Shown: one piece after another, positions 1 to 64,000 of the stretch | Layout of the letters: every line of letters begins with the position of its first letter | Numbering within the stretch: the stretch's first letter is position 1 | DNA from: Draconibacterium mangrovi | GTDB taxonomy: Bacteria; Bacteroidota; Bacteroidia; Bacteroidales; Prolixibacteraceae | Reading direction: 5' to 3' | Assembly: GCF_010586825.1 (NCBI RefSeq) | Contig: NZ_JAAAGB010000001.1 | Span: forward strand, 496,001-560,000 | DNA: 64,000 nt | The notes under the pieces: model-generated | What the model saw: only the letters and a program-made list of their open reading frames with translations | Told to the model about the DNA's origin: nothing | The model's database searches: none | Made by a program: the position numbers and the translations under genes

Positions 1-923
1 TCAACAACTTTACCTGAAACCAGTGCAGCTATTTTACCACATTTTTCCAGGTCGTAGCCATTTGTAAGGCCATAAAAGAAACCGGCGGCATACGCATCGC
101 CCGCTCCGGTGGTATCCAATGCTTTGGCAGGAATCACTCCAACACGGGATACAGCGTCTCCTTGTTTTATCATAGAGCCGTCTTTACCCACTTTTACAAC
201 GGCAATTTTATCGCCTTTTGCAATTTCATGAAGTGCGGCTTCCGGATCCAGCCCGGTGTATGATTTGGCTTCCTCTTCGTTGGCAAAAACAATATCTACA
301 TAATCACGGATCAGCTCTTTCAGGAAATCGAGGTTGGCTTCCACTACGTTAAAGCTCGACAGGTCGACAGCAATCTTTACACCGGCTTTTTTGGCAGCTA
401 CGGCACAGGCTTTAATCAGGTCGTGATTAAAAACCAGGTAGCCTTCGATGTAAACATATTCATATCCGGCAAACAGCTCTTCGGTCACCTCTTCCGGTAG
501 CATTTCGGCAGCAGCACCCAGATAAGTTGCCATGGTTCTTTCCGAATCAGGACTAACCAGCCCCATCACTCTTCCGGTAGCATTTTCGCTGTGGAACAAG
601 TGTGTTCTCACACCACGTTTTTCAAAGTCGTTACGAAAAAGATCACCCAGTTCATCGCGACCGATTTTCCCCATATATCCGGCATTACCGCCAAGGTTGG
701 CCAAAGCACGAATCGAATTGGCGACGGATCCTCCGGTAGCCACTTCACTCTTTTCGGAGTAAGTAGCATCGTAAATTGTTTTCGACTGATCGGCATCAAC
801 CAGCGTCATACTGCCGCGTGGTAATCCAAACTGTTCAAGCAAAGCATCGCTCTCTAAAACAGAGATTACATCAACCAAAGCGTTACCCATACCCAGCACA
901 GCAGGAATATTTTGTTTTGTCAT
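1..923 (-). CDS. PfkB-family carbohydrate/nucleoside kinase (adenosine kinase-like), C-terminus cut off
   Basis: The reading frame starts at an ATG at 923 and runs off the left edge after 307 codons, so the extreme C-terminus is missing. PfkB kinases phosphorylate sugars or nucleosides with ATP in the cytosol. Visible family features are an N-terminal substrate segment ending in TGGSVANS, the GNAGYMGKIGRD stretch, and near the cut end the anion-hole/catalytic-base motif DTTGAGDAYAAGF (PfkB signature 2), in which the second Asp should be the base. The overall pattern (GNALVDV start, late GAGD) is that of the adenosine kinase/ribokinase-like proteins common in Bacteroidota; the substrate cannot be fixed from sequence. 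It is divergent from the GH3 gene. Confidence 0.88.
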   Translation of the reverse strand, partial: MTKQNIPAVLGMGNALVDVISVLESDALLEQFGLPRGSMTLVDADQSKTIYDATYSEKSEVATGGSVANSIRALANLGGNAGYMGKIGRDELGDLFRNDFEKRGVRTHLFHSENATGRVMGLVSPDSERTMATYLGAAAEMLPEEVTEELFAGYEYVYIEGYLVFNHDLIKACAVAAKKAGVKIAVDLSSFNVVEANLDFLKELIRDYVDIVFANEEEAKSYTGLDPEAALHEIAKGDKIAVVKVGKDGSMIKQGDAVSRVGVIPAKALDTTGAGDAYAAGFFYGLTNGYDLEKCGKIAALVSGKVV

Positions 924-945
924 TTTTATTAAATTTTGTGTGCCG

Positions 946-953
946 CAAATATC
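946..953 (-). promoter_or_regulatory. Possible -7 promoter element for the PfkB-family kinase
   Basis: On the minus strand this reads GATATTTG followed by C, seven of eight matches to the Bacteroidota -7 consensus TAnnTTTG, about 22 bases upstream of the start codon. I see no clear TTTG at the -33 spacing, so support is weak. Confidence 0.28.
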
Positions 954-1164
954 AGCATTTTTATCGAAGCGAAAAAAACAATGACTCAGATAAATAGCTC
1001 TCCCATTTCCCTTCAACTTTTCCGGGTTCAATAAAATAATCCTGAAAATTTACATCTTTTTGTTATTTTTACAATATCAAATAAAAATATTCATGTTTTA
1101 AAAGAAAGGAGTGGTATCTTGCGCCGCTACATAAGCCGAAAGTATCATTAAACCGAAATATATT

Positions 1165-3447
1165 ATGAATTACAAAATCACATTTGTAATGCTTCTTGCA
1201 GTACTGCTAGGAGCGTGTACACAGAAATCTCCACAATCAAAAACTTTTACCTCATCGTTGCTGCAGTACGATGAACAAATTGACGGTATCATTTCGCAAA
1301 TGACACTGGACGAAAAAGTAAACATGCTTCACGGGAAATACATGTTCGTATCGGCCGGAGTTGAGCGCCTTGGTATTGCCGATATGGTTTATGCCGATGG
1401 GCCATTTGGTATTCGTGAGGAAATGGAGCCCAAAAGCTGGGCACCGCTTGGCTGGGAGAACGACAAAGCCACTTTCTTCCCTACCGGATCGGCGCTGGCA
1501 GCTACCTGGAGTCCGGAGCTGGCTTATGCTTACGGTACAGGAATGGCAAAAGAAGCCCGTTTACGCGGAAAAGACGTCATCCTTGGGCCGGCCATTAATA
1601 TTCAGCGAATTCCTACCGGGGGACGTACTTACGAGTACATGAGCGAAGATCCGTTCCTAAGCTCGCAACTGGCAGTTCAGTACACAAAAGGTGCGCAAGA
1701 TAATGGTGCTGCAGCCTGTTTAAAACACTATGCACTGAACAACCAGGAGAACAACCGCGGAACGGTAAACGTAATTATTGGTGAGCGTGCAATGCGCGAG
1801 ATTTACCTGCCACCATTTAAAGCGGCTGTGCAGGAAGCAGATGCTTACAGTGTTATGTCGGCCTACAATAAAGTAAACGGCTGGTGGTGCGCCGAAAATG
1901 ACGTACTGCTAAACCAGATCCTTCGTGATGAATGGGGATTTGGTGGATTTGTGGTGTCGGACTGGAACGGCACACACTCTTCTGTTGAATCGGTAAAACA
2001 CGGACTGAACGTTGAAATGCCCGACAGCAGATATTTAGGCGCTGCCTTGCTCGACTCGGTAAAAGCCGGTGCAGTTTCGGAAGAAGTGATCGACCAGCGT
2101 GTTCGCGAAATTTTGCGTGTGCGTTTGGCCATCGATCCGGTTCCTGCCGAAGAGGCCAACCAGGTAGTTACATCTCAACCCGAAAGCCAGCAAATTGCCT
2201 ATGAAGTGGCTTGTAAATCTGTAGTTCTGCTGAAAAACGAAGGCATCCTTCCGCTCGATTTGAGCAAAAAACCACAGATTGCAGTAATTGGCGAAAACGC
2301 CGTTCGCGAAATGGGAAGCGGCGGTATTGGTGCAGGCGTAAAAACGCTGTACGAAGTTACTCCGCTTGAAGGATTGAAAAACAAAATTGGCGACAAAGCC
2401 GACATTCAATATGCACAGGGTTATGTTCCGGTAGAGCTGGATTACGCACGTATTTTCGGAGCCAAATCACAGGAAGATATTGACCGAGAGGATAAAGAAA
2501 AAGCAGTTCTGAACAACAAACTAAATGAAGAAGCAGTTGCACTGGCCGCCAAAGCCGATATTGTGCTGTTTATTGGTGGCGACAACCGTGCTGTGGAAAC
2601 CGAAGCCAACGACCGCGAAAACATCTTCCTGCCATCGGGTCAGGATGAATTGATTAAGCAATTAAGTGCTGTAAACGAAAATATAGTTACTGTACTGGTT
2701 AGTGGCGCACCTAACGATTTGAACACCGTTAAATCACTGTCGAAAGCGTTGTTGCAATCGTGGTTTAATGGTACCGAAGGCGGAAATGCACTGGCCGATA
2801 TCCTGGTTGGAAACATTTCGCCAAGCGGACGTTTGCCGTTTACACTACCTATTAAACTAGAAGATTCGCCGGCATATGCGCTGGGCAATTATCCGCAGGG
2901 AGCCAAAAAAGGCGACATTTTTGTTGACCTTGTTGAAGAGAAAGAATCGGAAGCACATGCTGCCGATGGCAAGCAGGAGAATGATCCGAACACGGCTTAC
3001 TATTCGGAAGAATCGCTGGTGGGTTACCGCTGGTTCGATACCAAAAACAAACCGGTAATGTATCCTTTCGGCCATGGTTTATCGTACACCGAATTTGCTT
3101 ATACCGACCTGAATACAAGCAAAGAAAGTTATGGCGCTGACGAAACGATTTCGTTGTCGTTCAACTTAAGCAATACCGGAGAAATGGCTGCCGAAGAGGT
3201 GGTTCAGGTGTATGTGCACCGCATTAACCCATCGGTTGAATGGCCACTTAAAGAGTTAAAAGCATTTACACGTGTGGCACTTGAGCCGGGTAAAAACCAG
3301 ACTGTAACTTTGGAAATTCCAGGAGAGAAACTGCAATACTGGAACGAAGAGAAACACGCCTGGGACAACGACCTTTGCGATATTGAATTATTGGTTGGTG
3401 CCTCTTCAGGTGATATCCGTTTGAAAAAACAAGTTGCGTTGAAATAA
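1165..3447 (+). CDS. GH3 family beta-glucosidase, lipoprotein
   Basis: This 760-residue glycoside hydrolase of family 3 should remove terminal beta-linked glucose or related sugars from oligosaccharides. The N-terminus is a lipoprotein signal with lipobox LLGAC (Cys18), so the enzyme is probably anchored in the outer membrane or periplasm. In order one sees the (beta/alpha)8 domain with substrate motif CLKHYALNNQE (Lys187-His188), the nucleophile in VVSDWNGTH (Asp266), the alpha/beta sandwich domain (about residues 350-600, GGDNRAVETEANDR), and a C-terminal fibronectin III-like domain (about 660-740). The length is normal for GH3. It stands alone, divergent from a sugar/nucleoside kinase, and ends at a strong terminator. 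Exact linkage specificity cannot be read from sequence. Confidence 0.93.
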   Translation: MNYKITFVMLLAVLLGACTQKSPQSKTFTSSLLQYDEQIDGIISQMTLDEKVNMLHGKYMFVSAGVERLGIADMVYADGPFGIREEMEPKSWAPLGWENDKATFFPTGSALAATWSPELAYAYGTGMAKEARLRGKDVILGPAINIQRIPTGGRTYEYMSEDPFLSSQLAVQYTKGAQDNGAAACLKHYALNNQENNRGTVNVIIGERAMREIYLPPFKAAVQEADAYSVMSAYNKVNGWWCAENDVLLNQILRDEWGFGGFVVSDWNGTHSSVESVKHGLNVEMPDSRYLGAALLDSVKAGAVSEEVIDQRVREILRVRLAIDPVPAEEANQVVTSQPESQQIAYEVACKSVVLLKNEGILPLDLSKKPQIAVIGENAVREMGSGGIGAGVKTLYEVTPLEGLKNKIGDKADIQYAQGYVPVELDYARIFGAKSQEDIDREDKEKAVLNNKLNEEAVALAAKADIVLFIGGDNRAVETEANDRENIFLPSGQDELIKQLSAVNENIVTVLVSGAPNDLNTVKSLSKALLQSWFNGTEGGNALADILVGNISPSGRLPFTLPIKLEDSPAYALGNYPQGAKKGDIFVDLVEEKESEAHAADGKQENDPNTAYYSEESLVGYRWFDTKNKPVMYPFGHGLSYTEFAYTDLNTSKESYGADETISLSFNLSNTGEMAAEEVVQVYVHRINPSVEWPLKELKAFTRVALEPGKNQTVTLEIPGEKLQYWNEEKHAWDNDLCDIELLVGASSGDIRLKKQVALK

Positions 3448-3468
3448 TATTATTCTCAATAAAATTTC

Positions 3469-3497
3469 AAAAGCCCGGTTCTGTGCCGGGCTTTTTT
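3469..3497 (+). terminator. Rho-independent terminator of the GH3 gene
   Basis: The arms AAAGCCCGG and CCGGGCTTT flank a 7-base loop and run into a T tract, starting about 20 bases after the GH3 stop codon. Confidence 0.85.
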
Positions 3498-3626
3498 CAC
3501 ACCCCCAAATCATTCATTACAAGTCACTTCTACCAAATTCCAAACCACAAATTTCTTAAACCCGTTTAATTTTTAGAACAATTGCCCCTACTTCCTTTGT
3601 TACCTTGTGTAAAAGATAAATTCGCG

Positions 3627-4901
3627 ATGAAAAACACAAAAAAGATTGTTGTTGTGGGAGGAGGTTTTGCAGGTTTGGAACTTGTAAAAAGGTTAGGGAA
3701 TTCAACCGAATACCAGGTTGTTTTGGTCGACAGCAACAACTATAATTTCTTTCCACCTTTAATTTACCAGGTATCAACAGGTTTTATGGAACCGTCGGCA
3801 ATAAGTTATCCATTTCGTAAAATTCTGCGAAAATTTAAAAACGCCGGTTTTCGACTTGGCTCTCTTGAAAAAGTTGTACCCGAAGAGAACAAAATAATAC
3901 TGAGCAACGGCGAGATGGAATATGACATTTTAGTAATGGCTACCGGTACCGAGACAAACTTTTTTGGGAACAAAAACATTGAGAGAGATAGTTTGCCAAT
4001 GAAAACCATAAGCGATTCATTGTCGCTACGAAATGTTATTTTAACCCGCCTTGACCGCGCTACAAGAATACCCGATGAAGAAGAGCGGAAAAAACACCTG
4101 ACATTTGTTATTGCAGGCGCGGGACCTACCGGAGTTGAACTTTCGGGTATTTTAGCCGAAATGAGAAGTTCGATTATTATAAAGGATTATCCGGAATTAA
4201 AGAAAACAGATCTTGGAGAAATTAGCCTGATTGACGGACAAGCATCTGTATTAGCCCCCATGTCGGAACATGCCCAGAAGTACACCGCTAAAAAATTATC
4301 GGAACTGGGTGTAAATTTAATCATGAATACAATGGTGAAGGATTTTCACGACGAAACCGTGTATTTATCCAATGGCAAGGAAATTCCATCAAAAAACCTG
4401 ATTTGGGCAGCCGGAGTTTCGGCAAAAACTTTTCCGGGTTTTTCTGAAGAATGTTTTGGAGCTGGCAAACGATTAAAAACGAATCAATTTAATCAAGTCC
4501 ACTCCTACGATAATATTTATGCGTTAGGAGACTGTGCACTGGTGCTCGGCGATAAAAATTATCCCAACGGACACCCACAATTGGCACAACCGGCACTACA
4601 ACAGGCAAAAAATCTGGCAGAAAACTTAATGCGGAAAGACAATAACTGGAAGCCATTTCATTACACCGACAAAGGCTCGTTGGCAATAATTGGGAGAAAT
4701 AAGGCAGTGCTTGATTTCCCGGGGCAGAAATATTCTGTAAAAGGTTTTAGCGCCTGGCTTATTTGGATTTTTGTGCATATAATGGGACTTGTGAATTTTA
4801 AAAACAAAACAAGAACCTTGTATAACTGGTTGGGATACTACATTTACAAAGACCAATATTTCAGAATGATTATTAAACCAACAGAAAGAGACAACAGATA
4901 A
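3627..4901 (+). CDS. ndh: Type II NADH:quinone oxidoreductase (NDH-2)
   Basis: A 424-residue single-subunit flavoenzyme that oxidises NADH and reduces membrane quinone without pumping ions. The FAD-binding dinucleotide fold is at the N-terminus (GGGFAGLE, residues 11-18), the NADH-binding fold is at AGAGPTGVELSG (about 163-174), the second FAD motif is YALGDCA (298-304), and the quinone-site AQxAxQQ-type motif appears as LAQPALQQA (319-327). The C-terminal 60 residues are hydrophobic and aromatic (WLIWIFVHIMGLVNF), the usual membrane-association segment. I chose ATG 3627 over an in-frame ATG 45 bases upstream because the Rossmann strand begins right after it, as is normal for the family. It is monocistronic as far as can be seen. 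Confidence 0.92.
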   Translation: MKNTKKIVVVGGGFAGLELVKRLGNSTEYQVVLVDSNNYNFFPPLIYQVSTGFMEPSAISYPFRKILRKFKNAGFRLGSLEKVVPEENKIILSNGEMEYDILVMATGTETNFFGNKNIERDSLPMKTISDSLSLRNVILTRLDRATRIPDEEERKKHLTFVIAGAGPTGVELSGILAEMRSSIIIKDYPELKKTDLGEISLIDGQASVLAPMSEHAQKYTAKKLSELGVNLIMNTMVKDFHDETVYLSNGKEIPSKNLIWAAGVSAKTFPGFSEECFGAGKRLKTNQFNQVHSYDNIYALGDCALVLGDKNYPNGHPQLAQPALQQAKNLAENLMRKDNNWKPFHYTDKGSLAIIGRNKAVLDFPGQKYSVKGFSAWLIWIFVHIMGLVNFKNKTRTLYNWLGYYIYKDQYFRMIIKPTERDNR

Positions 4902-4944
4902 TATATCGATATTAAATAGCTTGGCCTTTTTACCAGAATATTTT

Positions 4945-4963
4945 CGCAACAAATTTTGTTGCG
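4945..4963. repeat. Perfect 9-bp palindrome with one-base centre
   Basis: CGCAACAAA and TTTGTTGCG face each other around a single T, about 45 bases after the ndh stop codon. A second short inverted pair (GTCAA/TTGAC) follows directly. It could be a weak ndh terminator or a protein-binding site; there is no clean T tract. Confidence 0.35.
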
Positions 4964-5177
4964 GTCAACAAATTATTGACAGAATTAGCGAAGCTGGGCC
5001 AGTGCTACTCTGCAATACTCAAAAGACAGAATTAAAATGCCAAAAGCCGGGCTCAACAACTTAACAACCTGATGTTTGGGTGTTCAACAAAAAACAATTT
5101 ATACATTTCGGGGCGGCTCCAAACTGTAAAGTTAGTATTTTCACAACAACTACTTTTCATCCTAATACTGTAACAAA

Positions 5178-5930
5178 ATGAGTAACAAAAGCATCTTCCT
5201 GTTAATAGTCGGAATAATTACAATCAACTTTTGTTATGCGCAAACCGATGACAAAATTGAGATAGATGATAATATCCAACTGGTACATCTTCAGGATTCG
5301 ATCTTTCTGCATGTTACCTTTGATGAACTGGAAAACTTTGGCCGCTTTTCTTCCAATGGTTTGGTAATTATCCGAAACGGACATGCCTTGCTTATTGACT
5401 CGCCGATGGACAATGAGAAAACCCAAAAGCTTACAACATACATTCAGAATTCGTTCTCTGCCCAAGTGGAAAAACATATCGCCTGCCATTTTCACAACGA
5501 TTGTTTGGGGGGTATCACCTATCTTAACAGTATTGTAGTGGAATCAATTGCAAATTCTATGACCATCGAAAAATGCAAAGAATTGGGAATTCCGGTTCCG
5601 TCAACTGCTTTCACCGACTCGCTGATTTTTGATTTTTACGGTGCACCAATTGAATGCCGCTACTTTGGTGCCGGACATTCCTTTGACAACATTACGGTTT
5701 GGCTTCCCACGGAAAAAATTCTGTTTGGTGGCTGCCTGGTAAAATCGGCCAATTCTCCAAATCTTGGAAATCTCAGCGATGCTGTTGTCAACGACTGGGA
5801 TGCAACGGTTCAGCGGGTAAAAACAAAATATCCTGATGCAAAAATTATAGTTCCCGGACATGGTGCTTTGGGAGGATCGGAGCTGTTATGTCACACTATA
5901 GATTTGGTTGCTATCGAGAAAAACAAATAA
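5178..5930 (+). CDS. Subclass B1-type metallo-beta-lactamase
   Basis: A 250-residue secreted protein with an N-terminal signal peptide (about residues 1-21, ending CYAQ). The metallo-beta-lactamase fold carries the full B1 zinc-ligand set: HFHNDC (His104, His106, Asp108), GAGHSFDN (His167), GGCLVKS (Cys186) and PGHG (His228), corresponding to standard positions 116, 118, 120, 196, 221 and 263. The leading SSNGLVII...LLIDSP block is also typical of B1 enzymes. The family hydrolyses beta-lactams including carbapenems in the periplasm. The length equals that of known B1 enzymes. The gene is free-standing, 81 bases upstream of an MFS gene, with no mobile element in sight, so it looks like a resident chromosomal gene. 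Activity on drugs is inferred from intact ligands and is not shown. Confidence 0.88.
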   Translation: MSNKSIFLLIVGIITINFCYAQTDDKIEIDDNIQLVHLQDSIFLHVTFDELENFGRFSSNGLVIIRNGHALLIDSPMDNEKTQKLTTYIQNSFSAQVEKHIACHFHNDCLGGITYLNSIVVESIANSMTIEKCKELGIPVPSTAFTDSLIFDFYGAPIECRYFGAGHSFDNITVWLPTEKILFGGCLVKSANSPNLGNLSDAVVNDWDATVQRVKTKYPDAKIIVPGHGALGGSELLCHTIDLVAIEKNK

Positions 5931-6012
5931 ATCCACGCCTTAACAAACCATAGCTCTGTTAAAATGTTATACCAATAAATTCCACCAATATAGTTGAGCA
6001 GAGGCACAAAGA

Positions 6013-7311
6013 ATGTTTGAAAGACTTTACCATTACCTGAATAAAGGAGACAAACAAGGTGTTTGCACCGACATTACCGAAGACGCCTGCCAATATGTTC
6101 CCCACAATTTCTTTTTACAAATTTTCAGTAATGTGTTTACCCAGCTTGGCGATACGCTGAGCAACCCAAAAACCGTTTTAACCTGGTTAATGACCTATGT
6201 AAGCGCGCCGGTTTACCTCATTAGTTTAATTGTGCCGTTGCGCGAATCGGGATCGATGGTGCCCCAGGTATTTTTTGCCCCCTTTATTCGCAAACGCTAC
6301 ATCCGAAAATGGGTGTGGGTAATTGGCGCCTTGCTGCAGTTTCTGTCCATCGGGGCCATTGGAATTATTGCGCTCAACTTTAAAGGCTTTACTGCCGGAT
6401 GGCTGATTGTTGCCGCGGTTGTGCTGTTTAGTTTATCGCGAAGTATGAGCTCGCTAACTTCAAAAGACATTATCGGGAAAACCATTCCAAAAACCCGCCG
6501 CGGACGCATGAAAGGTTATTCCGTTTCGGTGTCGGGCGTGTTGGTACTGGCGGCAGGTTTGTTTATGCTATATCAGTCGAATGATGCTACCATAAACTTT
6601 TACACCAACATTATCTTTTTTGCCGCCGCAACATGGCTGGTGGCTGCGTTTATTTATTCACGAATTAAGGAATTCCCAGGTCCGTTTGAAAACAAATCTT
6701 CTGATAACGACAGCATCCTGGCAAGTTTTAGATTGTTAAAAACCGATAATCATTTCAGGGATTTTATCATTGCCCGCACCTTGCTTTTGTGTACCGCTTT
6801 GTCGGCCCCCTTTTATGTTATCCTGGCACAGGAGTATGTGGGAAAAGAAGCCTACCTGCTTGGATTGTTTATTATTGCCAAAGGTGTTGCATCGATAGTA
6901 AGCTCGCCGGTTTGGGGAAAATATGCCGATAAATCGAGCAAAAATATTATGGCAGTGGCGGTATTGATCGCATCTGTTTTGGGCATTTTTATCTTTTTAA
7001 CCATTTCGTATTTCGATACATTACGAAGTGCAAAATGGCTTTATCCTGTTGTACTGTTTATTTTAGGCATTGCTCATCAAGGCGTTCGTTTAGGGCGCAA
7101 AACCTATGTTATCGATATGGCCACCGGAAACGAGCGCACCAGTTACGTGTCGGTTAGTAATACCGTTATCGGCATCATACTTTTGATGGTAGGAGGATTA
7201 AGTGCTTTGGTTTCGCTGTTGTCGGTTGAAGGCGTGATTTTGCTTCTGTCGCTACTTGGTTTAGCCGGCGCTTACAAAAGCTACAAACTGCCTAATGTGG
7301 AGCAAATATAA
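6013..7311 (+). CDS. MFS transporter
   Basis: A 432-residue polytopic membrane protein with roughly 12 hydrophobic segments in two halves, separated by a polar loop near residues 215-235. Between segments 4 and 5 lies the charged stretch IPKTRRGRMKGYSVS, resembling the cytoplasmic basic loops of major facilitator permeases; a related loop GKYADKSSKN occurs in the second half. The N-terminus is long and polar (about 35 residues with two Cys). The substrate is unknown. It follows the metallo-beta-lactamase on the same strand and might be co-transcribed, but nothing in the sequence ties it to drug efflux. Confidence 0.75.
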   Translation: MFERLYHYLNKGDKQGVCTDITEDACQYVPHNFFLQIFSNVFTQLGDTLSNPKTVLTWLMTYVSAPVYLISLIVPLRESGSMVPQVFFAPFIRKRYIRKWVWVIGALLQFLSIGAIGIIALNFKGFTAGWLIVAAVVLFSLSRSMSSLTSKDIIGKTIPKTRRGRMKGYSVSVSGVLVLAAGLFMLYQSNDATINFYTNIIFFAAATWLVAAFIYSRIKEFPGPFENKSSDNDSILASFRLLKTDNHFRDFIIARTLLLCTALSAPFYVILAQEYVGKEAYLLGLFIIAKGVASIVSSPVWGKYADKSSKNIMAVAVLIASVLGIFIFLTISYFDTLRSAKWLYPVVLFILGIAHQGVRLGRKTYVIDMATGNERTSYVSVSNTVIGIILLMVGGLSALVSLLSVEGVILLLSLLGLAGAYKSYKLPNVEQI

Positions 7312-7374
7312 GAAACTGCCGGATTGAGTTCTTTTTCCCGTCAAAAAAGCATATGTGTTCTGAAAAATGAACCT

Positions 7375-9051
7375 TTAATAAGCAAAACTACTGCCCCCTA
7401 AAAACTCCCGAAGTAGAGAGGTTGGCGGAATTTCCTCGTCACTAATAGGTTTAAAGTACGACAGGAATTCCAGTAAACGAGTCGACTCCATGTACTCCGG
7501 CTGGTTTTCGAGCACTAACTTTAATATCGGCTCGGCATATTTTTTCAAAACCGCCAGCTCATATATGGTTGCCGAGTTAAACATTACATCCGCATTTTCC
7601 TGGTAAGGGAATATATTTTTCTCCTCGCCTTTTCGCACCGACGGCCAGCGTTTTATCGTATCTGAAGCACGGTATCCACGGTATCGGCTGTCGCGAATCA
7701 TTCGCCGCAGCAAGCGGTTATCAGCCGTAGAGATGTGCGTATGTTCATCTACTGAGATTTGGGTAAGCGCCGATATGAAGATCTTAAAGGTGTTCTGTTC
7801 CTTTACATCGGTCAATAAATTCGGATTCATTCCGTGAATACCTTCCACGATCAGAATATCATCTTTGTCGAGTTTCAGTGTTCGTCCGTTTGACACGCGT
7901 TTGCCGCTATGAAAATCGAACCTGGGCAAGCGCACCTCCTTGCCTTCAAAAAGTTCGATCAGCTGATGGTTAAAAAACTCAATGTCGATGGCTTCTAGTG
8001 CTTCAAAATCGTATTCGCCATGCTCATCTTTTGGGGTATGCTCGCGATCAACAAAATAATCGTCGAGCGACACCTGGTACGGATGCATTCCGTTTACCGC
8101 CAGTTGCACACCAAGTCGTTTGCTAAATGTGGTTTTCCCCGATGCCGACGGCCCGGCAACCAACACCACCTTGGTTCCGTTTCCGCGTGCCGAAATCTGG
8201 TTGGCAATTTCAGCGATCTTTTTCTCGTGCAGCGCTTCCGATATTTTTATGATATCGCCACTGCGGTTCTGAAGTGCGAAATCGTTTAAACTGCCAATGG
8301 TGGAAACGTTCAGAATTTCGGCCCAGTCTTTTTGTTCCTGGAAAATTTCGAACAGTTTGTCGTTGTACACGACTTTATGCAACTTCTTGAAATGTTTTCG
8401 CCGGGGAACCTGCAACAACAAACCATCAAAATACGGCACCAGTCCATAATTCGAAATGTATCCGGTTGAGGGCAAAAGGTTGCCATAGAAATAATCGCCA
8501 AGATCGTTCAGGAAATAAAGATACGAGTACATACGCCCCTGCTGCTCGAACAGTTGCGCTTTATCCTCCAGACCCTGTTTTGCCAGCAGATCAACGGCGT
8601 GCGACGTAATAATTCCTTTCTTTACAAAAGGAATATCGGCCTCGATTAGCGCATTCATTTCCTGTTTAATGGAAAATATATCAGAGTCGGAAATTTCGCG
8701 TTCCAGTCCCTGCAATTCACAAAAATAGCCGTTGCTTATGCCGTTTTGCACTTTGAATGCCACATGCGGAAAAACTTCCTTAACGGCGGCGTACAACACA
8801 AAAATCAAACTCCTGATGTACATTCTCATTCCATCGGGATGTGTAAAGTCAATAAACTCGATATGCTTGGGTTTTACCACGCAAAACGACAGCTCCTTAA
8901 CCTGGTGATTCACAATAGCACCGCAAACCTGGTTTTGGAGTTTTATATTCAAATCTTTACTGATTTCTAGTAATGAGGTGCCCATAGGATAAGTATGGGA
9001 GGTATGTGTATTTCGGCAATAAATTTCAATGTCTTTCATAGTAACTGTCAT
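7375..9051 (-). CDS. Nucleoside kinase: TGS/ThrRS-like N-terminus fused to uridine kinase-like domain
   Basis: A 558-residue two-part protein. Residues 1-240 resemble the TGS and editing-associated N-terminal region of threonyl-tRNA synthetase (HPDGMRMYIRS resembles that region). Residues 290-500 form a phosphoribulokinase/uridine kinase-type P-loop domain with Walker A GPSASGKTT (about 300-308), the DDYFVDR block (compare uridine kinase DxFY), and the downstream VEGIHGMNP motif. This fusion is known in Bacteroidota, Firmicutes and Thermotogales and is usually annotated nucleoside kinase; its physiological substrate is uncertain. A second ATG at 9039 is an alternative start. It lies on the same strand as uvrA, 200 bases downstream of it. 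Confidence 0.88.
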   Translation of the reverse strand: MTVTMKDIEIYCRNTHTSHTYPMGTSLLEISKDLNIKLQNQVCGAIVNHQVKELSFCVVKPKHIEFIDFTHPDGMRMYIRSLIFVLYAAVKEVFPHVAFKVQNGISNGYFCELQGLEREISDSDIFSIKQEMNALIEADIPFVKKGIITSHAVDLLAKQGLEDKAQLFEQQGRMYSYLYFLNDLGDYFYGNLLPSTGYISNYGLVPYFDGLLLQVPRRKHFKKLHKVVYNDKLFEIFQEQKDWAEILNVSTIGSLNDFALQNRSGDIIKISEALHEKKIAEIANQISARGNGTKVVLVAGPSASGKTTFSKRLGVQLAVNGMHPYQVSLDDYFVDREHTPKDEHGEYDFEALEAIDIEFFNHQLIELFEGKEVRLPRFDFHSGKRVSNGRTLKLDKDDILIVEGIHGMNPNLLTDVKEQNTFKIFISALTQISVDEHTHISTADNRLLRRMIRDSRYRGYRASDTIKRWPSVRKGEEKNIFPYQENADVMFNSATIYELAVLKKYAEPILKLVLENQPEYMESTRLLEFLSYFKPISDEEIPPTSLLREFLGGSSFAY

Positions 9052-9154
9052 CTGTTTCTACGGGTAAATGTATGAAAATGCGATGAGCAATTACAGTTGA
9101 AAACAAAGTTTTTCGCAGATAACAAGCCTTTGCGAAAGAATAAAATTCAAAATA

Positions 9155-9232
9155 AAAACACGAAGTCATAAAGACACGAAGAAATCTTTTCGAGTCAATT
9201 TGCGATACATTCTGACCTGGTGTTCTTTGTGG
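9155..9232. repeat. Short ACACGAAG direct repeats in an intergenic spacer
   Basis: ACACGAAG occurs at 9158-9165 and again at 9174-9181 with a 16-base period, followed by TTCTTTGTGGT near 9222, which is roughly its inverse. Spacers of this wording (CACGAAG...AAAGACACGAAG...TTTGTGGT) recur between genes in many bacterial genomes. Only one copy is present in this window. Confidence 0.4.
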
Positions 9233-9251
9233 TAAAATCAGAGAACAGATT

Positions 9252-12125
9252 TTACAATCCCAACTCTTGTTTCAGATATTTCGCGGTATGCGATTTTTTG
9301 TTTTTGCAGACCTCTTCAGGTGTTCCGGTACAGAGAATTTTGCCACCGTGTTTTCCGCCTTCCGGACCAACATCAATAATGTGATCGGCAACTTTTATAA
9401 CATCCATATTGTGCTCGATAACGATCACCGTATTTCCTTTTTCCACCAATTTATTCAGCACCTCGAGCAGTACACGTACATCCTCGAAATGCAAACCGGT
9501 TGTAGGTTCATCCAGAATATAAATGGTTTTTCCGGTGTCGCGTTTTGCCAGCTCGGCCGCCAGTTTTACACGTTGCGATTCACCTCCCGAAAGTGTTGTT
9601 GACGACTGCCCCAGTGTGATGTAGCCTAAACCAACATCCTGCAAAGTACTCAGCTTAGTGGCAATCGACGGAATATGTTCAAAAAACTCCACTCCCTGGT
9701 TGATGGTCATGTCCAGCACATCGCTGATGGATTTTCCCTTGTAGCGCACTTCCAGCGTTTCGCGGTTGTAGCGTTTGCCATTACATTTGTCGCAATGCAC
9801 ATACACATCGGGCAGGAAGTTCATTTCAATAAGTTTCAAGCCTCCACCCTGACATTCTTCGCAGCGTCCACCTTTTACGTTAAACGAAAAACGACCAGGT
9901 TTATAACCACGGATTTTGGCTTCAGGCAATTGGGCAAACAGAGTTCTGATATCGCCAAAAACATTGGTATAGGTAACCGGATTCGAGCGCGGTGTGCGTC
10001 CAATCGGAGATTGATCGACACGAATAACTTTATCGATAAGCTCCAGTCCTTCCACCTTTCTGTAAGGCAGCGGATCTTTTAATGAGTTATAAAAATGCTG
10101 GCTTAAAATGGGCTGCAGCGTTTCGTTTATCAGCGTTGATTTTCCCGAGCCGGAAACGCCGGTAACGCAGATAAATTTACCCAGCGGAATTTCAACCGTT
10201 ACATTGTTCAGGTTATTGCCCGAACAACCTGTGATTTTTAAAATATCTGAATTTCCGTTTCTGCGTATGGCAGGCACTTCAATTTTTTTTCTGTCGTTGA
10301 GGTAATCGGCCGTCAGCGAGTTCGATTTCAGCACTTCCTGCGGTGTTCCGGCTGCCACTACTTCACCACCATGACGACCGGCATGCGGTCCCATATCAAT
10401 CAGGTGATCGGCATGTAACATGGTATCGCGGTCGTGTTCCACTACAATTACCGAGTTACCCGAGTCGCGCAGTTGTTCCAGCGCCTGAATTAGTTTCAGG
10501 TTATCGCGGTGGTGCAGCCCGATACTTGGCTCATCCAAAATATAAAGCACGTTTACCAGCTGCGATCCAATTTGTGTAGCCAAACGAATACGCTGCGATT
10601 CTCCACCGGAAAGGCTTTGTGCAGTTCGGTCGAGTGCCAGGTAATTTAATCCAACGCCTAACATAAAACCAAGACGATCGCGGATTTCTTTAATCACCTC
10701 AGCACCAATTTTTAACTGACGTTCTGAAATACGCTTTTCCAAACCATTGAGCCATTCGCCCAATTCGTCGAGATCCATTTTTGCCAGCTCCGAAATGTTT
10801 TTTCCATCGATTTTAAAATGCAACGATTCATTTTTCAGTCGCATACCTTTACACTCGGGGCACTCAATGGTTTTTACAAACTGGTTGGCCCATTTCTGTG
10901 CCGTTTTCGATGTACTCTCCTCGCGCTGATTGTCGATGTATTTTATCACCCCATCGTAACTCATCATATAGTTCAGACTGTTACCAAGAGGTGTATTTTT
11001 TAGCTGAATGCGGTCGTTGGTGCCAAATAAAACTTCGTTCAGTCCTTCTTCCGGAATATCTTTTACCGGCGTTTTTAGCGTAAAACCGTGCCTCTCTCCA
11101 AGCGCTTCGATCTGCCAGAAAATGAGCGTGTTTTTATAAGGACCAAGCGGAGCTATTCCACCTTTGTTAATGCTTTTGTCTTTCTCGGGTATAATCTTAT
11201 CCAAGTCGATCTCGGTAACGCGGCCAAGCCCGTTACACTTTGGACAAGCGCCCTGCGGCGAGTTGAACGAAAAATTATGCGGTGCCGGTTCGTTGTACGA
11301 AATTCCGGTAGTCGGACACATCAATAAACGGCTGTAATACTTGGCCTCATTGGTATCGTGATCGAGGATCATCAAAATTCCGTGCCCGTGTTTCATGGCA
11401 GTCTGCACACTGTCTTTCAAGCGTTTTGTACTGGCTTCGTCAACCACCAGCTTATCGATCAGAATTTCAATAAAGTGATTTTTGTAACGGTCAACTTTAT
11501 GGTTGTGCATCAGTTCGGTCAATTCTCCATCGATACGCGCAGTAAGGAATCCTTTCCTACGAATTTGCTCAAACAGCTCACGGTAATGCCCTTTACGGCC
11601 TTTTACCACAGGTGCCAGAATATTGATGCGTTTCCCGGCAAAATCACTTTTAATCAGGTTAATGATCTTTTCTTCGGTGTACTTCACCATTTTTTCACCG
11701 GTGTTATACGAAAATGCTTCGCCGGCACGGGCATACAACAAACGCAAAAAGTCGTAAATCTCGGTTACCGTGCCTACTGTCGATCGCGGATTTCGGGTGG
11801 TCACTTTTTGTTCAATGGAAATTACCGGGCTTAAACCGGTGATCTTATCCACATCGGGGCGTTCCATGTTTCCCAGAAACGAGCGCGCATAAGCCGAAAA
11901 TGTTTCGATGTAACGACGTTGCCCCTCGGCATAAATCGTGTCGAATGCCAGCGATGATTTTCCGCTTCCACTTAACCCGGTTATAACAGTCAGCTTATTT
12001 CGCGGAATATCAACATCAATGTTTCGGAGGTTGTGCACACGGGCTCCCTGAACGATGATCTTCTCTTCCGACTCAAGTTCTGCCAGTTGTACTTCGGTAT
12101 CTGTTTCTACTTTCTTTTTTGTCAT
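9252..12125 (-). CDS. uvrA: Excinuclease ABC subunit A
   Basis: A 957-residue DNA damage recognition ATPase of nucleotide excision repair, partner of UvrB. Two ABC modules are complete: Walker [14 protein letters not shown] and signature [13 protein letters not shown] in the first half, Walker [13 protein letters not shown] and signature [13 protein letters not shown] in the second. Zinc-binding cysteine pairs are seen at CPKCNGLG and in the CEECQGGG...[10 protein letters not shown] module. The length is standard. I chose ATG at 12125 because extending to 12134 would need a TTG. It precedes the nucleoside kinase on the minus strand and follows the lytic transglycosylase. Confidence 0.97.
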
Positions 12126-12205
12126 TTTAAGCAATTTCGCGCTGCTAACAGTTCAGCATCACAATCAATACAAGTTTGGGCCAATGTAACTTTAGTAATC
12201 TGCTT

Positions 12206-13120
12206 TTACAATTCCGGAATTTCCACCCAATATCTTTTCCTGCCCGAATAAGTGAGTTCATTTTCACGCAGCCACGGGTTAAAATCCTTCAGCACTTTGT
12301 AGCTCACACCGTGTTGTTTTGCATAGTCGGTAAAATTGGCTACCGAACCTTTAATCTCCACTTTTTTGGTTGGAATAATCTGGTATTTATCCTCTTCAGG
12401 AATAAAAAACTTATACTTCTCCGGATTTTCAAGTAACAATTTCAAGGCAACGATGCGGTACACATATCGAGCTGTTTCAGTGGTTATCAGCAAATCGTAA
12501 TAATCATCTTCTTTTTGCCTTTCAATTTGGCGGTTAACCCCCGTCATTCCACGATTATAGGCAGCTGCAACCATTGTCCAGCTTCCGAATTTTTCGTAGG
12601 CGTCTTTAATGTACTCGCAGGCTACATGTGTTGCCTTTTCAATGTGGTAACGCTCGTCGACTTCGCTGTTTATTTCCAGCCCGTAATCTTTTCCTGTTCC
12701 TTCCATCAACTGCCAGAAACCAGCTGCCCGTGCAGGCGAAATCGCCCGCGGATTCAGACCACTTTCGGCTACCGCCAGGTATTTAAAATCATCAGGAATT
12801 CCGTGTTCTTTAAGAATAGGCTCAATAATAGGAAAATAGCGTGGCACCAATTTTATGTAGCGAATGGTTTGAGAATGAAAATAAGCGTTGGAAAGAAGTT
12901 CGCGGTCGAGTGCTTCTTTCACATAAAACCGTTCGAGTGGCATTTTTTCTCCGGCAAAACTAACCGCTTCGGGTAACTCAACAGGCTCGTATTTTACCGC
13001 ACTATTCACCACTACTTCGGTACTCCCCGATTGCGCTGATACCAGAATAACCACTACCACTGCAATGTTCATCACCACCAAAAAAGGTGCTACAAATCTC
13101 CTCCAAATTTTCTTCTTCAT
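12206..13120 (-). CDS. Membrane-anchored lytic transglycosylase (SLT domain)
   Basis: A 304-residue cell-wall enzyme that cleaves peptidoglycan glycan strands with 1,6-anhydro formation. A single N-terminal membrane anchor or signal (about residues 8-30) is followed by an SLT/goose-lysozyme-like domain: the catalytic Glu is Glu119 in AVAESGLNPRAIS, followed by GFWQLMEGTGKDYGL and the AAAYNRG motif, as in MltD-type enzymes. The C-terminus (about residues 255-300, YAKQHGVSYKVLKDFNPWL) looks like a degenerate LysM-type glycan-binding module. It lies 80 bases upstream of uvrA on the same strand. Confidence 0.9.
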   Translation of the reverse strand: MKKKIWRRFVAPFLVVMNIAVVVVILVSAQSGSTEVVVNSAVKYEPVELPEAVSFAGEKMPLERFYVKEALDRELLSNAYFHSQTIRYIKLVPRYFPIIEPILKEHGIPDDFKYLAVAESGLNPRAISPARAAGFWQLMEGTGKDYGLEINSEVDERYHIEKATHVACEYIKDAYEKFGSWTMVAAAYNRGMTGVNRQIERQKEDDYYDLLITTETARYVYRIVALKLLLENPEKYKFFIPEEDKYQIIPTKKVEIKGSVANFTDYAKQHGVSYKVLKDFNPWLRENELTYSGRKRYWVEIPEL

Positions 13121-13302
13121 CCGTCTATTCTTCCTTTAGTTACTCAATCAGCAAAAATACAATTTTGCCTTGATTACTGATTGAATATTACCGATTTGTA
13201 TTTGAAAAACACCAATAAATTTACGTTGTTGTTTATTGTGTTTCAAATAGCTATCGGCAGATTATTAAATTAAATCAAATCCTTAAACGGTATAACAATA
13301 AA

Positions 13303-13328
13303 AAGGCCCGACAGTTTTGCCGAGCCTT
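13303..13328 (-). terminator. Terminator of the TonB/DUF4249/LVIVD operon
   Basis: On the minus strand AAGGCTCG and CGGGCCTT form a stem (one mismatch) closing a 10-base loop, followed by TTTTTATTG. It sits 45 bases past the stop codon of the last gene of the operon. Confidence 0.7.
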
Positions 13329-13372
13329 AAGATATCTTAAAAGAGTTGGAGGACCCAAAGTGCCTTCACCTG

Positions 13373-14653
13373 TCAATCTTCGCGATAAACAGGAATGTGG
13401 CTTACCTGGGTAATATTTTGCAAATCAGAATAATCATACTGGTAAAATCCATCGTCGCCAATCATAAAGAGGTAACCGCCCAAAGGAATCACGTCGTAAG
13501 TGTTAATGTTGGCAAAATGCGAGATCATATGGTCGTCGATGGCAGTTTTATCCTCGGCATCGTAAACTTTAAGTCCGGCATCACCATCACATACAAAAAG
13601 CACATCGCCATCAATTCCCAGCCCGTACGGGCCATGCAGCGGATAGGATGCGATTAAATCGTTGTCCACATAATCATCGGCCAACTGTAGTACATCCAGT
13701 CGGTTAACCGTGCTTCCGCAAGTAGTTCCGCCACGCAGGGTAACGTATGCGTAACCATCGGCAATTACCACCGGATCGCAGCTGGTGACGTGCCAAAAAT
13801 CGCTTACATAAACGGGGTAGGTAGGCACTTCGATATTAAAAATGCGCATGCCCGATCGTGTTCCCAAGAACATATGGTTATCGTATATAAACATAGTTTC
13901 GACATTCCAACCAACGTTTTGCTGCCCGATTTCCGATGGACTTCCGGGAACTTTTACATCAAAAACATGAAGGTTGGCTTCATCAACTGCATACAAATAA
14001 TCGTCGTACAAACCAAAGCGCGCCATTGATCCCCCAACACCAAATGTACTTTGTCCTCCTGCGCTGCTCAATTTCGGAGCGGCATTAAACATCGCATCTT
14101 CGGCGTAGCCCCAACGATATATCGGGTAATAATGGTATTCCATTTCCTGGCGTACCCTTTTTATTTCCCAGCCGGTTACCACACCTTTTTCTTCATCCAC
14201 TTCGGCAAAACGGTAATCTTCGTCGGCAGGAGGCAAAGTATAAGGCAACACATCCTCAACACGGTCAACTTCTTCGGGGTTATTTATATCGCTGATATCG
14301 ATGGCCACCAGGTCGATGTAACTATCGGCATATAAAATATCCTCTTTTATCGCAATATCCACATTCCCGGGAATTTCGATAAACCCCACATTTTGCGGAT
14401 CGGCCGGATTTTGATTGTCGATAATATGCACGCCTTCAAATTCTTCAACAATAAACAGGTAACCATCTTTAAAATAGATTTTACCCGGGTTTACAAGATC
14501 GCGTGAGTCGACAGATTTAACGCCGGCGCGCAAATCTTCATACGACAGATAAACAGGTGAATTGGCCGTAAACTCTTCGGTGTATTCGTCCATACATGCT
14601 GAAAAAGCCAGCGCAATAAACAGTAGCAAGAATATATTTTTGATTGTTCTCAT
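13373..14653 (-). CDS. LVIVD-repeat lipoprotein (beta-propeller-like)
   Basis: A 426-residue lipoprotein with lipobox FSAC (Cys20). The body consists of repeated units such as GYLFIVEEFEGVHIIDN, DLVAIDISDINNPEE and LYAVDEANLHVFDVKVPGS, with the pattern of the LVIVD repeat family, which is predicted to form a beta-propeller. The function of these proteins is not established; ligand or protein binding at the outer membrane is the usual guess. It is the last gene of a six-gene minus-strand operon led by a TonB-dependent receptor, begins 13 bases after the preceding stop and is followed by a terminator. Confidence 0.82.
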   Translation of the reverse strand: MRTIKNIFLLLFIALAFSACMDEYTEEFTANSPVYLSYEDLRAGVKSVDSRDLVNPGKIYFKDGYLFIVEEFEGVHIIDNQNPADPQNVGFIEIPGNVDIAIKEDILYADSYIDLVAIDISDINNPEEVDRVEDVLPYTLPPADEDYRFAEVDEEKGVVTGWEIKRVRQEMEYHYYPIYRWGYAEDAMFNAAPKLSSAGGQSTFGVGGSMARFGLYDDYLYAVDEANLHVFDVKVPGSPSEIGQQNVGWNVETMFIYDNHMFLGTRSGMRIFNIEVPTYPVYVSDFWHVTSCDPVVIADGYAYVTLRGGTTCGSTVNRLDVLQLADDYVDNDLIASYPLHGPYGLGIDGDVLFVCDGDAGLKVYDAEDKTAIDDHMISHFANINTYDVIPLGGYLFMIGDDGFYQYDYSDLQNITQVSHIPVYRED

Positions 14654-14666
14654 TTTCTGTGGTTTT

Positions 14667-15437
14667 TTAGTTGAAAATAATACCGATTTTAACGGTTACG
14701 CGGTTGTAGTCGATGTCGAGCGAGTAGTCGTTTTCTCCATCATAATTCAGGCGGTGAAACTGGTAGCCCACGGCAAAGTTTATCCCTAAACCATTGGAAA
14801 GCATTTGCTGATATCCAAGTCCGGGATTAATAAGCACTCCCCCCTTGCAGTCGAAACCGTTTTGCCCCATATCTTGCGGCCAAGGTGCAAAACTGCTCCA
14901 GATGGGGTACACATCGTAATAAATTTCGTTGGAGTCTTCGATAGGAACCTGGTAACCGGCTTTTAAAAATACATAGGGGCTTGATAACTGTTTCTTAAAA
15001 CGGTATTCGAAATTGGCGAAAACGGGCATATACGACTCTTTCAGAAATTCAACCCCAAAGCCAAGACCGACCGATAAATTCTGATCTACCAGGTAGTTTG
15101 CCGATCCGGTAAGGGAAAATGGCGCCGACTGGCTGTTATCCGAGTTTCCGGCTAAAACACCCATTTCGGTTCTGAAAAACCATTTTACATCCGTTACCGT
15201 TTCTTCGTCGAACATTGTATTTACTTCGCGCTTTGAGGCGATGTGATCCACTTCGTCGGCATCGAAAATCCATACATTTCCGGCCGACTCTACTTTCAAT
15301 TGTTTTCCGTCGTTTGTATACGTGTATTTTCCTTTAAGAATGGAACCGTTTTTCAGGTAGACATGACCTTTTTCGGATTGCGCAAAAACGGAAAGCGACA
15401 ATACCGACATGCACAGCAGCACAAGTAGTTTCTTCAT
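14667..15437 (-). CDS. Secreted protein with predicted outer-membrane beta-barrel
   Basis: A 256-residue protein with a clear signal peptide (about residues 1-19, ending VFAQ). Residues 22-75 form a short separate module (HVYLKNGSILKGKYTY, then IFDADEVDHI). The rest alternates hydrophobic and aromatic strands (GSANYLVDQNLSVGLGFGV, VFANFEYRFKKQ, YVFLKAGYQVP, GINFAVGYQFHRL) and ends in KIGIIFN, as expected for a small barrel with a C-terminal aromatic residue. I do not recognise a named family. It lies between the 241-residue protein and the LVIVD lipoprotein in the operon. Confidence 0.6.
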   Translation of the reverse strand: MKKLLVLLCMSVLSLSVFAQSEKGHVYLKNGSILKGKYTYTNDGKQLKVESAGNVWIFDADEVDHIASKREVNTMFDEETVTDVKWFFRTEMGVLAGNSDNSQSAPFSLTGSANYLVDQNLSVGLGFGVEFLKESYMPVFANFEYRFKKQLSSPYVFLKAGYQVPIEDSNEIYYDVYPIWSSFAPWPQDMGQNGFDCKGGVLINPGLGYQQMLSNGLGINFAVGYQFHRLNYDGENDYSLDIDYNRVTVKIGIIFN

Positions 15438-15499
15438 AATGTTTTTTGTTTTTATGAAGATGTAATGTGATGTGTTTTGGTTGCGTTAAACAGAAATTT

Positions 15500-16225
15500 T
15501 TATTCTGTAAGATTGTTTTCGATCAACAGGCGGAGGGCGTTAACCATTGAGAATTCGTTGTTTATGTGTATTCCATTTTGGCGCAGAAGCTTTCGTATTT
15601 GCTTCTGATTTTCCGGAAACCGGGAGAGCAAAGCGGCTCGATTAAGTCGTATTTTCGTTAAACCATCGTGCTCGGTATATAAATAATAATCTTTGTGCAA
15701 CTGGTATTCAACGGCTCGTGTTATCCCGTTTCTATCCTTATAAGGACTAACCGATTGTTCAAAAATATACCAGTTAACCATTAAACTAACGGCTCCTTTA
15801 TACAGCTCTTCCAAATACATATTGGTTTGCTGATTGTTGTTTTTTGTGAGGCGAACAAACTTGCGCGTTTTGTTTCCGTCCTGAAACGAAAAGCTCTCTA
15901 CCAACTCTTTCTCAACCTGGTATAAAAAACGTCCGTTATCGTTATACGAAATCAGTTCATCGCTATAAGCCTGGTAGCGCAGTCGCAGGTTTTCGAACAC
16001 ATTGCCGTTTACAAATTTTACCGCGCCCGGAACCCAATCGTCGGGATACAAAAAATAGGAATTAACTTCAGCGTTTAGCGTAAGAACTTCGCCAAGCATT
16101 TTACCCTGAAGTTTATTGGATTCGCTATTCAGATTATAGGTGTCGATTCCCATGTCCTGAGCCTTCGCAATAAAAGCAAACAGAACTCCCAAAACCACTC
16201 CTGTATATTTTATTAAGCCGCTCAT
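15500..16225 (-). CDS. Uncharacterised secreted protein
   Basis: A 241-residue protein with a signal peptide (about residues 1-22, ending AKAQ). The middle carries AVKFVNGNVFENLRLRYQAY, a wording seen in Bacteroidota envelope proteins that read as a strand-rich domain, and the C-terminus is helical and basic (NQKQIRKLLRQNGIHINNE). No function can be assigned. Its start codon overlaps the stop of the upstream MG2/plug-like gene by four bases (ATGA), which argues for translational coupling and a shared role with it. Confidence 0.6.
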   Translation of the reverse strand: MSGLIKYTGVVLGVLFAFIAKAQDMGIDTYNLNSESNKLQGKMLGEVLTLNAEVNSYFLYPDDWVPGAVKFVNGNVFENLRLRYQAYSDELISYNDNGRFLYQVEKELVESFSFQDGNKTRKFVRLTKNNNQQTNMYLEELYKGAVSLMVNWYIFEQSVSPYKDRNGITRAVEYQLHKDYYLYTEHDGLTKIRLNRAALLSRFPENQKQIRKLLRQNGIHINNEFSMVNALRLLIENNLTE

Positions 16226-17871
16226 TGTACCGATATTATTTTTGACGTTCTGTACAGTTTTCCCGATTTTGATACCGCTTCAACTTTTATTTCCAGGTCG
16301 CCTTTTACATCCGAAAGCTGAAAACTAAATGGCCACTCTTTATCATTATCAACCACCTCGTTTAAAAATTGTCTACGGGTATCGGGTTGTGTTCTGCCCT
16401 CAGCATTCGGGCTGTAGTTCGCTTGTTTAGGGAATTCGATACACGGTACTTTTAGCTGAAAAATATTGGGTTGTTGCGCCAGCCAGCCATTCGATTTATC
16501 TTTTAACGACACGAAGAGCACGCCATTAAAACGCAGGTCGCCAAAAATACGCTCACTTTTTACCAAATCAATGAAGGTTATATCTGTAGATTTTAAATCC
16601 TGAAAGAATGAATTTTTAAACACCGGAATTCCGTTGATAAGGCGTAGCGGCTCTGTGTCGAAAAACCGATCCTGCCCGTAGTCTAACATTCTGAAAATAA
16701 CCTCATCGTTTCTGTCGCGGTACTGAAACCCTATAAGTAATTCGCGCGATATTTCCTTAAAACTGGGCAAATCGATAAACAGATCGGGAACTATATGATT
16801 ATCGGGCCTGCCGTAAAATGGCATTCCGTAAGGATTTGGCATCTCGAAATCATCCTTACTTGTGATTGAAACGCCTCTGAAAAGTTTATTAAAGAATGTA
16901 CCTTTTATGCTGTTCTCAATAATTTCTGCCTGCTTTGGATTAACAAAAGTGGAGTCGAATTTTAGTTGTTCTGCGGCTGACATAAAATTCGGTGTCAGCT
17001 CAATATCGAACAGTTTATCGCCAACAGCAAGTGGCTGAAGAATTAGATTGGCATTACCTCTTGCATCAGGCAGGAAGAAATGAAACAGCCCTGTTGAATC
17101 GGGATAATAATAATCAAAATATGTTTCGTTTCCGGTAACTGTTAACAATACCAGATTGTTGGCTGCATCACCTGTTTCCCGGTCGCTAAGACTACCACTT
17201 ATCAATACCCCGTCTTCTTCAGGGAATGGTGGAATACCTGCATTCCGGTCTGTCATCCCGAAGTTCATAAAACCTGAATTTTTATGAGAAAAAGGTTCAA
17301 TTATCCGCGCACTTGCCACCATGTATACAAACTCGTTATCTCCGGTATTAATACTCCCCTTTACCTCATCGCGCCGGCGGTAATTTTTATCCTCAAGATA
17401 AATATCGATCTGGTTATCGGCACTTTCCGGTGTAACAACGGCTGCTTTATCTTCCACAACCGGTAACCGTTCAATGGCTTCCTCAAAACGATTATAAACG
17501 TATACCGACCTGCCTGTACATTTCAGAACGCCATTGTTACGTTGCGCATTAAAAAAGGCATGCACAAAATACAATCCGGTCTGCAGGGAATCGGGTACAG
17601 CAATAAAACCTTCGGCTTGTGTATTGTTGTATTTTACGGCACGCGAAGCAATTAAATTTCCGGTTTGCGATTCCAGCTGCAAATGAACAATATTACCATA
17701 TCGTTGCAACTCTTTTGGTACATATGCTTTTAACCATAGCGTATCTCCCGAAATACAAAAATCGCGATCGGTAAAAACTACAAGTTCCCTGTTGGCGGTG
17801 GTTTGCGCCATGGATTTTAACCCGGCACATACCATTACAACAAGAAATAATATTTTGAATGCTCTGCTCAT
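16222..17871 (-). CDS. MG2-like / TonB plug-like envelope protein
   Basis: A 549-residue secreted protein. I chose the ATG at 17871, which is followed directly by a signal peptide (FKILFLVVMVCAGLKSMAQ), rather than the in-frame ATG 30 bases upstream that overlaps the preceding gene. Residues 25-120 resemble an alpha-2-macroglobulin MG2 domain (VFTDRDFCISGDTLWLKAYV). Residues about 400-470 (LRLINGIPVFKNSFFQDL, then ITFIDLVKSERIFG and FNGVLFVSLKD) have the spacing of a TonB-receptor plug, yet no barrel follows. MG2 plus solitary plug proteins are known in Bacteroidota without a settled role. It is third in the operon, 11 bases after the DUF4249 gene and coupled to the next gene by ATGA overlap. 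Confidence 0.65.
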   Translation of the reverse strand: MSRAFKILFLVVMVCAGLKSMAQTTANRELVVFTDRDFCISGDTLWLKAYVPKELQRYGNIVHLQLESQTGNLIASRAVKYNNTQAEGFIAVPDSLQTGLYFVHAFFNAQRNNGVLKCTGRSVYVYNRFEEAIERLPVVEDKAAVVTPESADNQIDIYLEDKNYRRRDEVKGSINTGDNEFVYMVASARIIEPFSHKNSGFMNFGMTDRNAGIPPFPEEDGVLISGSLSDRETGDAANNLVLLTVTGNETYFDYYYPDSTGLFHFFLPDARGNANLILQPLAVGDKLFDIELTPNFMSAAEQLKFDSTFVNPKQAEIIENSIKGTFFNKLFRGVSITSKDDFEMPNPYGMPFYGRPDNHIVPDLFIDLPSFKEISRELLIGFQYRDRNDEVIFRMLDYGQDRFFDTEPLRLINGIPVFKNSFFQDLKSTDITFIDLVKSERIFGDLRFNGVLFVSLKDKSNGWLAQQPNIFQLKVPCIEFPKQANYSPNAEGRTQPDTRRQFLNEVVDNDKEWPFSFQLSDVKGDLEIKVEAVSKSGKLYRTSKIISVQ

Positions 17872-17882
17872 TAGTTCTTTAT

Positions 17883-18944
17883 TTAGGGATGCTCCCACCA
17901 TTCGGGCATAATACTCACTTGTTCCCCCGATGAAGGGATGTGGTAACGCTCCTCAATCTCATGTAATGCAAATCCTGATGTTTCAGAAATATATCGCAAA
18001 AAATACCTTGTTTCGCTATTCACTGATATTTCAAAATTTCCGAGTATCTTCTGATCACTGTTGGTTGTACATCTCAAATTACTTCGTGCCTGCACATACA
18101 AGGGATCAAATATTTTTCCACCGGCTTCAAGCTGCTTGTTCAAATCATCGTAATAGTTGTAAGCACTTTTAGTTATTCCGTGTTGATACAGGATCACAAT
18201 CCAACCCGAGAAAATATGTTCCTCTTCGTATTTCACTCTATTTTTTAAAAAGTATAAGGGGTGCTTTTTAATTTCTTTAGAAGCCGAATATTCAGGTGGT
18301 GCAGCAATATTAAATGTCTTCTGCGGATAAGAGGATTTCCATCCATACACGGTTTCAGGCATCGTACTGCCAAAAGGCCCGGGAACCTCAATTACATAGT
18401 TATATTGCAAAACAAAGCGGGTTGTAAACCGGCAATAAGGATTTTCGTTATTGGGAGTTATATCAGCATACAAACGAACTCCTTCCAACCGATCCACATT
18501 GTCAACATCGTTATCACCGCTTTCCTGTCTTATTTCAACTTCCTCAAATCCATAAACACTGTCAATCGATGGTTTTTGGGGCACAACCTCAAAGGCCGAT
18601 TCATATTCTTCTCCCCGGTATTCAATTTTCAATTTATACTGTAAATTCGGGTTAAGAAGGCTATTTAACCTGTATCGGCCTCCGGAATAATGCGGCAGCT
18701 TCAGTTCACTACCGTTATTATCAATAAGCCGAACGACAGCATCGGTAACAGCAGGGCCGGTGCTTGCATTGTCGTAGTAAGCTACCGATTCGTATAAATC
18801 AATGTAATTAACCGATTGGTCGGCAGCTATTCGTGCATCGGCTACCAGAACATTGTCAACCACATCAATTTCAGGCCGGTAAACATCCTCACAGCCTGCC
18901 AGCAGAATGAATAGTATAAAACTATATGTTACAATGCGCTTCAT
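17883..18944 (-). CDS. DUF4249 domain-containing lipoprotein
   Basis: A 353-residue lipoprotein (lipobox LLAGC, Cys18) whose N-terminus (EIDVVDNVLVADARI, then VTDAVVRLIDNNG) matches the DUF4249 family. DUF4249 genes habitually follow TonB-dependent receptors in Bacteroidota, so the protein is probably a surface or periplasmic partner of the receptor; its ligand is unknown. Its ATG overlaps the receptor stop codon by four bases (ATGA), strong evidence of coupled translation. Confidence 0.82.
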   Translation of the reverse strand: MKRIVTYSFILFILLAGCEDVYRPEIDVVDNVLVADARIAADQSVNYIDLYESVAYYDNASTGPAVTDAVVRLIDNNGSELKLPHYSGGRYRLNSLLNPNLQYKLKIEYRGEEYESAFEVVPQKPSIDSVYGFEEVEIRQESGDNDVDNVDRLEGVRLYADITPNNENPYCRFTTRFVLQYNYVIEVPGPFGSTMPETVYGWKSSYPQKTFNIAAPPEYSASKEIKKHPLYFLKNRVKYEEEHIFSGWIVILYQHGITKSAYNYYDDLNKQLEAGGKIFDPLYVQARSNLRCTTNSDQKILGNFEISVNSETRYFLRYISETSGFALHEIEERYHIPSSGEQVSIMPEWWEHP

Positions 18945-21661
18945 AAAAACTTAAAATTATACGTTAGCGAAGGTACCGGAATACCGATTACCGACAGTTT
19001 AAACAGCGAGTAACGCGTGTAATTATTGCTTTCGCCCGGCACCGATTTTTTGTAATACACCGAATACGGATTATTGCGGCCGTAAACATTGTATACCGAC
19101 AAGGTCCAGCTGCCTTTCCACATCCGTTTTTTACGCAGGTTCTGATCGAAAGTGATCGACAAATCCAATCGATGATACGATGGCATGCGGTATTTATTTC
19201 TATCGGAATAATAAACCAGGTCTTCGCCGGCAAATCTGTATTTAATTTCGGGCAAAGTGGTTGGCCTTCCTGAAACCATAACAAAGTTACCGGAGAAACG
19301 CCACCTGCGACTAATATTATAAGTTGCCGTAAGCGAAAAATCGTGTGGTTTATCGTAAATCGACGGATAATAATCGCCGTTCCACAAATTTTCTTCGCCA
19401 AAATCGCTGGTATTTTTCCGCATTGTTCGTGAATACACGTAGCTGGCATAACCGGTTAAGCGGCCGGTATTTTTGCGTGCACTCAGCTCAATTCCATATG
19501 AATAACCTTTTGTAGGCACAAGTGCCGTTTCAACATGGTCGTTCATAATCAGCTGAGCACCATTTTTATACTCAATCAGATTTTGCAGGTATTTGTAGTA
19601 CACTTCGGCTGAAAGGTCAACACGCGATAACAAGGAGTTATTTTCAACACCAACTGCCACCTGATCGGAAATGAGTGGTTTTAAATGGTAATCGGCTGCC
19701 TTCCATGTTTCGGCCGGCGAGATTACCGCATTATTACTAAGCTGAAAAATATTTTGTCGTGTGCGCTGATAACTGAACTTCAGCGAGGTATTCATATCAA
19801 GATCGTAGTTCATTGCCAGCCTTGGTTCAATTCCTCCGTAAGTTGCAGAAGCCTCGTTTTTGCCAAACTGCAGCGAGTCGACCACCGTTCCGGGTTCTTT
19901 AGGCTGACCCTCATCGTACAAATAAACAACCGGAGTGCCAATATTACTAAAATGATTATAACGCAAACCGGCCACAATCGAAAAGTTTGGCAAAACCTGA
20001 AATTCGTCGCTTATATACACCGACCAGTCCAGTGTTTTTTCCATTGCTAATTTACGACCAACAATTACCGTTGTATCCTGTTTCGGAATAATTTCACCGG
20101 GACTGATTTCGTTGTAAACAGCTTTAAAACCGGCTTCGGAATTATGCAGCTCATCGGGATGCCATTTAAAGTTATACGCAACAGAACTGTACTGCAACTG
20201 ATTATCGAGATAATAAGCTTCAAAAGGTTTATTGTCGGCCAGGTCGGTAAGTCGGTAATCATAACGGCTATAGGCTGCATCCAGCTCGCCGTAAAATTTT
20301 TCGCCAAAACGGTTGTTCAATTTTAGGTTGCCCAGCAGGTTTCCGTATTCGGTTATCGATTGCGAACTGGTACTAAACTCATCGAAACTGGTATAAGCCA
20401 TTACACTTAATTTGTTGTGTTGATTGAACTTATAAGTAAGTTTCCCCGACACATCATAAAAATGGGTAACTCCCTCATTCAGGTCGAGAATAGGAATTTC
20501 CTGTAACAACCAGTCGGTATACGAACTACGGCCGCCAACAGCAATGGTAAACTTTTTATTTTTTGTTAGTGGCCCGTCAAGCGCGAGGCGCGAGTTTATA
20601 ATTCCAATTCCTCCATAAAAGCGTATGGTTTCGTCATTCCCTTCTTTAAAGTCGACCTCCATTACCGACGCCACCCGCTCGCCGTAACGCGCCGGCATGC
20701 CGCCTTTAAACAGTCGTACATTCTCCACAACATCGGGATTGATAAGCGACATAAAGCCAAAAAGGTGCGACGAATTAAATACCGGGCTGCCATTTACCAG
20801 AATTAGGTTTTGATCGGTGTTTCCTCCACGCACGTTAAACCCCGATGACAATTCGCTTACCGTTTGTACCCCAGCCAAAATGGTAAGCCCTTTTAACACA
20901 TCAACTTCGCCCATTAATGCCGGCAATTGCTGAATCTGTTTACCACTCATTTGCACCATACTCATTTGCGCGCGTGGCACATCACCATCCGATCCGAGCA
21001 CAGTTACCTCATCAATATTATGCGACTCTTCAAACAAGCGAAAATCTGCTGTGCCATCTTCTATCAGGCGAATATCTATTAAAGAGCCTTCGAAACCGAT
21101 GTAGGTGATCGTTAATTTAAAATCACCGGTAGGCAAATCCAGTTCAAAACTTCCGTTTGCATCAGATGTTGTGCCTTTTTGCAGCTTATTGCAATAAACC
21201 ACGGCACCAACCAGTGGAGTCCCGTCTTTTCCATCAAGGATACGCCCTTTTAACTTTGCTGTTTTGTACCGTCCTAAATTCATTGGATCGCCAACCACCA
21301 ACGTTTGAGAGTAATCATCAAACTTCGACCGGGTATCAGCCGACCTTCGAAAAATGACAATTCCATCATTCTGAAAGAAATCGTAGCTCAGTTCAGAATC
21401 ATAAAATACATTATTTAGCGCCTGCAATAAAGGTGTATTTTCAAACTGATTGGAAATGGTAGTTTTATCAACCCACGATTTTTTGTAGTAAACCCGTAAG
21501 TTATAATTGTTTTCCAGGTCATTCAAAAATTGCTCAAGTGGTTGATTTTGGTACGAACCAGTTATTTTTATCTCTTCAATTTGCTGGCCATACAAAAAAG
21601 TATTATTCCCCAACAAAAGAGCTAAAAACAGGAGCACATAACTAATTAAAGACTTTTTCAA
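18941..21661 (-). CDS. TonB-dependent receptor with STN-like and carboxypeptidase-regulatory-like domains
   Basis: A 906-residue outer-membrane receptor. After the signal peptide (about 1-25) comes an STN/secretin-like domain (about 30-110, EQFLNDLENNYNLRVYYK), a CarboxypepD_reg-like domain (about 135-215, LKGRILDGKDGTPLVGAVVY), a plug (about 225-340, FNVRGGNTDQNLILVNGSP) and a 22-strand type barrel ending in SLTYNFKFL. The only start consistent with the signal peptide is TTG at 21661: the frame upstream is stopped nine codons earlier and contains no ATG, and an AAGG lies at a suitable distance. It should import a ligand, possibly a peptide or siderophore, with its DUF4249 partner. No sigma/anti-sigma pair is adjacent despite the STN domain. 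Confidence 0.9.
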   Translation of the reverse strand: MKKSLISYVLLFLALLLGNNTFLYGQQIEEIKITGSYQNQPLEQFLNDLENNYNLRVYYKKSWVDKTTISNQFENTPLLQALNNVFYDSELSYDFFQNDGIVIFRRSADTRSKFDDYSQTLVVGDPMNLGRYKTAKLKGRILDGKDGTPLVGAVVYCNKLQKGTTSDANGSFELDLPTGDFKLTITYIGFEGSLIDIRLIEDGTADFRLFEESHNIDEVTVLGSDGDVPRAQMSMVQMSGKQIQQLPALMGEVDVLKGLTILAGVQTVSELSSGFNVRGGNTDQNLILVNGSPVFNSSHLFGFMSLINPDVVENVRLFKGGMPARYGERVASVMEVDFKEGNDETIRFYGGIGIINSRLALDGPLTKNKKFTIAVGGRSSYTDWLLQEIPILDLNEGVTHFYDVSGKLTYKFNQHNKLSVMAYTSFDEFSTSSQSITEYGNLLGNLKLNNRFGEKFYGELDAAYSRYDYRLTDLADNKPFEAYYLDNQLQYSSVAYNFKWHPDELHNSEAGFKAVYNEISPGEIIPKQDTTVIVGRKLAMEKTLDWSVYISDEFQVLPNFSIVAGLRYNHFSNIGTPVVYLYDEGQPKEPGTVVDSLQFGKNEASATYGGIEPRLAMNYDLDMNTSLKFSYQRTRQNIFQLSNNAVISPAETWKAADYHLKPLISDQVAVGVENNSLLSRVDLSAEVYYKYLQNLIEYKNGAQLIMNDHVETALVPTKGYSYGIELSARKNTGRLTGYASYVYSRTMRKNTSDFGEENLWNGDYYPSIYDKPHDFSLTATYNISRRWRFSGNFVMVSGRPTTLPEIKYRFAGEDLVYYSDRNKYRMPSYHRLDLSITFDQNLRKKRMWKGSWTLSVYNVYGRNNPYSVYYKKSVPGESNNYTRYSLFKLSVIGIPVPSLTYNFKFL

Positions 21662-21884
21662 TTTTTTTGAACCTTGGTTTAGAATTTATTTGACTTTGAT
21701 TTCCTCTGTAGGTTTAAGCCTCTAAGAATTTTATACAATTTGTTTAATAAGTTTAATAAACAAAAACAATCATCCATTGCAACAAGGCTTTTTTTAGCAT
21801 CTTTATTTGAAATGTCTGATATTTTTTCAATCTTCGAAACCAATAAACCAATTACCCTTCTTCTTATTTAACAATAGTATAAAA

Positions 21885-24431
21885 ATGAAGCGATCTGTTA
21901 CAACAATTTTTATTTTATTTCTTATTATTTTTTCACAAGCGCAGGAAAAACTATCCTACTTTCTACCTGACGACGTTACTTATAATAGTGAAATACCCAC
22001 ACCTGAAGAGTTTTTCGGGCAAAAAATGGGAGAATGGCACCTCTCCCACGACCAGGTTTTGTACTATGCACAAACAATTGCCAAAAGTACCAACCGGGCA
22101 ATTCTGTATGAATATGCCCGATCGTATGAAAACAGACCGCTGGTTCACCTGGTTTTTACTTCGCCCGAAAACCAGCATAATCTTAACGAACTAAAAGAGC
22201 TACATTATAATTTCTCGGAGCCGGGACAAGATATTGCCAAAAGCGATGTGCCGCTGGTGGTTAGTTTAACTTATGGTGTTCATGGAAATGAATCGAGTGC
22301 CACAAATGCCTCGGTGCTAACCGCCTACTACCTGGCTGCCGCCGAAGGGGCAAAAATTGATAAACTCCTGGAAAAGAACATCATTATTGTTGATCCGTGT
22401 TTAAATCCCGATGGATTTACACGTCACAGCATGTGGGCCAACATGCACCAAAGTGCAACACCCAACGGCGAAAATAATTCCCGCCAGTTTCAGGAAGTGT
22501 GGCCGGCCGGACGAACCAATCATTACTGGTTCGACCTGAACCGCGATTATTTGTTGTTGGTACATCCCGAGAGTAGAGGTCGCGTGCAGAAATTTCACGA
22601 ATGGAAACCAAACATTGTTACCGACCACCACGAAATGGGCGCCAACTCCACTTTCTTCTTTCAGCCGGGTGTACCAAGCCGAAACAATCCGCTTACTCCC
22701 GAAAAGAACTACGAGCTTACCCATAAAATAGGCGATTACCACGCAAAGTTTTTGGATAAAATCGGTTCAACATATTTTACTGAAGAACAATTTGACGACT
22801 ATTATTTCGGCAAAGGATCATCATATCCAGATGTGAACGGAAGCATTGGTATTCTTTTCGAGCAAGCTGGTTTTAGAGGCCGATACAGAAATACATCGAA
22901 TGGACAAAAGACACTGGCATTTGGTATACGCAACCAGTTTGTAACGAGCCTGTCGACATTGGAAGCCGCCATGAATTTACACGACGAATTGCTTGATATG
23001 CAAAAAGAATTTTACAGCTCGGCACTCGACCTTGGGGCGAAAAGCAAAACCAAAGCCTACATTTTTGGCAGCAGCACCGACCGCGTTAAAACGCAACATT
23101 TTGTTGATTTGCTAAACCGCCATCAAATTGAAGTTTACGAGAACGAAAGTAAGCAGGAAGTCGATGGACAAACTTTTGAAAGCGGCACTTCTTATGTTGT
23201 TCCGCTTAATCAAAAGCAATACCGCCTGATCCATTCAATTTTTGAAGAAGTGCATGAGTTTACCGACACTACTTTTTACGATGTTTCCACCTGGACTTTC
23301 CCGCACGCCTACGATCTGCACGCTGCAAAACTCGGTAGTCTTAACGGCGTTTCACTGTCCGACGAGCCGGTTGAAGCTCAAAAAATTGCAGGAAAACTTA
23401 TTGAAGCAGATAATCCTGTTGGTTACCTGTTCCGCTGGGACGAATATTCAACAGCCGAAGCACTTTATAAAATTCAGAATGCCGGGTTGCGAACCTATGC
23501 AGCCACAAAAGAATTCACGATTGCGGGCAATGATAATGAAGAAGCATTTTCGTACGGAAGTATTTTTATTCCGGTTCAGGACCAAATTATGTCGGGCAAC
23601 CAGGCAAAGGCGTTTCTGGAAAATGTTGCACAAAATACCGGAGTTGATATCTACGCCGTATCGAGCGGATTAACACCCACAGGCATTGATTTGGGAAGTA
23701 ACAGCTTTGAGCCGCTTACCAAACCAAAAATTTTAACTTTTGCCGGAGGTAGTGCCAGCAGCCGCGATGTTGGCGAGATCTGGCATCTTTTCGATCAACG
23801 TTATCATATTCCTTTAACACTTGCCGAAAGCAGTTCGCTAAGCAAAATAAAACTTAGTAGCTACACCACTATTATCCTGAGTGGAAATTTCACGGAATGG
23901 GGAACAACAGAGATAAACAAGCTAAAAAGCTGGGTTAGCGAAGGCGGAACTTTAATCGCCTATAAAGAAGCAACCACCTGGGCTGCCAAAAACCAAATCG
24001 GCAACACCACTTTTAAAAAGCCCGTTTCGCCCGATTCAACACGTTATTTAAGCTATGCCGAACGCAGTAAAGAAGAAAGTCTGAATTACATTAGCGGCGC
24101 TATTTTCGAAACCGACATCGACGTAACACACCCATTATGTTTTGGCTATTCCGATAAACAACTGGCTCTTTTTAAATCGAGTACAACAGTTGCCAATTCA
24201 CTCGAAAAGAAATATGTCGAGCCGGTTAAATTCAGCCAATCGCCTTACCTCAGCGGATGGGTTTCGGATGACAATATAAACCGGCTAAAAAATGCGCCTG
24301 TTGTTACTGTTCAAAATATTGGCAGAGGTAAGCTGATAAGCTACCACGACAATATGACTTTCAGAGGAACATGGCTGGGCACCAATAAACTATTTTCGAA
24401 TTCAGTATTTTTCGGAGACATAATCCGCTAA
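21885..24431 (+). CDS. Secreted M14 family zinc carboxypeptidase
   Basis: An 848-residue secreted peptidase with signal peptide (residues 1-20, ending SQAQ). The M14 zinc ligands are visible: HGNE (His133, Glu136) and a later His in TDHHEMG (His248 or His249); NPDGFTRH and NRDY are the usual substrate-site neighbours. The domain ends about residue 370. The C-terminal part (about 630-848, TFAGGSASSRDVGEIWHLFDQ and WVSEGGTLIAY) looks like a class I glutamine amidotransferase-type alpha/beta fold, a common extension in Bacteroidota M14 proteins. ATG 21885 was chosen because the longer frame starts only at a TTG and would bury the signal peptide. It is divergent from the TonB operon; release of C-terminal amino acids or processing of cell-wall peptides are both possible. 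Confidence 0.87.
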   Translation: MKRSVTTIFILFLIIFSQAQEKLSYFLPDDVTYNSEIPTPEEFFGQKMGEWHLSHDQVLYYAQTIAKSTNRAILYEYARSYENRPLVHLVFTSPENQHNLNELKELHYNFSEPGQDIAKSDVPLVVSLTYGVHGNESSATNASVLTAYYLAAAEGAKIDKLLEKNIIIVDPCLNPDGFTRHSMWANMHQSATPNGENNSRQFQEVWPAGRTNHYWFDLNRDYLLLVHPESRGRVQKFHEWKPNIVTDHHEMGANSTFFFQPGVPSRNNPLTPEKNYELTHKIGDYHAKFLDKIGSTYFTEEQFDDYYFGKGSSYPDVNGSIGILFEQAGFRGRYRNTSNGQKTLAFGIRNQFVTSLSTLEAAMNLHDELLDMQKEFYSSALDLGAKSKTKAYIFGSSTDRVKTQHFVDLLNRHQIEVYENESKQEVDGQTFESGTSYVVPLNQKQYRLIHSIFEEVHEFTDTTFYDVSTWTFPHAYDLHAAKLGSLNGVSLSDEPVEAQKIAGKLIEADNPVGYLFRWDEYSTAEALYKIQNAGLRTYAATKEFTIAGNDNEEAFSYGSIFIPVQDQIMSGNQAKAFLENVAQNTGVDIYAVSSGLTPTGIDLGSNSFEPLTKPKILTFAGGSASSRDVGEIWHLFDQRYHIPLTLAESSSLSKIKLSSYTTIILSGNFTEWGTTEINKLKSWVSEGGTLIAYKEATTWAAKNQIGNTTFKKPVSPDSTRYLSYAERSKEESLNYISGAIFETDIDVTHPLCFGYSDKQLALFKSSTTVANSLEKKYVEPVKFSQSPYLSGWVSDDNINRLKNAPVVTVQNIGRGKLISYHDNMTFRGTWLGTNKLFSNSVFFGDIIR

Positions 24432-24670
24432 TTGCCTAGATCCTTTTCAAAAAACCTTAAATCGGTTAATTACAAAGCACTACAGGATTACCTTTTGGCA
24501 ATTTGCAGAATATATAGTAGAAGGACGTTTTAACATACTTATATAGGCAAATTAATCAGGCACCACCAAAAGTGGAGTTATGATGAGTTAATAGTGTTAC
24601 GACTGGCTATAGTCGATATCAATATCAATTGGTTCAATACGCTTATTGATACATTTTAATTTAAAAAGAT

Positions 24671-25042
24671 ATGAAAGCACTTGCAAAAATCATTCACCAA
24701 ACCCCCGCATCATACCTCCCTACTGCTTTTCCGGCGCATTATTACGGAATGCCCAACGGAAGGATTTACATCGTTTTCTCGCGTTTCTACGATTTGGCAA
24801 TCGGACAATCAGGTATTGAGTTTGTGTTTGCCGAGCATGATGACTATACGTACAACTACGAAACCGGTGAAATTATTCCAATGCAAAATGTTCCGCGAAA
24901 ACTTAAAGTTTTTTCAGAAGAGGTTGATCACCCTGATCTGAAGATTCATATTTTCACCACAAAACGAAACCTGCAATCTTATGGTCAGGCACAGGCCTTT
25001 TTAAACGAAGAAGCCATGCGAATGTGCGCCGTTCCTGCTTAA
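24671..25042 (+). CDS. Uncharacterised small cytoplasmic protein
   Basis: A 123-residue protein without signal peptide or membrane segment. The composition is even, with aromatic-rich stretches (RIYIVFSRFYDLAIG, DDYTYNYETGEIIP) and a C-terminal helical LNEEAMRMCAVPA. It reads as a real gene (balanced codon use, ATG after A-rich AAAAAGAT). I do not recognise the family. It sits alone between the M14 peptidase and ppc. Confidence 0.55.
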   Translation: MKALAKIIHQTPASYLPTAFPAHYYGMPNGRIYIVFSRFYDLAIGQSGIEFVFAEHDDYTYNYETGEIIPMQNVPRKLKVFSEEVDHPDLKIHIFTTKRNLQSYGQAQAFLNEEAMRMCAVPA

Positions 25043-25323
25043 AAATAGTTTGCAGAAAACACTGAACCTGTCTGCTTTCCCAAATTTCCATAAAGTGTTA
25101 GCAGCGCCTTTTTACTAATGTCATTTGCCCGGCTTAAGTCAAAGTTCCCGGCACCTCAGCTTTTCAATAAAACCAGAAATCGACTAACCTCAAAACACTT
25201 AATTTCAACAAACTGCCACCCCAAACAAACAGATTTTGCCAACCACTCCCCGGCAAAAAATATTATGACGAAAAACTTTTTTCTTTTAAATTGTTATGGT
25301 TTATAAATAAAAACAATAGCAAG

Positions 25324-28086
25324 ATGTCGAATCTGCAGATTTTGATCAAAGAACTTGGAAAACCGTATTCCGATCTCAAATTTCTTTTAACCTGTTTCCG
25401 CGAAGTACTAATCGAAAATGGCGAAAACGAAGTAGCAGCTGTAATGCCGTGGATTGGTGATGAAAACTCACAAAATGCCGGGCATTTTTCGCAAAAACAT
25501 TTTAATATGTATTCGGTTTGTTTTCAGCTGTTAAACCTTGCCGAAACAAACGGAGCCGTGCAACAACGGCGAAAAACCGAAGAAGTTAACTCACTACTGG
25601 CAACAAACGGACTGTGGGCCAACAGCATAAATCTTTTAAAAGAAAAAGGAATTGCCGAAGAGAAAATACTTGAATCGTTTGATAACATTTCGATTCAGCC
25701 GGTTTTAACCGCGCACCCCACCGAAGCCAAACGTCCGGTGATTCTGAAAAAATACCGCGAACTGTACCTGCTTTTGGTAAAACGCGAAAACTCGATGTAC
25801 AACTCGTACGAACTGCAGGAAAACCGCGAAGAAATGAAACGTGTTATTTCCTCCATCTGGCACATCGACGAGTTTTACATGGAAAAACCAACCGTTGAAA
25901 ACGAGCTGGATAATGCTATTCACTACTTTGTAAATGTATTCCCCGAAGTGGTTCCGCTGTTAAACCGCCGGCTTGTTCAGGCCTGGGAATTTTCCGGTTT
26001 CGACTCAACTCAACTCATTCAGAACAACCATTTTCCGCGATTAAAATTTGGAACATGGATTGGCGGCGACCGCGACGGACATCCGCTGGTTACTGCCGAA
26101 GTAACCCAAAAAGCGCTGCATAAACTTCGGTTAAATGCCTTTATTACAGTTAAAAATGAACTGAACAGATTGTCCGACGACCTGAGTTTTTATTTCGAGA
26201 TATCGGATTTGCCTGAGTTTATGATTAACCGGTTTAAAGAGCTGGTGGCCGAAACGGGTAATAAAACGAAAAAGATTATTTCGGCATCGAAAAACGAAGC
26301 GTTTAAACTTATTGTACAGCTTTTTATTAATAAGCTGCCGCTGAATATCGGAAACTCGCAGTTGTTTGAGCTGGATGAAAAAAAAGGCACCTACGATAAT
26401 TCAAAACAATTGCTCGAAGACCTGGAATTACTAAAACGCGCCTTGCTGGAAGCAAATTATAACGACATTGCCCACCAATCGGTTAACCGCTCGATATATT
26501 TTATCCAGTCCTTTGGTTTTCATCTTGCCGAACTCGACATCAGACAGAACAGTCGCTATTACCATCTGGCCTTACAACAGCTGGTTGAAAAATCAGATCC
26601 GTTTAACGCCAAAGATACCGAATGGACCGGGGAGGCTAAAAAAGCATTTCTGGAAAAGGAATTACGCTCGGCGCGTCCGTTTACGCACGACTACAGCCAG
26701 CTCGATACCGAATCGAAAAACACCATCGAATGTTTTCAGTTGCTAAACAACCACATTTCAAAATATGCGCACTATTCCATCGGCTCGCTAATTATTAGCA
26801 TGACCCAAAGTGCCAGCGATTTGCTAACGGTTTACATTCTGGCACGCGAAGCCGGCCTTACGCTTTTCCGCGACACCATGATCATAAAACTGCATGTTGT
26901 TCCGCTTTTTGAAACCATTCAGGATTTGATTGACAGTCCGGCCATACTGGAAGAATATTTTAGCTATCCTGAAGTTCAGAACAGCCTGGAGTACCAGCGC
27001 AAGGCACAAAACCTGCCGGTAAAAACACAGGAAATTATGATCGGTTACAGCGACAGCAATAAAGACGGAGGAATACTGGCCAGTGCGTGGTTTTTATACA
27101 AAGCGCAAAAAGAAATTACGGAAGTGGGTAAAAAATACGGTATCGACATTAAATTTTTCCACGGAAAAGGAGGTTCGATAAGCCGCGGTGCCGGACCAAT
27201 TCATTGGTTTTTGCGTTCGTTACCACACGGAACGCTTTCGGGCAATTTTAAAATTACCGAACAGGGCGAAAGCATTGAAAAGAAATTTGCCAATAAAATA
27301 AATGCCGTTTACAACCTCGAGTTAATGATGTCGGGGAATGCATTGAACACGCTGCTACACAAAATGCCAGAAGAAGATGGCGACGATATTGCTGAGATAA
27401 TGGAATTTATGGGGCAGGAAAGTTTCAACACCTACACCGAATTGCTTCAAAATCAGCATTTCCTTGATTTTTACCAGGAGGCCACCCCCATCGATGTAAT
27501 TGAGCAAAGTAAAATTGGTTCGCGCCCGGCACGACGAACCGGCAAAAGAAGTTTCTCCGATCTCAGGGCCATTCCATGGGTATTTAGCTGGGGACAATCG
27601 CGTTACCACATTACCAGCTGGTACGGGGTTGGATCAACACTTGAAAAAATGAAAAAAGAATACCCAGACAAATATCTAAAACTAAAAAAGCTGATTCCGA
27701 AAAACCAGTTTATCCGCTATGTTTTAACCAATGTTGATACCAGTTTGGCCAGTACCGACAAAGACATTATGAAGCTTTACGGCGGCCTGGTAAAAAATGC
27801 AGAAACACGTTCTGAGGTTTTAAACCTCTTGCTGCAGGAGTTTGAAAAAACACAGCAAATTATGAATGAATTGCTGGGACGCCCTATGCAGGAGCGGCGA
27901 AAAAGTCATTATTATTCCACGCAGTTACGTGCCGAAGCGCTTAATACGCTGCACAACTACCAGGTACATTACATTAATAAGTGGCGCGCACAACAAGATG
28001 CCAATGCCGACGAAAACAAAGAAATGCTTAACCAGTTGTTGTTATCGGTAAACGCCATTGCAAATGCTATGGGAACTACCGGCTAA
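25324..28086 (+). CDS. ppc: Phosphoenolpyruvate carboxylase, divergent
   Basis: A 920-residue enzyme that carboxylates PEP to oxaloacetate, feeding the TCA cycle. Core motifs are present: VLTAHPTEAKRP with catalytic His131, GGDRDGHPLVT, GYSDSNKDGG and GSRPARRTG. Two conserved positions differ from the well-studied enzymes: the glycine-rich loop reads FHGKGGSISRGAGP (Lys where FHGRGGS has Arg), and the C-terminus ends MGTTG where E. coli-type enzymes end MRNTG. The Asn of RNTG and the loop Arg belong to the aspartate inhibitor site, so regulation is probably altered. The start at 25324 was chosen over an in-frame start 33 bases upstream because MSNLQIL is the better N-terminus. The stop overlaps the convergent lipoprotein gene by 4 bases. 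Confidence 0.93.
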   Translation: MSNLQILIKELGKPYSDLKFLLTCFREVLIENGENEVAAVMPWIGDENSQNAGHFSQKHFNMYSVCFQLLNLAETNGAVQQRRKTEEVNSLLATNGLWANSINLLKEKGIAEEKILESFDNISIQPVLTAHPTEAKRPVILKKYRELYLLLVKRENSMYNSYELQENREEMKRVISSIWHIDEFYMEKPTVENELDNAIHYFVNVFPEVVPLLNRRLVQAWEFSGFDSTQLIQNNHFPRLKFGTWIGGDRDGHPLVTAEVTQKALHKLRLNAFITVKNELNRLSDDLSFYFEISDLPEFMINRFKELVAETGNKTKKIISASKNEAFKLIVQLFINKLPLNIGNSQLFELDEKKGTYDNSKQLLEDLELLKRALLEANYNDIAHQSVNRSIYFIQSFGFHLAELDIRQNSRYYHLALQQLVEKSDPFNAKDTEWTGEAKKAFLEKELRSARPFTHDYSQLDTESKNTIECFQLLNNHISKYAHYSIGSLIISMTQSASDLLTVYILAREAGLTLFRDTMIIKLHVVPLFETIQDLIDSPAILEEYFSYPEVQNSLEYQRKAQNLPVKTQEIMIGYSDSNKDGGILASAWFLYKAQKEITEVGKKYGIDIKFFHGKGGSISRGAGPIHWFLRSLPHGTLSGNFKITEQGESIEKKFANKINAVYNLELMMSGNALNTLLHKMPEEDGDDIAEIMEFMGQESFNTYTELLQNQHFLDFYQEATPIDVIEQSKIGSRPARRTGKRSFSDLRAIPWVFSWGQSRYHITSWYGVGSTLEKMKKEYPDKYLKLKKLIPKNQFIRYVLTNVDTSLASTDKDIMKLYGGLVKNAETRSEVLNLLLQEFEKTQQIMNELLGRPMQERRKSHYYSTQLRAEALNTLHNYQVHYINKWRAQQDANADENKEMLNQLLLSVNAIANAMGTTG

Positions 28087-28541
28087 TTATTTGTATCTGG
28101 TAAGCAGCGCTTAAAACTCTCATAAAACATTTCCTGCTGCTCGCGCGACAGGTTTTGTTCAAAACGGTAACTTTTGCCTGTTTTATCAAACAACACTTTC
28201 AGGTAGGTTACATTTCGGTTGTAGGCCGAGTAATCGGGCGAGGTTGTAAGAGTTGAGTTGTTCCAGTTCTGAGTACGGTACCTCGTTTGCGCTCCGGGAG
28301 AATTTATTACAACCGGAGATTTGTCAGGTACCAATGAAATGTCTCTACCGTAGAATTCGTAAATCATTTCTTTCCCGCCATCAGCAATGGGAACTGTTTT
28401 GGCAGGCTGCCCCAATCGGGCATATATTTCCATTTCACTCTTCCCGATCAAGGTAGATTTAAACACCTCATCGGTTAATTTCCCGGTAGTAGAACACGAA
28501 AACAAAAGTGCAAATAACAAAATGACGGATGTGTGTTTCAT
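28083..28541 (-). CDS. Small lipoprotein, BamE/SmpA-like pattern
   Basis: A 152-residue lipoprotein with lipobox LFSC (Cys16). Residues 30-70 (STLIGKSEMEIYARLGQP, then GGKEMIYEFYG) follow the helix-helix-GxP-strand pattern of the BamE/SmpA fold, which in other bacteria helps outer-membrane assembly; this similarity is by eye only. The C-terminus includes NLSREQQEMFYESF. It is convergent with ppc, sharing four bases at the stop codons. Confidence 0.6.
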   Translation of the reverse strand: MKHTSVILLFALLFSCSTTGKLTDEVFKSTLIGKSEMEIYARLGQPAKTVPIADGGKEMIYEFYGRDISLVPDKSPVVINSPGAQTRYRTQNWNNSTLTTSPDYSAYNRNVTYLKVLFDKTGKSYRFEQNLSREQQEMFYESFKRCLPDTNN

Positions 28542-28769
28542 GACTGGTAGCGTTTTTGGAAAATCATTTTTTATTATAAGTGAAATTACAAAAAAGTTGG
28601 AAAAACCAATACATTCATTAACCTACCAAACAACACATTCAGCCAGCCCTAAAGATCGACATAAACCAATTCACAAACCTGTTTGTTGAATTTATACTAA
28701 CAGAAAAGATGATGTAAGAGTCCGCTTCGGGCAGGAAAAACCACCATCGGAACAAATAAAACAAAAGCT

Positions 28770-29078
28770 ATGAGTGACAAGAAAAAAGGTACCGTGATGC
28801 AGTTTGTTCGCTTAAAAACAACATTGTCTGAAGAAGAATTGCTTCAGGTAGCCCACGAAAGAGAACCGCAATTTAAAGCCCTCTCCGGCATTGTTCAAAA
28901 GTACTATGTAAAACTTGGAGCCCCCGGCGAATTTGGTGGTGTTTACATCTGGGATTCACATGAATCACTGAATGAGTTTCGTCAATCCGAACTAGCCCAA
29001 ACCATTGGCAAAGCCTACAAAGTTGTGGAACCAACCTCGGTTGAAATTATCGATATCCTTTTTGAATTAAGAGACTAA
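28770..29078 (+). CDS. YdhR-like putative monooxygenase (ABM fold)
   Basis: A 102-residue cytoplasmic protein resembling the YdhR family of dimeric alpha+beta barrel (antibiotic biosynthesis monooxygenase-like) proteins: a first strand MQFVRLKTTL, a central KYYVKLGAPGEFGGVYIWDS block and the late FRQSELAQTIGKAY helix. The reaction is unknown. It stands alone between a minus-strand lipoprotein and the large protease. Confidence 0.72.
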   Translation: MSDKKKGTVMQFVRLKTTLSEEELLQVAHEREPQFKALSGIVQKYYVKLGAPGEFGGVYIWDSHESLNEFRQSELAQTIGKAYKVVEPTSVEIIDILFELRD

Positions 29079-29145
29079 ATCAAAATATTCTAATCTGTTC
29101 TATTCATACCTCAGGCGAACCAGATTCAGAAATATTAAGCAAAAA

Positions 29146-29172
29146 AAAGCCGCCGGAAACCCCGGCGGCTTT
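29146..29172 (-). terminator. Terminator of the giant subtilisin gene
   Basis: A perfect 11-bp stem (AAAGCCGCCGG / CCGGCGGCTTT) with a 5-base loop; on the minus strand it is followed by a run of T. It lies about 20 bases beyond the protease stop codon. Confidence 0.85.
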
Positions 29173-29190
29173 AACAGCTACAGTTAACTA

Positions 29191-32100
29191 TTACAATTTA
29201 ATGAAGGTTTTACTCACAACATCATTGTCAGTAATAATTTGAATATGATAAGTTCCTGAGGTCAACCCAGAAACGTTGTATTCGAAAATGTCATTGTTCA
29301 ACTCGTTTAGCAGTTTGCTGTAAACAACAGCTCCCTGGCTATTGAAAATACGCACGGTTTGTTTCCCGGTATTTTCCAATCCACTGATATGGATAAGTTC
29401 AGTAGCCGGATTCGGATAAACATTTATTTCAGGTTTATTATTCAAATCGTCGATGTCAGTTACTGTACTGCCCGATTTCAGAACATCTACCTTAATTTCG
29501 TGGTAAACAGTGTTATTGTCAGCATCTTCCGTTGCCAGGCTGACAAAATACTCACCTTCAACATTCATATCCGGATCCATCTCTAGCACGATGTCTTTTC
29601 CATTCAACCTTGCAGAAACAAAATCAGGACCTTCAGCAATGTAACTCTCTACAACTTCGGCTGATTTTGTTATGGTAACACCAAATGATTCTTCGAAAAT
29701 ACTTCCCGACTTGATTACAATTGCATTCGGATTCCAAACACTTGGCACCCAGGCTTGCTTACCGGGTTTGGTTGAAACAATGAAGCTGGTTTCAGCCGAA
29801 TCGCCATAGATATCGGTTGCAGTTATTCGTAATACAGTCTCCAGGTGTTTCTCGAACGGCACAATTATAGCTTCCGATCCCATTGTGAAAATTTCAACCA
29901 CACCATCAACATCAGTGGTTAATGTGTACGTTAACAAATCACCATCAGGATCGGCAAATAATTTACCAAAGTTAAAGCGGTAATCGTAGTTCACATGCAG
30001 TGTCTGATCGCTCAAATCAGTAACTACCACGGGTGCACGGTTGGAATTTTCAACCCTTACTTCGCAAGTGTATTCTTTTGCTGCCCCATACTCGTCAGTA
30101 ACCTTATAGGCAAGTGTGTATGCTCCTGCTGCAAAATGATCAGGCGATAAAGTTACTGTCAGTATTCCATCGGCAAAATTGCTTTTGGCAAAAATAAGTG
30201 GTGTAGTTTCTTCAACCGAAACAATATCATCTCCTTCAGAATCCGTAACCGGAATTTCCAGCACTCGAACCTCTCCTTCTGCAATCGTTAAGGTATCAGG
30301 CAACTCGATAAGCGGTGCCGAATTGATTCTTAACGCTACCGGAACGTTAAGATTCTTCTGTGTTGGATCGTTGTGAACAATACTCATTCTTGCCTCGTAC
30401 GAGCGGGCTTCAAACAATGAAGCATCAACCGTAATATTGATGTCTTGGGTTGCGCCGGCAACAATTCCTCCTGTTCTTGGGTCAATAGTCAGCCACTGTC
30501 CCGGATGGGCAGAAAGCGCGTGTGTTTTGCAGGTATAAGTAAAAGGCAGCTCTTCCCAGGTTGTCGATCCGTCGTACGATATCCAGTATTTTCCTTCTGT
30601 ACTTGGAGATCCATAATCGAAACCAAACAACGATTGCATTTCCATTGGGAAATCGATTACAACAAAAAACTGGCTTCCCTGCTCAAAGTAGAAGGATTGA
30701 GATAGCGGGATGGTATACACTCCAAATTCCGTTTTATCGGTAAAATACTCTTCCGAGTAGATCGTTTCGGCAGTGCTCAGGTCGTTTCCTTTCAGAATTC
30801 GGATCACGTATGGTGTGGTTGTTTCGCCACGTTTAAAGTAGTCTCTGATGTGCGTTAAAGTAAATCCTTCAGGTTGCGATACAGTAAACAAAGTAGCAGT
30901 GCTAACTTTTGCTTCGCCACCATTACCATACAGTCCCATTGGTTCGCCTGCCATATCGTAGTTCAGCGAGTCGGCAAATATTTCACCGGTTTGGCTTGCT
31001 TCGCTAATTCCATCGGTTCCCCAGCCCTGACGCAGAATTCCCATTGTTATGGAATAATTCAACACACTTTCAGTTCCCTGGTTAGCCAATTGAATAAGGA
31101 AATTGTTTTGCTCATTCTCGTTAACCACCAGTTTCATGGTATCGTTTTCGAGTGTTTCCAACAGGTCGTATGCAAATACCGGAGGAAGAACCGCATCGCC
31201 GGAAAGCGCTACGTTTAGTTCAGTTCCATCTTCAAAAGTCAGTATCAGTTCAGCCGTATTGGCTTCTGCATTTTCAGCTGCAAAAATCACTTCAAAAGCA
31301 ATTGTATCGAATGCCGGAACTTCAGCGTTAACAGCCAAATCGGTAGAGAATAACTCAGGATTTGCACCTGCAAATTCAACAGAAATTAATTTTGCCGGTT
31401 TGCTTCCGCTGTTGGCCAACAACAATGTTTCTGTTCCGCTTAGCGGATTTGCTGACAAATAACTTACATCATTAAAAACAACTTCGTTGCGGTTGATTGT
31501 AACATTTGATTCACCGGTTACGGCAAGCGCCACAACAACAACTTTAGTTGAATTATTAACGTCGTTGGTAAGTATATTCACTTTCCCGGTGTAATCGCCC
31601 ACCTCTAAACCTTCGGATGTGTATTGCAACTGAATGTTTTTTGATTCGCCTGCTGCAAGTGTTCCTGAAAGTGGCGGCTGAATTCTAATTGCTTTACCCT
31701 GGTAGGCAGCATGTCCGTACCTGTAATCTTCGTTCTCTGTTAAACCATAAATTCCGTGAGGTCCTTCAAATCCTACGCGGTAATATGGCAGGTAGATTTC
31801 GCCGGTTGTCTCCATGGCTTTGTACTGGAATTTGAGATCGCCATTTGGATACAAAACAGCCTGAAAAGTGAAATCGCCACCATAACCACGGTAGTAGTAG
31901 CCAATGTGGTTCCACTGAAGTATAACATATTCGTCGGTTTCGTAAATCAACAGATCCGATTCGTTGCTTAAAAAGGCTCCATTGCTCACCCAAAACGGAG
32001 CAACAACAGCATTTGCATAGCTTGAGCCGGCTGAACTGTTAGGAAGATCGTGTGGAGTGCTTCCGAAATACGCTCCTGGTGCCGGATCGAAACTAAACCA

Positions 32101-35100
32101 TCCGTTTCTTGAAACAACAAGAGAAGTGTATTCATTTCCGAAATAAGGAAATTTAAATCCATCGAAGCTAAGCGTAGCATAACGCTGACTTGAATTTGTG
32201 AAGTTATCGGCCAAAGACGTTCCCTTCTCTGAAATCTCAATCCATTCGTAATCGGTATAATTGTACGAGTAGCCATATCCGTTATCAAAACCATCGGCTT
32301 CTGCTTTTTTACCATCGATTGTTATGAATCCGGGAGCCGAAACCGACCAGTTCAGGTCTTTTTCCGATCCGGTATTGCTAATAGTAATATTGGCCGATTT
32401 ACCCAGATTATTGCCATAAGCCAGTGTATCCTTGCTAAAATCGCCTGCAAAATTGTATCCGGCTTCAGGCGAAGTACCTCCTGTTCCATTAAGGCTAACA
32501 ATGTATGATTCAACTACTGAACCACTGCGTTCTGTTAGCAGATTGAAAACAATTTGATCGGTGAATGTTCCAACACTCTGAGGAGCAAAATCAACCGTAA
32601 AGGTTTTGCTGGTTCCCGGAGAAATTGACGAATATGCACTAACATATTCGCTGTTCGAGAACGGTGCCGACGGTTTGTCGAGCGTGTAATAAGCGCTTGC
32701 AGTTCCGGTGTTTGTAACCGTAAATGATTGTGCTGCAGTAATACCACTACCGGCAATAAAACTACCAAAGTCAAGCGAATTGGTGTCGATTGTAATTTCA
32801 GGATCGCCCAAAATTTCAACCTTGAAAGGAATACTTAAACGTTGATTTCCATCGTAATAAACAGTCATTGTTGTATTCGATGAATTTGTGGCTGAACGGT
32901 CGGTTAAATCAACAGTAAGATGAACGACTACACTGTCGTTGGCAAGAATAACACCACTTTCAGGAGTAATATTCTTTATGTAGCTATAAGCCGAAATACT
33001 GAAGTTTGCAGGATAAGTTCCAATGTTACGAATAACAAAGGTGGTATCGATAATATCGCCTGATAACCGGGCGTTTTCGCCTAACCATTCCATTGATGCA
33101 GTGGCTTCCAAAACCGGACCTTCAATAAAATTCGCCAGTACCGGAATTTGCAACTGACCATCGTCGCTGCCAATGGTTAGTGCTCCCTGGTAACTGGCCA
33201 CTGTATTTTGTGGTTTTGTTGTTAAAGTAACAACTGTTTTGTGTCCCGCTTTCAACGCCGGAATTGAAGTTGGATAAACGGTTACATACTCGCTGTTTAA
33301 TCCGCTCAGGTTAATGTTTTTCAGGTTTCCTTTGCCCTTGTTCATTAACTCCAGCTCAATTTTTTCTGTAGTTCCGAAGAACTGGGTGCCAAAATCAACT
33401 GCACTCAGGTTGGTTTCCAGCTTAGGTTCCTGTCCGCTTATATTAACTTTTACAAATTTCGATAAAGCTCCTTTTTTCGGATCATCGTGTCGCATCATCA
33501 GTTCAACCAGATGTGTACCATTATCGAAATAGTTACCGTTTACTTCAATGTCGATCTTTTGAACAGAATCAGGTTGAATATCGCCGTTTCTTGGAGTAAA
33601 TTTTACCAGATTGCTGTTGCGTACCGACTCGTATGCACGAATCATAAGGTATTTGCCAAAAACAGAACCGATATCGGTCATGTAGTTTTGCTCAGGAGCG
33701 ACACGGGCATAACTTTTCCCTTTTCGTAGGTAGCTGTATTCTGTTGCATTTTTAGCTCCAAGAGGCAAGTAAACACCTCTTGGCGCAGTTACGGTAACCC
33801 AGAAAATGTCGCCTTCGTTCACGGCCACATTTTTCGAAAGCGTAGTGTGGTACCAGCCTCCATCGCGGTAACCGGTTATATAACTTCCTCCTGATGCCAC
33901 CGGTTCGCCTCCGGGGTATTCTTCACCTCCAACGTGAATAGAAAAATTAAACATCGATCCATCGTACATTTCGGTTGCGATATAGGCTCCCACATGCGAA
34001 AGTTCCATATCATGATCTGCCACGAATTTGTTGGCATACATCCAGCTCTCGTAGGTCGTTTCCTGGGCATAACTTAAGTTTCCGGGGCCCACCATTTCAT
34101 CAGGTGTACTTATATCTTCATGGCTAACCGAGTCGGTAAAACTGTAAGTCGACGTTTCTTCGTTCCAGCTTGGGCTGGCATACATTCCAATACTAATTTG
34201 TCCACCGTCGCTTAATTCCTGCATGGCCAGGCGGAATCCGTATGTTGAAGGCAAGGTCTCTGCCGATTTTAACTCTAAAGTTTCGTAACCTTTAACTACC
34301 CAATCATAACGCGAAAATGCCTCTCCTTTGTTTCGGAAAGAATAATTATCGTAGCCCAGATTACTTTCCTGAACATCGATATTTACTTCCAGCGTGTCGT
34401 TTGACAGTAATTCCACATCGGCAGCTTTCCAGGTTGTTGCTGTAAACAGTTCTGAAAGACCTGATAAATTACCAAAACGGTCTTTGGCACGAACAGCTAT
34501 TGTATAAGTTGTATTTGGCTCCAGGTTTTCGATATAAAACTGATCGAATGAATACCTGGCTGCTGAATGGAAAGCAGTTGCAGTTGCGGTTGATTTGAAG
34601 AAAGTAGTATTGGTGATTTCACCGGGAGCAACTAAAATTTCGTAATCCGTGATGGTGATTCCCTGAATATTTTCTACGAGCATCCAACCAATGTGGAAAG
34701 TATTTTCATCAATGCTGTAAAATCCCCAGTCATCAATTGCCGGAACAACTCCTGGGTTATCAACCAATGCGGCGTAGGCATCCAAACGTCCTTTTCCAAG
34801 GTAGCCTGTAAATGACGGATTCAGGTGATAAATATCTTTTGCAGTGCTTAACAAACGTTCTGTGATTTCATCAGTAGTAATGTGATAGGCATATTTTGAT
34901 GCAATAAGAGCAGCTACACCGGTAACGTGTGGCGAGGCCATTGATGTTCCTCCCCAGTGCGGACCACCGTAGCGGTTACCCGGTAGTGTTGAATAAATCT
35001 GGTCGCCTGGAGCAGAAATATCAACCACCTCGCTAAAGTACGACGATGTTGATTTCATATCGTAGTGGTTGGTGTTAGCCACCGAAATTCCAAGATCGTA

Positions 35101-36279
35101 TTGTGATGGGTATGCAGCACGGGGCAAACCAATGTAGTCGCTGTAGCTATTGAAGTTACCTGCAGCAAAAATTGGAAGTCCGCCACCTTGTACCGGGCCG
35201 GTTGAATTACCGTTTTCGTCGATACCGGCATTATCAATGTAATAGTTGATGGCATCAAGCATTACCTGGCTTGGAGCACCACCACCCCACGAGTTATTCG
35301 AAATGGTGGCACCATTATCGGCAGCGTAAATAAACGCTTCTTCAAAACCTCCTGCGTACTCATCAGTACCTCCCGGAACTGCACTAAACACCTGGCACGA
35401 CATAATGCGAACACCATCGCCGTTGCCACTTCCACCGGCAACACCGGCAACACCTATACCGTTATTGTTTACCGCGGCAATAGTTCCTGCTACGTGTGTT
35501 CCGTGTTCGTGCGGAACAATGGTTGGAACACCCATTACAAAGTTCCATCCGTAAAAGTCATCGATGTAACCATTGTTATCGTCATCAATTCCGTTACCCG
35601 GAATTTCGTCTTCGTTGGTCCACATGTTGGCAGCCAGATCTTCGTGCTGATAATCCACACCACCATCGATAACAGCAACCACTACATCAGGATTTCCGGT
35701 TTCAAGTTTCCAGGCTTTAATCAGGTTAATATCAGCGCCCGGAGTACCGCCGCTTTGTCCAATATTTTCGTAATGCCACTGCGTATAAAGCAGCGGATCG
35801 TTGGGTTTTTCATCTAAAGTTCTTTCTGTTGCAGGTGAAGTTTCAACCATTTCACCACCCGAAAAACTAAAGTAGTGGTTCTTTGATTCGGCTGATTCAA
35901 TAGCATCCAGATCTCCGTATTTCGAAAGTGCATCGCTTAAATTTGTGGTGCTGTCGATATTGATCTCGTACCACAAATGCAAACCATATTTTCGTTGACG
36001 TTCGGCAAATTTTCCGGCTACACGAAAAACCGGCTTCATGCTTGTTGCGTTGTATTCTTTGTTCAGAATATTAAACCCGGGAATAGCAGTTTGAAGCGGG
36101 TTTAACTGGGAAACATCTGAGTGTCCCTCCATTTGAAGAGCAGCTTCCTGGGTTAGTTTTACCCGGATAACGCCTTTCACCGGACTGGCATCCGGCTCTT
36201 GCGCAAATAATTTTCCTGCTACCAGAAACAGCATCAGGAAAACAAAAGCAATTTTTTTAGAGATGTAGAAATTTCGCAT
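29191..36279 (-). CDS. Giant S8 subtilisin-like protease with T9SS C-terminal sorting domain
   Basis: A 2362-residue secreted protease. The signal peptide spans about residues 1-26 (LFLVAGKLFAQ), followed by a propeptide-like region to about 150 and the S8 domain with catalytic Asp205 (VAVIDGGVD), His262 (HGTHVAGT) and Ser446 (GGTSMASPHV). A fibronectin III-like domain follows (about 515-610), then a long array of beta-sandwich repeats of ASH/HYDIN type (VDFGTQFFGTTEKIELELMN, LDFGSFIAGSG), a WD/GEVT-like insert, and cadherin-like domains (about 2000-2160). The last 75 residues are a type A T9SS sorting domain starting VYPNPATELIHISG and ending KTFIKL. It should be exported by Sec, then by T9SS, and displayed or released at the surface as a large degradative or processing enzyme. 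It is single-gene, with its own terminator. Confidence 0.93.
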   Translation of the reverse strand: MRNFYISKKIAFVFLMLFLVAGKLFAQEPDASPVKGVIRVKLTQEAALQMEGHSDVSQLNPLQTAIPGFNILNKEYNATSMKPVFRVAGKFAERQRKYGLHLWYEINIDSTTNLSDALSKYGDLDAIESAESKNHYFSFSGGEMVETSPATERTLDEKPNDPLLYTQWHYENIGQSGGTPGADINLIKAWKLETGNPDVVVAVIDGGVDYQHEDLAANMWTNEDEIPGNGIDDDNNGYIDDFYGWNFVMGVPTIVPHEHGTHVAGTIAAVNNNGIGVAGVAGGSGNGDGVRIMSCQVFSAVPGGTDEYAGGFEEAFIYAADNGATISNNSWGGGAPSQVMLDAINYYIDNAGIDENGNSTGPVQGGGLPIFAAGNFNSYSDYIGLPRAAYPSQYDLGISVANTNHYDMKSTSSYFSEVVDISAPGDQIYSTLPGNRYGGPHWGGTSMASPHVTGVAALIASKYAYHITTDEITERLLSTAKDIYHLNPSFTGYLGKGRLDAYAALVDNPGVVPAIDDWGFYSIDENTFHIGWMLVENIQGITITDYEILVAPGEITNTTFFKSTATATAFHSAARYSFDQFYIENLEPNTTYTIAVRAKDRFGNLSGLSELFTATTWKAADVELLSNDTLEVNIDVQESNLGYDNYSFRNKGEAFSRYDWVVKGYETLELKSAETLPSTYGFRLAMQELSDGGQISIGMYASPSWNEETSTYSFTDSVSHEDISTPDEMVGPGNLSYAQETTYESWMYANKFVADHDMELSHVGAYIATEMYDGSMFNFSIHVGGEEYPGGEPVASGGSYITGYRDGGWYHTTLSKNVAVNEGDIFWVTVTAPRGVYLPLGAKNATEYSYLRKGKSYARVAPEQNYMTDIGSVFGKYLMIRAYESVRNSNLVKFTPRNGDIQPDSVQKIDIEVNGNYFDNGTHLVELMMRHDDPKKGALSKFVKVNISGQEPKLETNLSAVDFGTQFFGTTEKIELELMNKGKGNLKNINLSGLNSEYVTVYPTSIPALKAGHKTVVTLTTKPQNTVASYQGALTIGSDDGQLQIPVLANFIEGPVLEATASMEWLGENARLSGDIIDTTFVIRNIGTYPANFSISAYSYIKNITPESGVILANDSVVVHLTVDLTDRSATNSSNTTMTVYYDGNQRLSIPFKVEILGDPEITIDTNSLDFGSFIAGSGITAAQSFTVTNTGTASAYYTLDKPSAPFSNSEYVSAYSSISPGTSKTFTVDFAPQSVGTFTDQIVFNLLTERSGSVVESYIVSLNGTGGTSPEAGYNFAGDFSKDTLAYGNNLGKSANITISNTGSEKDLNWSVSAPGFITIDGKKAEADGFDNGYGYSYNYTDYEWIEISEKGTSLADNFTNSSQRYATLSFDGFKFPYFGNEYTSLVVSRNGWFSFDPAPGAYFGSTPHDLPNSSAGSSYANAVVAPFWVSNGAFLSNESDLLIYETDEYVILQWNHIGYYYRGYGGDFTFQAVLYPNGDLKFQYKAMETTGEIYLPYYRVGFEGPHGIYGLTENEDYRYGHAAYQGKAIRIQPPLSGTLAAGESKNIQLQYTSEGLEVGDYTGKVNILTNDVNNSTKVVVVALAVTGESNVTINRNEVVFNDVSYLSANPLSGTETLLLANSGSKPAKLISVEFAGANPELFSTDLAVNAEVPAFDTIAFEVIFAAENAEANTAELILTFEDGTELNVALSGDAVLPPVFAYDLLETLENDTMKLVVNENEQNNFLIQLANQGTESVLNYSITMGILRQGWGTDGISEASQTGEIFADSLNYDMAGEPMGLYGNGGEAKVSTATLFTVSQPEGFTLTHIRDYFKRGETTTPYVIRILKGNDLSTAETIYSEEYFTDKTEFGVYTIPLSQSFYFEQGSQFFVVIDFPMEMQSLFGFDYGSPSTEGKYWISYDGSTTWEELPFTYTCKTHALSAHPGQWLTIDPRTGGIVAGATQDINITVDASLFEARSYEARMSIVHNDPTQKNLNVPVALRINSAPLIELPDTLTIAEGEVRVLEIPVTDSEGDDIVSVEETTPLIFAKSNFADGILTVTLSPDHFAAGAYTLAYKVTDEYGAAKEYTCEVRVENSNRAPVVVTDLSDQTLHVNYDYRFNFGKLFADPDGDLLTYTLTTDVDGVVEIFTMGSEAIIVPFEKHLETVLRITATDIYGDSAETSFIVSTKPGKQAWVPSVWNPNAIVIKSGSIFEESFGVTITKSAEVVESYIAEGPDFVSARLNGKDIVLEMDPDMNVEGEYFVSLATEDADNNTVYHEIKVDVLKSGSTVTDIDDLNNKPEINVYPNPATELIHISGLENTGKQTVRIFNSQGAVVYSKLLNELNNDIFEYNVSGLTSGTYHIQIITDNDVVSKTFIKL

Positions 36280-36307
36280 TTTTAGAATTTTTATATTTTA
36301 TGGAACA

Positions 36308-36315
36308 CAAATATC
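36308..36315 (-). promoter_or_regulatory. Possible -7 promoter element of the giant protease gene
   Basis: The minus strand reads GATATTTG followed by TG, seven of eight matches to TAnnTTTG, 28 bases upstream of the ATG at 36279. No good -33 TTTG is seen. The same GATATTTG wording occurs before the kinase at 923. Confidence 0.28.
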
Positions 36316-36527
36316 AAATTCACGAGATATTATTATATAAGATGCTCCTTAGCTTGTGCACTACAACCTAAAAAACGACCATAACAATACCACTCACACG
36401 AAATTTACCGCCTGAAAACCAGCAGTTATAAATTCGCGCAAAACACTATCCACATGACACTTACACAACACAAGTTTCCAGTTTTTAACGAAAAAGAAGT
36501 AAAAATTAAAAGAGAAAATAAGTTCGT

Positions 36528-38141
36528 TTACAGATTGGCGAGAAATGTGCTTAAATTAACATTGGTATTGGTAAGATTTAGCTTTTTTCGCAACCTCGAG
36601 CGGGCAACTTCAACACTTTTTACACTTTGTTGCGACAGCTCTGCAATTTCTTTCGACGACATTCCGAGTCGCAGTAAAGCACACAATTTCTCTTCAGTTG
36701 GTGACAAATCAGGGAATCGTTCGCGAATTTTTTCATAAAATCCTTCGTGCACCTGCTGATACCTGGTTTCAAATTCTTCCCACACCGAAGTGTTTAAACT
36801 TGCCTTTAACAACTTCTCCGAATCTTCAATTATGGCTTTCACTTCCGCCCTGGCCTTACCCCTGGCATCCGAAAGTTGTTTTATAACTTTTTGTAAGGTT
36901 TGGTTTTTCTCCACCAGGTAAAGTTCCTTCATTACCAGTTCTCTTTCGCGTAATTCCAGATCCTTTTCCAGTGTTTTCATGGCCAGATACGCACCTTTGT
37001 CTTTGCTTTTATTTAGCCTGAAATACAATACAAAAATGATAAGGCCAAGAAGCAGTCCCAGAATTATTATTCCGTATATCAGTTTTACTCGAGCATTTTG
37101 GTTTTTGTATTGTTCCTGCTTCTTTTCAAACTCGTGCGTCATCTCAAGACGCGTAATTTCCTTAATGGTTTGCTCGTTGAAAATGCTATCCTGGCGGGTA
37201 GTATAATTTTTAAAATAATCCAGCGCATTGGAGAAATTTCCAGCGGCCTGCTCAATCTCGTATAACAGATAATAGGCTTCACTTTCCAACACAAACGACT
37301 TTGTTTTTTCGGCGGCCTGTAAACTTTGTAATGCTTTTGTCAGCGCCTCTGCAGTGTTGTTTTTCTCATAAAGATACTGGCCAATCTGCCGGTTTGCCCG
37401 CGATAGTTCGATCATGTCGTCGAATTCCTCGCTAAATTTTACAGCCAGTTGCAAGGTTTGCAGCGCTTCTTCCTCAATATTTAATCGAAAATAATTCTCT
37501 GCCATCGAATTATAAATCGAAGCCAGCCTGTTTTGGTAGTTGTATTTGGTCGCGTTTTCAACCGCCATTTCAAAAAACGACTGTGCCTTTTTCAGCTCTC
37601 CCCGCTTTTCGCTGATAATTCCCATGCTATTATAAAATACATGCATTTGCGGGAGGTTCGACGAATCGCCACGTGCCAGCAATTCGTTCTGTTTATCAAA
37701 CAATTCCTGGTATAAAATCCAGGCTTTATCGTATTCTTCCAATTGCAAATGCACCCCGCAGATGTTATTGATCTGCCCAATCAACAGGTTATCTTCGCCG
37801 GTATTTTCATATATCTTTTTGCTTTCGAGAAAATGCTCCAAAGACCTGTCGTACCCGCCAATATGATACAAAATAATGCCCATGTTATTGTGCGCCTGTG
37901 CTGTTAACAACGGATCATCAAGTTCTTCAGAAGTAGTTAAAGCCTGTTGTGCATAACTCAAACTTTCGGAAAGGTTTTGGGCCCGGGTTTGTCGTGAAAG
38001 TTCGATGAGTAACTCGGTCCTGGTCGCATCATCATCAGCCTGCTGAAGTTGCTGCAAAAGCGAACGAAACCCGGTATTATTTTGTGCTTTGAGGGAAAAC
38101 GAAAAAAGAAGTATCAACAGCAAGCATACAATTTTATTCAT
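36528..38141 (-). CDS. TPR sensor-regulator with transmembrane segment and LuxR-type HTH
   Basis: A 537-residue protein. A signal/anchor sequence (IVCLLLILLFSFSLKAQ) is followed by about six tetratricopeptide repeats (residues 40-320, for example AQAHNNMGIILYHIGGYDRS), one transmembrane helix (about 355-378, LIYGIIILGLLLGLIIFVLYF), a coiled coil rich in Glu/Lys, and a C-terminal LuxR-type helix-turn-helix (LSPTEEKLCALLRLGMSSKEIAELS, then VEVARSRLRKKL). This architecture is typical of Bacteroidota: a periplasmic TPR domain presumably senses a signal and a cytoplasmic HTH binds DNA. ATG 38141 was chosen because the signal sequence follows it directly. The proposed promoter element is at 38189-38196. 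Targets are unknown. Confidence 0.82.
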   Translation of the reverse strand: MNKIVCLLLILLFSFSLKAQNNTGFRSLLQQLQQADDDATRTELLIELSRQTRAQNLSESLSYAQQALTTSEELDDPLLTAQAHNNMGIILYHIGGYDRSLEHFLESKKIYENTGEDNLLIGQINNICGVHLQLEEYDKAWILYQELFDKQNELLARGDSSNLPQMHVFYNSMGIISEKRGELKKAQSFFEMAVENATKYNYQNRLASIYNSMAENYFRLNIEEEALQTLQLAVKFSEEFDDMIELSRANRQIGQYLYEKNNTAEALTKALQSLQAAEKTKSFVLESEAYYLLYEIEQAAGNFSNALDYFKNYTTRQDSIFNEQTIKEITRLEMTHEFEKKQEQYKNQNARVKLIYGIIILGLLLGLIIFVLYFRLNKSKDKGAYLAMKTLEKDLELRERELVMKELYLVEKNQTLQKVIKQLSDARGKARAEVKAIIEDSEKLLKASLNTSVWEEFETRYQQVHEGFYEKIRERFPDLSPTEEKLCALLRLGMSSKEIAELSQQSVKSVEVARSRLRKKLNLTNTNVNLSTFLANL

Positions 38142-38188
38142 TTTATCTCTCTTCAGTTTTATCCGGTACTTCACCTACGAATTCGAAG

Positions 38189-38196
38189 CAAATATA
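38189..38196 (-). promoter_or_regulatory. Promoter -7 element of the TPR/LuxR-type regulator
   Basis: The minus strand reads TATATTTGC, an exact match to TAnnTTTG, 47 bases upstream of the chosen ATG. A TGTT about 20 bases further upstream may serve as a weak -33 box. Confidence 0.45.
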
Positions 38197-38357
38197 GTTA
38201 TACTGTAGTTGTGTAACATCCGAAAAATCGTAATTTAACAAAAAACAAAACAGAAATAATATTAATCACCATTCTGTTAATAAACCACTTAGCACAGCCC
38301 CATTTTTTAAACTTAATCCTGAATTTGAAATTATGCGGGTAATCGCTGCTTCGTAAA

Positions 38358-41300
38358 CTAATTCGAATTGAGTTTTATAATCACATCAAAACCACTTTCG
38401 CTCGACGAGTTATTTAGCTGAAGAAACAGGAACCGGAACAGTTCGTACTCCAGTTTTACTTCGTACTTTGAAATATCTTTTTCATCGGTTTCGCCAAAAC
38501 GCTGTTCGTAGCTTACAAACAGGTCGTTGGTAATGTATTTGCCCACAACAACAGTTGCATTTTCAAAATCACCTTCACCTTTTAGCTCAATGTAGTCTAC
38601 ATCAAGTTTCTCGCCCAGTAACTCGGTTAATTGCGACGAAAGCACCGACATGGCAGCCGAACCTGCAATTTGCCCAGCTCCAGAAACGTTCTCTTGTTGT
38701 GCAATGCTTAACTCGTTCATTGCCGTACCAAACAAGATATACGAAAGGGCATCACCTTCACTGATTTGGCTACCATCGAGAGTAAAGCTAATCTCCGGCT
38801 CACCGGCAGTTCCCGACACCCGGGCCGTTAGTTCCTGCTTCACTTTTTCTGGATTACGAAAAGCATACACTGCCTGAATATTCAGCCGCGGCACCAGTTC
38901 TTCTCCGCCCTGAAAAGTGATGCTTCCCTCATCAATTTTGAAGGTTTTTCCAAGAAGCTGATACTGTCCGCGCACCACATTAATACTTCCAAAAAGCTCG
39001 AAAAACTCAGGGTTTTTTATAACCTCCAGATCTCCGGAGACCTCCACATACAGCTCCTTATTTCGTATCCATGTATTCTGCGGAATTTTAACAGAAAGCC
39101 GCCCGGTTAAGTTAGAAAGCGAACCAAGACTGAGCGTATCATTTACAGAAATCGTATCGTTTACTGCCACGGATACAATTGTTGTGTCTTTTAGTTTTTG
39201 TATTTCGCGCATCAATACCGGTTCAGGTAATTCCGGTTTGGTAAACTGCCCGGTTAAATTCATAATTGCCGGCAAATAAATATTGGCTTCAGGTATTTCC
39301 AGATCGCCGTCAAAAACCATTTTCCCGCCCTCGGCCTTTAAACTGGCATCGCCCGATAATTCCATATTAAACTGCCGGTGATCAACCGGATTAAAGGAGT
39401 TGAAATGAATATTTATTTCAGATTGTTTGATTTTTCCGTTGTAAATGGCAGATCCAAAATCAACAGCACCGGTGGCTTTCAGATTTCCGTCGTCCGTTTT
39501 TATGTAAAACGAATCGAGACGGGCAGCATCTTCCGAGAAATGAAGATCGAATACAATGTTTTTGTATTCAATTCCGTATTTTGGAATTAAAACCTCGGCA
39601 TTGTTCAGGCTCAGATTTCCATCCGGCTCAGGAGATTTTAAGGTACCGCCCAAATTAAGCTGCCCGTCTAAAAATCCTTCCACTTTTTCAGCCTCTTCTA
39701 AAAACGGCATTGCCGACAATGGAAAACGCTGCACAGTTACCCCACCACTAACCGCAGCATTTGAGTCTACTAAAAAGCTCATACTGTCGAAACGGGCTTC
39801 CAATGGAATATTGGCGTTTATTTCAAGCATGCCTGTATCTAGCGGAACAACTTGTCCGTCAAAATTCAGACGGTCGTCTTTTAAGTTAAACGTTCCGCCT
39901 AAATCGGTAAATTTATAACCATAAACCAGGGCCTCATTAATTTCCAAACTTCCATTCAACTCCGGCAACGACGCTGTTCCGTTAAGTCTCGCTTCAGCAT
40001 TTATTCTTCCGGAAATTTCGGCATTTACCCCAAAACTTTCCAACAAAGCGGCAATATTTACATTGGCAACTTCAAACTCAAAATCTTCATCGTCGTGCTG
40101 CGAAAATACGCCACCGGCTTTTATGTACTGGGCTGAATCGGAATCACCGGAAATCATTTTAAGATTACTCAGCCGGTATTCCAACGAATCCAGTTCAAGT
40201 ACCGCTGGTGTTTCAGCCAGGTGCAGATGTTGGTTTTTAAAATCCAGATCCCATTCCGAAAGAGCAATCCTTATCACATCGTTAAGTGCGATTTCCGACT
40301 TCAGTTGCGTTTGAAATTCGTTGCCATTTGCCTGCATCTCCAACTGTAATGAATCGATAAAATAATTGGCAGCGGCACGAATGCTATCCAACTCAAAACT
40401 TCCGGCTTTAAAATTTTCTACCTGAGCAATTGCTGAAAAAGTGGTATCACCCGGAGTAAGTTGCCCTGTAGCGTCTATCATAATTTTTTCGGATGAAATA
40501 TCTGTAAATCCTGCTTTTTGTAATTCTACGTTTGCTGCCAACAACAAAGAGTCTTGTCTACCTGAAAGTTGGGCATTTACATTTCCCTTCCCGTAGACAC
40601 TATCCAGTGGAATAAAAACTGAAAAATCCTCTAAATTTTCAAATTCTGCCAACAACTCAATAGCTGAACTTCCGGCGAAATTGTAATTCCCCGAAGCGTT
40701 TAAATGCAGCGATTCTGCTTTTGCCCAAAGTGAATCGATTTCAATATTTTGCCGGCGGTAATTAACCTGCCCCACCAAAGAGTCAATAGTATAACCGTAG
40801 AAAGTTGATTGAATCAGTATCATATTTGCACGAGCCTGCAGTATTTCAGGATCAAAATCTTCACCACTCAAATCGGCTTTTAAGTTAATATCCGATTGTA
40901 AAGAATCGTTACCCAACATAGGCGCCAGGTTCAAATTTTTTGTCACCAGTTGCATTTCGTATGTTGGACGCTCCAAAAGATCTTTTATTTCCGGCAGTAC
41001 GGTAACCGATCCAAAATTTCCTTTGGCATTGATCCTTCCCGAAAGATCTCCATGATTCATCCGGATTTTCATATTTATCCTTTTAACCGGCTTTTGCGCA
41101 AAAACACAATTCTTAAAATCCGCAGTTAAGTTTATATCGGCAGTTTTCGGATCAATTCCTTTGCCATCAGCATTAAAGTCGCCATTTATCGTATGATCCA
41201 ACTCCGGGTTCCCAATCCAGTGCGCCAGATTAATATTTTCTATGTTCCCGGAAACGTTGTATTTCAGCCCTGTTTTATCACTGCCATTGATAAACTGCAA

Positions 41301-42236
41301 CAGATTTTCAGAGAAAAGATCGAGGTTTACCTGCTGATTTTTATCCCGAACGGAAAGTGTTGCTTCAACGCCCTTTTGTGTAGAATTTGCCTTGAAACTA
41401 ATTTCCGGGTGAGCAGGAAGAGTAAAATTTGGCAACAAAAACTCAAACTCATTAATGGTTATAGGTTTCGTTTGCATTTCAGCAAAAATTTCCTTCGTTT
41501 CATCACCGGAGTATTTAGCTGTTGCATCCAACCCATTTTGTGCTGTTTTTAAATGGAAATCGCTAAGCGATATATTTTCTTCTGTGCGTCGGGCGGCAAA
41601 GCTTAATTCGCGTAAATCAAAATCAGGACTGTGTGTTTGTAGACCAAAGCGCTTTAAAGTTAGCGTTTGCTCTTTGGAGGAATAAGCGCCGTTTGCCTCC
41701 AGATTTATATTTCGCACTTCGTTAGGAATAAGCGAATCGAGCGCCTGAATTTGCATCCGGCCTTCATTTATTTGAAAATTAGATAAAAGCAATCGGAAAT
41801 TACCGGACGCAGAAGTAGTATCCGTTGAACTTTCAGCTTGTTCTTTCACTAAAGAGTTGAAATTCCAGGTGGAGTCTTTGTATTGCTGAAAGTTTACGTA
41901 TGGTTCATTTATACTGGCCTTTGCAAGTTGTAATTCACCACGGGTTAGCGGCCACAAACTGTATGATGCAGCTACCGAATTGATGTATATAAAAGTATCT
42001 TCCCGGTACGTCCAGAGCACATCCTCCAATGATAAATTGGAGAAAAAGTTGCCGCTTATTTTACCAATCGTCAACTCACCATTTACAACTTTCTCAGCCT
42101 GTTTTACAACCATACGCGAGATCTTGTTTTTTACCGGCTGTGTTTGAATCAGCAAGCCGAAAAGGAGCAGCAAAATAATGATGCCGGCCAGCAGCCAAAC
42201 CATAACGAGCAATATTTTCCAAACTATACTTTTCAT
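38358..42236 (-). CDS. tamB: TamB-like translocation and assembly module protein (AsmA/DUF490 superfamily)
   Basis: A 1292-residue inner-membrane-anchored periplasmic protein with one N-terminal transmembrane helix (WKILLVMVWLLAGIIILLLLFGL) and a long, strand-rich body of repeating amphipathic beta units, the hydrophobic-groove architecture of the AsmA-like/TamB family. The DUF490 C-terminal region is recognisable (TFQGGEELVPRLNIQAVY, then YILFGTAMNEL). In other bacteria TamB works with TamA in outer-membrane protein insertion and, with YhdP and YdbH, in phospholipid transport. ATG 42236 lies nine bases after the tamA stop; a longer frame would overlap tamA. It is the last gene of the minus-strand run tamA-tamB. 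Confidence 0.88.
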   Translation of the reverse strand: MKSIVWKILLVMVWLLAGIIILLLLFGLLIQTQPVKNKISRMVVKQAEKVVNGELTIGKISGNFFSNLSLEDVLWTYREDTFIYINSVAASYSLWPLTRGELQLAKASINEPYVNFQQYKDSTWNFNSLVKEQAESSTDTTSASGNFRLLLSNFQINEGRMQIQALDSLIPNEVRNINLEANGAYSSKEQTLTLKRFGLQTHSPDFDLRELSFAARRTEENISLSDFHLKTAQNGLDATAKYSGDETKEIFAEMQTKPITINEFEFLLPNFTLPAHPEISFKANSTQKGVEATLSVRDKNQQVNLDLFSENLLQFINGSDKTGLKYNVSGNIENINLAHWIGNPELDHTINGDFNADGKGIDPKTADINLTADFKNCVFAQKPVKRINMKIRMNHGDLSGRINAKGNFGSVTVLPEIKDLLERPTYEMQLVTKNLNLAPMLGNDSLQSDINLKADLSGEDFDPEILQARANMILIQSTFYGYTIDSLVGQVNYRRQNIEIDSLWAKAESLHLNASGNYNFAGSSAIELLAEFENLEDFSVFIPLDSVYGKGNVNAQLSGRQDSLLLAANVELQKAGFTDISSEKIMIDATGQLTPGDTTFSAIAQVENFKAGSFELDSIRAAANYFIDSLQLEMQANGNEFQTQLKSEIALNDVIRIALSEWDLDFKNQHLHLAETPAVLELDSLEYRLSNLKMISGDSDSAQYIKAGGVFSQHDDEDFEFEVANVNIAALLESFGVNAEISGRINAEARLNGTASLPELNGSLEINEALVYGYKFTDLGGTFNLKDDRLNFDGQVVPLDTGMLEINANIPLEARFDSMSFLVDSNAAVSGGVTVQRFPLSAMPFLEEAEKVEGFLDGQLNLGGTLKSPEPDGNLSLNNAEVLIPKYGIEYKNIVFDLHFSEDAARLDSFYIKTDDGNLKATGAVDFGSAIYNGKIKQSEINIHFNSFNPVDHRQFNMELSGDASLKAEGGKMVFDGDLEIPEANIYLPAIMNLTGQFTKPELPEPVLMREIQKLKDTTIVSVAVNDTISVNDTLSLGSLSNLTGRLSVKIPQNTWIRNKELYVEVSGDLEVIKNPEFFELFGSINVVRGQYQLLGKTFKIDEGSITFQGGEELVPRLNIQAVYAFRNPEKVKQELTARVSGTAGEPEISFTLDGSQISEGDALSYILFGTAMNELSIAQQENVSGAGQIAGSAAMSVLSSQLTELLGEKLDVDYIELKGEGDFENATVVVGKYITNDLFVSYEQRFGETDEKDISKYEVKLEYELFRFLFLQLNNSSSESGFDVIIKLNSN

Positions 42237-42244
42237 TCTTTTCC

Positions 42245-44080
42245 TTAAAATGCCTGTCCGACACTGATAAAAAACTGCAGGCTTTTTTTCTCGTTCCACA
42301 ACGGAAATCCAACATCAAAACGCACCGGTCCAATTGGAGTGTCAACACGCAAACCGCCACCGGCAGCATAAGCCAATTCGTTTATTTTGTAGCTAAATGC
42401 TTTCTCCCAAACATTACCGCCTTCAAAAAATGCCACACCACTTAAGCACCAAAAAAGCGGATATCGAAGCTCTGCATTTCCTTCCAAAATACTTTTACCG
42501 CCCAGGGGAGTTCCGCTTTCGCGTTTTGGGCCCAGATCCGAGCGGCTCCAACCACGGATTGAGTTGCTACCTCCGGAATAAAAACGGTCTTCAACAGGAA
42601 TAAAACCACTTTCGTCAGAGGAGTGAATTCCCCCGATCATGCCACGAAACGCCAATACCAGATCATCAATTTTTTGATAGGTTCGGAAATCGCCCCAAAG
42701 ACGCAGATAGCTAAAATCGCCACCAAATTTATAACCGTTCAACTTCATTCCCATCGACAGGTTAACACCTTGATCGGGCGAAAATTTCGGGCGCGCTGTT
42801 GAAAAAACCGAACTTAACAATACCCCCGATTTATTGTAGAGATAGTTCTCATCTTCCGGATCGGGAAATTCAGGATCGCCCTCTTCTATTTGCTGTTTCA
42901 CTTTCTCGTAATAATACGTGAGTGTTGCATCAAGCTCTTTGCTAAAACGATAGGTTACGGGCAGATTTAATCCATAGGTACGCGTTTGGTACCCCGGCTC
43001 TTTATTACTCCCCAGAAACGGATTGATGGAAACGCTTCCTTTTTTATCGAACACCTGTGGCTGCGTCCATTTCACACTCAGGTAATAAGGCTCGATTGCC
43101 GAATGTTTTGCGTAAATATTGATGCGCGGGGCAGTACCCAAAAATCCGAGATAAGTTAAATCGACAAAGGCACGGAATTTATCCTCGGTACCATAACCGG
43201 CACCAAACTCGGTGTTCAATCGTGGCGCTTCTTCAATGTATAAATTTACCGGAATCGGGTCGCACAAAGTTGTTTTATCTTTTTGTGGAAGTACCGAAAC
43301 CACACTAAAAAGCTGCAAGTGATACAAGGACTCGCGTGTTTTATCTAAAAGCGATTTATTATAATCTTCTCCTTCCCTGTAGTTAAACTGCTTCCGAATA
43401 AATTCCTCATCAACATGTTTATTTCCCTTTATGGTTGTGGCTCCAAAATGACTGACAGGCCCGGGATTTATTAAATAAGTAATCCCAACCAGCTGCTGTG
43501 TGGTATCGAGCTGAATTTCATAATCCACATCAACATAAGCATAACTCATGTCTAAAAAAATATTTCGGATAGCGACGATGTCTTCCTTCAGGGCCTCATC
43601 GCTAAATCGTTTTGAATGATTTAAGGAAAGTTTTCGGATGTTGCGTTCGGCAATGGAATCGATGTTTATCTGAGGATTGGCTTTTTTCAATTTAAAAATT
43701 ACCGTATCAATGGTGTATGGTTCGCCTTCGTTGATAATAAAACTGAGTTTTACGGTCTGTTTCTCATCGTTTACTTTTAGCGAATCAAGCACTACCCGCG
43801 CTTTCACAAAACCTTCGCTTTGATAGGTTTTTCTCAGGCGTTCCAAATCCAAATCCAGTAACTCGCGGCTAAACAACGAAGGATCGTTATCGGTTAACAA
43901 TTTCTCCAGGTACGATACTTCATCAACCACCATTTTATCGAGCAAATAGCTACTCTCCAACGATCGGTTTCCTTTGAAACTTATCTTTCTGATTTCGTAA
44001 TTTTCCTGGGCTTGCAGACCGAAGCCAAACAGGTGCAGGATTAATGAAAGGAAGAATATGTTGACTATTTTTTTGATCAT
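42245..44080 (-). CDS. tamA: TamA/BamA-like outer-membrane assembly factor (Omp85 family)
   Basis: A 611-residue Omp85 protein: signal peptide (VNIFFLSLILHLFGFGLQAQ), POTRA domains (about residues 25-260, ISFKGNRSLESSYLLDKMV and GATTIKGNKHVDEEFIRKQF), and a 16-strand barrel with the family RG(W) motif in GGSNSIRGWSRSDLGP and the final LRVDTPIGPVRFDVGFPL block, ending in an aromatic (FISVGQAF). With the tamB gene nine bases downstream it is best read as TamA rather than the essential BamA. ATG 44080 was chosen because the signal peptide follows; the longer frame would overlap the upstream phosphatase gene. Confidence 0.9.
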   Translation of the reverse strand: MIKKIVNIFFLSLILHLFGFGLQAQENYEIRKISFKGNRSLESSYLLDKMVVDEVSYLEKLLTDNDPSLFSRELLDLDLERLRKTYQSEGFVKARVVLDSLKVNDEKQTVKLSFIINEGEPYTIDTVIFKLKKANPQINIDSIAERNIRKLSLNHSKRFSDEALKEDIVAIRNIFLDMSYAYVDVDYEIQLDTTQQLVGITYLINPGPVSHFGATTIKGNKHVDEEFIRKQFNYREGEDYNKSLLDKTRESLYHLQLFSVVSVLPQKDKTTLCDPIPVNLYIEEAPRLNTEFGAGYGTEDKFRAFVDLTYLGFLGTAPRINIYAKHSAIEPYYLSVKWTQPQVFDKKGSVSINPFLGSNKEPGYQTRTYGLNLPVTYRFSKELDATLTYYYEKVKQQIEEGDPEFPDPEDENYLYNKSGVLLSSVFSTARPKFSPDQGVNLSMGMKLNGYKFGGDFSYLRLWGDFRTYQKIDDLVLAFRGMIGGIHSSDESGFIPVEDRFYSGGSNSIRGWSRSDLGPKRESGTPLGGKSILEGNAELRYPLFWCLSGVAFFEGGNVWEKAFSYKINELAYAAGGGLRVDTPIGPVRFDVGFPLWNEKKSLQFFISVGQAF

Positions 44081-44108
44081 AATTATTGCATGGAAAACAT
44101 AAAACACC

Positions 44109-45242
44109 TTAATCGGTAAAACTGTTTTCGATAATTGGTTTAACTGCAGATTCGGCAATAAGATTTATACTTTGCGCATGCTGAGCTGCATTAATTGTAT
44201 CGGGTGTAAATACCATTTGCACATTCAATTCTTCCATTTCCGCAATCAGTTTTTTCATGTGCCGGTCTTTCCTTTTCCGCACCGTTCGAATATAAATGGC
44301 CTTAATACGCTGTGGAAATAAACGTGCTACACGGGCATAAATATCGGGGTCGTGCTGTCCGTTATCGCCCACCAGCACAAACGACAGCCGGGGATAGGTT
44401 TTAAAAAGCCTGATTATTTTATCAAATTTATGCTCATGATTTCCGCCACCCTGTTTCCATAAATTTAAAAGCCCCGGATTAATTTCGCGAAGCAAATAAA
44501 CGCCCTTCGGAAACTGGTTGTACGAACAAAAATCATCAATAAGGTCGTACAAATTCCATTCGCTGCTCGACAGGTAAAAAAACGGATTGTTGCTGTTTCC
44601 GCTGGCCCCCTTGTGCAGCGCCCGGTAAAAAGCTTCTACACCCGGAAATGGTTTTCGGGTTCGCGAATTATGGGTAAGCATTAACCGCAACTTTCGCAAT
44701 GTTTGTGTAGAATGGCTGATCATTATCGTATCGTCAATATCTGAAATCACACCAAATGCAGCATCGTTTCCCGGAATTAAAATTTCACCCGGCACCCTGG
44801 AATTATTTGTTTCAGGCCCTATCTGATCCATCAACTCGGCCTGATAAGGAATCCATTTTGTTTTCCGTTCACCGTTCATTTCATTTAAGGGCATTGTTAC
44901 TTTAAAAATACCGTTTTCTTCGGTTAATCGTTGCTTTTGCTCGTTTCCTAAATAAACTTTTATTCGTGCTCCGGGAATCTGATCACCTGAATACCGCTTT
45001 AACATGGCCAGTATATTTTCGCGCGATGAGTTTTTCCCTTCAGGTTTTTCCAGTCCTTTATCCTCGTACAATGCCCCGGTAATGATGGCTTCGGCCGATG
45101 CGTAAGATCCAAATCCACGATAAGGAACAACCTGTGGAACGCCAAGCCAACCCAGTTTACTTTTTAGCCTGAACTTTTGCTTTTTCAGGAAACCTTTGTT
45201 TTTCCGCTCAAAATAATCGGTCATTTCATTTTTGTCTGTCAT
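44109..45242 (-). CDS. App1-type phosphatidate phosphatase (DUF2183)
   Basis: A 377-residue cytoplasmic protein with the DUF2183 domain of yeast App1, a Mg-dependent phosphatidate phosphatase that dephosphorylates phosphatidic acid to diacylglycerol. The HAD-like catalytic motif SDIDDT is at residues 167-172 (nucleophile Asp168, acid Asp170), followed by FFYLSSSEWNLYDLI and the distal LVGDNGQHDPDIY motif. Residues 40-60 (RGFGS) are also typical. ATG 45242 is preferred over ATG 45290, since the latter would leave only five bases to the divergent kinase gene; this choice is tentative. It lies 28 bases upstream of tamA and is probably co-transcribed. Confidence 0.85.
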   Translation of the reverse strand: MTDKNEMTDYFERKNKGFLKKQKFRLKSKLGWLGVPQVVPYRGFGSYASAEAIITGALYEDKGLEKPEGKNSSRENILAMLKRYSGDQIPGARIKVYLGNEQKQRLTEENGIFKVTMPLNEMNGERKTKWIPYQAELMDQIGPETNNSRVPGEILIPGNDAAFGVISDIDDTIMISHSTQTLRKLRLMLTHNSRTRKPFPGVEAFYRALHKGASGNSNNPFFYLSSSEWNLYDLIDDFCSYNQFPKGVYLLREINPGLLNLWKQGGGNHEHKFDKIIRLFKTYPRLSFVLVGDNGQHDPDIYARVARLFPQRIKAIYIRTVRKRKDRHMKKLIAEMEELNVQMVFTPDTINAAQHAQSINLIAESAVKPIIENSFTD

Positions 45243-45295
45243 AGCTGTTTTCGGCACAGAATTTATACTATTTACGGGAAACAAATACATAAGAT

Positions 45296-46177
45296 ATGCC
45301 AGAAGAAAAGTTACTATTCGTAATAAATCCTATTTCGGGAGATATTAAAAAGGACGATTTACAGGACGAGATTCGCCGTTATATGAAAGAACACGACCAG
45401 GCTGTTGAATTCTTTTATACCACCGGAGAAAATGACAAGCAAAAAATTAGTGCTAAAATCGAAGAGTTACAGCCATCGACTGTAGTAGCCGTAGGTGGCG
45501 ACGGCACCATCAACCTGGTAGCTCAAACATTATTAAACCAACCCACAAAAATGGGTATACTCCCCATGGGCTCGGCAAACGGAATGGCATCGGAACTTAA
45601 CCTGCCAACAGGCGTTGAAGAAAACCTAAAACTGATAACAAAAGGAAAATCGAAAAAGATTGATGTGCTGCAAATAAACGAAAAGCACATTTGCCTGCAT
45701 TTAAGCGACATAGGCTTTAACGCGCAACTAATTAGCACTTACGAAAAAAGCGACAGCAGAGGATTATTGGGATATACCAAATCGTTTATCGAGGAGTTTG
45801 GAAATGCAGATCCGGCAGCCTTTGAAATTACTTTAGAAGACGCTACCGTATCGAAAAAAGCATTTATGGTGGTTTTGGCCAACGCCTCGAAATTTGGAAC
45901 CGGCGCGGTTATCAATCCCGAAGGAAAACCTGATGACGGTTATTTTGAGTTGGTAATTCTGCGCCCTCAAAATGTTAGCGAATTTCTGGAGATGCTTGTA
46001 CCTTTCTACACCCGCCAGATTCACAACCTTGATTTTGTTGATACTTACAAATGCAAAAAGGTAAAAATCAAAAATCCGGAGCTGCAGAACTTACAAATTG
46101 ATGGGGAAATTATGGGTCAGCCACTACATGTAAATGTAGAAATTTTACCCCGCTGTGTGGAGATGATTATTCCGTAG
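45296..46177 (+). CDS. Diacylglycerol/sphingosine kinase-like lipid kinase (YegS/BmrU family)
   Basis: A 293-residue lipid kinase. The nucleotide-binding motif GGDGT (residues 67-71) lies in VVAVGGDGTINLVAQ, preceded by the FVINPISG start typical of the DAGK catalytic domain; the C-terminal lobe carries LHLSDIGFNAQL and NLQIDGEIMGQPL. These enzymes use ATP to phosphorylate diacylglycerol or related lipids. It is divergent from a phosphatidate phosphatase, which would catalyse the reverse net step, and the two likely share a control region near 45240-45295. Confidence 0.88.
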   Translation: MPEEKLLFVINPISGDIKKDDLQDEIRRYMKEHDQAVEFFYTTGENDKQKISAKIEELQPSTVVAVGGDGTINLVAQTLLNQPTKMGILPMGSANGMASELNLPTGVEENLKLITKGKSKKIDVLQINEKHICLHLSDIGFNAQLISTYEKSDSRGLLGYTKSFIEEFGNADPAAFEITLEDATVSKKAFMVVLANASKFGTGAVINPEGKPDDGYFELVILRPQNVSEFLEMLVPFYTRQIHNLDFVDTYKCKKVKIKNPELQNLQIDGEIMGQPLHVNVEILPRCVEMIIP

Positions 46178-46233
46178 ACAAAATTTTTCGTGGGCAGTTT
46201 ATCGCCCTGCGTTTTATACTCAACCGATAGCTC

Positions 46234-46485
46234 TTAGTTATTCCGTAAGGCCTCAATTAACTCTTCCTTATTCATCTTACTTCGGCCTTTAATCCCCACT
46301 TGTTGGGCTTTTTCGTACAACTCTTGTTTTGTGCGTTCTTCGTATTTACTGCTTTTTCCGCCTTTTATTCCCGAATCCGGCGTATTGGCTATTCGTGCCG
46401 ACTTTTGTTTGCTGTAGCCTTTTTCTCGTAAGGCTTCGTATTGTTCTTCGTTTTTCACTTGTGGAATATTGTTCTTTTTTGCCAT
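46234..46485 (-). CDS. Small DUF7218/Rho N-terminal-like protein
   Basis: An 83-residue, very basic protein. Residues 8-40 (EEQYEALREKGYSKQKSARIAN) match the short DUF7218-type motif and residues 50-83 (KQELYEKAQQVGIKGRSKMNK) match a Rho-N/SAP-like helical nucleic-acid-binding fold. Such proteins are widespread, often encoded beside stress genes, and their function is unknown. It is minus strand, between the lipid kinase and the AI-2E-like permease. Confidence 0.72.
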   Translation of the reverse strand: MAKKNNIPQVKNEEQYEALREKGYSKQKSARIANTPDSGIKGGKSSKYEERTKQELYEKAQQVGIKGRSKMNKEELIEALRNN

Positions 46486-46669
46486 AACTAATTTGTTTTG
46501 ATTTAACTAACAAACAGAAAACACCTTGCCAGATTCAAGAAAAACCGGAAAACTGCATTGAAATCATATGCCTGTTTTTCACCAAACGTAATTGCATGCA
46601 TGGCGAGCTTATAGTAAATCCGAGAATTGGCACAATTATTACAATATATCCTGCAAATACACCAACAGC

Positions 46670-47764
46670 ATGAATAGCACAGGATTAACAAGAACAGCAC
46701 TTTTTATGGTTATAATCTCACTATTTGTGACTTTTATAATCCTGACCAAAAATATTCTTATCCCAATTGTAATCGCGATGTATTTCGCCTATTTACTTTA
46801 CCCGGTGGTATGGAAAATTGAACGATGGGGAGTAAACCGGGCTATTTCCATTTTAATGGTATTGCTGGTGGTAATTACTTTTATTGGTGGTATTGCACTT
46901 TTATTCTCGTTAAAAGCCTCAAATATTGAAATTGATTTTAATGATGTAAAAGAGCAGTTTGACAAAAAAAGCCTTAATGTACAAAATGTACTAACCGATA
47001 AACTGGAAATTGATGTGTCAACAGTGGAGCAATATTTCGACCGGGCAGTAGAAAACTTTATTGACACCTGGCAAGCCGGAATAGGAAATCTTTTTACGAC
47101 TACAACAACAACAATTTTTCAGATTGGTATTTTGCCGGTCTTCACCTTCTTTCTTTTGTTTTACCGAACAAAAACAGCACACTTCATTTTACGTATTACC
47201 CCAAAAGACAAAAAATTTGTAACGCTTACTATTTTACGCGAAATATCGAAAGTTATAACCAAATACCTTGGCGGACTTTTTTTGGTTGTTGCTATACTGG
47301 CTGTTCTCAATTCGGCAGGGCTGTTAATAATCGGCATTAAACATGCCCTGGTACTTGGAGTACTGGCGGCGCTTCTCAACCTTATACCTTACATTGGAAC
47401 GTTTCTGGGTGGTTTTATACCGTTCATGTATGTCTTTTTTACTTATCCGCATCCGTTGCCAACAATGCTAAAAGTTGTGGTATTGTTTATTATTATACAA
47501 TTTATTGAGAATAACTTACTAACACCAAACATCGTAGGAAACAGTATTAAAATAAATCCATTGGCGATTATAGTCAGTTTACTGTTTGCCAATATAATCT
47601 GGGGTATAGCAGGTATGTTGGTGGTAATTCCGGTATTGGCCACGCTCAAAATTATTATGCGGCAAATCGATAGCTTAAAACCTTATGCATACCTGATAAG
47701 CGATAGAGGAACCGAGCAATATCGGCTCAAAATTTTTAAACGAAAAAATAAGAATAAAAAATGA
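46670..47764 (+). CDS. AI-2E family transporter
   Basis: A 364-residue membrane protein with about eight hydrophobic segments in the UPF0118/AI-2E pattern: paired N-terminal helices, a soluble loop (about residues 90-160) and the C-terminal ENNLLTPNIVGNSIKINPLA block, the hallmark of the family. Members include TqsA (AI-2 export) and Na+/H+ antiporters, so the substrate is open. ATG 46670 was chosen because the longer frame adds a polar tail unlike the family. The next gene starts inside its stop codon (ATGA overlap). Confidence 0.85.
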   Translation: MNSTGLTRTALFMVIISLFVTFIILTKNILIPIVIAMYFAYLLYPVVWKIERWGVNRAISILMVLLVVITFIGGIALLFSLKASNIEIDFNDVKEQFDKKSLNVQNVLTDKLEIDVSTVEQYFDRAVENFIDTWQAGIGNLFTTTTTTIFQIGILPVFTFFLLFYRTKTAHFILRITPKDKKFVTLTILREISKVITKYLGGLFLVVAILAVLNSAGLLIIGIKHALVLGVLAALLNLIPYIGTFLGGFIPFMYVFFTYPHPLPTMLKVVVLFIIIQFIENNLLTPNIVGNSIKINPLAIIVSLLFANIIWGIAGMLVVIPVLATLKIIMRQIDSLKPYAYLISDRGTEQYRLKIFKRKNKNKK

Positions 47765-48669
47765 TGCGAATACTCAGAGATCACCTAAAAATAGTTTTGA
47801 AAGCAATAAAAAGATTCGCGGCGAATAATCCGGTTGGAATTGCCGCGACAACATCGTTTTTTGCTATTTTTTCCATTGCTCCTATGCTTATCATCATCAT
47901 TTCGGTGTTTGGTATGTTTACCAACGATGCCATTATCCGGGCAAAACTTTTTAACGAAGTATCGGGGCTGATTGGTAACGACAGCAGCCGGCTTTTACAA
48001 ACCGCCATCGACAATTACAACATCAGCGAAAAAAGCGGTTTGGGAGCACTTATCGGAGGCGGCCTTTTTCTGATTTCGGCAACAACACTTTTTAGCATTA
48101 TGCAAAACTCGATTAACTATATCTGGCGAATTCGGGTAAAATCGAAACTTAAATTAAATGTGCTGAAATTTTTAAGAGACCGCCTGTTCTCGTTCGGACT
48201 GATTTTAAGCCTTGGGCTGGTATTGCTTATTTCGCTGGTTATCGACGCATCGATGAGCATTTTTCAGGACTGGTTATCCAGCACCTTCGATCCAGAGTTT
48301 ATTACCCTCTTTAATCTCCTGGAAATGAGTGCCGCTTTATTAATTACGGTGGTCGTATTTACGCTAATCTTTCGTTATCTCCCGGATATTGAGGTAAAAT
48401 GGAAAGCAAGTTTATTTGCTGCCGTTTGTGCTTCGGTGCTGTTTTTTATTGGTAAATACCTCATTAGTATTTTTATTGGTAAAAGTCAACTTGGAGTAAT
48501 TTACGGGGCTGCCAGTTCGTTTGTAGTTATTCTTCTTTGGATCTATTATGTTTCATTAATCTTTTATTTTGGGGTACAACTTAGCCATCAGTATTCGGTA
48601 TATTATAAGCACGACAATAAACCATTAAAATTTGCCGAACCTTTTAAAATAAGTGCGGCAAACGACTAG
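47761..48669 (+). CDS. YihY/BrkB family membrane protein
   Basis: A 302-residue protein with six predicted membrane helices and the family landmarks FFAIFSIAPMLIIIISVFG, SATTLFSIMQNSINYIWRI and YGAASSFVVILLWIYYVSLIFYFGVQLSH. Long misannotated as ribonuclease BN, the family consists of envelope proteins of unclear role. It is translationally coupled to the AI-2E-like gene and followed by a 25-bp hairpin terminator. Confidence 0.9.
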   Translation: MMRILRDHLKIVLKAIKRFAANNPVGIAATTSFFAIFSIAPMLIIIISVFGMFTNDAIIRAKLFNEVSGLIGNDSSRLLQTAIDNYNISEKSGLGALIGGGLFLISATTLFSIMQNSINYIWRIRVKSKLKLNVLKFLRDRLFSFGLILSLGLVLLISLVIDASMSIFQDWLSSTFDPEFITLFNLLEMSAALLITVVVFTLIFRYLPDIEVKWKASLFAAVCASVLFFIGKYLISIFIGKSQLGVIYGAASSFVVILLWIYYVSLIFYFGVQLSHQYSVYYKHDNKPLKFAEPFKISAAND

Positions 48670-48731
48670 CTTTACAGGTATTAAAACAGGAAGTTCTTTT
48701 TACATATTCTGCGCCAATTAGCACCAGGAAC

Positions 48732-48787
48732 TTTAAACATAAAAACGCAGTTGCAATGCTTGTTGCAACTGCGTTTTTATGTTTAAA
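48732..48787. terminator. Bidirectional terminator, 25-bp perfect hairpin
   Basis: Arms at 48732-48756 and 48763-48787 are perfectly complementary over 25 bp around a 6-base loop (TGCTTG). The outer arms contain A5 and T5 runs, so it can terminate in both directions, serving the plus-strand yihY-type gene and the convergent small membrane protein. Confidence 0.85.
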
Positions 48788-48811
48788 TGAGTAAGTGTAT
48801 ATATTGAAAAT

Positions 48812-49030
48812 TTACGCCAATTTTTTCTTTTTCACCGATAGTAAAACAATCCCCAACACCGCTACGGCGCCACTTATAATTACAGGTGTCCAGTTAGCAC
48901 TGCTTAAGGCAACATCAACGCCTAAGAAGCTAAATGTTTCTGAGTTATTTATGGCCTCTATTCCAAAAAATACTGTTCCTGCTAATCCAATTAAAAGTAA
49001 AATAGTTCCTATTGCTTTCATAATTTTCAT
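48812..49030 (-). CDS. Small two-helix membrane protein
   Basis: A 72-residue protein with two hydrophobic helices (AIGTILLLIGLAGTVFFGI and VIISGAVAVLGIVLLSV) and a basic KKKK tail. It resembles the DUF3185-type small membrane proteins by pattern only. The start is either ATG 49030 or ATG 49021; the much longer in-frame extension upstream has unlikely composition. It is convergent with the yihY-type gene. Confidence 0.6.
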   Translation of the reverse strand: MKIMKAIGTILLLIGLAGTVFFGIEAINNSETFSFLGVDVALSSANWTPVIISGAVAVLGIVLLSVKKKKLA

Positions 49031-49320
49031 ATTTAATGTTTCGCTTAACAAGTGGGAAAATTGTGCCATGCACAAAAAAGCTTTAAAAACACAATGGTTC
49101 AACACTTTTGCACCTGAAACAATTCTACACAATACACAAAAACTGTAGAATATTCTCAACAATGCCGGCATGCAACCAAACTACACGAAACCTCGTACAC
49201 CTCTTTAAATCTGGCCCTTATATCAATTCAAAACATTAGACTGGCACAGTGGAATGGAATTTTCTATCAGGGAGTACAGAGATTAGAAACAATTTAATAA
49301 TAACCTTAAAAACTTTTATC

Positions 49321-49617
49321 ATGAGTAAAGCAACAAATGTATTGATGGGATTTATTGCCGGAGCAGCAGCAGGAACTTTAACCGGAATTTTAGTAGCTCC
49401 GGACAAAGGCGTGAAAACACGTAAGAAACTAAACAAACAGATCAGGAGAACGTCGAGAGATGTTTCAGAAACTATTGGAGACAAAGTAGAAGAAATTAAA
49501 GAAAAACTAAACGACGTTGTTTCAGAAATGCGAACGAAAGCCGAAGAAACAGAAGAAAAAATTAAAGAAAAAGTGAATTCGAAGGCTAAAACAACGAAAG
49601 ATGCAGCCGCGAACTAA
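49321..49617 (+). CDS. YtxH domain-containing stress protein
   Basis: A 98-residue protein of the YtxH family: one glycine/alanine-rich membrane-associated helix (MGFIAGAAAGTLTGILVAP) followed by DKGVKTRKKL and a long charged amphipathic helix (about residues 45-98). Family members respond to general stress and stationary phase. It is first gene of a three-gene run with a YqjE-like and a small accessory gene, like the E. coli yqjD-yqjE-yqjK order. An in-frame start 72 bases upstream is less likely. Confidence 0.82.
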   Translation: MSKATNVLMGFIAGAAAGTLTGILVAPDKGVKTRKKLNKQIRRTSRDVSETIGDKVEEIKEKLNDVVSEMRTKAEETEEKIKEKVNSKAKTTKDAAAN

Positions 49618-49650
49618 TAATTGTAATTAATAACAATTAGAAGTAAAAAA

Positions 49651-50016
49651 ATGAGCGACCATTTAACAGAAAGTATAGCAGGGCTTAACGAAGCCGTTAA
49701 ACAATATGTGCAAACAAGAATCGACTTAGTTAAGCTCCTGTTTTTAAAGAAAACATCGAAATACATGAGCATTCTGTTCGGGATGCTCATTATAATTTTA
49801 TTGTGTACGCTAATACTGGCTTCCGCCGGGGTTGTGTTCACCTTTTGGTATGGCGAAACCTACGGCAGTTACCTTGATGGTGCATTTATCGTGCTCGGCA
49901 GTTTAGTTGTACTTCTTATCGTTTTTCTTTTATTCCGAAACAAACTATTGACCTCGTTCTTCATTTCAAATTTCTCGGAAATATTGTTCGAGGATGATGA
50001 AGTAGACCATAAATAA
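49651..50016 (+). CDS. YqjE-like (holin-superfamily III) membrane protein
   Basis: A 121-residue protein: an amphipathic N-terminus (KQYVQTRIDLVKLLFLKK), then two transmembrane helices (ILFGMLIIILLCTLILASAGVVF and AFIVLGSLVVLLIVFLLF) and an acidic tail. This is the pattern of the Actinobacterial/Proteobacterial holin-X/YqjE family, which is not a phage lysis gene in this context. It lies 33 bases after the YtxH gene. Confidence 0.78.
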   Translation: MSDHLTESIAGLNEAVKQYVQTRIDLVKLLFLKKTSKYMSILFGMLIIILLCTLILASAGVVFTFWYGETYGSYLDGAFIVLGSLVVLLIVFLLFRNKLLTSFFISNFSEILFEDDEVDHK

Positions 50017-50056
50017 ACTAACCGGGAAGAAAAAATTTGCATAAACCATTACAAAT

Positions 50057-50278
50057 ATGAAGCGAGTAAAAAATATGCGGGAACTGGAGCTGATGAAGGA
50101 AAACCTGGAGTACCGCCAGAAATTAAACGAAAAGCAGCTGTTGGGTTCGTCGGTGGGGATAATTAATAACTTTACCGATGGGCTAAAAGACTGGGCATTT
50201 GAATTTGGCACTCACTTATTTCTTGATTTAATTCGCGGCCGCAAAAACAGTGCTCCAGAAAGCGAGGAAGAAGAATAA
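50057..50278 (+). CDS. Small accessory protein in the YtxH/YqjE cluster
   Basis: A 73-residue charged, mostly helical protein (ELMKENLEYRQKLNEKQLLG) ending in an acidic ESEEEE tail, without signal peptide. I do not recognise a family. It lies 40 bases after the YqjE-like gene, in the position occupied by yqjK in E. coli, which is also small and charged; homology is not claimed. Confidence 0.6.
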   Translation: MKRVKNMRELELMKENLEYRQKLNEKQLLGSSVGIINNFTDGLKDWAFEFGTHLFLDLIRGRKNSAPESEEEE

Positions 50279-50378
50279 ATCCATCACATCATTTCATCAA
50301 TCATAAGCTAAAACAGCATTTAGCCGGCGCATCTCTCCTTAACAAGGGCAATTCGTTAAAATCGTATAAATAATAGAC

Positions 50379-50410
50379 ACTTTATTCCTTAATCCGCAAA
50401 AGTATCTTTA
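50379..50410 (+). promoter_or_regulatory. Possible promoter of the hybrid histidine kinase operon
   Basis: TATCTTTA at 50403-50410 matches TAnnTTTG at seven of eight positions; a CTTT lies 19 bases upstream in the place of the -33 box. The start codon follows 39 bases later. Confidence 0.3.
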
Positions 50411-50449
50411 TCTTATGCTTTTAATAACAGTGTATTTCAATTATAATCA

Positions 50450-52879
50450 ATGCCCGACAACTCAAATAATTTCAAACTTTCCCTTAGTTCACTTTCAAAA
50501 ACGATTAACAGTTTACTGAATAAAAAGGAACTGAACGAAGAAAACCTGATTCAGATAGAACAGTGGCTGTCATTTCATCTCAATAAAATACGCATAAGAA
50601 AACTCGAAGATGTTTCCATTGTTGGGGAAAAGGAAACCGAAGAACGCACAAAAAAAGATGGCGTTTTTATTTTAAATACTGCCGGAGATATACTTCTCGA
50701 CCCCGGATTTCAGAATTATCATAACGACTATACCGAGCGTCCGGAGAAACTGAATCTAGCCGATTTGGTTGAAGAAAGTACGCTAAACGAATTTAATTCA
50801 GCATTTCTTGAAGCTTTGAGCGAAAAAAAGAACACAAAAGCCGAAGTGCTGCTTAAAACGGGTATAAACCGGCAGCGCGAATGTGTTCTTGAATTTGATA
50901 TGTTGGCCAGTAATACCGATAACAACCGGGTTATTGTTTATTATTCGTTCAAGGATCTTCAGCATGTGCACCTGGCCGATTTCCAATCAATTGTTTTAAA
51001 TAACCTGCCTGGAATGGATGTATTTCTGTTCGACCCGGAATACCGTTATATCCTGGCGGGTGGCAAAGAAAAAGAGAAGTACAATTTAACCAACTCTAGC
51101 TTTATCGGGAAAACACTTTTTGATGTGTATACCAAACAAGACCAACGCCGGTATTTTCCGTTTTACAACAAAGCAATAAACGGCGAATTTACCGAAGGAG
51201 AAGTTCGTTATAAAAAAGATGTGTATTACATTGCTGCAGCTCCGGTAAAAGACATTGAAGGGAATACAGTGGCCGGAATTCTTATATCGCAGAATGCTAC
51301 AAAAGACAAAATACTGGAAGAAAAGCTGATTAAAAGTAAAGAGGAAGCGCAGCGTGCCAACAAGGCAAAATCGATATTTCTGGCCAATATGAGCCACGAA
51401 ATCCGCACTCCGCTTAATTCAATTATCGGATTCACCGATCAGCTAAAGAAAACAAAACTGGATGCACAGCAGCAGAAATTTATTTCGCTAATCAATAACT
51501 CATCCGAGCACCTCCTTTATTTGGTTAACGAAATTGTATTCCTTTTTAAACTGGGAATGGATAAGGTTTACATTGAAAAAACCAGCTTTTCGATTAAAGA
51601 ATTACTCAACGAGCTGGCTGATGATTATACCAAACAAGCTGCCGCGAAAAACCTTGAATTTAAGATGGCAACCGACAATGCACTCCCCGAATTTGTACAG
51701 GGAGATCCTTTCCGCTTACGTCAAATACTGATGAATTTGCTGGTTAACGCATTAAAATATACCGAAAAGGGTGAAATTAAATTTAGTACAACGGGTACCC
51801 GAAAAACAAAAAAAATGGTTGAACTGGTTTTTGAGGTAAGCGATACGGGAATTGGAATTGATGAAAAAGACCTGCCTTATATATTCGATGTTTTTGAGCA
51901 GGGCAACAAACGAACAGAAAAAATTCGCGGCGGTGCCGGGCTGGGTTTGGGAATATGCAAAAAGCTTGTTACTCTTTTTAAAGGCGACATTACCGTGAGT
52001 AGCAAAAAGAACGAAGGCAGCACATTCAGAGTAAACATCCCTTTGGAAATATCAAAGGCAAAACCGCGGAAAGAAAAAGTAAAATCGTACGATCTTGACG
52101 AAAGTCTTCTGCGTGGAAAAAGAATTCTTTTGGCCGACGACGACAAGCATAACCGCATGTTATCCGAATTGATTTTAAAAGGCTGGCAAACTGATTTCAC
52201 GCTGGTAAAAGACGGAGCAGAAGCTTTAGAAGAACTAAAAGATAAACAGTTCGACCTGGTATTGCTGGATATTCACATGCCACGAAAAAATGGCGTTGAT
52301 GTGGTAAAAAAAGTACGCGCTAATAAAGGGTTGAATGCCGATACACCATTTGTTGCATTAACGGCAAATGCGTTAAAAGCCGATATTAATACCTATCTGA
52401 AAGTGGGTTTTAACGATTATGTTATTAAACCTTTCTACGAGCTTGATTTATACAATAAAGTTTGTAACATTTTGCAGATTGAGCATAACGAGAAACCGAG
52501 TGCGGTAATCAGCGAAACCATTGTTGAAGAACCGGAAACTGGCGATACATTTAATGTACACGACCTGGAAAAAACAGCTGCCGGCGACAAGCAGTTTTTT
52601 AATTCGATGATTGACAATTTTACCGATAATGCAGCAACATTGCTGGCAGAATTTGAAGTTGGATTGAAAAACGAGGATTGGGAAACTATTGGAGAAAGAG
52701 CACATAAAGCCATTCCTTCGTTTAAATTTTTTAAACTAAACGGCACAGCAAACGTACTGTCAAAAATCGAGGATCTGGTGTTAAGAGACCGGCAGTTTGA
52801 TGCAATGCCCGATACGGTGCTAAAGGTTTCCGCCCAAATAGAAAAGATAGTAAAACAGGCAAAAGCAGCTAAAAAATAG
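50450..52879 (+). CDS. Hybrid sensor histidine kinase with PAS, receiver and Hpt domains
   Basis: An 809-residue soluble protein, with no membrane segment, so it should sense a cytoplasmic cue. A PAS-like region (about 70-170) and a PAS domain (about 178-285, IVLNNLPGMDVFLFDPEYRY) precede the HisKA domain with His316 (FLANMSHEIRTPLN), the HATPase (about 415-535; NALKYTEKG N box, DTGIGI G1 and GGAGLGLGI G2), a receiver (about 555-675, phospho-acceptor Asp607 in LLDIHMP) and a C-terminal Hpt domain with His752 (ERAHKAIPSF). All phosphorelay residues are present, so phosphate can pass His to Asp to His and then to a separate regulator, presumably the NtrC-type protein encoded 66 bases downstream. 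Confidence 0.93.
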   Translation: MPDNSNNFKLSLSSLSKTINSLLNKKELNEENLIQIEQWLSFHLNKIRIRKLEDVSIVGEKETEERTKKDGVFILNTAGDILLDPGFQNYHNDYTERPEKLNLADLVEESTLNEFNSAFLEALSEKKNTKAEVLLKTGINRQRECVLEFDMLASNTDNNRVIVYYSFKDLQHVHLADFQSIVLNNLPGMDVFLFDPEYRYILAGGKEKEKYNLTNSSFIGKTLFDVYTKQDQRRYFPFYNKAINGEFTEGEVRYKKDVYYIAAAPVKDIEGNTVAGILISQNATKDKILEEKLIKSKEEAQRANKAKSIFLANMSHEIRTPLNSIIGFTDQLKKTKLDAQQQKFISLINNSSEHLLYLVNEIVFLFKLGMDKVYIEKTSFSIKELLNELADDYTKQAAAKNLEFKMATDNALPEFVQGDPFRLRQILMNLLVNALKYTEKGEIKFSTTGTRKTKKMVELVFEVSDTGIGIDEKDLPYIFDVFEQGNKRTEKIRGGAGLGLGICKKLVTLFKGDITVSSKKNEGSTFRVNIPLEISKAKPRKEKVKSYDLDESLLRGKRILLADDDKHNRMLSELILKGWQTDFTLVKDGAEALEELKDKQFDLVLLDIHMPRKNGVDVVKKVRANKGLNADTPFVALTANALKADINTYLKVGFNDYVIKPFYELDLYNKVCNILQIEHNEKPSAVISETIVEEPETGDTFNVHDLEKTAAGDKQFFNSMIDNFTDNAATLLAEFEVGLKNEDWETIGERAHKAIPSFKFFKLNGTANVLSKIEDLVLRDRQFDAMPDTVLKVSAQIEKIVKQAKAAKK

Positions 52880-52945
52880 ACACCAGGTCGGGTAAACTTT
52901 TTAGTTACACTTTTGTATAAACTTATACCAACATAAATTCAATAT

Positions 52946-54316
52946 ATGAAGAAGATATTGATTATTGACGATGATACATTCATCTGTGAGCTATTAAAAA
53001 AACATCTTCAAAATAATAAGTACGGTGCCGAAATTGCTTTTAACGGAAAAGGCGCACTCAAACTTTTTAAGGAGAATAAATTCGACCTTGTTTTATGCGA
53101 TTTCAGGTTGCCCGACACCAGCGGGCTCGACCTGATGCAACAACTAAAATCGATAAAACAGTCGGTTCCGGTAATTATAATGACAGCCTACGCCGATGTA
53201 AGAATGGCTGTAAAATTAATGAAACTGGGTGCCAGCGACTACATTACAAAGCCCATTCAGCAAGAGGAACTTTTGGGGCTGATAAAAAAACTATTGTCAA
53301 AACCTGAGCCTTCAGTGGCAAAAAAAAGCCGGAGAACGGTTTATTCAAACGGCGATTTTATTATTGGCGACAGCCCAAAAATAAAGTACGTAATTAACCT
53401 GGCACGTAAGGTAGCACCTACCGATATGTCGGTAATTGTTTCGGGCGAAACCGGAATTGGAAAAGAATATATTGCGCGTTTTATTCATGAAAACAGCCTG
53501 CGAAAAGACAAACCATTTCTGGCAATCGATTGTGGTGCCATTCCGAAAGAGCTGGCAAACAGCGAGCTTTTCGGACATATAAAAGGGTCGTTTACAGGTG
53601 CAATTTCCGATAAAGTGGGTGTTTTTCAGAAAGCCGATGGTGGCACTCTTTTTCTTGATGAAATAGGGAACCTGAGTTATGATGTTCAGTTAAAACTTTT
53701 ACGGGCCATCCAGGAACGGGTTGTTTCGCGTTTGGGAGATGACAAGCAAAAAAGTATTGACATACGCATAATTGCAGCAACCAACGAAGATTTAAACCAT
53801 GAGGTAAAAGAAAACAAATTCAGAGAGGATTTGTATCACCGCTTGAACGAATTTAAAATTACCCTGCCCCCACTGCGCGAACGCCCCGAAGATATAAAGG
53901 TTTTTTTGAGCCATTTTATCGACAGTGCCAATAAAGAACTTAAGCGAAATATTAGTGGCGTTACGCCCGAAGCCGAATCGGTTATTTTAAAATATCCGTG
54001 GTACGGCAACCTCCGCGAACTGAAGAATGTGATAAAAAGAGCGGTGTTAATGGCTGAAGGAGAACAAATTGACACCGAATGTTTCCCCTCAGAGATTTTA
54101 CATCCGGAGACCAGCAGCCACCATACTCAAACCGTTACTGTACAAAACATTAACACCGATTCGAAATTAAAACATGCGTCTTCGGAAATTGAAAAAAAGC
54201 TGATCATTGAAACCATCCAGGAAGCCGGTTACAATAAATCGAAGGCGGCAAAAATTCTGAATATCGACCGCAAAACACTCTACAACAAAATAAAATTGTA
54301 TGATATAAAACTATAG
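52946..54316 (+). CDS. Sigma-54-dependent response regulator (NtrC family)
   Basis: A 456-residue activator. The receiver (about 1-118) has the phospho-acceptor Asp52 (LVLCDFRLP). The AAA+ domain (about 140-365) carries Walker A GETGIGKE (167-174), the sigma-54 contact loop GSFTGA (214-219), Walker B GTLFLDEIG (233-241) and FREDLYHRL; GSFTGA with Ser for Ala is a tolerated variant of GAFTGA. The C-terminus (about 415-456) is a Fis-type HTH (EAGYNKSKAAKILNIDRKTL). It binds enhancer sites and remodels sigma-54 polymerase at unknown targets. It is paired with the upstream hybrid kinase. Confidence 0.94.
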   Translation: MKKILIIDDDTFICELLKKHLQNNKYGAEIAFNGKGALKLFKENKFDLVLCDFRLPDTSGLDLMQQLKSIKQSVPVIIMTAYADVRMAVKLMKLGASDYITKPIQQEELLGLIKKLLSKPEPSVAKKSRRTVYSNGDFIIGDSPKIKYVINLARKVAPTDMSVIVSGETGIGKEYIARFIHENSLRKDKPFLAIDCGAIPKELANSELFGHIKGSFTGAISDKVGVFQKADGGTLFLDEIGNLSYDVQLKLLRAIQERVVSRLGDDKQKSIDIRIIAATNEDLNHEVKENKFREDLYHRLNEFKITLPPLRERPEDIKVFLSHFIDSANKELKRNISGVTPEAESVILKYPWYGNLRELKNVIKRAVLMAEGEQIDTECFPSEILHPETSSHHTQTVTVQNINTDSKLKHASSEIEKKLIIETIQEAGYNKSKAAKILNIDRKTLYNKIKLYDIKL

Positions 54317-54397
54317 TTTAAATGCATTTAATAATGAAGTTTGCTGCTTGGTTTTTGGAATAGTATTTGGATTACCAATAGCAAAACAAATTATAAA

Positions 54398-54805
54398 ATG
54401 GAGATGAATACAGGATATAAGAAAATTATATTCATAGATGACGATACGGAGATGGTGCGTATTTATAACTCTATTTTGGAACAAAAAAAACTATCGGATT
54501 ATCTCATACATTTCGAAAACGCTCAGAAAGGTATCGACTATTTAAAACAAATAAAAAACAAGGAAGATCTACCGGATTACATTCTTTTAGACCTGTATAT
54601 GCCGGTTATGGACGGATTTAAGTTTCTGCAATATTTTAACGAGCTGAAAAAATTGAAAAAATCGATAGAGGTTTTTGTGTGTACATCTTCACAAAAACAA
54701 GACGACCGGAATAAGGTTATGCAATATCCATTTGTAAGTGCATACCTTGAAAAACCCTTGTCGACTGATTTTCTTGAACTGTTGATTGAAGATTGCGAGC
54801 ACTAG
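54398..54805 (+). CDS. Single-domain response regulator
   Basis: A 135-residue CheY-like receiver with acidic pocket FIDDDTEM, phospho-acceptor Asp65 in YILLDLYMP, the conserved Thr/Ser in VFVCTSSQ and Lys in YLEKPLS. No output domain exists, so it acts by protein contact or as a phosphate sink; the fold is the Bacteroidota type often following histidine kinases. ATG 54398 was preferred to an in-frame TTG 57 bases upstream. It lies 81 bases after the NtrC-type gene and ends at a terminator. Confidence 0.9.
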   Translation: MEMNTGYKKIIFIDDDTEMVRIYNSILEQKKLSDYLIHFENAQKGIDYLKQIKNKEDLPDYILLDLYMPVMDGFKFLQYFNELKKLKKSIEVFVCTSSQKQDDRNKVMQYPFVSAYLEKPLSTDFLELLIEDCEH

Positions 54806-54850
54806 AAGCTGTTTCCTCAATTTGTATAAAAAAATCTACAACACCTCCTC

Positions 54851-54878
54851 TTGCCTGAAAACACCGAGGCAATTTTTT
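54851..54878 (+). terminator. Terminator of the kinase/regulator operon
   Basis: TTGCCT and AGGCAA form a 6-bp stem with a 10-base loop, followed by TTTTTT, 46 bases after the last regulator stop codon. Confidence 0.6.
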
Positions 54879-54934
54879 ATGCTGAAATTTTCCCGATATA
54901 CACTGCTATTGATTCCCGGTGGCTTTCACAAAAA

Positions 54935-54958
54935 AAGGCAGAACCAATTGTCTGCCTT
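54935..54958 (-). terminator. Terminator of the small 110-residue gene
   Basis: AAGGCAGA and TCTGCCTT form a perfect 8-bp stem; on the minus strand it is followed by TTTTTTT. It is 27 bases past the stop codon at 54986. Confidence 0.75.
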
Positions 54959-54985
54959 GAACGATCGTACTATTCAATCTATATA

Positions 54986-55318
54986 TTACTTCCCCATCTC
55001 AAATTGTTTCTGGGCCACATGATTCATAAACTTCGAAACGGTTTCCGAACCGTCAACACCGAAGGCATCTACCACTGTCCCCTTTGCTCCTGTATCGGTT
55101 TCAACAGCATATAAAATGCTCATGTCTGATGGATTTGTTGCTCCTTCGAATCGGTGCAACTCATGCAACACAACACTCGATGGCAAATATTTTCGCGAAC
55201 TTTTCCCTTCAGAAAGTACCCCGTTCGACTCAACGTTAAAGTTGTGCGTAAACCCTCTTAATTTTAAATCTTCAATGGCTTCCACCATTGTATCGTAATT
55301 ATTATTTACTCGTTTCAT
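54986..55318 (-). CDS. Small Bacteroidota protein often mislabelled phosphoribosylpyrophosphate synthetase
   Basis: A 110-residue protein with the pattern YDTMVEAIEDLKLRGFTHNF near the N-terminus, then VVLHELHRFEGATNPSD and SILYAVETDTGAKG...VDAFGVDGS. Close relatives in Bacteroidota databases carry the name phosphoribosylpyrophosphate synthetase, but at this length it lacks the PRPP-binding and catalytic parts of Prs, so I give it no enzymatic role. It is single-gene on the minus strand with its own terminator. Confidence 0.75.
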   Translation of the reverse strand: MKRVNNNYDTMVEAIEDLKLRGFTHNFNVESNGVLSEGKSSRKYLPSSVVLHELHRFEGATNPSDMSILYAVETDTGAKGTVVDAFGVDGSETVSKFMNHVAQKQFEMGK

Positions 55319-56027
55319 TTCTTTAAATTTTATAGTGTTACTATTCGAGAGAATTCCTACAGCTTCTTATGTTCATCAAATTCCGTAACTCTCTCTTACT
55401 GTACTATATGGTAAAATCCTGCCATTTTGGTAATACAAAAATTTGAGCATTGTTTTTAAATAACAAACAAGCCATTATATCTTGAGTTTCAATGCAAAGC
55501 CAGACATAACAGACTAGTTATCTGACACTTTCAATAGCAATCCTCTTTTAATTTCAGAATACAAATCATTCAGGAATAAAAAACGGAGATACTTTCGGGC
55601 AGATAAACGACATTAATTAATTCCCCAAAATGAGTAAACAAATCCACAATTTAACCCGGCAAATTATCCGGTATTATGAGACAGAAGCACTTGGGATAAA
55701 TCGGAGAACAGAATAAGCCCACTCCATCTAAGTTTGCACAAAACAGAATCTAACAGTTTTATTTACAATTATATAATACAAAAAAAGCAACCATCAATTC
55801 CGGAATACGTTTACAATTTTGATTAGTTGAATTTTGCTACTAAAAAAAGTAGAATTATAATGAAATAAAACTGAAAACAGAAAGCCTGAAATGAGATGTA
55901 ATGACTCAACGAACTAATAAGATTGCCTCAAAATAACAAGACACTCTTTTATCAATTCTAATGACTACGATTTAGCCTTAAAATTGAATGCGAAAATTCA
56001 TCTGTTAAAGCATTTAATTTCAACAAC
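55319..56027. other. 709-bp A+T-rich intergenic region
   Basis: This gap between divergent genes holds no convincing gene of normal length. It contains a 28-codon frame resembling part of a MerR DNA-binding domain (55630-55716) and otherwise only A/T-rich spacer with weak inverted repeats. I see no promoter with a full consensus. Confidence 0.5.
55630..55716 (+). pseudogene. Possible MerR-type HTH remnant
   Basis: A 28-codon frame contains RQIIRYYETEALGINRRTE, close in wording and spacing to the MerR recognition segment (IRYYExxGLL...RTE). It is closed by stop codons on both sides and lacks the flanking helices and coiled coil, so if the likeness is real it is a decayed fragment. Chance similarity cannot be excluded. 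Confidence 0.2.
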
Positions 56028-57863
56028 ATGAAAACATTTTTACACACTTTTAAATTCATCGCCATTTTTATAATTGCCATAACTCTTTATGGCTGCCCGG
56101 TGTTTAAGTCGATTAAGTACCCAAAAACGGTTTACCTTGGCGATACAGTAACCGTTCGAGTGAATGTCGACGTTAGGGAGGCTCCCAACAATTATGGAGC
56201 CCTCCTTGAAGTTTTTCTCCCCGAAGGATGGGAACTTACTGACAGCGTAATTGAGCTTAATGGACTAAATTATCCGACTAAAACCTTAAGACATCATCTG
56301 TGGGATGACGACGGATACTGGAGCGTAACGGTTTCGGATGAAATTATAGCAGATAACGTTCTATTTGATCTGGAAATGCGAAATACAAAATCAACTCCAT
56401 CAGTAGATACATTTCGTATAAGTTTTATAACCGAGGATATGTTCTATCAACGCGAAAAGGAATTTGCAATTCGTTCCGTAAACGATGATAATGTTCCCAC
56501 TCAACTGATTTGCAATGACGGTATGCTTGAATGGAAGAGTCCGAATAATAATACAGATACGAAAGGTTATTTTGTTTACGATAACTACAATTCGTGGTTT
56601 ACTAACGATACTAAAGTTAATGTAGATGCAGGAATGCAGCTGCACCGTTATTCAGTATCAGCAGTAACGAACGACAACACGGAACATGCAATGAATGATA
56701 CCCTGTTCATATTTCATGGAGATACACTTTTTGTAGCCGAATCGGGAAATTACATAAATGAAGGAACGGCAGTCAACCCACTGAGATCATTAAAAATGGC
56801 CTTGAATATAATTGATGAAGACTATATTCTGGACAAGGATAAATGCATTCGCCTGCTGGATGGTGATTATTATCTTAATCATAGTGTAGAGTTGCGCGAC
56901 CGGATTTCTCTTATTGGCAACGGCCCGCAAAACTCTCAAATTTTTTGCACAAATACAGGAAATGGCATCATTTCAATGGATGTGAACAACGGATTCACGA
57001 TTGCAAACCTAAGTATCCTTTCTCAGCAAAACCATACTATCCTCGACCTAAGTACCTTATTCCCAGCGGAACCTAAATTAACACTAAGCAATGTTCAGCT
57101 TTACAATACCGGAAGTGCATCATTTGGATTAAGAAGTATTTCCACAAATTTGATTCTTGATCATTTTCTGGTAGTAGGAATGGATAGTATCGGAGTTATA
57201 AGTTCATCAGGTCAAATTACAAACTCTGTAATTGTAGAAAATAATATTGGGTTATCTCCAATCGGTAACATATTAGTAACCGGCTCAGTACGAATTGTAA
57301 ACAGTATATTTTTCGACAATCAAACCTCCATAACAGAGAGTCCTTCACACCTTACAATCGATAACACGATTATAGATCAGAAATGGACAAGCTACGGAGA
57401 AGGAAATTTTTATGCTGATCCACTATTTATCGATGATGAGAATTACCCTTATTTACTTGATCCGAACAGCCCGGCCGTTGATGCTGCCATTGATTCGGCA
57501 AAATACTGCGATCCTTCCTCTTTGGAAGACGTTCAAATGGCGCGATTTCCCGCGCGTGGAACCATTGTTGGTGACCTTGGCATATATGGCGGTGGAGGAA
57601 ATGACTATCGCACAAATATTATTTCACATCGTGTATATCATGATTTGGAAATTTATCCCAACCCTGTAAAAGATGTTTTAACAGTACGTTGGCCAAATAA
57701 CAAAAACCCGGATAGAATGTGGCTTTCGAATGTTAATGGCATGAAATTAAAGCTCATCTATCAGAACAATCAAATTGATTTAAACACTTATGCTCCGGGA
57801 TTGTACATACTGTTTGCCGAAATTGACGGGAAGTATTACAGATCGAAAATCATTAAAAATTAA
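56028..57863 (+). CDS. Secreted beta-helix-like protein with T9SS sorting domain and lipobox
   Basis: A 611-residue protein. The N-terminus is a signal sequence ending in a lipobox (LYGC, Cys23). Residues 30-170 are strand-rich (YPKTVYLGDTVTVRV), and 250-480 look like a right-handed parallel beta-helix of the pectate-lyase/DUF1565 kind (GTAVNPLRSLKMALNII, LIGNGPQNSQIF, ITNSVIVENNIG). The last 75 residues are a type A T9SS sorting domain (LEIYPNPVKDVLTVRW to YYRSKIIKN). The coexistence of a lipobox and a T9SS tail is unusual, since T9SS cargo is normally cleaved by signal peptidase I; Cys23 may be incidental. Its activity is unknown; polysaccharide binding or cleavage is possible. Confidence 0.75.
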   Translation: MKTFLHTFKFIAIFIIAITLYGCPVFKSIKYPKTVYLGDTVTVRVNVDVREAPNNYGALLEVFLPEGWELTDSVIELNGLNYPTKTLRHHLWDDDGYWSVTVSDEIIADNVLFDLEMRNTKSTPSVDTFRISFITEDMFYQREKEFAIRSVNDDNVPTQLICNDGMLEWKSPNNNTDTKGYFVYDNYNSWFTNDTKVNVDAGMQLHRYSVSAVTNDNTEHAMNDTLFIFHGDTLFVAESGNYINEGTAVNPLRSLKMALNIIDEDYILDKDKCIRLLDGDYYLNHSVELRDRISLIGNGPQNSQIFCTNTGNGIISMDVNNGFTIANLSILSQQNHTILDLSTLFPAEPKLTLSNVQLYNTGSASFGLRSISTNLILDHFLVVGMDSIGVISSSGQITNSVIVENNIGLSPIGNILVTGSVRIVNSIFFDNQTSITESPSHLTIDNTIIDQKWTSYGEGNFYADPLFIDDENYPYLLDPNSPAVDAAIDSAKYCDPSSLEDVQMARFPARGTIVGDLGIYGGGGNDYRTNIISHRVYHDLEIYPNPVKDVLTVRWPNNKNPDRMWLSNVNGMKLKLIYQNNQIDLNTYAPGLYILFAEIDGKYYRSKIIKN

Positions 57864-57986
57864 ACAAGCTTATTCGTTAACGCGATGTTAAAGTTTATTT
57901 TTTGTGCCTCACATCACAACATTTCAAAATCAAATTGTGTTATATAGTACTGTTTTTTGATTTTACGGTACCGATAATAGAACATA

Positions 57987-58607
57987 ATGATTAGGAATTT
58001 ACTATATAGTCTGTCCCCCAGGCGCTTATTGATATTAAACCGATATTACCGCATTACGCAGTTTTATCCGTTTCTGAAAAGCACTGCCTACAAAGCTGCA
58101 ACAATAGCAGCAGTTTTTGTGCTGTTGCTGGTTAGCCTCGAAATTTTTCTGTTGGATTTCAATTTAATTCTCAATAATCTGGTGAATACCTATTCGCCGA
58201 AAATTATTTATTCGGTATTTCTGTTATCCGAAACATTTTTAGGATTGGTACCACCTGAAATGTTTATCGCCTGGGCATCGAAACTGGAAATTCCATGGGG
58301 AGCGCTGTTTATTTTAGCAACCTTATCGTACATTGGCGGCGTAATTTCGTACTTCCTGGGAACACGCCTGTTTCTCATTCCTTCGGTTAAAAATCACATC
58401 GAAAATAAAATTCAAAAACACATTGTCAATCTGCGAAAATGGGGTGGAATTTTCGTTTTTCTTGGGGCTGTTTCGCCTGTTCCCCACTCTGTTGTAAGCC
58501 TGGCATCTGGACTTATCGGATACAATTTCAAAAACTACTTGCTGTGGTCGCTCTTTAGGTATTTTCGCTTTGTAATTTATGCGTTCGTAATTTTCGGGAT
58601 TTTCTAA
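57987..58607 (+). CDS. VTT/DedA-like integral membrane protein
   Basis: A 206-residue membrane protein with about five hydrophobic segments. The LVPPEMFIAWASK turn and RKWGGIFVFLGAVSPVPHSVVSLASGLIGY, with its conserved Gly, Phe and Pro-His residues, have the layout of the SNARE-associated/VTT (DedA-like) domain, members of which flip or handle undecaprenyl-phosphate or phospholipids. The assignment is by pattern and a more distant family is possible. It stands alone, 123 bases after the T9SS-tailed gene. Confidence 0.65.
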   Translation: MIRNLLYSLSPRRLLILNRYYRITQFYPFLKSTAYKAATIAAVFVLLLVSLEIFLLDFNLILNNLVNTYSPKIIYSVFLLSETFLGLVPPEMFIAWASKLEIPWGALFILATLSYIGGVISYFLGTRLFLIPSVKNHIENKIQKHIVNLRKWGGIFVFLGAVSPVPHSVVSLASGLIGYNFKNYLLWSLFRYFRFVIYAFVIFGIF

Positions 58608-59092
58608 GCATTTCTTAGCCTGTCCCGTTTATCTGGTGAATCGAATACGTTGAGAGTTTCCAGATTCATTGCCATCGAACAGCTTCGTATCAGATTAATA
58701 ATAAACATTCCATTTCGCTTTATTTCATTAATATAAAACGAAACTACACAGCTCCATTTTCCTTTTTTTGTTGAGAATTTATTTTACTTCTAGGCTGTTC
58801 AAATATCTGTAACCAGATAATAACTTAATAATACAACCACTACTCTTTTACGCGTTTTATTCGGGTTTATAAATTTCTAATTGTGTTCAGAAGCAAGTCG
58901 GGATTTTAAAATTATCAACTAAACTTTCAATGAATAAAGAATCCAATTGTGTTTTAATCCATGAAAGGATATGCAAATCCCAAAAAACGGCTTTATTTTT
59001 TGAACCTATATGATTACAGAAATAGTTATTCTGTTTTCGAGATTTACTGTGAACAAAGAAATACGCTTTGAACATAAGCATATATCTTTTCT
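58608..59092. other. Intergenic region before the ECF sigma gene
   Basis: The 527 bases between the VTT-like gene and the sigma factor are A+T-rich and contain no convincing gene. Two small hairpins are visible: 58713-58743 (11-bp arms, one mismatch, TTTCGCTTTAT against ATAAAACGAAA) and 58804-58819 (TATCTG/CAGATA, perfect, 4-base loop). Neither has a T tract. The sigma-gene promoter begins at 59093. Confidence 0.5.
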
Positions 59093-59123
59093 TTTGGTGT
59101 TCATTTATATATTTCTATATTTG
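59093..59123 (+). promoter_or_regulatory. Bacteroidota housekeeping promoter of the ECF sigma gene
   Basis: TTTG at 59093-59096, exactly 19 bases of spacer, and TATATTTG at 59116-59123 match the TTTG / TAnnTTTG consensus of the Bacteroidota primary sigma factor. The ATG at 59135 lies only 11 bases after the -7 box, so the transcript would have a very short leader. Confidence 0.65.
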
Positions 59124-59134
59124 ACATTATTGAT

Positions 59135-59743
59135 ATGGACAGACCAACAGCCATACTAAACCTAAAAGACCTTAATCTCACCGAATTAAACAATTTGATG
59201 AGTTTGTATTCTGATTCATTGTATCTTTTTGTATATGGAATTACAAAACACAAAGAGACCGCAGAGGAATTGGTAAGTGATGTATTCGTAAAACTATGGA
59301 ACAATCGAGATGAATATTCGTCAATTAGAAATATTCGCTCGTATTTGTTTGTTTTAGCCCGGAATGAAAGCATTTCTTTTCTTCGAAAGAAGAAACAACA
59401 AACAATAAATATTGATGAATTTGGCGACTATTGGGTAACGCCATTGGACACCGAGGATTCTGAGACTTTCCCTCCAGAAGTAATCGAAAAAATTAATGAG
59501 GCAATTGAGTTGCTGCCTTCAAAATGTAAAATGGCATTTAGTTTAGCCAAAATTAACGGGCTGAAATATAAGGAGGTAGCTGAGATAATGAAAATATCTC
59601 CGTGGACAGTAAAAAATCATGTGGCTTATGCTCTCGAAAAGATTTGCAAACATGTTGGAATTATCAACAATAATCAAACCGTTTCGAGCTCAGATATATG
59701 TCTTTTTATGATTTTATTAAACCAAAAGGAAGTAACTCGTTAA
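59135..59743 (+). CDS. ECF RNA polymerase sigma factor
   Basis: A 202-residue extracytoplasmic-function sigma-70 factor. Region 2 spans about residues 20-90 (YLFVYGITKHKETAEELVSD, then VKLWNNRDEY and the RSYLFVLARNESISFLRKKK DNA-binding end); region 4 spans about 130-180 (KINGLKYKEVAEIMKISPWTVKNHVAYAL). It is followed by a FecR-type anti-sigma gene and a SusC receptor with an STN domain, so it should be released when the receptor binds its substrate and then activate this locus. Its own promoter is a housekeeping one. Confidence 0.94.
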   Translation: MDRPTAILNLKDLNLTELNNLMSLYSDSLYLFVYGITKHKETAEELVSDVFVKLWNNRDEYSSIRNIRSYLFVLARNESISFLRKKKQQTINIDEFGDYWVTPLDTEDSETFPPEVIEKINEAIELLPSKCKMAFSLAKINGLKYKEVAEIMKISPWTVKNHVAYALEKICKHVGIINNNQTVSSSDICLFMILLNQKEVTR

Positions 59744-59764
59744 TGTTTTACCCCATAAAACTAA

Positions 59765-59814
59765 CTTCCGCCAAAAAAAACATTTTTTTTTATAGCCCAT
59801 TTTTTTGCTTCCGC
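59765..59814. repeat. CTTCCGC direct repeats around A8 and T9 tracts
   Basis: CTTCCGC occurs at 59765-59771 and 59808-59814. Between them lie an A8 run, a C-A step, a T9 run and a T7 run. It sits 22 bases after the sigma stop and 85 bases before the fecR-type start, so it may be a control site or a weak terminator between the two genes. Confidence 0.35.
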
Positions 59815-59898
59815 GTCATATGAGTATATGATGCTGCACAACCATCTAATCAAAAAAAAGCAAGAAGCTAAGAATTTATTAATTGGGCTTAACTTAAA

Positions 59899-60864
59899 AT
59901 GACGGAGAACAATCAAAATCTACATAAAATATCTGAATACTTTTCAGGAGAACATGAACAGGAAACGGTGAAAAGTGAACTTGACCAGCATCCGGAATCT
60001 TCTGAATTATTTAATTGGGTTAGTGCATTCTGGACAAAACTTCGTCCTCACTCACCGGAAAGTTCTGAAACAATCAGACAATTAACATTGCAAAAAATTA
60101 ATCAGAAGAAGAAATCGAAAAATCTTTTGTTCTGGAACTTCGCAAAGTATGCTGCAATATTTATACTTCTGATATCCACTGGCACTGCTACCTATTATTT
60201 TATCAACAAGGAAACAAATCCAAATATAATCACTGTCTACAGTGGTATTGGAGAAATTAAAAGTGTGAGTTTGCCTGATGGATCTGTGGCCTGGTTAAAT
60301 GCTCAGTCGCAAATGAGTTATCCGGAAAAGTTTACGAACAAACGAGCAGTTAAAATTACCGGCGAAGTATATTTTGAGGTTGAGCACGATGAAAAAAATA
60401 CATTTACTGTTCATTCAAAATATGTAAACATTGAAGTTTACGGAACCAAATTTATGGTGAGTACATACGGTGATAATCCGAATGTTTCTACCTGCCTGTT
60501 TGAAGGGAGCATTGCAATGGAAGTTCCGACAATTAAGAAAACTTTGGAGTTAAGACCTGGCAATTTGGTTACTCTGGAAAAATCAACAATGAATATTACA
60601 AAAGAAGAGAATGGTGCAGAAGGGCTAAACAAGTGGATTTCAGGAGGCATATCATTTTATAATGAGCCGCTTAGCGAAATTGCCAAAAAGCTACAGCGCA
60701 AATTTGGAACAGAGATTGCAATCGAGGGAAGCAAAATTCAATGCATGAAACTAACTGCTGATTTCGAAGAAGAGAATCTGCATCAGATTCTTACTTATAT
60801 GTGCAGTTACGCAGGATTAAAATTCGAAAAAACGAAAAAAGGATATTTAATAAAACTAAACTAA
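59899..60864 (+). CDS. FecR family anti-sigma factor
   Basis: A 321-residue single-pass inner-membrane protein. The cytoplasmic N-terminus (about residues 1-80) should bind the sigma factor; the membrane helix is about 82-101 (AKYAAIFILLISTGTATYYF). The periplasmic FecR domain (about 105-215) contains VSLPDGSVAWLNAQSQMSYPE and GEVYFEVEHD; a DUF4974-type C-terminal domain (about 250-320, FYNEPLSEIAKKLQRKFG) is the STN-contacting part in such systems. It is between the sigma and susC-type genes, as is normal for trans-envelope signalling. Confidence 0.94.
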   Translation: MTENNQNLHKISEYFSGEHEQETVKSELDQHPESSELFNWVSAFWTKLRPHSPESSETIRQLTLQKINQKKKSKNLLFWNFAKYAAIFILLISTGTATYYFINKETNPNIITVYSGIGEIKSVSLPDGSVAWLNAQSQMSYPEKFTNKRAVKITGEVYFEVEHDEKNTFTVHSKYVNIEVYGTKFMVSTYGDNPNVSTCLFEGSIAMEVPTIKKTLELRPGNLVTLEKSTMNITKEENGAEGLNKWISGGISFYNEPLSEIAKKLQRKFGTEIAIEGSKIQCMKLTADFEEENLHQILTYMCSYAGLKFEKTKKGYLIKLN

Positions 60865-60888
60865 TTGCCTATGTAAAACGCCAAAAAA

Positions 60889-60922
60889 GGGCAACGATAA
60901 ATGCGCCACATTTTCGATGCCC
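60889..60922 (+). other. Imperfect hairpin between the fecR-type and susC-type genes
   Basis: GGGCA pairs with TGCCC, extended inside by CGA/TCG with one mismatch. There is no T tract, so it may be an attenuator or an mRNA stability element separating anti-sigma from receptor levels rather than a terminator. Confidence 0.3.
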
Positions 60923-60969
60923 TGATTCCTAATTAACGATAAAGGTATAATCGCTAATCAAACAAATTT

Positions 60970-63900
60970 ATGAAAAAAATTAACGTATGGAAGGTGTACC
61001 ATTGGAGTATACCTTGCAAATTGCTACTAACAATGAAACTAACGTTTGCATTTACATTTTTCTTAACATTTGCACTAAATGCAACTACAATTTATTCGCA
61101 GGGAATAAAGATTGATACAGATGTTGAGCAGACGACACTTAAAGACCTGTTTGAACAAATTAAAGCTCAGTCTGAATACCGCTTTTTATACAACAATGAC
61201 CTGGTTAACGACGAGCAAAAGGTTGACATTAATTTTGAAGAGGGAACAATAGAAGAAGTTCTGACAAGTTCACTGAAAAAGTTAAATCTGTCGTATCGCA
61301 TATTCGACAAGCAAATAATGGTTTATCCTACACCACTACAGCAGAAAGAGCTACAACAAAAACACGTTGTAAAGGGAATTGTAACTGACGCTTCAGGAGC
61401 TCCATTGCCTGGAGTAACGGTTGTAGTTGTGGGAAGCAGCAGAGGGGTTATCACCGATGTTGATGGAAATTTTGAAATAGATATTGATCCTGCGGGTCAG
61501 CTTCTTTTCTCGTTTATTGGAATGTCCGATCAACAAATCGAAGTAAGTAACAGAACGGTTATCAACGTAATTCTGCAAGAAAAATCAGAGGAACTTGAAG
61601 ATGTTACCGTAGTTGCTTTCGCGAAACAAAAGAAAGAAAGCGTTTTAGCATCTATCACAACAATTGATGCCGGAGACTTAAAAGTTCCTTCAAGCAACCT
61701 TACTACTGCCTTTGCCGGTCGTGTTTCGGGATTGATTTCCTATCAACGAAGCGGGGAACCTGGCCAGGACGACGCAAGCTTCTTTGTGCGTGGTGTTACT
61801 TCTTTTACTTATGCACGCGGGCCACTTATTTTGATTGACGGAGTTGAAATGTCCTCATCAGATTTAGCGAGAATTCAGCCGGATGACATCGCCAGTTTCT
61901 CGATTATGAAAGATGCAGCTGCAACCGCACTTTATGGCGCCCGAGGTGCAAATGGTGTAATCATGGTTACAACAAAGGAAGGAAAGGAAGGAAAAGCACA
62001 GATATCTTTCCGTTATGAAACATCCTTTTCCATGCCTACCCAAGAGGTAGATTTAGCAGATCCGCTTACCTATATGAGATTAAACAATGAAGCGGTTTTA
62101 ACACGAAATCCACTGTCTCCGATTCCATATTCAATGGAAAAAATAGAAAGTACCGAAAGAGGTGCTAACCAATTGGTTTATCCTGCAACTGACTGGTACA
62201 ATACATTATTTAAGAATTACACTATTAACCACCGGGCCAACTTCAATGTAAGTGGTGGTGGAAAAATTGCCAGATATTACATTGCTGCGACGTACAACCA
62301 GGATTACGGTATTCTCAAAGTAGATAAGCAAAATAATTTCAATAACAATATCGACCTGAAACGTTACCTGCTTCGTTCGAATGTGAATATAAATATCACG
62401 CCAACAACAGAAGCTGTTGTCAGGTTGCATGGAACGTTCGACGACTACACCGGACCTATTGACGGAGGATCTGACCTGTACCAAAAAGTAATGCGAACCG
62501 ATCCGGTACTGTTTCCGGCTTATTACCCACATACCGAAGAAACATCGCATATAAAACACATCCTTTTTGGTAACTACGATCAAGGCCAGTACATAAATCC
62601 ATACGCTGATATGGTAAAAGGATATAAAGACTATACAAAATCTCTTTTCCTTGCTCAGTTTGAGGTAAAACAGAAGCTCGACTTCATAACACAAGGGTTA
62701 AATATTCGAGGTTTATTCAGTACAAACAGGTATTCATTCTTTGATGTATCTCGTTATTACAACCCGTTCTATTATAACATCACAGGTTACGACAAATACG
62801 AGGATACTTATCAACTTTACAGTTTAAATCCCGAAAGCGGAACTGATTACCTCACCTATAACGAAGGAGATAAAAACATTACAACTACTACTTATTCTGA
62901 AGTGGCGATCAATTACGACCGTACGTTTAACGATAAACACTCCATAAGTGGTTTGTTGGTTTCAACCATGAGAAACTATCTTGAAGCAAATGCCGGTTCT
63001 TTGGCCTTGTCTCTTCCTGCAAGAAACATGGGAGTCTCTGGTCGTTTTACTTATTCTTATGACAGTAGATACTTTACTGAATTCAACTTTGGTTACAACG
63101 GTTCAGAAAGATTTGCAAAGAAAGAGCGTTTTGGTTTTTTCCCATCGATGGGTCTGGCATGGATCGCATCGAACGAGAAATTTTGGACAGACGGCCTCAA
63201 ACGAATCGTCTCGAACTTTAAATTAAAAGGTACGTACGGTTTGGTGGGAAATGACGCCATTGGCGATAAAGATGACCGTTTCTTCTACCTATCAGAAGTT
63301 AACATGAATTCTGGAAACCGGAATTTTGTTTTCGGAGAAGACCTTCAGTACTATTCGAATGGCGTAGAAATCAGCAGATACTCTAACGACCTGATTACCT
63401 GGGAAACGGCAAGAAAACTTAATCTGGGTGCAGAAATCGGACTGTTCGAAAAAATGGATATCATAGTTGATGTATACCGGGAACACCGAAGCAATATATT
63501 AATGAACCGTTCCAGTATTCCAACAACAATGGGACTAAATGCAACTCCTCAGGCAAACATTGGAGAGGCAATTGGCCGTGGAATAGACTTCTCTCTCGAC
63601 TATAACCAAGCATTTGATAATGGATGGTGGCTAACCGGAAGAGTAAACTTTACTTATGCAAAAGCAGAATATAAAGTTTACGAAGAAGTAGATAATACCT
63701 TAACTCCATGGTTGAGCCATATCGGACGCCCTGTAACACAACAGTGGGGATATGTTGCCGAACGTTTGTTTGTTGATGAATATGAAGTAGAAAACAGCCC
63801 TACGCAAACTTTTGGCGAATACATGGGGGGAGATATTAAATACCGAGATATAAATAACGACGGTATTATTTCAAGTTTAGACCGTGTTCCAATCGGATAT

Positions 63901-64000
63901 CCAACGGAGCCGGAAATTATCTATGGATTTGGATTTTCTTCCGGCTACAAAGGCTTTGATTTCTCCTGCTTCTTCCAGGGCCTTGCACACGAATCATTTT
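60970..64000 (+). CDS. SusC/RagA-type TonB-dependent transducer with STN domain, C-terminus beyond window
   Basis: The frame is open from ATG 60970 to the right edge (1010 codons). Signal sequence about residues 1-43 (ending YSQ), STN domain about 45-118 (LKDLFEQIKAQSEYRFLY), CarboxypepD_reg-like domain about 133-205 (VKGIVTDASGAPLPGVTVV), TonB plug about 215-330 (FFVRGVTSF, LILIDGVEM, MKDAAATALYGARGANGVIMV), then barrel strands. This is the SusC/RagA family, importing oligosaccharides or peptides with a SusD partner that should follow downstream. The STN domain plus the adjoining sigma and FecR genes identify it as a signal-transducing receptor that controls its own locus. It is separate from the TTG-started TonB receptor near 20 kb. 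Confidence 0.95.
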   Translation, partial: MKKINVWKVYHWSIPCKLLLTMKLTFAFTFFLTFALNATTIYSQGIKIDTDVEQTTLKDLFEQIKAQSEYRFLYNNDLVNDEQKVDINFEEGTIEEVLTSSLKKLNLSYRIFDKQIMVYPTPLQQKELQQKHVVKGIVTDASGAPLPGVTVVVVGSSRGVITDVDGNFEIDIDPAGQLLFSFIGMSDQQIEVSNRTVINVILQEKSEELEDVTVVAFAKQKKESVLASITTIDAGDLKVPSSNLTTAFAGRVSGLISYQRSGEPGQDDASFFVRGVTSFTYARGPLILIDGVEMSSSDLARIQPDDIASFSIMKDAAATALYGARGANGVIMVTTKEGKEGKAQISFRYETSFSMPTQEVDLADPLTYMRLNNEAVLTRNPLSPIPYSMEKIESTERGANQLVYPATDWYNTLFKNYTINHRANFNVSGGGKIARYYIAATYNQDYGILKVDKQNNFNNNIDLKRYLLRSNVNINITPTTEAVVRLHGTFDDYTGPIDGGSDLYQKVMRTDPVLFPAYYPHTEETSHIKHILFGNYDQGQYINPYADMVKGYKDYTKSLFLAQFEVKQKLDFITQGLNIRGLFSTNRYSFFDVSRYYNPFYYNITGYDKYEDTYQLYSLNPESGTDYLTYNEGDKNITTTTYSEVAINYDRTFNDKHSISGLLVSTMRNYLEANAGSLALSLPARNMGVSGRFTYSYDSRYFTEFNFGYNGSERFAKKERFGFFPSMGLAWIASNEKFWTDGLKRIVSNFKLKGTYGLVGNDAIGDKDDRFFYLSEVNMNSGNRNFVFGEDLQYYSNGVEISRYSNDLITWETARKLNLGAEIGLFEKMDIIVDVYREHRSNILMNRSSIPTTMGLNATPQANIGEAIGRGIDFSLDYNQAFDNGWWLTGRVNFTYAKAEYKVYEEVDNTLTPWLSHIGRPVTQQWGYVAERLFVDEYEVENSPTQTFGEYMGGDIKYRDINNDGIISSLDRVPIGYPTEPEIIYGFGFSSGYKGFDFSCFFQGLAHESF

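Follow-up and report, generated by a model that had tools for sequence, protein, structure and literature searches.

Six tightly packed minus-strand genes of Draconibacterium mangrovi are probably best read as two neighbouring modules, a TonB importer encoded by the first four genes (A-B-C-D) and a pair (E-F) under an ECF-type promoter of its own, belonging to an outer-membrane stress regulon. The genes lie in the window, the 64,000 nt of NZ_JAAAGB010000001.1 from 496,001 to 560,000 of the forward strand that we analysed, and are lettered in transcription order, with A the 5′-most and F the last. A-B-C-D is conserved across many related bacteria and forms a core of four genes, not six. As its order recurs in distant genomes, a chance arrangement is unlikely. 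The two-module reading is based on gene order, a sequence motif, homology and predicted localisation, from which we infer import, the lid function, docking of C and D on A, promoter activity and stress control. A single dedicated six-gene machine, as proposed in a preliminary description of this DNA, is only partly supported, because the genes fall into these two modules: an import-type envelope unit is retained for the first four genes, a functional unit of six is not.

Layout and products of the six genes

Gene A (18941..21661) begins with TTG and encodes a TonB-dependent receptor with an STN/FecR_C-like N-terminus, a CarboxypepD_reg domain, a plug and a barrel. It is followed on the same strand by B (17883..18944), predicted to encode a DUF4249 lipoprotein, C (16222..17871), for a secreted MG2-like/CarboxypepD_reg-like/plug-like protein, and D (15500..16225), for a secreted 241-aa protein of no known family. 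E (14667..15437) encodes a probable small outer-membrane beta-barrel protein and F (13373..14653) an LVIVD beta-propeller lipoprotein. The longest reading frame of C spans 16222-17901; its inner ATG at 17871 gives a protein of 549 aa, as in most close homologs, and with this start B and C are 11 bases apart. A shares 4 bases with B, as does C with D, and the gaps are 62 bases for D-E and 13 bases for E-F, confirming the packing first described. A terminator-like minus-strand hairpin of 11 pairs lies downstream of F (13303..13328), also as described. Because the hairpin scan found 14 such sites where 16.2 were expected from shuffles, this single hit is not significant alone.

Signal peptides and lipoboxes were called by a simple ad hoc rule. 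All six proteins start with a signal-peptide-like core, and a lipobox is seen in B (LAGC, then EDVY) and F (CMDEYTEE from the lipobox Cys on), which agrees with the earlier view that all six are secreted or outer-membrane proteins. Pfam matches were judged against gathering cut-offs, given here after each score. Both plug (PF07715, 39.2 vs 23.9) and barrel (PF00593, 80.7 vs 27) are found in A, which is thus a TonB-dependent receptor; CarbopepD_reg_2 (PF13715, 59.0 vs 32.2) is also present, and the N-terminal matches to FecR_C (22.2 vs 24.4) and STN (18.9 vs 28.4) are both below cut-off. B matches DUF4249 (PF14054, 81.4 vs 28.5) and F matches LVIVD (PF08309, 21.7 vs 20.2), so that the DUF4249 gene beside a TonB receptor and the LVIVD propeller were both correctly recognised from the start. 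E was assigned from its alignment and from a match to OMP_b-brl (PF13505, 28.2 vs 28.7) slightly under the cut-off.

The four-gene cassette

We surveyed 72 distinct C genes from 70 loci, in genomes of the own family and as far away as other orders within the class. The order A-B-C was kept around 65 of the 72, and a relative of D adjoined the cassette for 60 (28 after C, 32 before A, none at both). A had orthologs in all 16 loci of the close-relative set. The conservation of gene order suggested earlier thus holds for these four genes; E-F is not consistently attached. D has paralogs in a wider family, and, against our reading, 16 of 18 places outside known cassettes are solitary. Lipobox counts across homologs, by the same simple rule, were 50/76 for B, 1/72 for C and 3/60 for D, from which B is predicted to be a lipoprotein and C and D to be soluble.

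The receptors of the cassette are also of a particular type. An STN-type N-terminus was found in 4/4 test rows with C vs 4/29 without C, and among the cassette loci in 74/76 receptor rows with C and in the single row without it. Against our reading, this association comes from a single clade of 34 rows with support 100, and an independent-pairs test of it was not significant.

From these observations we infer that A-B-C-D encodes a TonB importer that has a lid and is assisted by two proteins in the periplasm. A would be the gated outer-membrane barrel, and B, whose gene adjoins that of the receptor and which has a predicted lipid anchor, would form an extracellular, ligand-capturing lid over A. 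C and D would act as soluble periplasmic proteins at the inner side of A. For adhesion, the other role suggested in the preliminary description, none of the observations made here gives an indication. They would probably dock on its STN/plug region, where they could hold or release the plug, or receive the ligand.

The preliminary description had given C an MG2 domain and a barrel-less plug. In C itself MG2 (PF01835) scores 15.3 vs 32.8 and the plug has no Pfam match. Among the C homologs 39/61 match MG2 at E≤0.1 (best 2.9e-8), and a long relative in locus L080 scores 36.7, above the cut-off. The plug model (PF07715) matches 1/61 homologs (E 0.046) and, among nine further proteins, gives two weak matches below the cut-off, in L073 (E 0.00098) and L081 (E 0.032); the stretch in L073 corresponds to C residues 388-450. 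An hhalign comparison of C with A returned a probability of 5.7%. By sequence, a barrel-less plug within C is plausible but weak. The predicted structure of D (pLDDT 81.9) is mostly beta with C-terminal helices; D has neither a Pfam nor a PDB match. We consider it doubtful that C is a second, barrel-less plug, i.e., an MG2-CarboxypepD-plug copy of the receptor's periplasmic half that docks with D on the receptor STN/plug. If it were, the TonB importer would have a dedicated periplasmic receiver or gate, and a four-component type of outer-membrane transporter would be conserved over a large part of the class Bacteroidia. C differs from the MG-domain proteins of the alpha-2-macroglobulin/complement type in its length (549 aa vs 1100-1600 aa in the bacterial ones listed) and in its plug-like segment at about 388-450.

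The closest known counterparts are pairs of a TonB transporter and a DUF4249 protein. The available text of PMC11003636 describes one of these, BT2172-BT2173 of Bacteroides thetaiotaomicron, as a conserved operon, and states that the transporter subfamily almost always adjoins DUF4249, in dozens of genera. Here, too, the DUF4249 gene lies directly beside the transporter gene, but two more conserved genes and an STN-type receptor are present; where C is missing from such a pair, the receptor is usually without the STN-type N-terminus (25/29 test rows). As a working analogy, the barrel with a lipid-anchored partner gene resembles SusC-SusD and other lidded TonB transporters. Unlike in SusC-SusD, however, B is DUF4249 and not SusD, no glycan enzyme was found among the six genes by Pfam, and A was rejected as a SusC/RagA protein (TIGR04056, 77.1 vs a cut-off of 368.25). 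DUF4249 genes are common in the order (170 of the 198 genomes sampled) yet named in a single paper of the open-access set searched, and two recurring partner genes together with a receptor type that marks them offer a concrete complex to examine.

The E-F pair and its ECF-type motif

The motif CGCAACC-N17-ATCT lies on the minus strand within the 62-bp D-E gap (15458..15485), 20 bases before E, and is the only match in the window vs 0.02 expected. With the last block relaxed to [AG]TCT it is present before the first copy of E in 11 of 12 loci; in L014, the twelfth, the spacer is N16. The distance to E is 20-23 bases in 11 of the 12 and 106 in L010, and a second E copy in L008 is without the motif. 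Among 25 additional E loci with upstream DNA, CGCAACC-N16-18-ATC[AT] occurs within 70 bases upstream in only 7. The motif also precedes the ECF sigma gene in 8/8 loci where upstream DNA was covered, and across 60 genomes of the family it has 292 matches vs 122 for controls. This genome has eight sites with the N17 spacer. One stands before E and one before the ECF sigma gene, and the others before two NigD-like genes, three further genes for lipoprotein-like products and one for a VWA protein; the NigD-like matches (PF17415, cut-off 22.6) in L100 (91.8) and L089 (25.3) are both over the cut-off.

This sigma gene, recognised by Pfam models of a general kind (sigma-70 regions 2/4, ECF), is adjacent to a candidate Dma/Reo-type anti-sigma gene (L089:9458-10885), as it is in relatives. 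The candidates have a hydrophobic segment from about residue 42-46 (in L089 judged by eye) and no Pfam anti-sigma match in the N-terminal part. Their C-terminal barrel scores over the cut-off in L008 only (PF13568, 30.8 vs 27) and below it in L013, L140 and L089 (PF13505, 21.4 vs 28.7).

Since the motif before E matches the one before the Dma/Reo-like ECF sigma gene, E-F most likely belongs to an outer-membrane stress regulon with NigD-like lipoproteins, the small barrel and the propeller lipoprotein being transcribed from a putative promoter in the D-E gap. According to the available text of three sources (PMC13114119, PMC9308784, PMC13088901), the EcfO-Reo and Dma-Das pairs are tied to outer-membrane stress or vesicles, and two of the regulons contain NigD genes. 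The system here resembles them in that an ECF sigma gene adjoins a gene whose product has a hydrophobic segment and a candidate barrel at its C-terminus, and that NigD-like genes with the motif before them appear in the predicted regulon. It differs in that E-F, and serpin-type genes in relatives, are likewise preceded by the motif. Against the stress assignment, nigD1 of Bacteroides thetaiotaomicron is not raised by the Dma2 system (PMC13088901). The motif predicts which genes a Dma/Reo-type sigma would control in a bacterium that is not a gut Bacteroides, and places the uncharacterised pair E-F among them.

Of 30 E loci of the order, 28 have F next to E, and 27 have no D within the ∼1.5 kb flank. 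C is present in 16/32 E-positive genomes vs 69/198 overall, so that any coupling of the two modules is loose at best. Read-through from D into E-F across the 62 bases is possible.

Alternative readings

That all six genes form one operon and one surface machine, in which the receptor and its lid cooperate with the companion, the two secreted proteins and the propeller, would fit the shared strand, the tight packing and the terminator-like end. Of the 15 relatives in which D lies within the DNA covered, 10 have E-F immediately after it. E-F is absent from the covered DNA after D in L007, L012, L017 and L018, however, and in L013 an M14 gene splits it off from D. With a motif of its own before E, and with D missing near most E loci, we find this reading unlikely. 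A-B-C-D could instead be a sensor, in which ligand binding by A/B would act through STN and C/D on the Dma/Reo-like anti-sigma and free the sigma factor to turn on E-F and NigD-like genes. The STN-type N-terminus and the lack of an adjoining FecR gene would suit such a role. The preliminary description had also noted that a sigma/FecR pair is missing, as opposed to a locus at 59-64 kb (by eye, reading frames of 202 and 321 aa at 59135 and 59899, and a third at 60970 cut by the window end). This is true locally, but 8 of the 16 close-relative loci have an ECF sigma gene, a Dma/Reo-like anti-sigma gene or both no farther than ∼6 kb upstream of A. Both genes are immediately upstream of A on the same strand in L008, L012, L013 and L015, whereas L140 and L141 have them downstream of C. 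In this genome, on the other hand, the pair sits on another contig, and beyond close relatives a Dma-like match near the cassette is rare: only L053 (same contig as L016) among 35 loci of the order sample, and only L140 and L141, of one genus code, among 20 of the phylum sample. Weaker sigma-only matches occur in L056, L068, L134 and L149. The shared neighbourhood may reflect descent only, and a sensor too seems improbable to us.

We think it very unlikely that the complex, instead of importing a nutrient, exports something or serves outer-membrane assembly, for example in the quality control of lipoproteins or barrels. In favour of this are the envelope-stress-like character of the neighbouring regulon and a fold match to MG domains, which occur in proteins that bind other proteins. 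Against it, the plug and barrel of A are ordinary, and the available text of PMC11003636 takes DUF4249 genes to be partners of TonB transporters.

Gene order in relatives

The window lies within contig 11 of the 5.9 Mb assembly. The six minus-strand genes encode, from 5′ to 3′, a TonB receptor (A, 18941–21661), a DUF4249 lipoprotein (B, 17883–18944), an MG2/plug-like protein (C, 16222–17871), a 241-aa secreted protein (D, 15500–16225), a small barrel (E, 14667–15437) and an LVIVD propeller lipoprotein (F, 13373–14653). A preliminary description from sequence alone saw one envelope operon here. Its six ORFs, two 4-base overlaps and intergenic distances of 11 (B–C), 62 (D–E) and 13 (E–F) bases are confirmed, as is the hairpin at 13328–13303. 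The 11-base B–C gap presupposes the inner C start at 17871, from which C has 549 aa, as in most close homologs. The sigma/FecR-type locus noted at 59–64 kb was recognized by eye, the ORFs at 59135–64000 resembling an ECF sigma factor (202 aa) and a FecR-type protein (321 aa), followed by what looks like the beginning of a receptor.

Scanning genome contigs with a C profile yielded a first set of 16 loci in relatives. The order A-B-C was seen in all of them and D lay downstream of C in 15, the sixteenth locus (L009) ending there. Conserved gene order is supported for A to D and only in part for E-F, which immediately follows D in 10 loci. In four others (L007, L012, L017 and L018) the available sequence downstream of D yielded no E-F; D and E are separated by an M14 carboxypeptidase gene in L013. 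A divergent M14 gene is also present at 21807–24431 and stays beside the cassette (A-B-C, with or without D) in several relatives.

The C profile matched 69/198 genomes of the order (E ≤ 0.001) and 28/296 genomes of a phylum sample (E ≤ 1e-10). We fetched 35 places from the order sample and 20 from the phylum sample, chosen mostly by best score and thus biased toward closer relatives. Together with the first 16, and minus one duplicate (L053 = L016), this gave 72 C genes in 70 loci. B is immediately upstream of 67 of the 72 C genes and 65 show the order A-B-C, several of the exceptions being truncated at contig ends. Using a D profile iterated on the pooled cassette loci, we found D adjoining the cassette in 60/72 cases, 28 after C, 32 before A and none at both places. 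The seed-only profile gave 47 matches at E < 1e-3, the genes before A ranging from 1e-15 (L151) to 8e-4 (L063).

Relatives of D outside known cassettes count against the explanation proposed below: 16 of 18 stand alone, including a paralog in this genome (L290:6231–6932, contig 20, ∼28 kb from an ECF sigma gene), and the other two (L299, L300) adjoin a cassette-type receptor at contig ends. This genome also encodes an 807-aa MG2/CarboxypepD_reg paralog of the C type (L022:7707–10130) with neither receptor nor DUF4249 neighbors.

A putative promoter motif before E and an ECF sigma gene

The motif CGCAACC-N17-[AG]TCT (N16 in L014) precedes the first E copy in 12/12 loci (the window, L003–L006, L008, L010, L011, L013–L016), ending 20–23 bases from E in 11 and 106 bases in L010. 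It is absent before the second copy in the tandem E-F duplication of L008 (11056–15359). The window holds one site, vs. 0.02 expected. Gene order and motif thus divide the six genes into two modules, A-D and E-F. A result that counts against the explanation proposed below is that a candidate motif of A was barely above its control.

The same motif lies before an ECF sigma gene in all 8 loci with upstream sequence (L008, L011–L016 and L089 of this genome), and on the opposite strand of several it also fronts serpin- or NigD-type genes. By eye, serpin-type genes diverge from the sigma gene in L008, L011, L012, L013, L015 and L016, each with this motif on the opposite strand; the one tested, in L013, matched PF00079 with 393 bits. 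In this genome the motif with N16–18 has 14 matches vs. 5 for a reversed control. Eight of the 14 are N17 sites; the genes behind them are E, a VWA protein gene, the sigma gene, two NigD-like genes (contigs 20 and 22) and three of lipoprotein-like type (contigs 3, 8 and 23). None of the other six lies before an ORF of >85 aa. From the N17 sites we predict an ECF regulon of sigma/anti-sigma, NigD-like, small lipoprotein-like, VWA and E-F genes; the candidate loci are L089:7792–10885 (contig 20), L091, L092, L100, L101 and L102 along with E-F. In 60 genomes of the family the N17 motif totals 292 matches vs. 122 for the control, so that many individual matches are chance.

An E profile was positive in 51/295 genomes of the order (E ≤ 1e-15). 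F adjoins E in 28 of 30 fetched E loci and D in three, all already known (the window, L016, L014). Among 25 new loci with upstream DNA, seven (L200, L201, L204, L205, L206, L210, L219) carry CGCAACC-N16–18-ATC[AT] within 70 bases of E and 18 do not. C co-occurs in 16/32 E-positive genomes vs. 69/198 overall, and the tie between the modules is therefore weak.

The sigma gene is followed by one for a 460–476-aa putative anti-sigma protein, which has a hydrophobic stretch starting near residue 42–46 and is barrel-like at its C-terminus. The pair is immediately upstream of A on the same strand (118–422 bases) in L008, L012, L013 and L015; in L010, L011, L014 and L016 one or both genes are a few kb away with M14 in between. 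In L140 and L141 (one genus code) such a pair is downstream of C. There, a 438–469-aa protein is encoded between C and the sigma gene (L140:7374–8690), with a sub-cut-off Lcl_C match in L140 (26.8 bits). The anti-sigma protein was matched in 1/35 order-sample loci (L053, again L016) and once in this genome (44% identity, contig 20, together with its sigma gene and one NigD-like gene).

Proposed working and known systems

The pair layout resembles Dma/Das, where sigma is next to an anti-sigma spanning both membranes and Das1 controls NigD genes (PMC13088901), and EcfO-Reo, likewise with a both-membrane-spanning anti-sigma beside sigma and NigD genes under EcfO (PMC13114119, PMC9308784). Stress or vesicles are the common theme of these systems, and the likeness is one of layout; an EcfO motif is said to be known (PMC7366714). 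E-F would be made during outer-membrane stress. A-B would import a ligand with B as lid, and C and D would act on the inner side of A. We consider this explanation as a whole somewhat probable, and the division into modules firmer.

Price and others reportedly described lid families for TonB transporters in 2023. We call the cassette a variant of the lidded TonB transporter. The additions are C and D, neither named in the passages covered of the one open paper found to mention DUF4249 (PMC11003636); 'MG2 domain' was absent among the best 20 of 2,296 matches for MG2 with TonB in the part of the open literature covered.

Receptor lineage of the cassette

DUF4249 is present in 170/198 genomes of the order. 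We took 40 DUF4249 places roughly in rank order, passing over some and excluding most places already known to have C, and added this genome's second DUF4249 locus. In 33 of these 41 loci a receptor is immediately upstream of the DUF4249 gene, in three it is not, and in five the profile found no DUF4249 gene. Counting DUF4249 genes, and hence tandem copies separately, an STN-type N-terminus accompanies 4/4 test rows with C vs. 4/29 without, and 74/76 cassette rows with C and 1/1 without.

In a tree of 63 receptors (STN part removed, cassette receptors thinned, support by a quick method) C changes three times and STN five times, and an independent-pairs test of C vs. STN was not significant. The cassette receptors form a single clade of 34 (support 100), the C-positive outlier being one row, a second receptor of L068. 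The link thus cannot be taken for repeated independent events; C and STN mark one old transporter lineage. In L058 (10748–16690), five DUF4249 genes stand in a row with a receptor on one side and C on the other.
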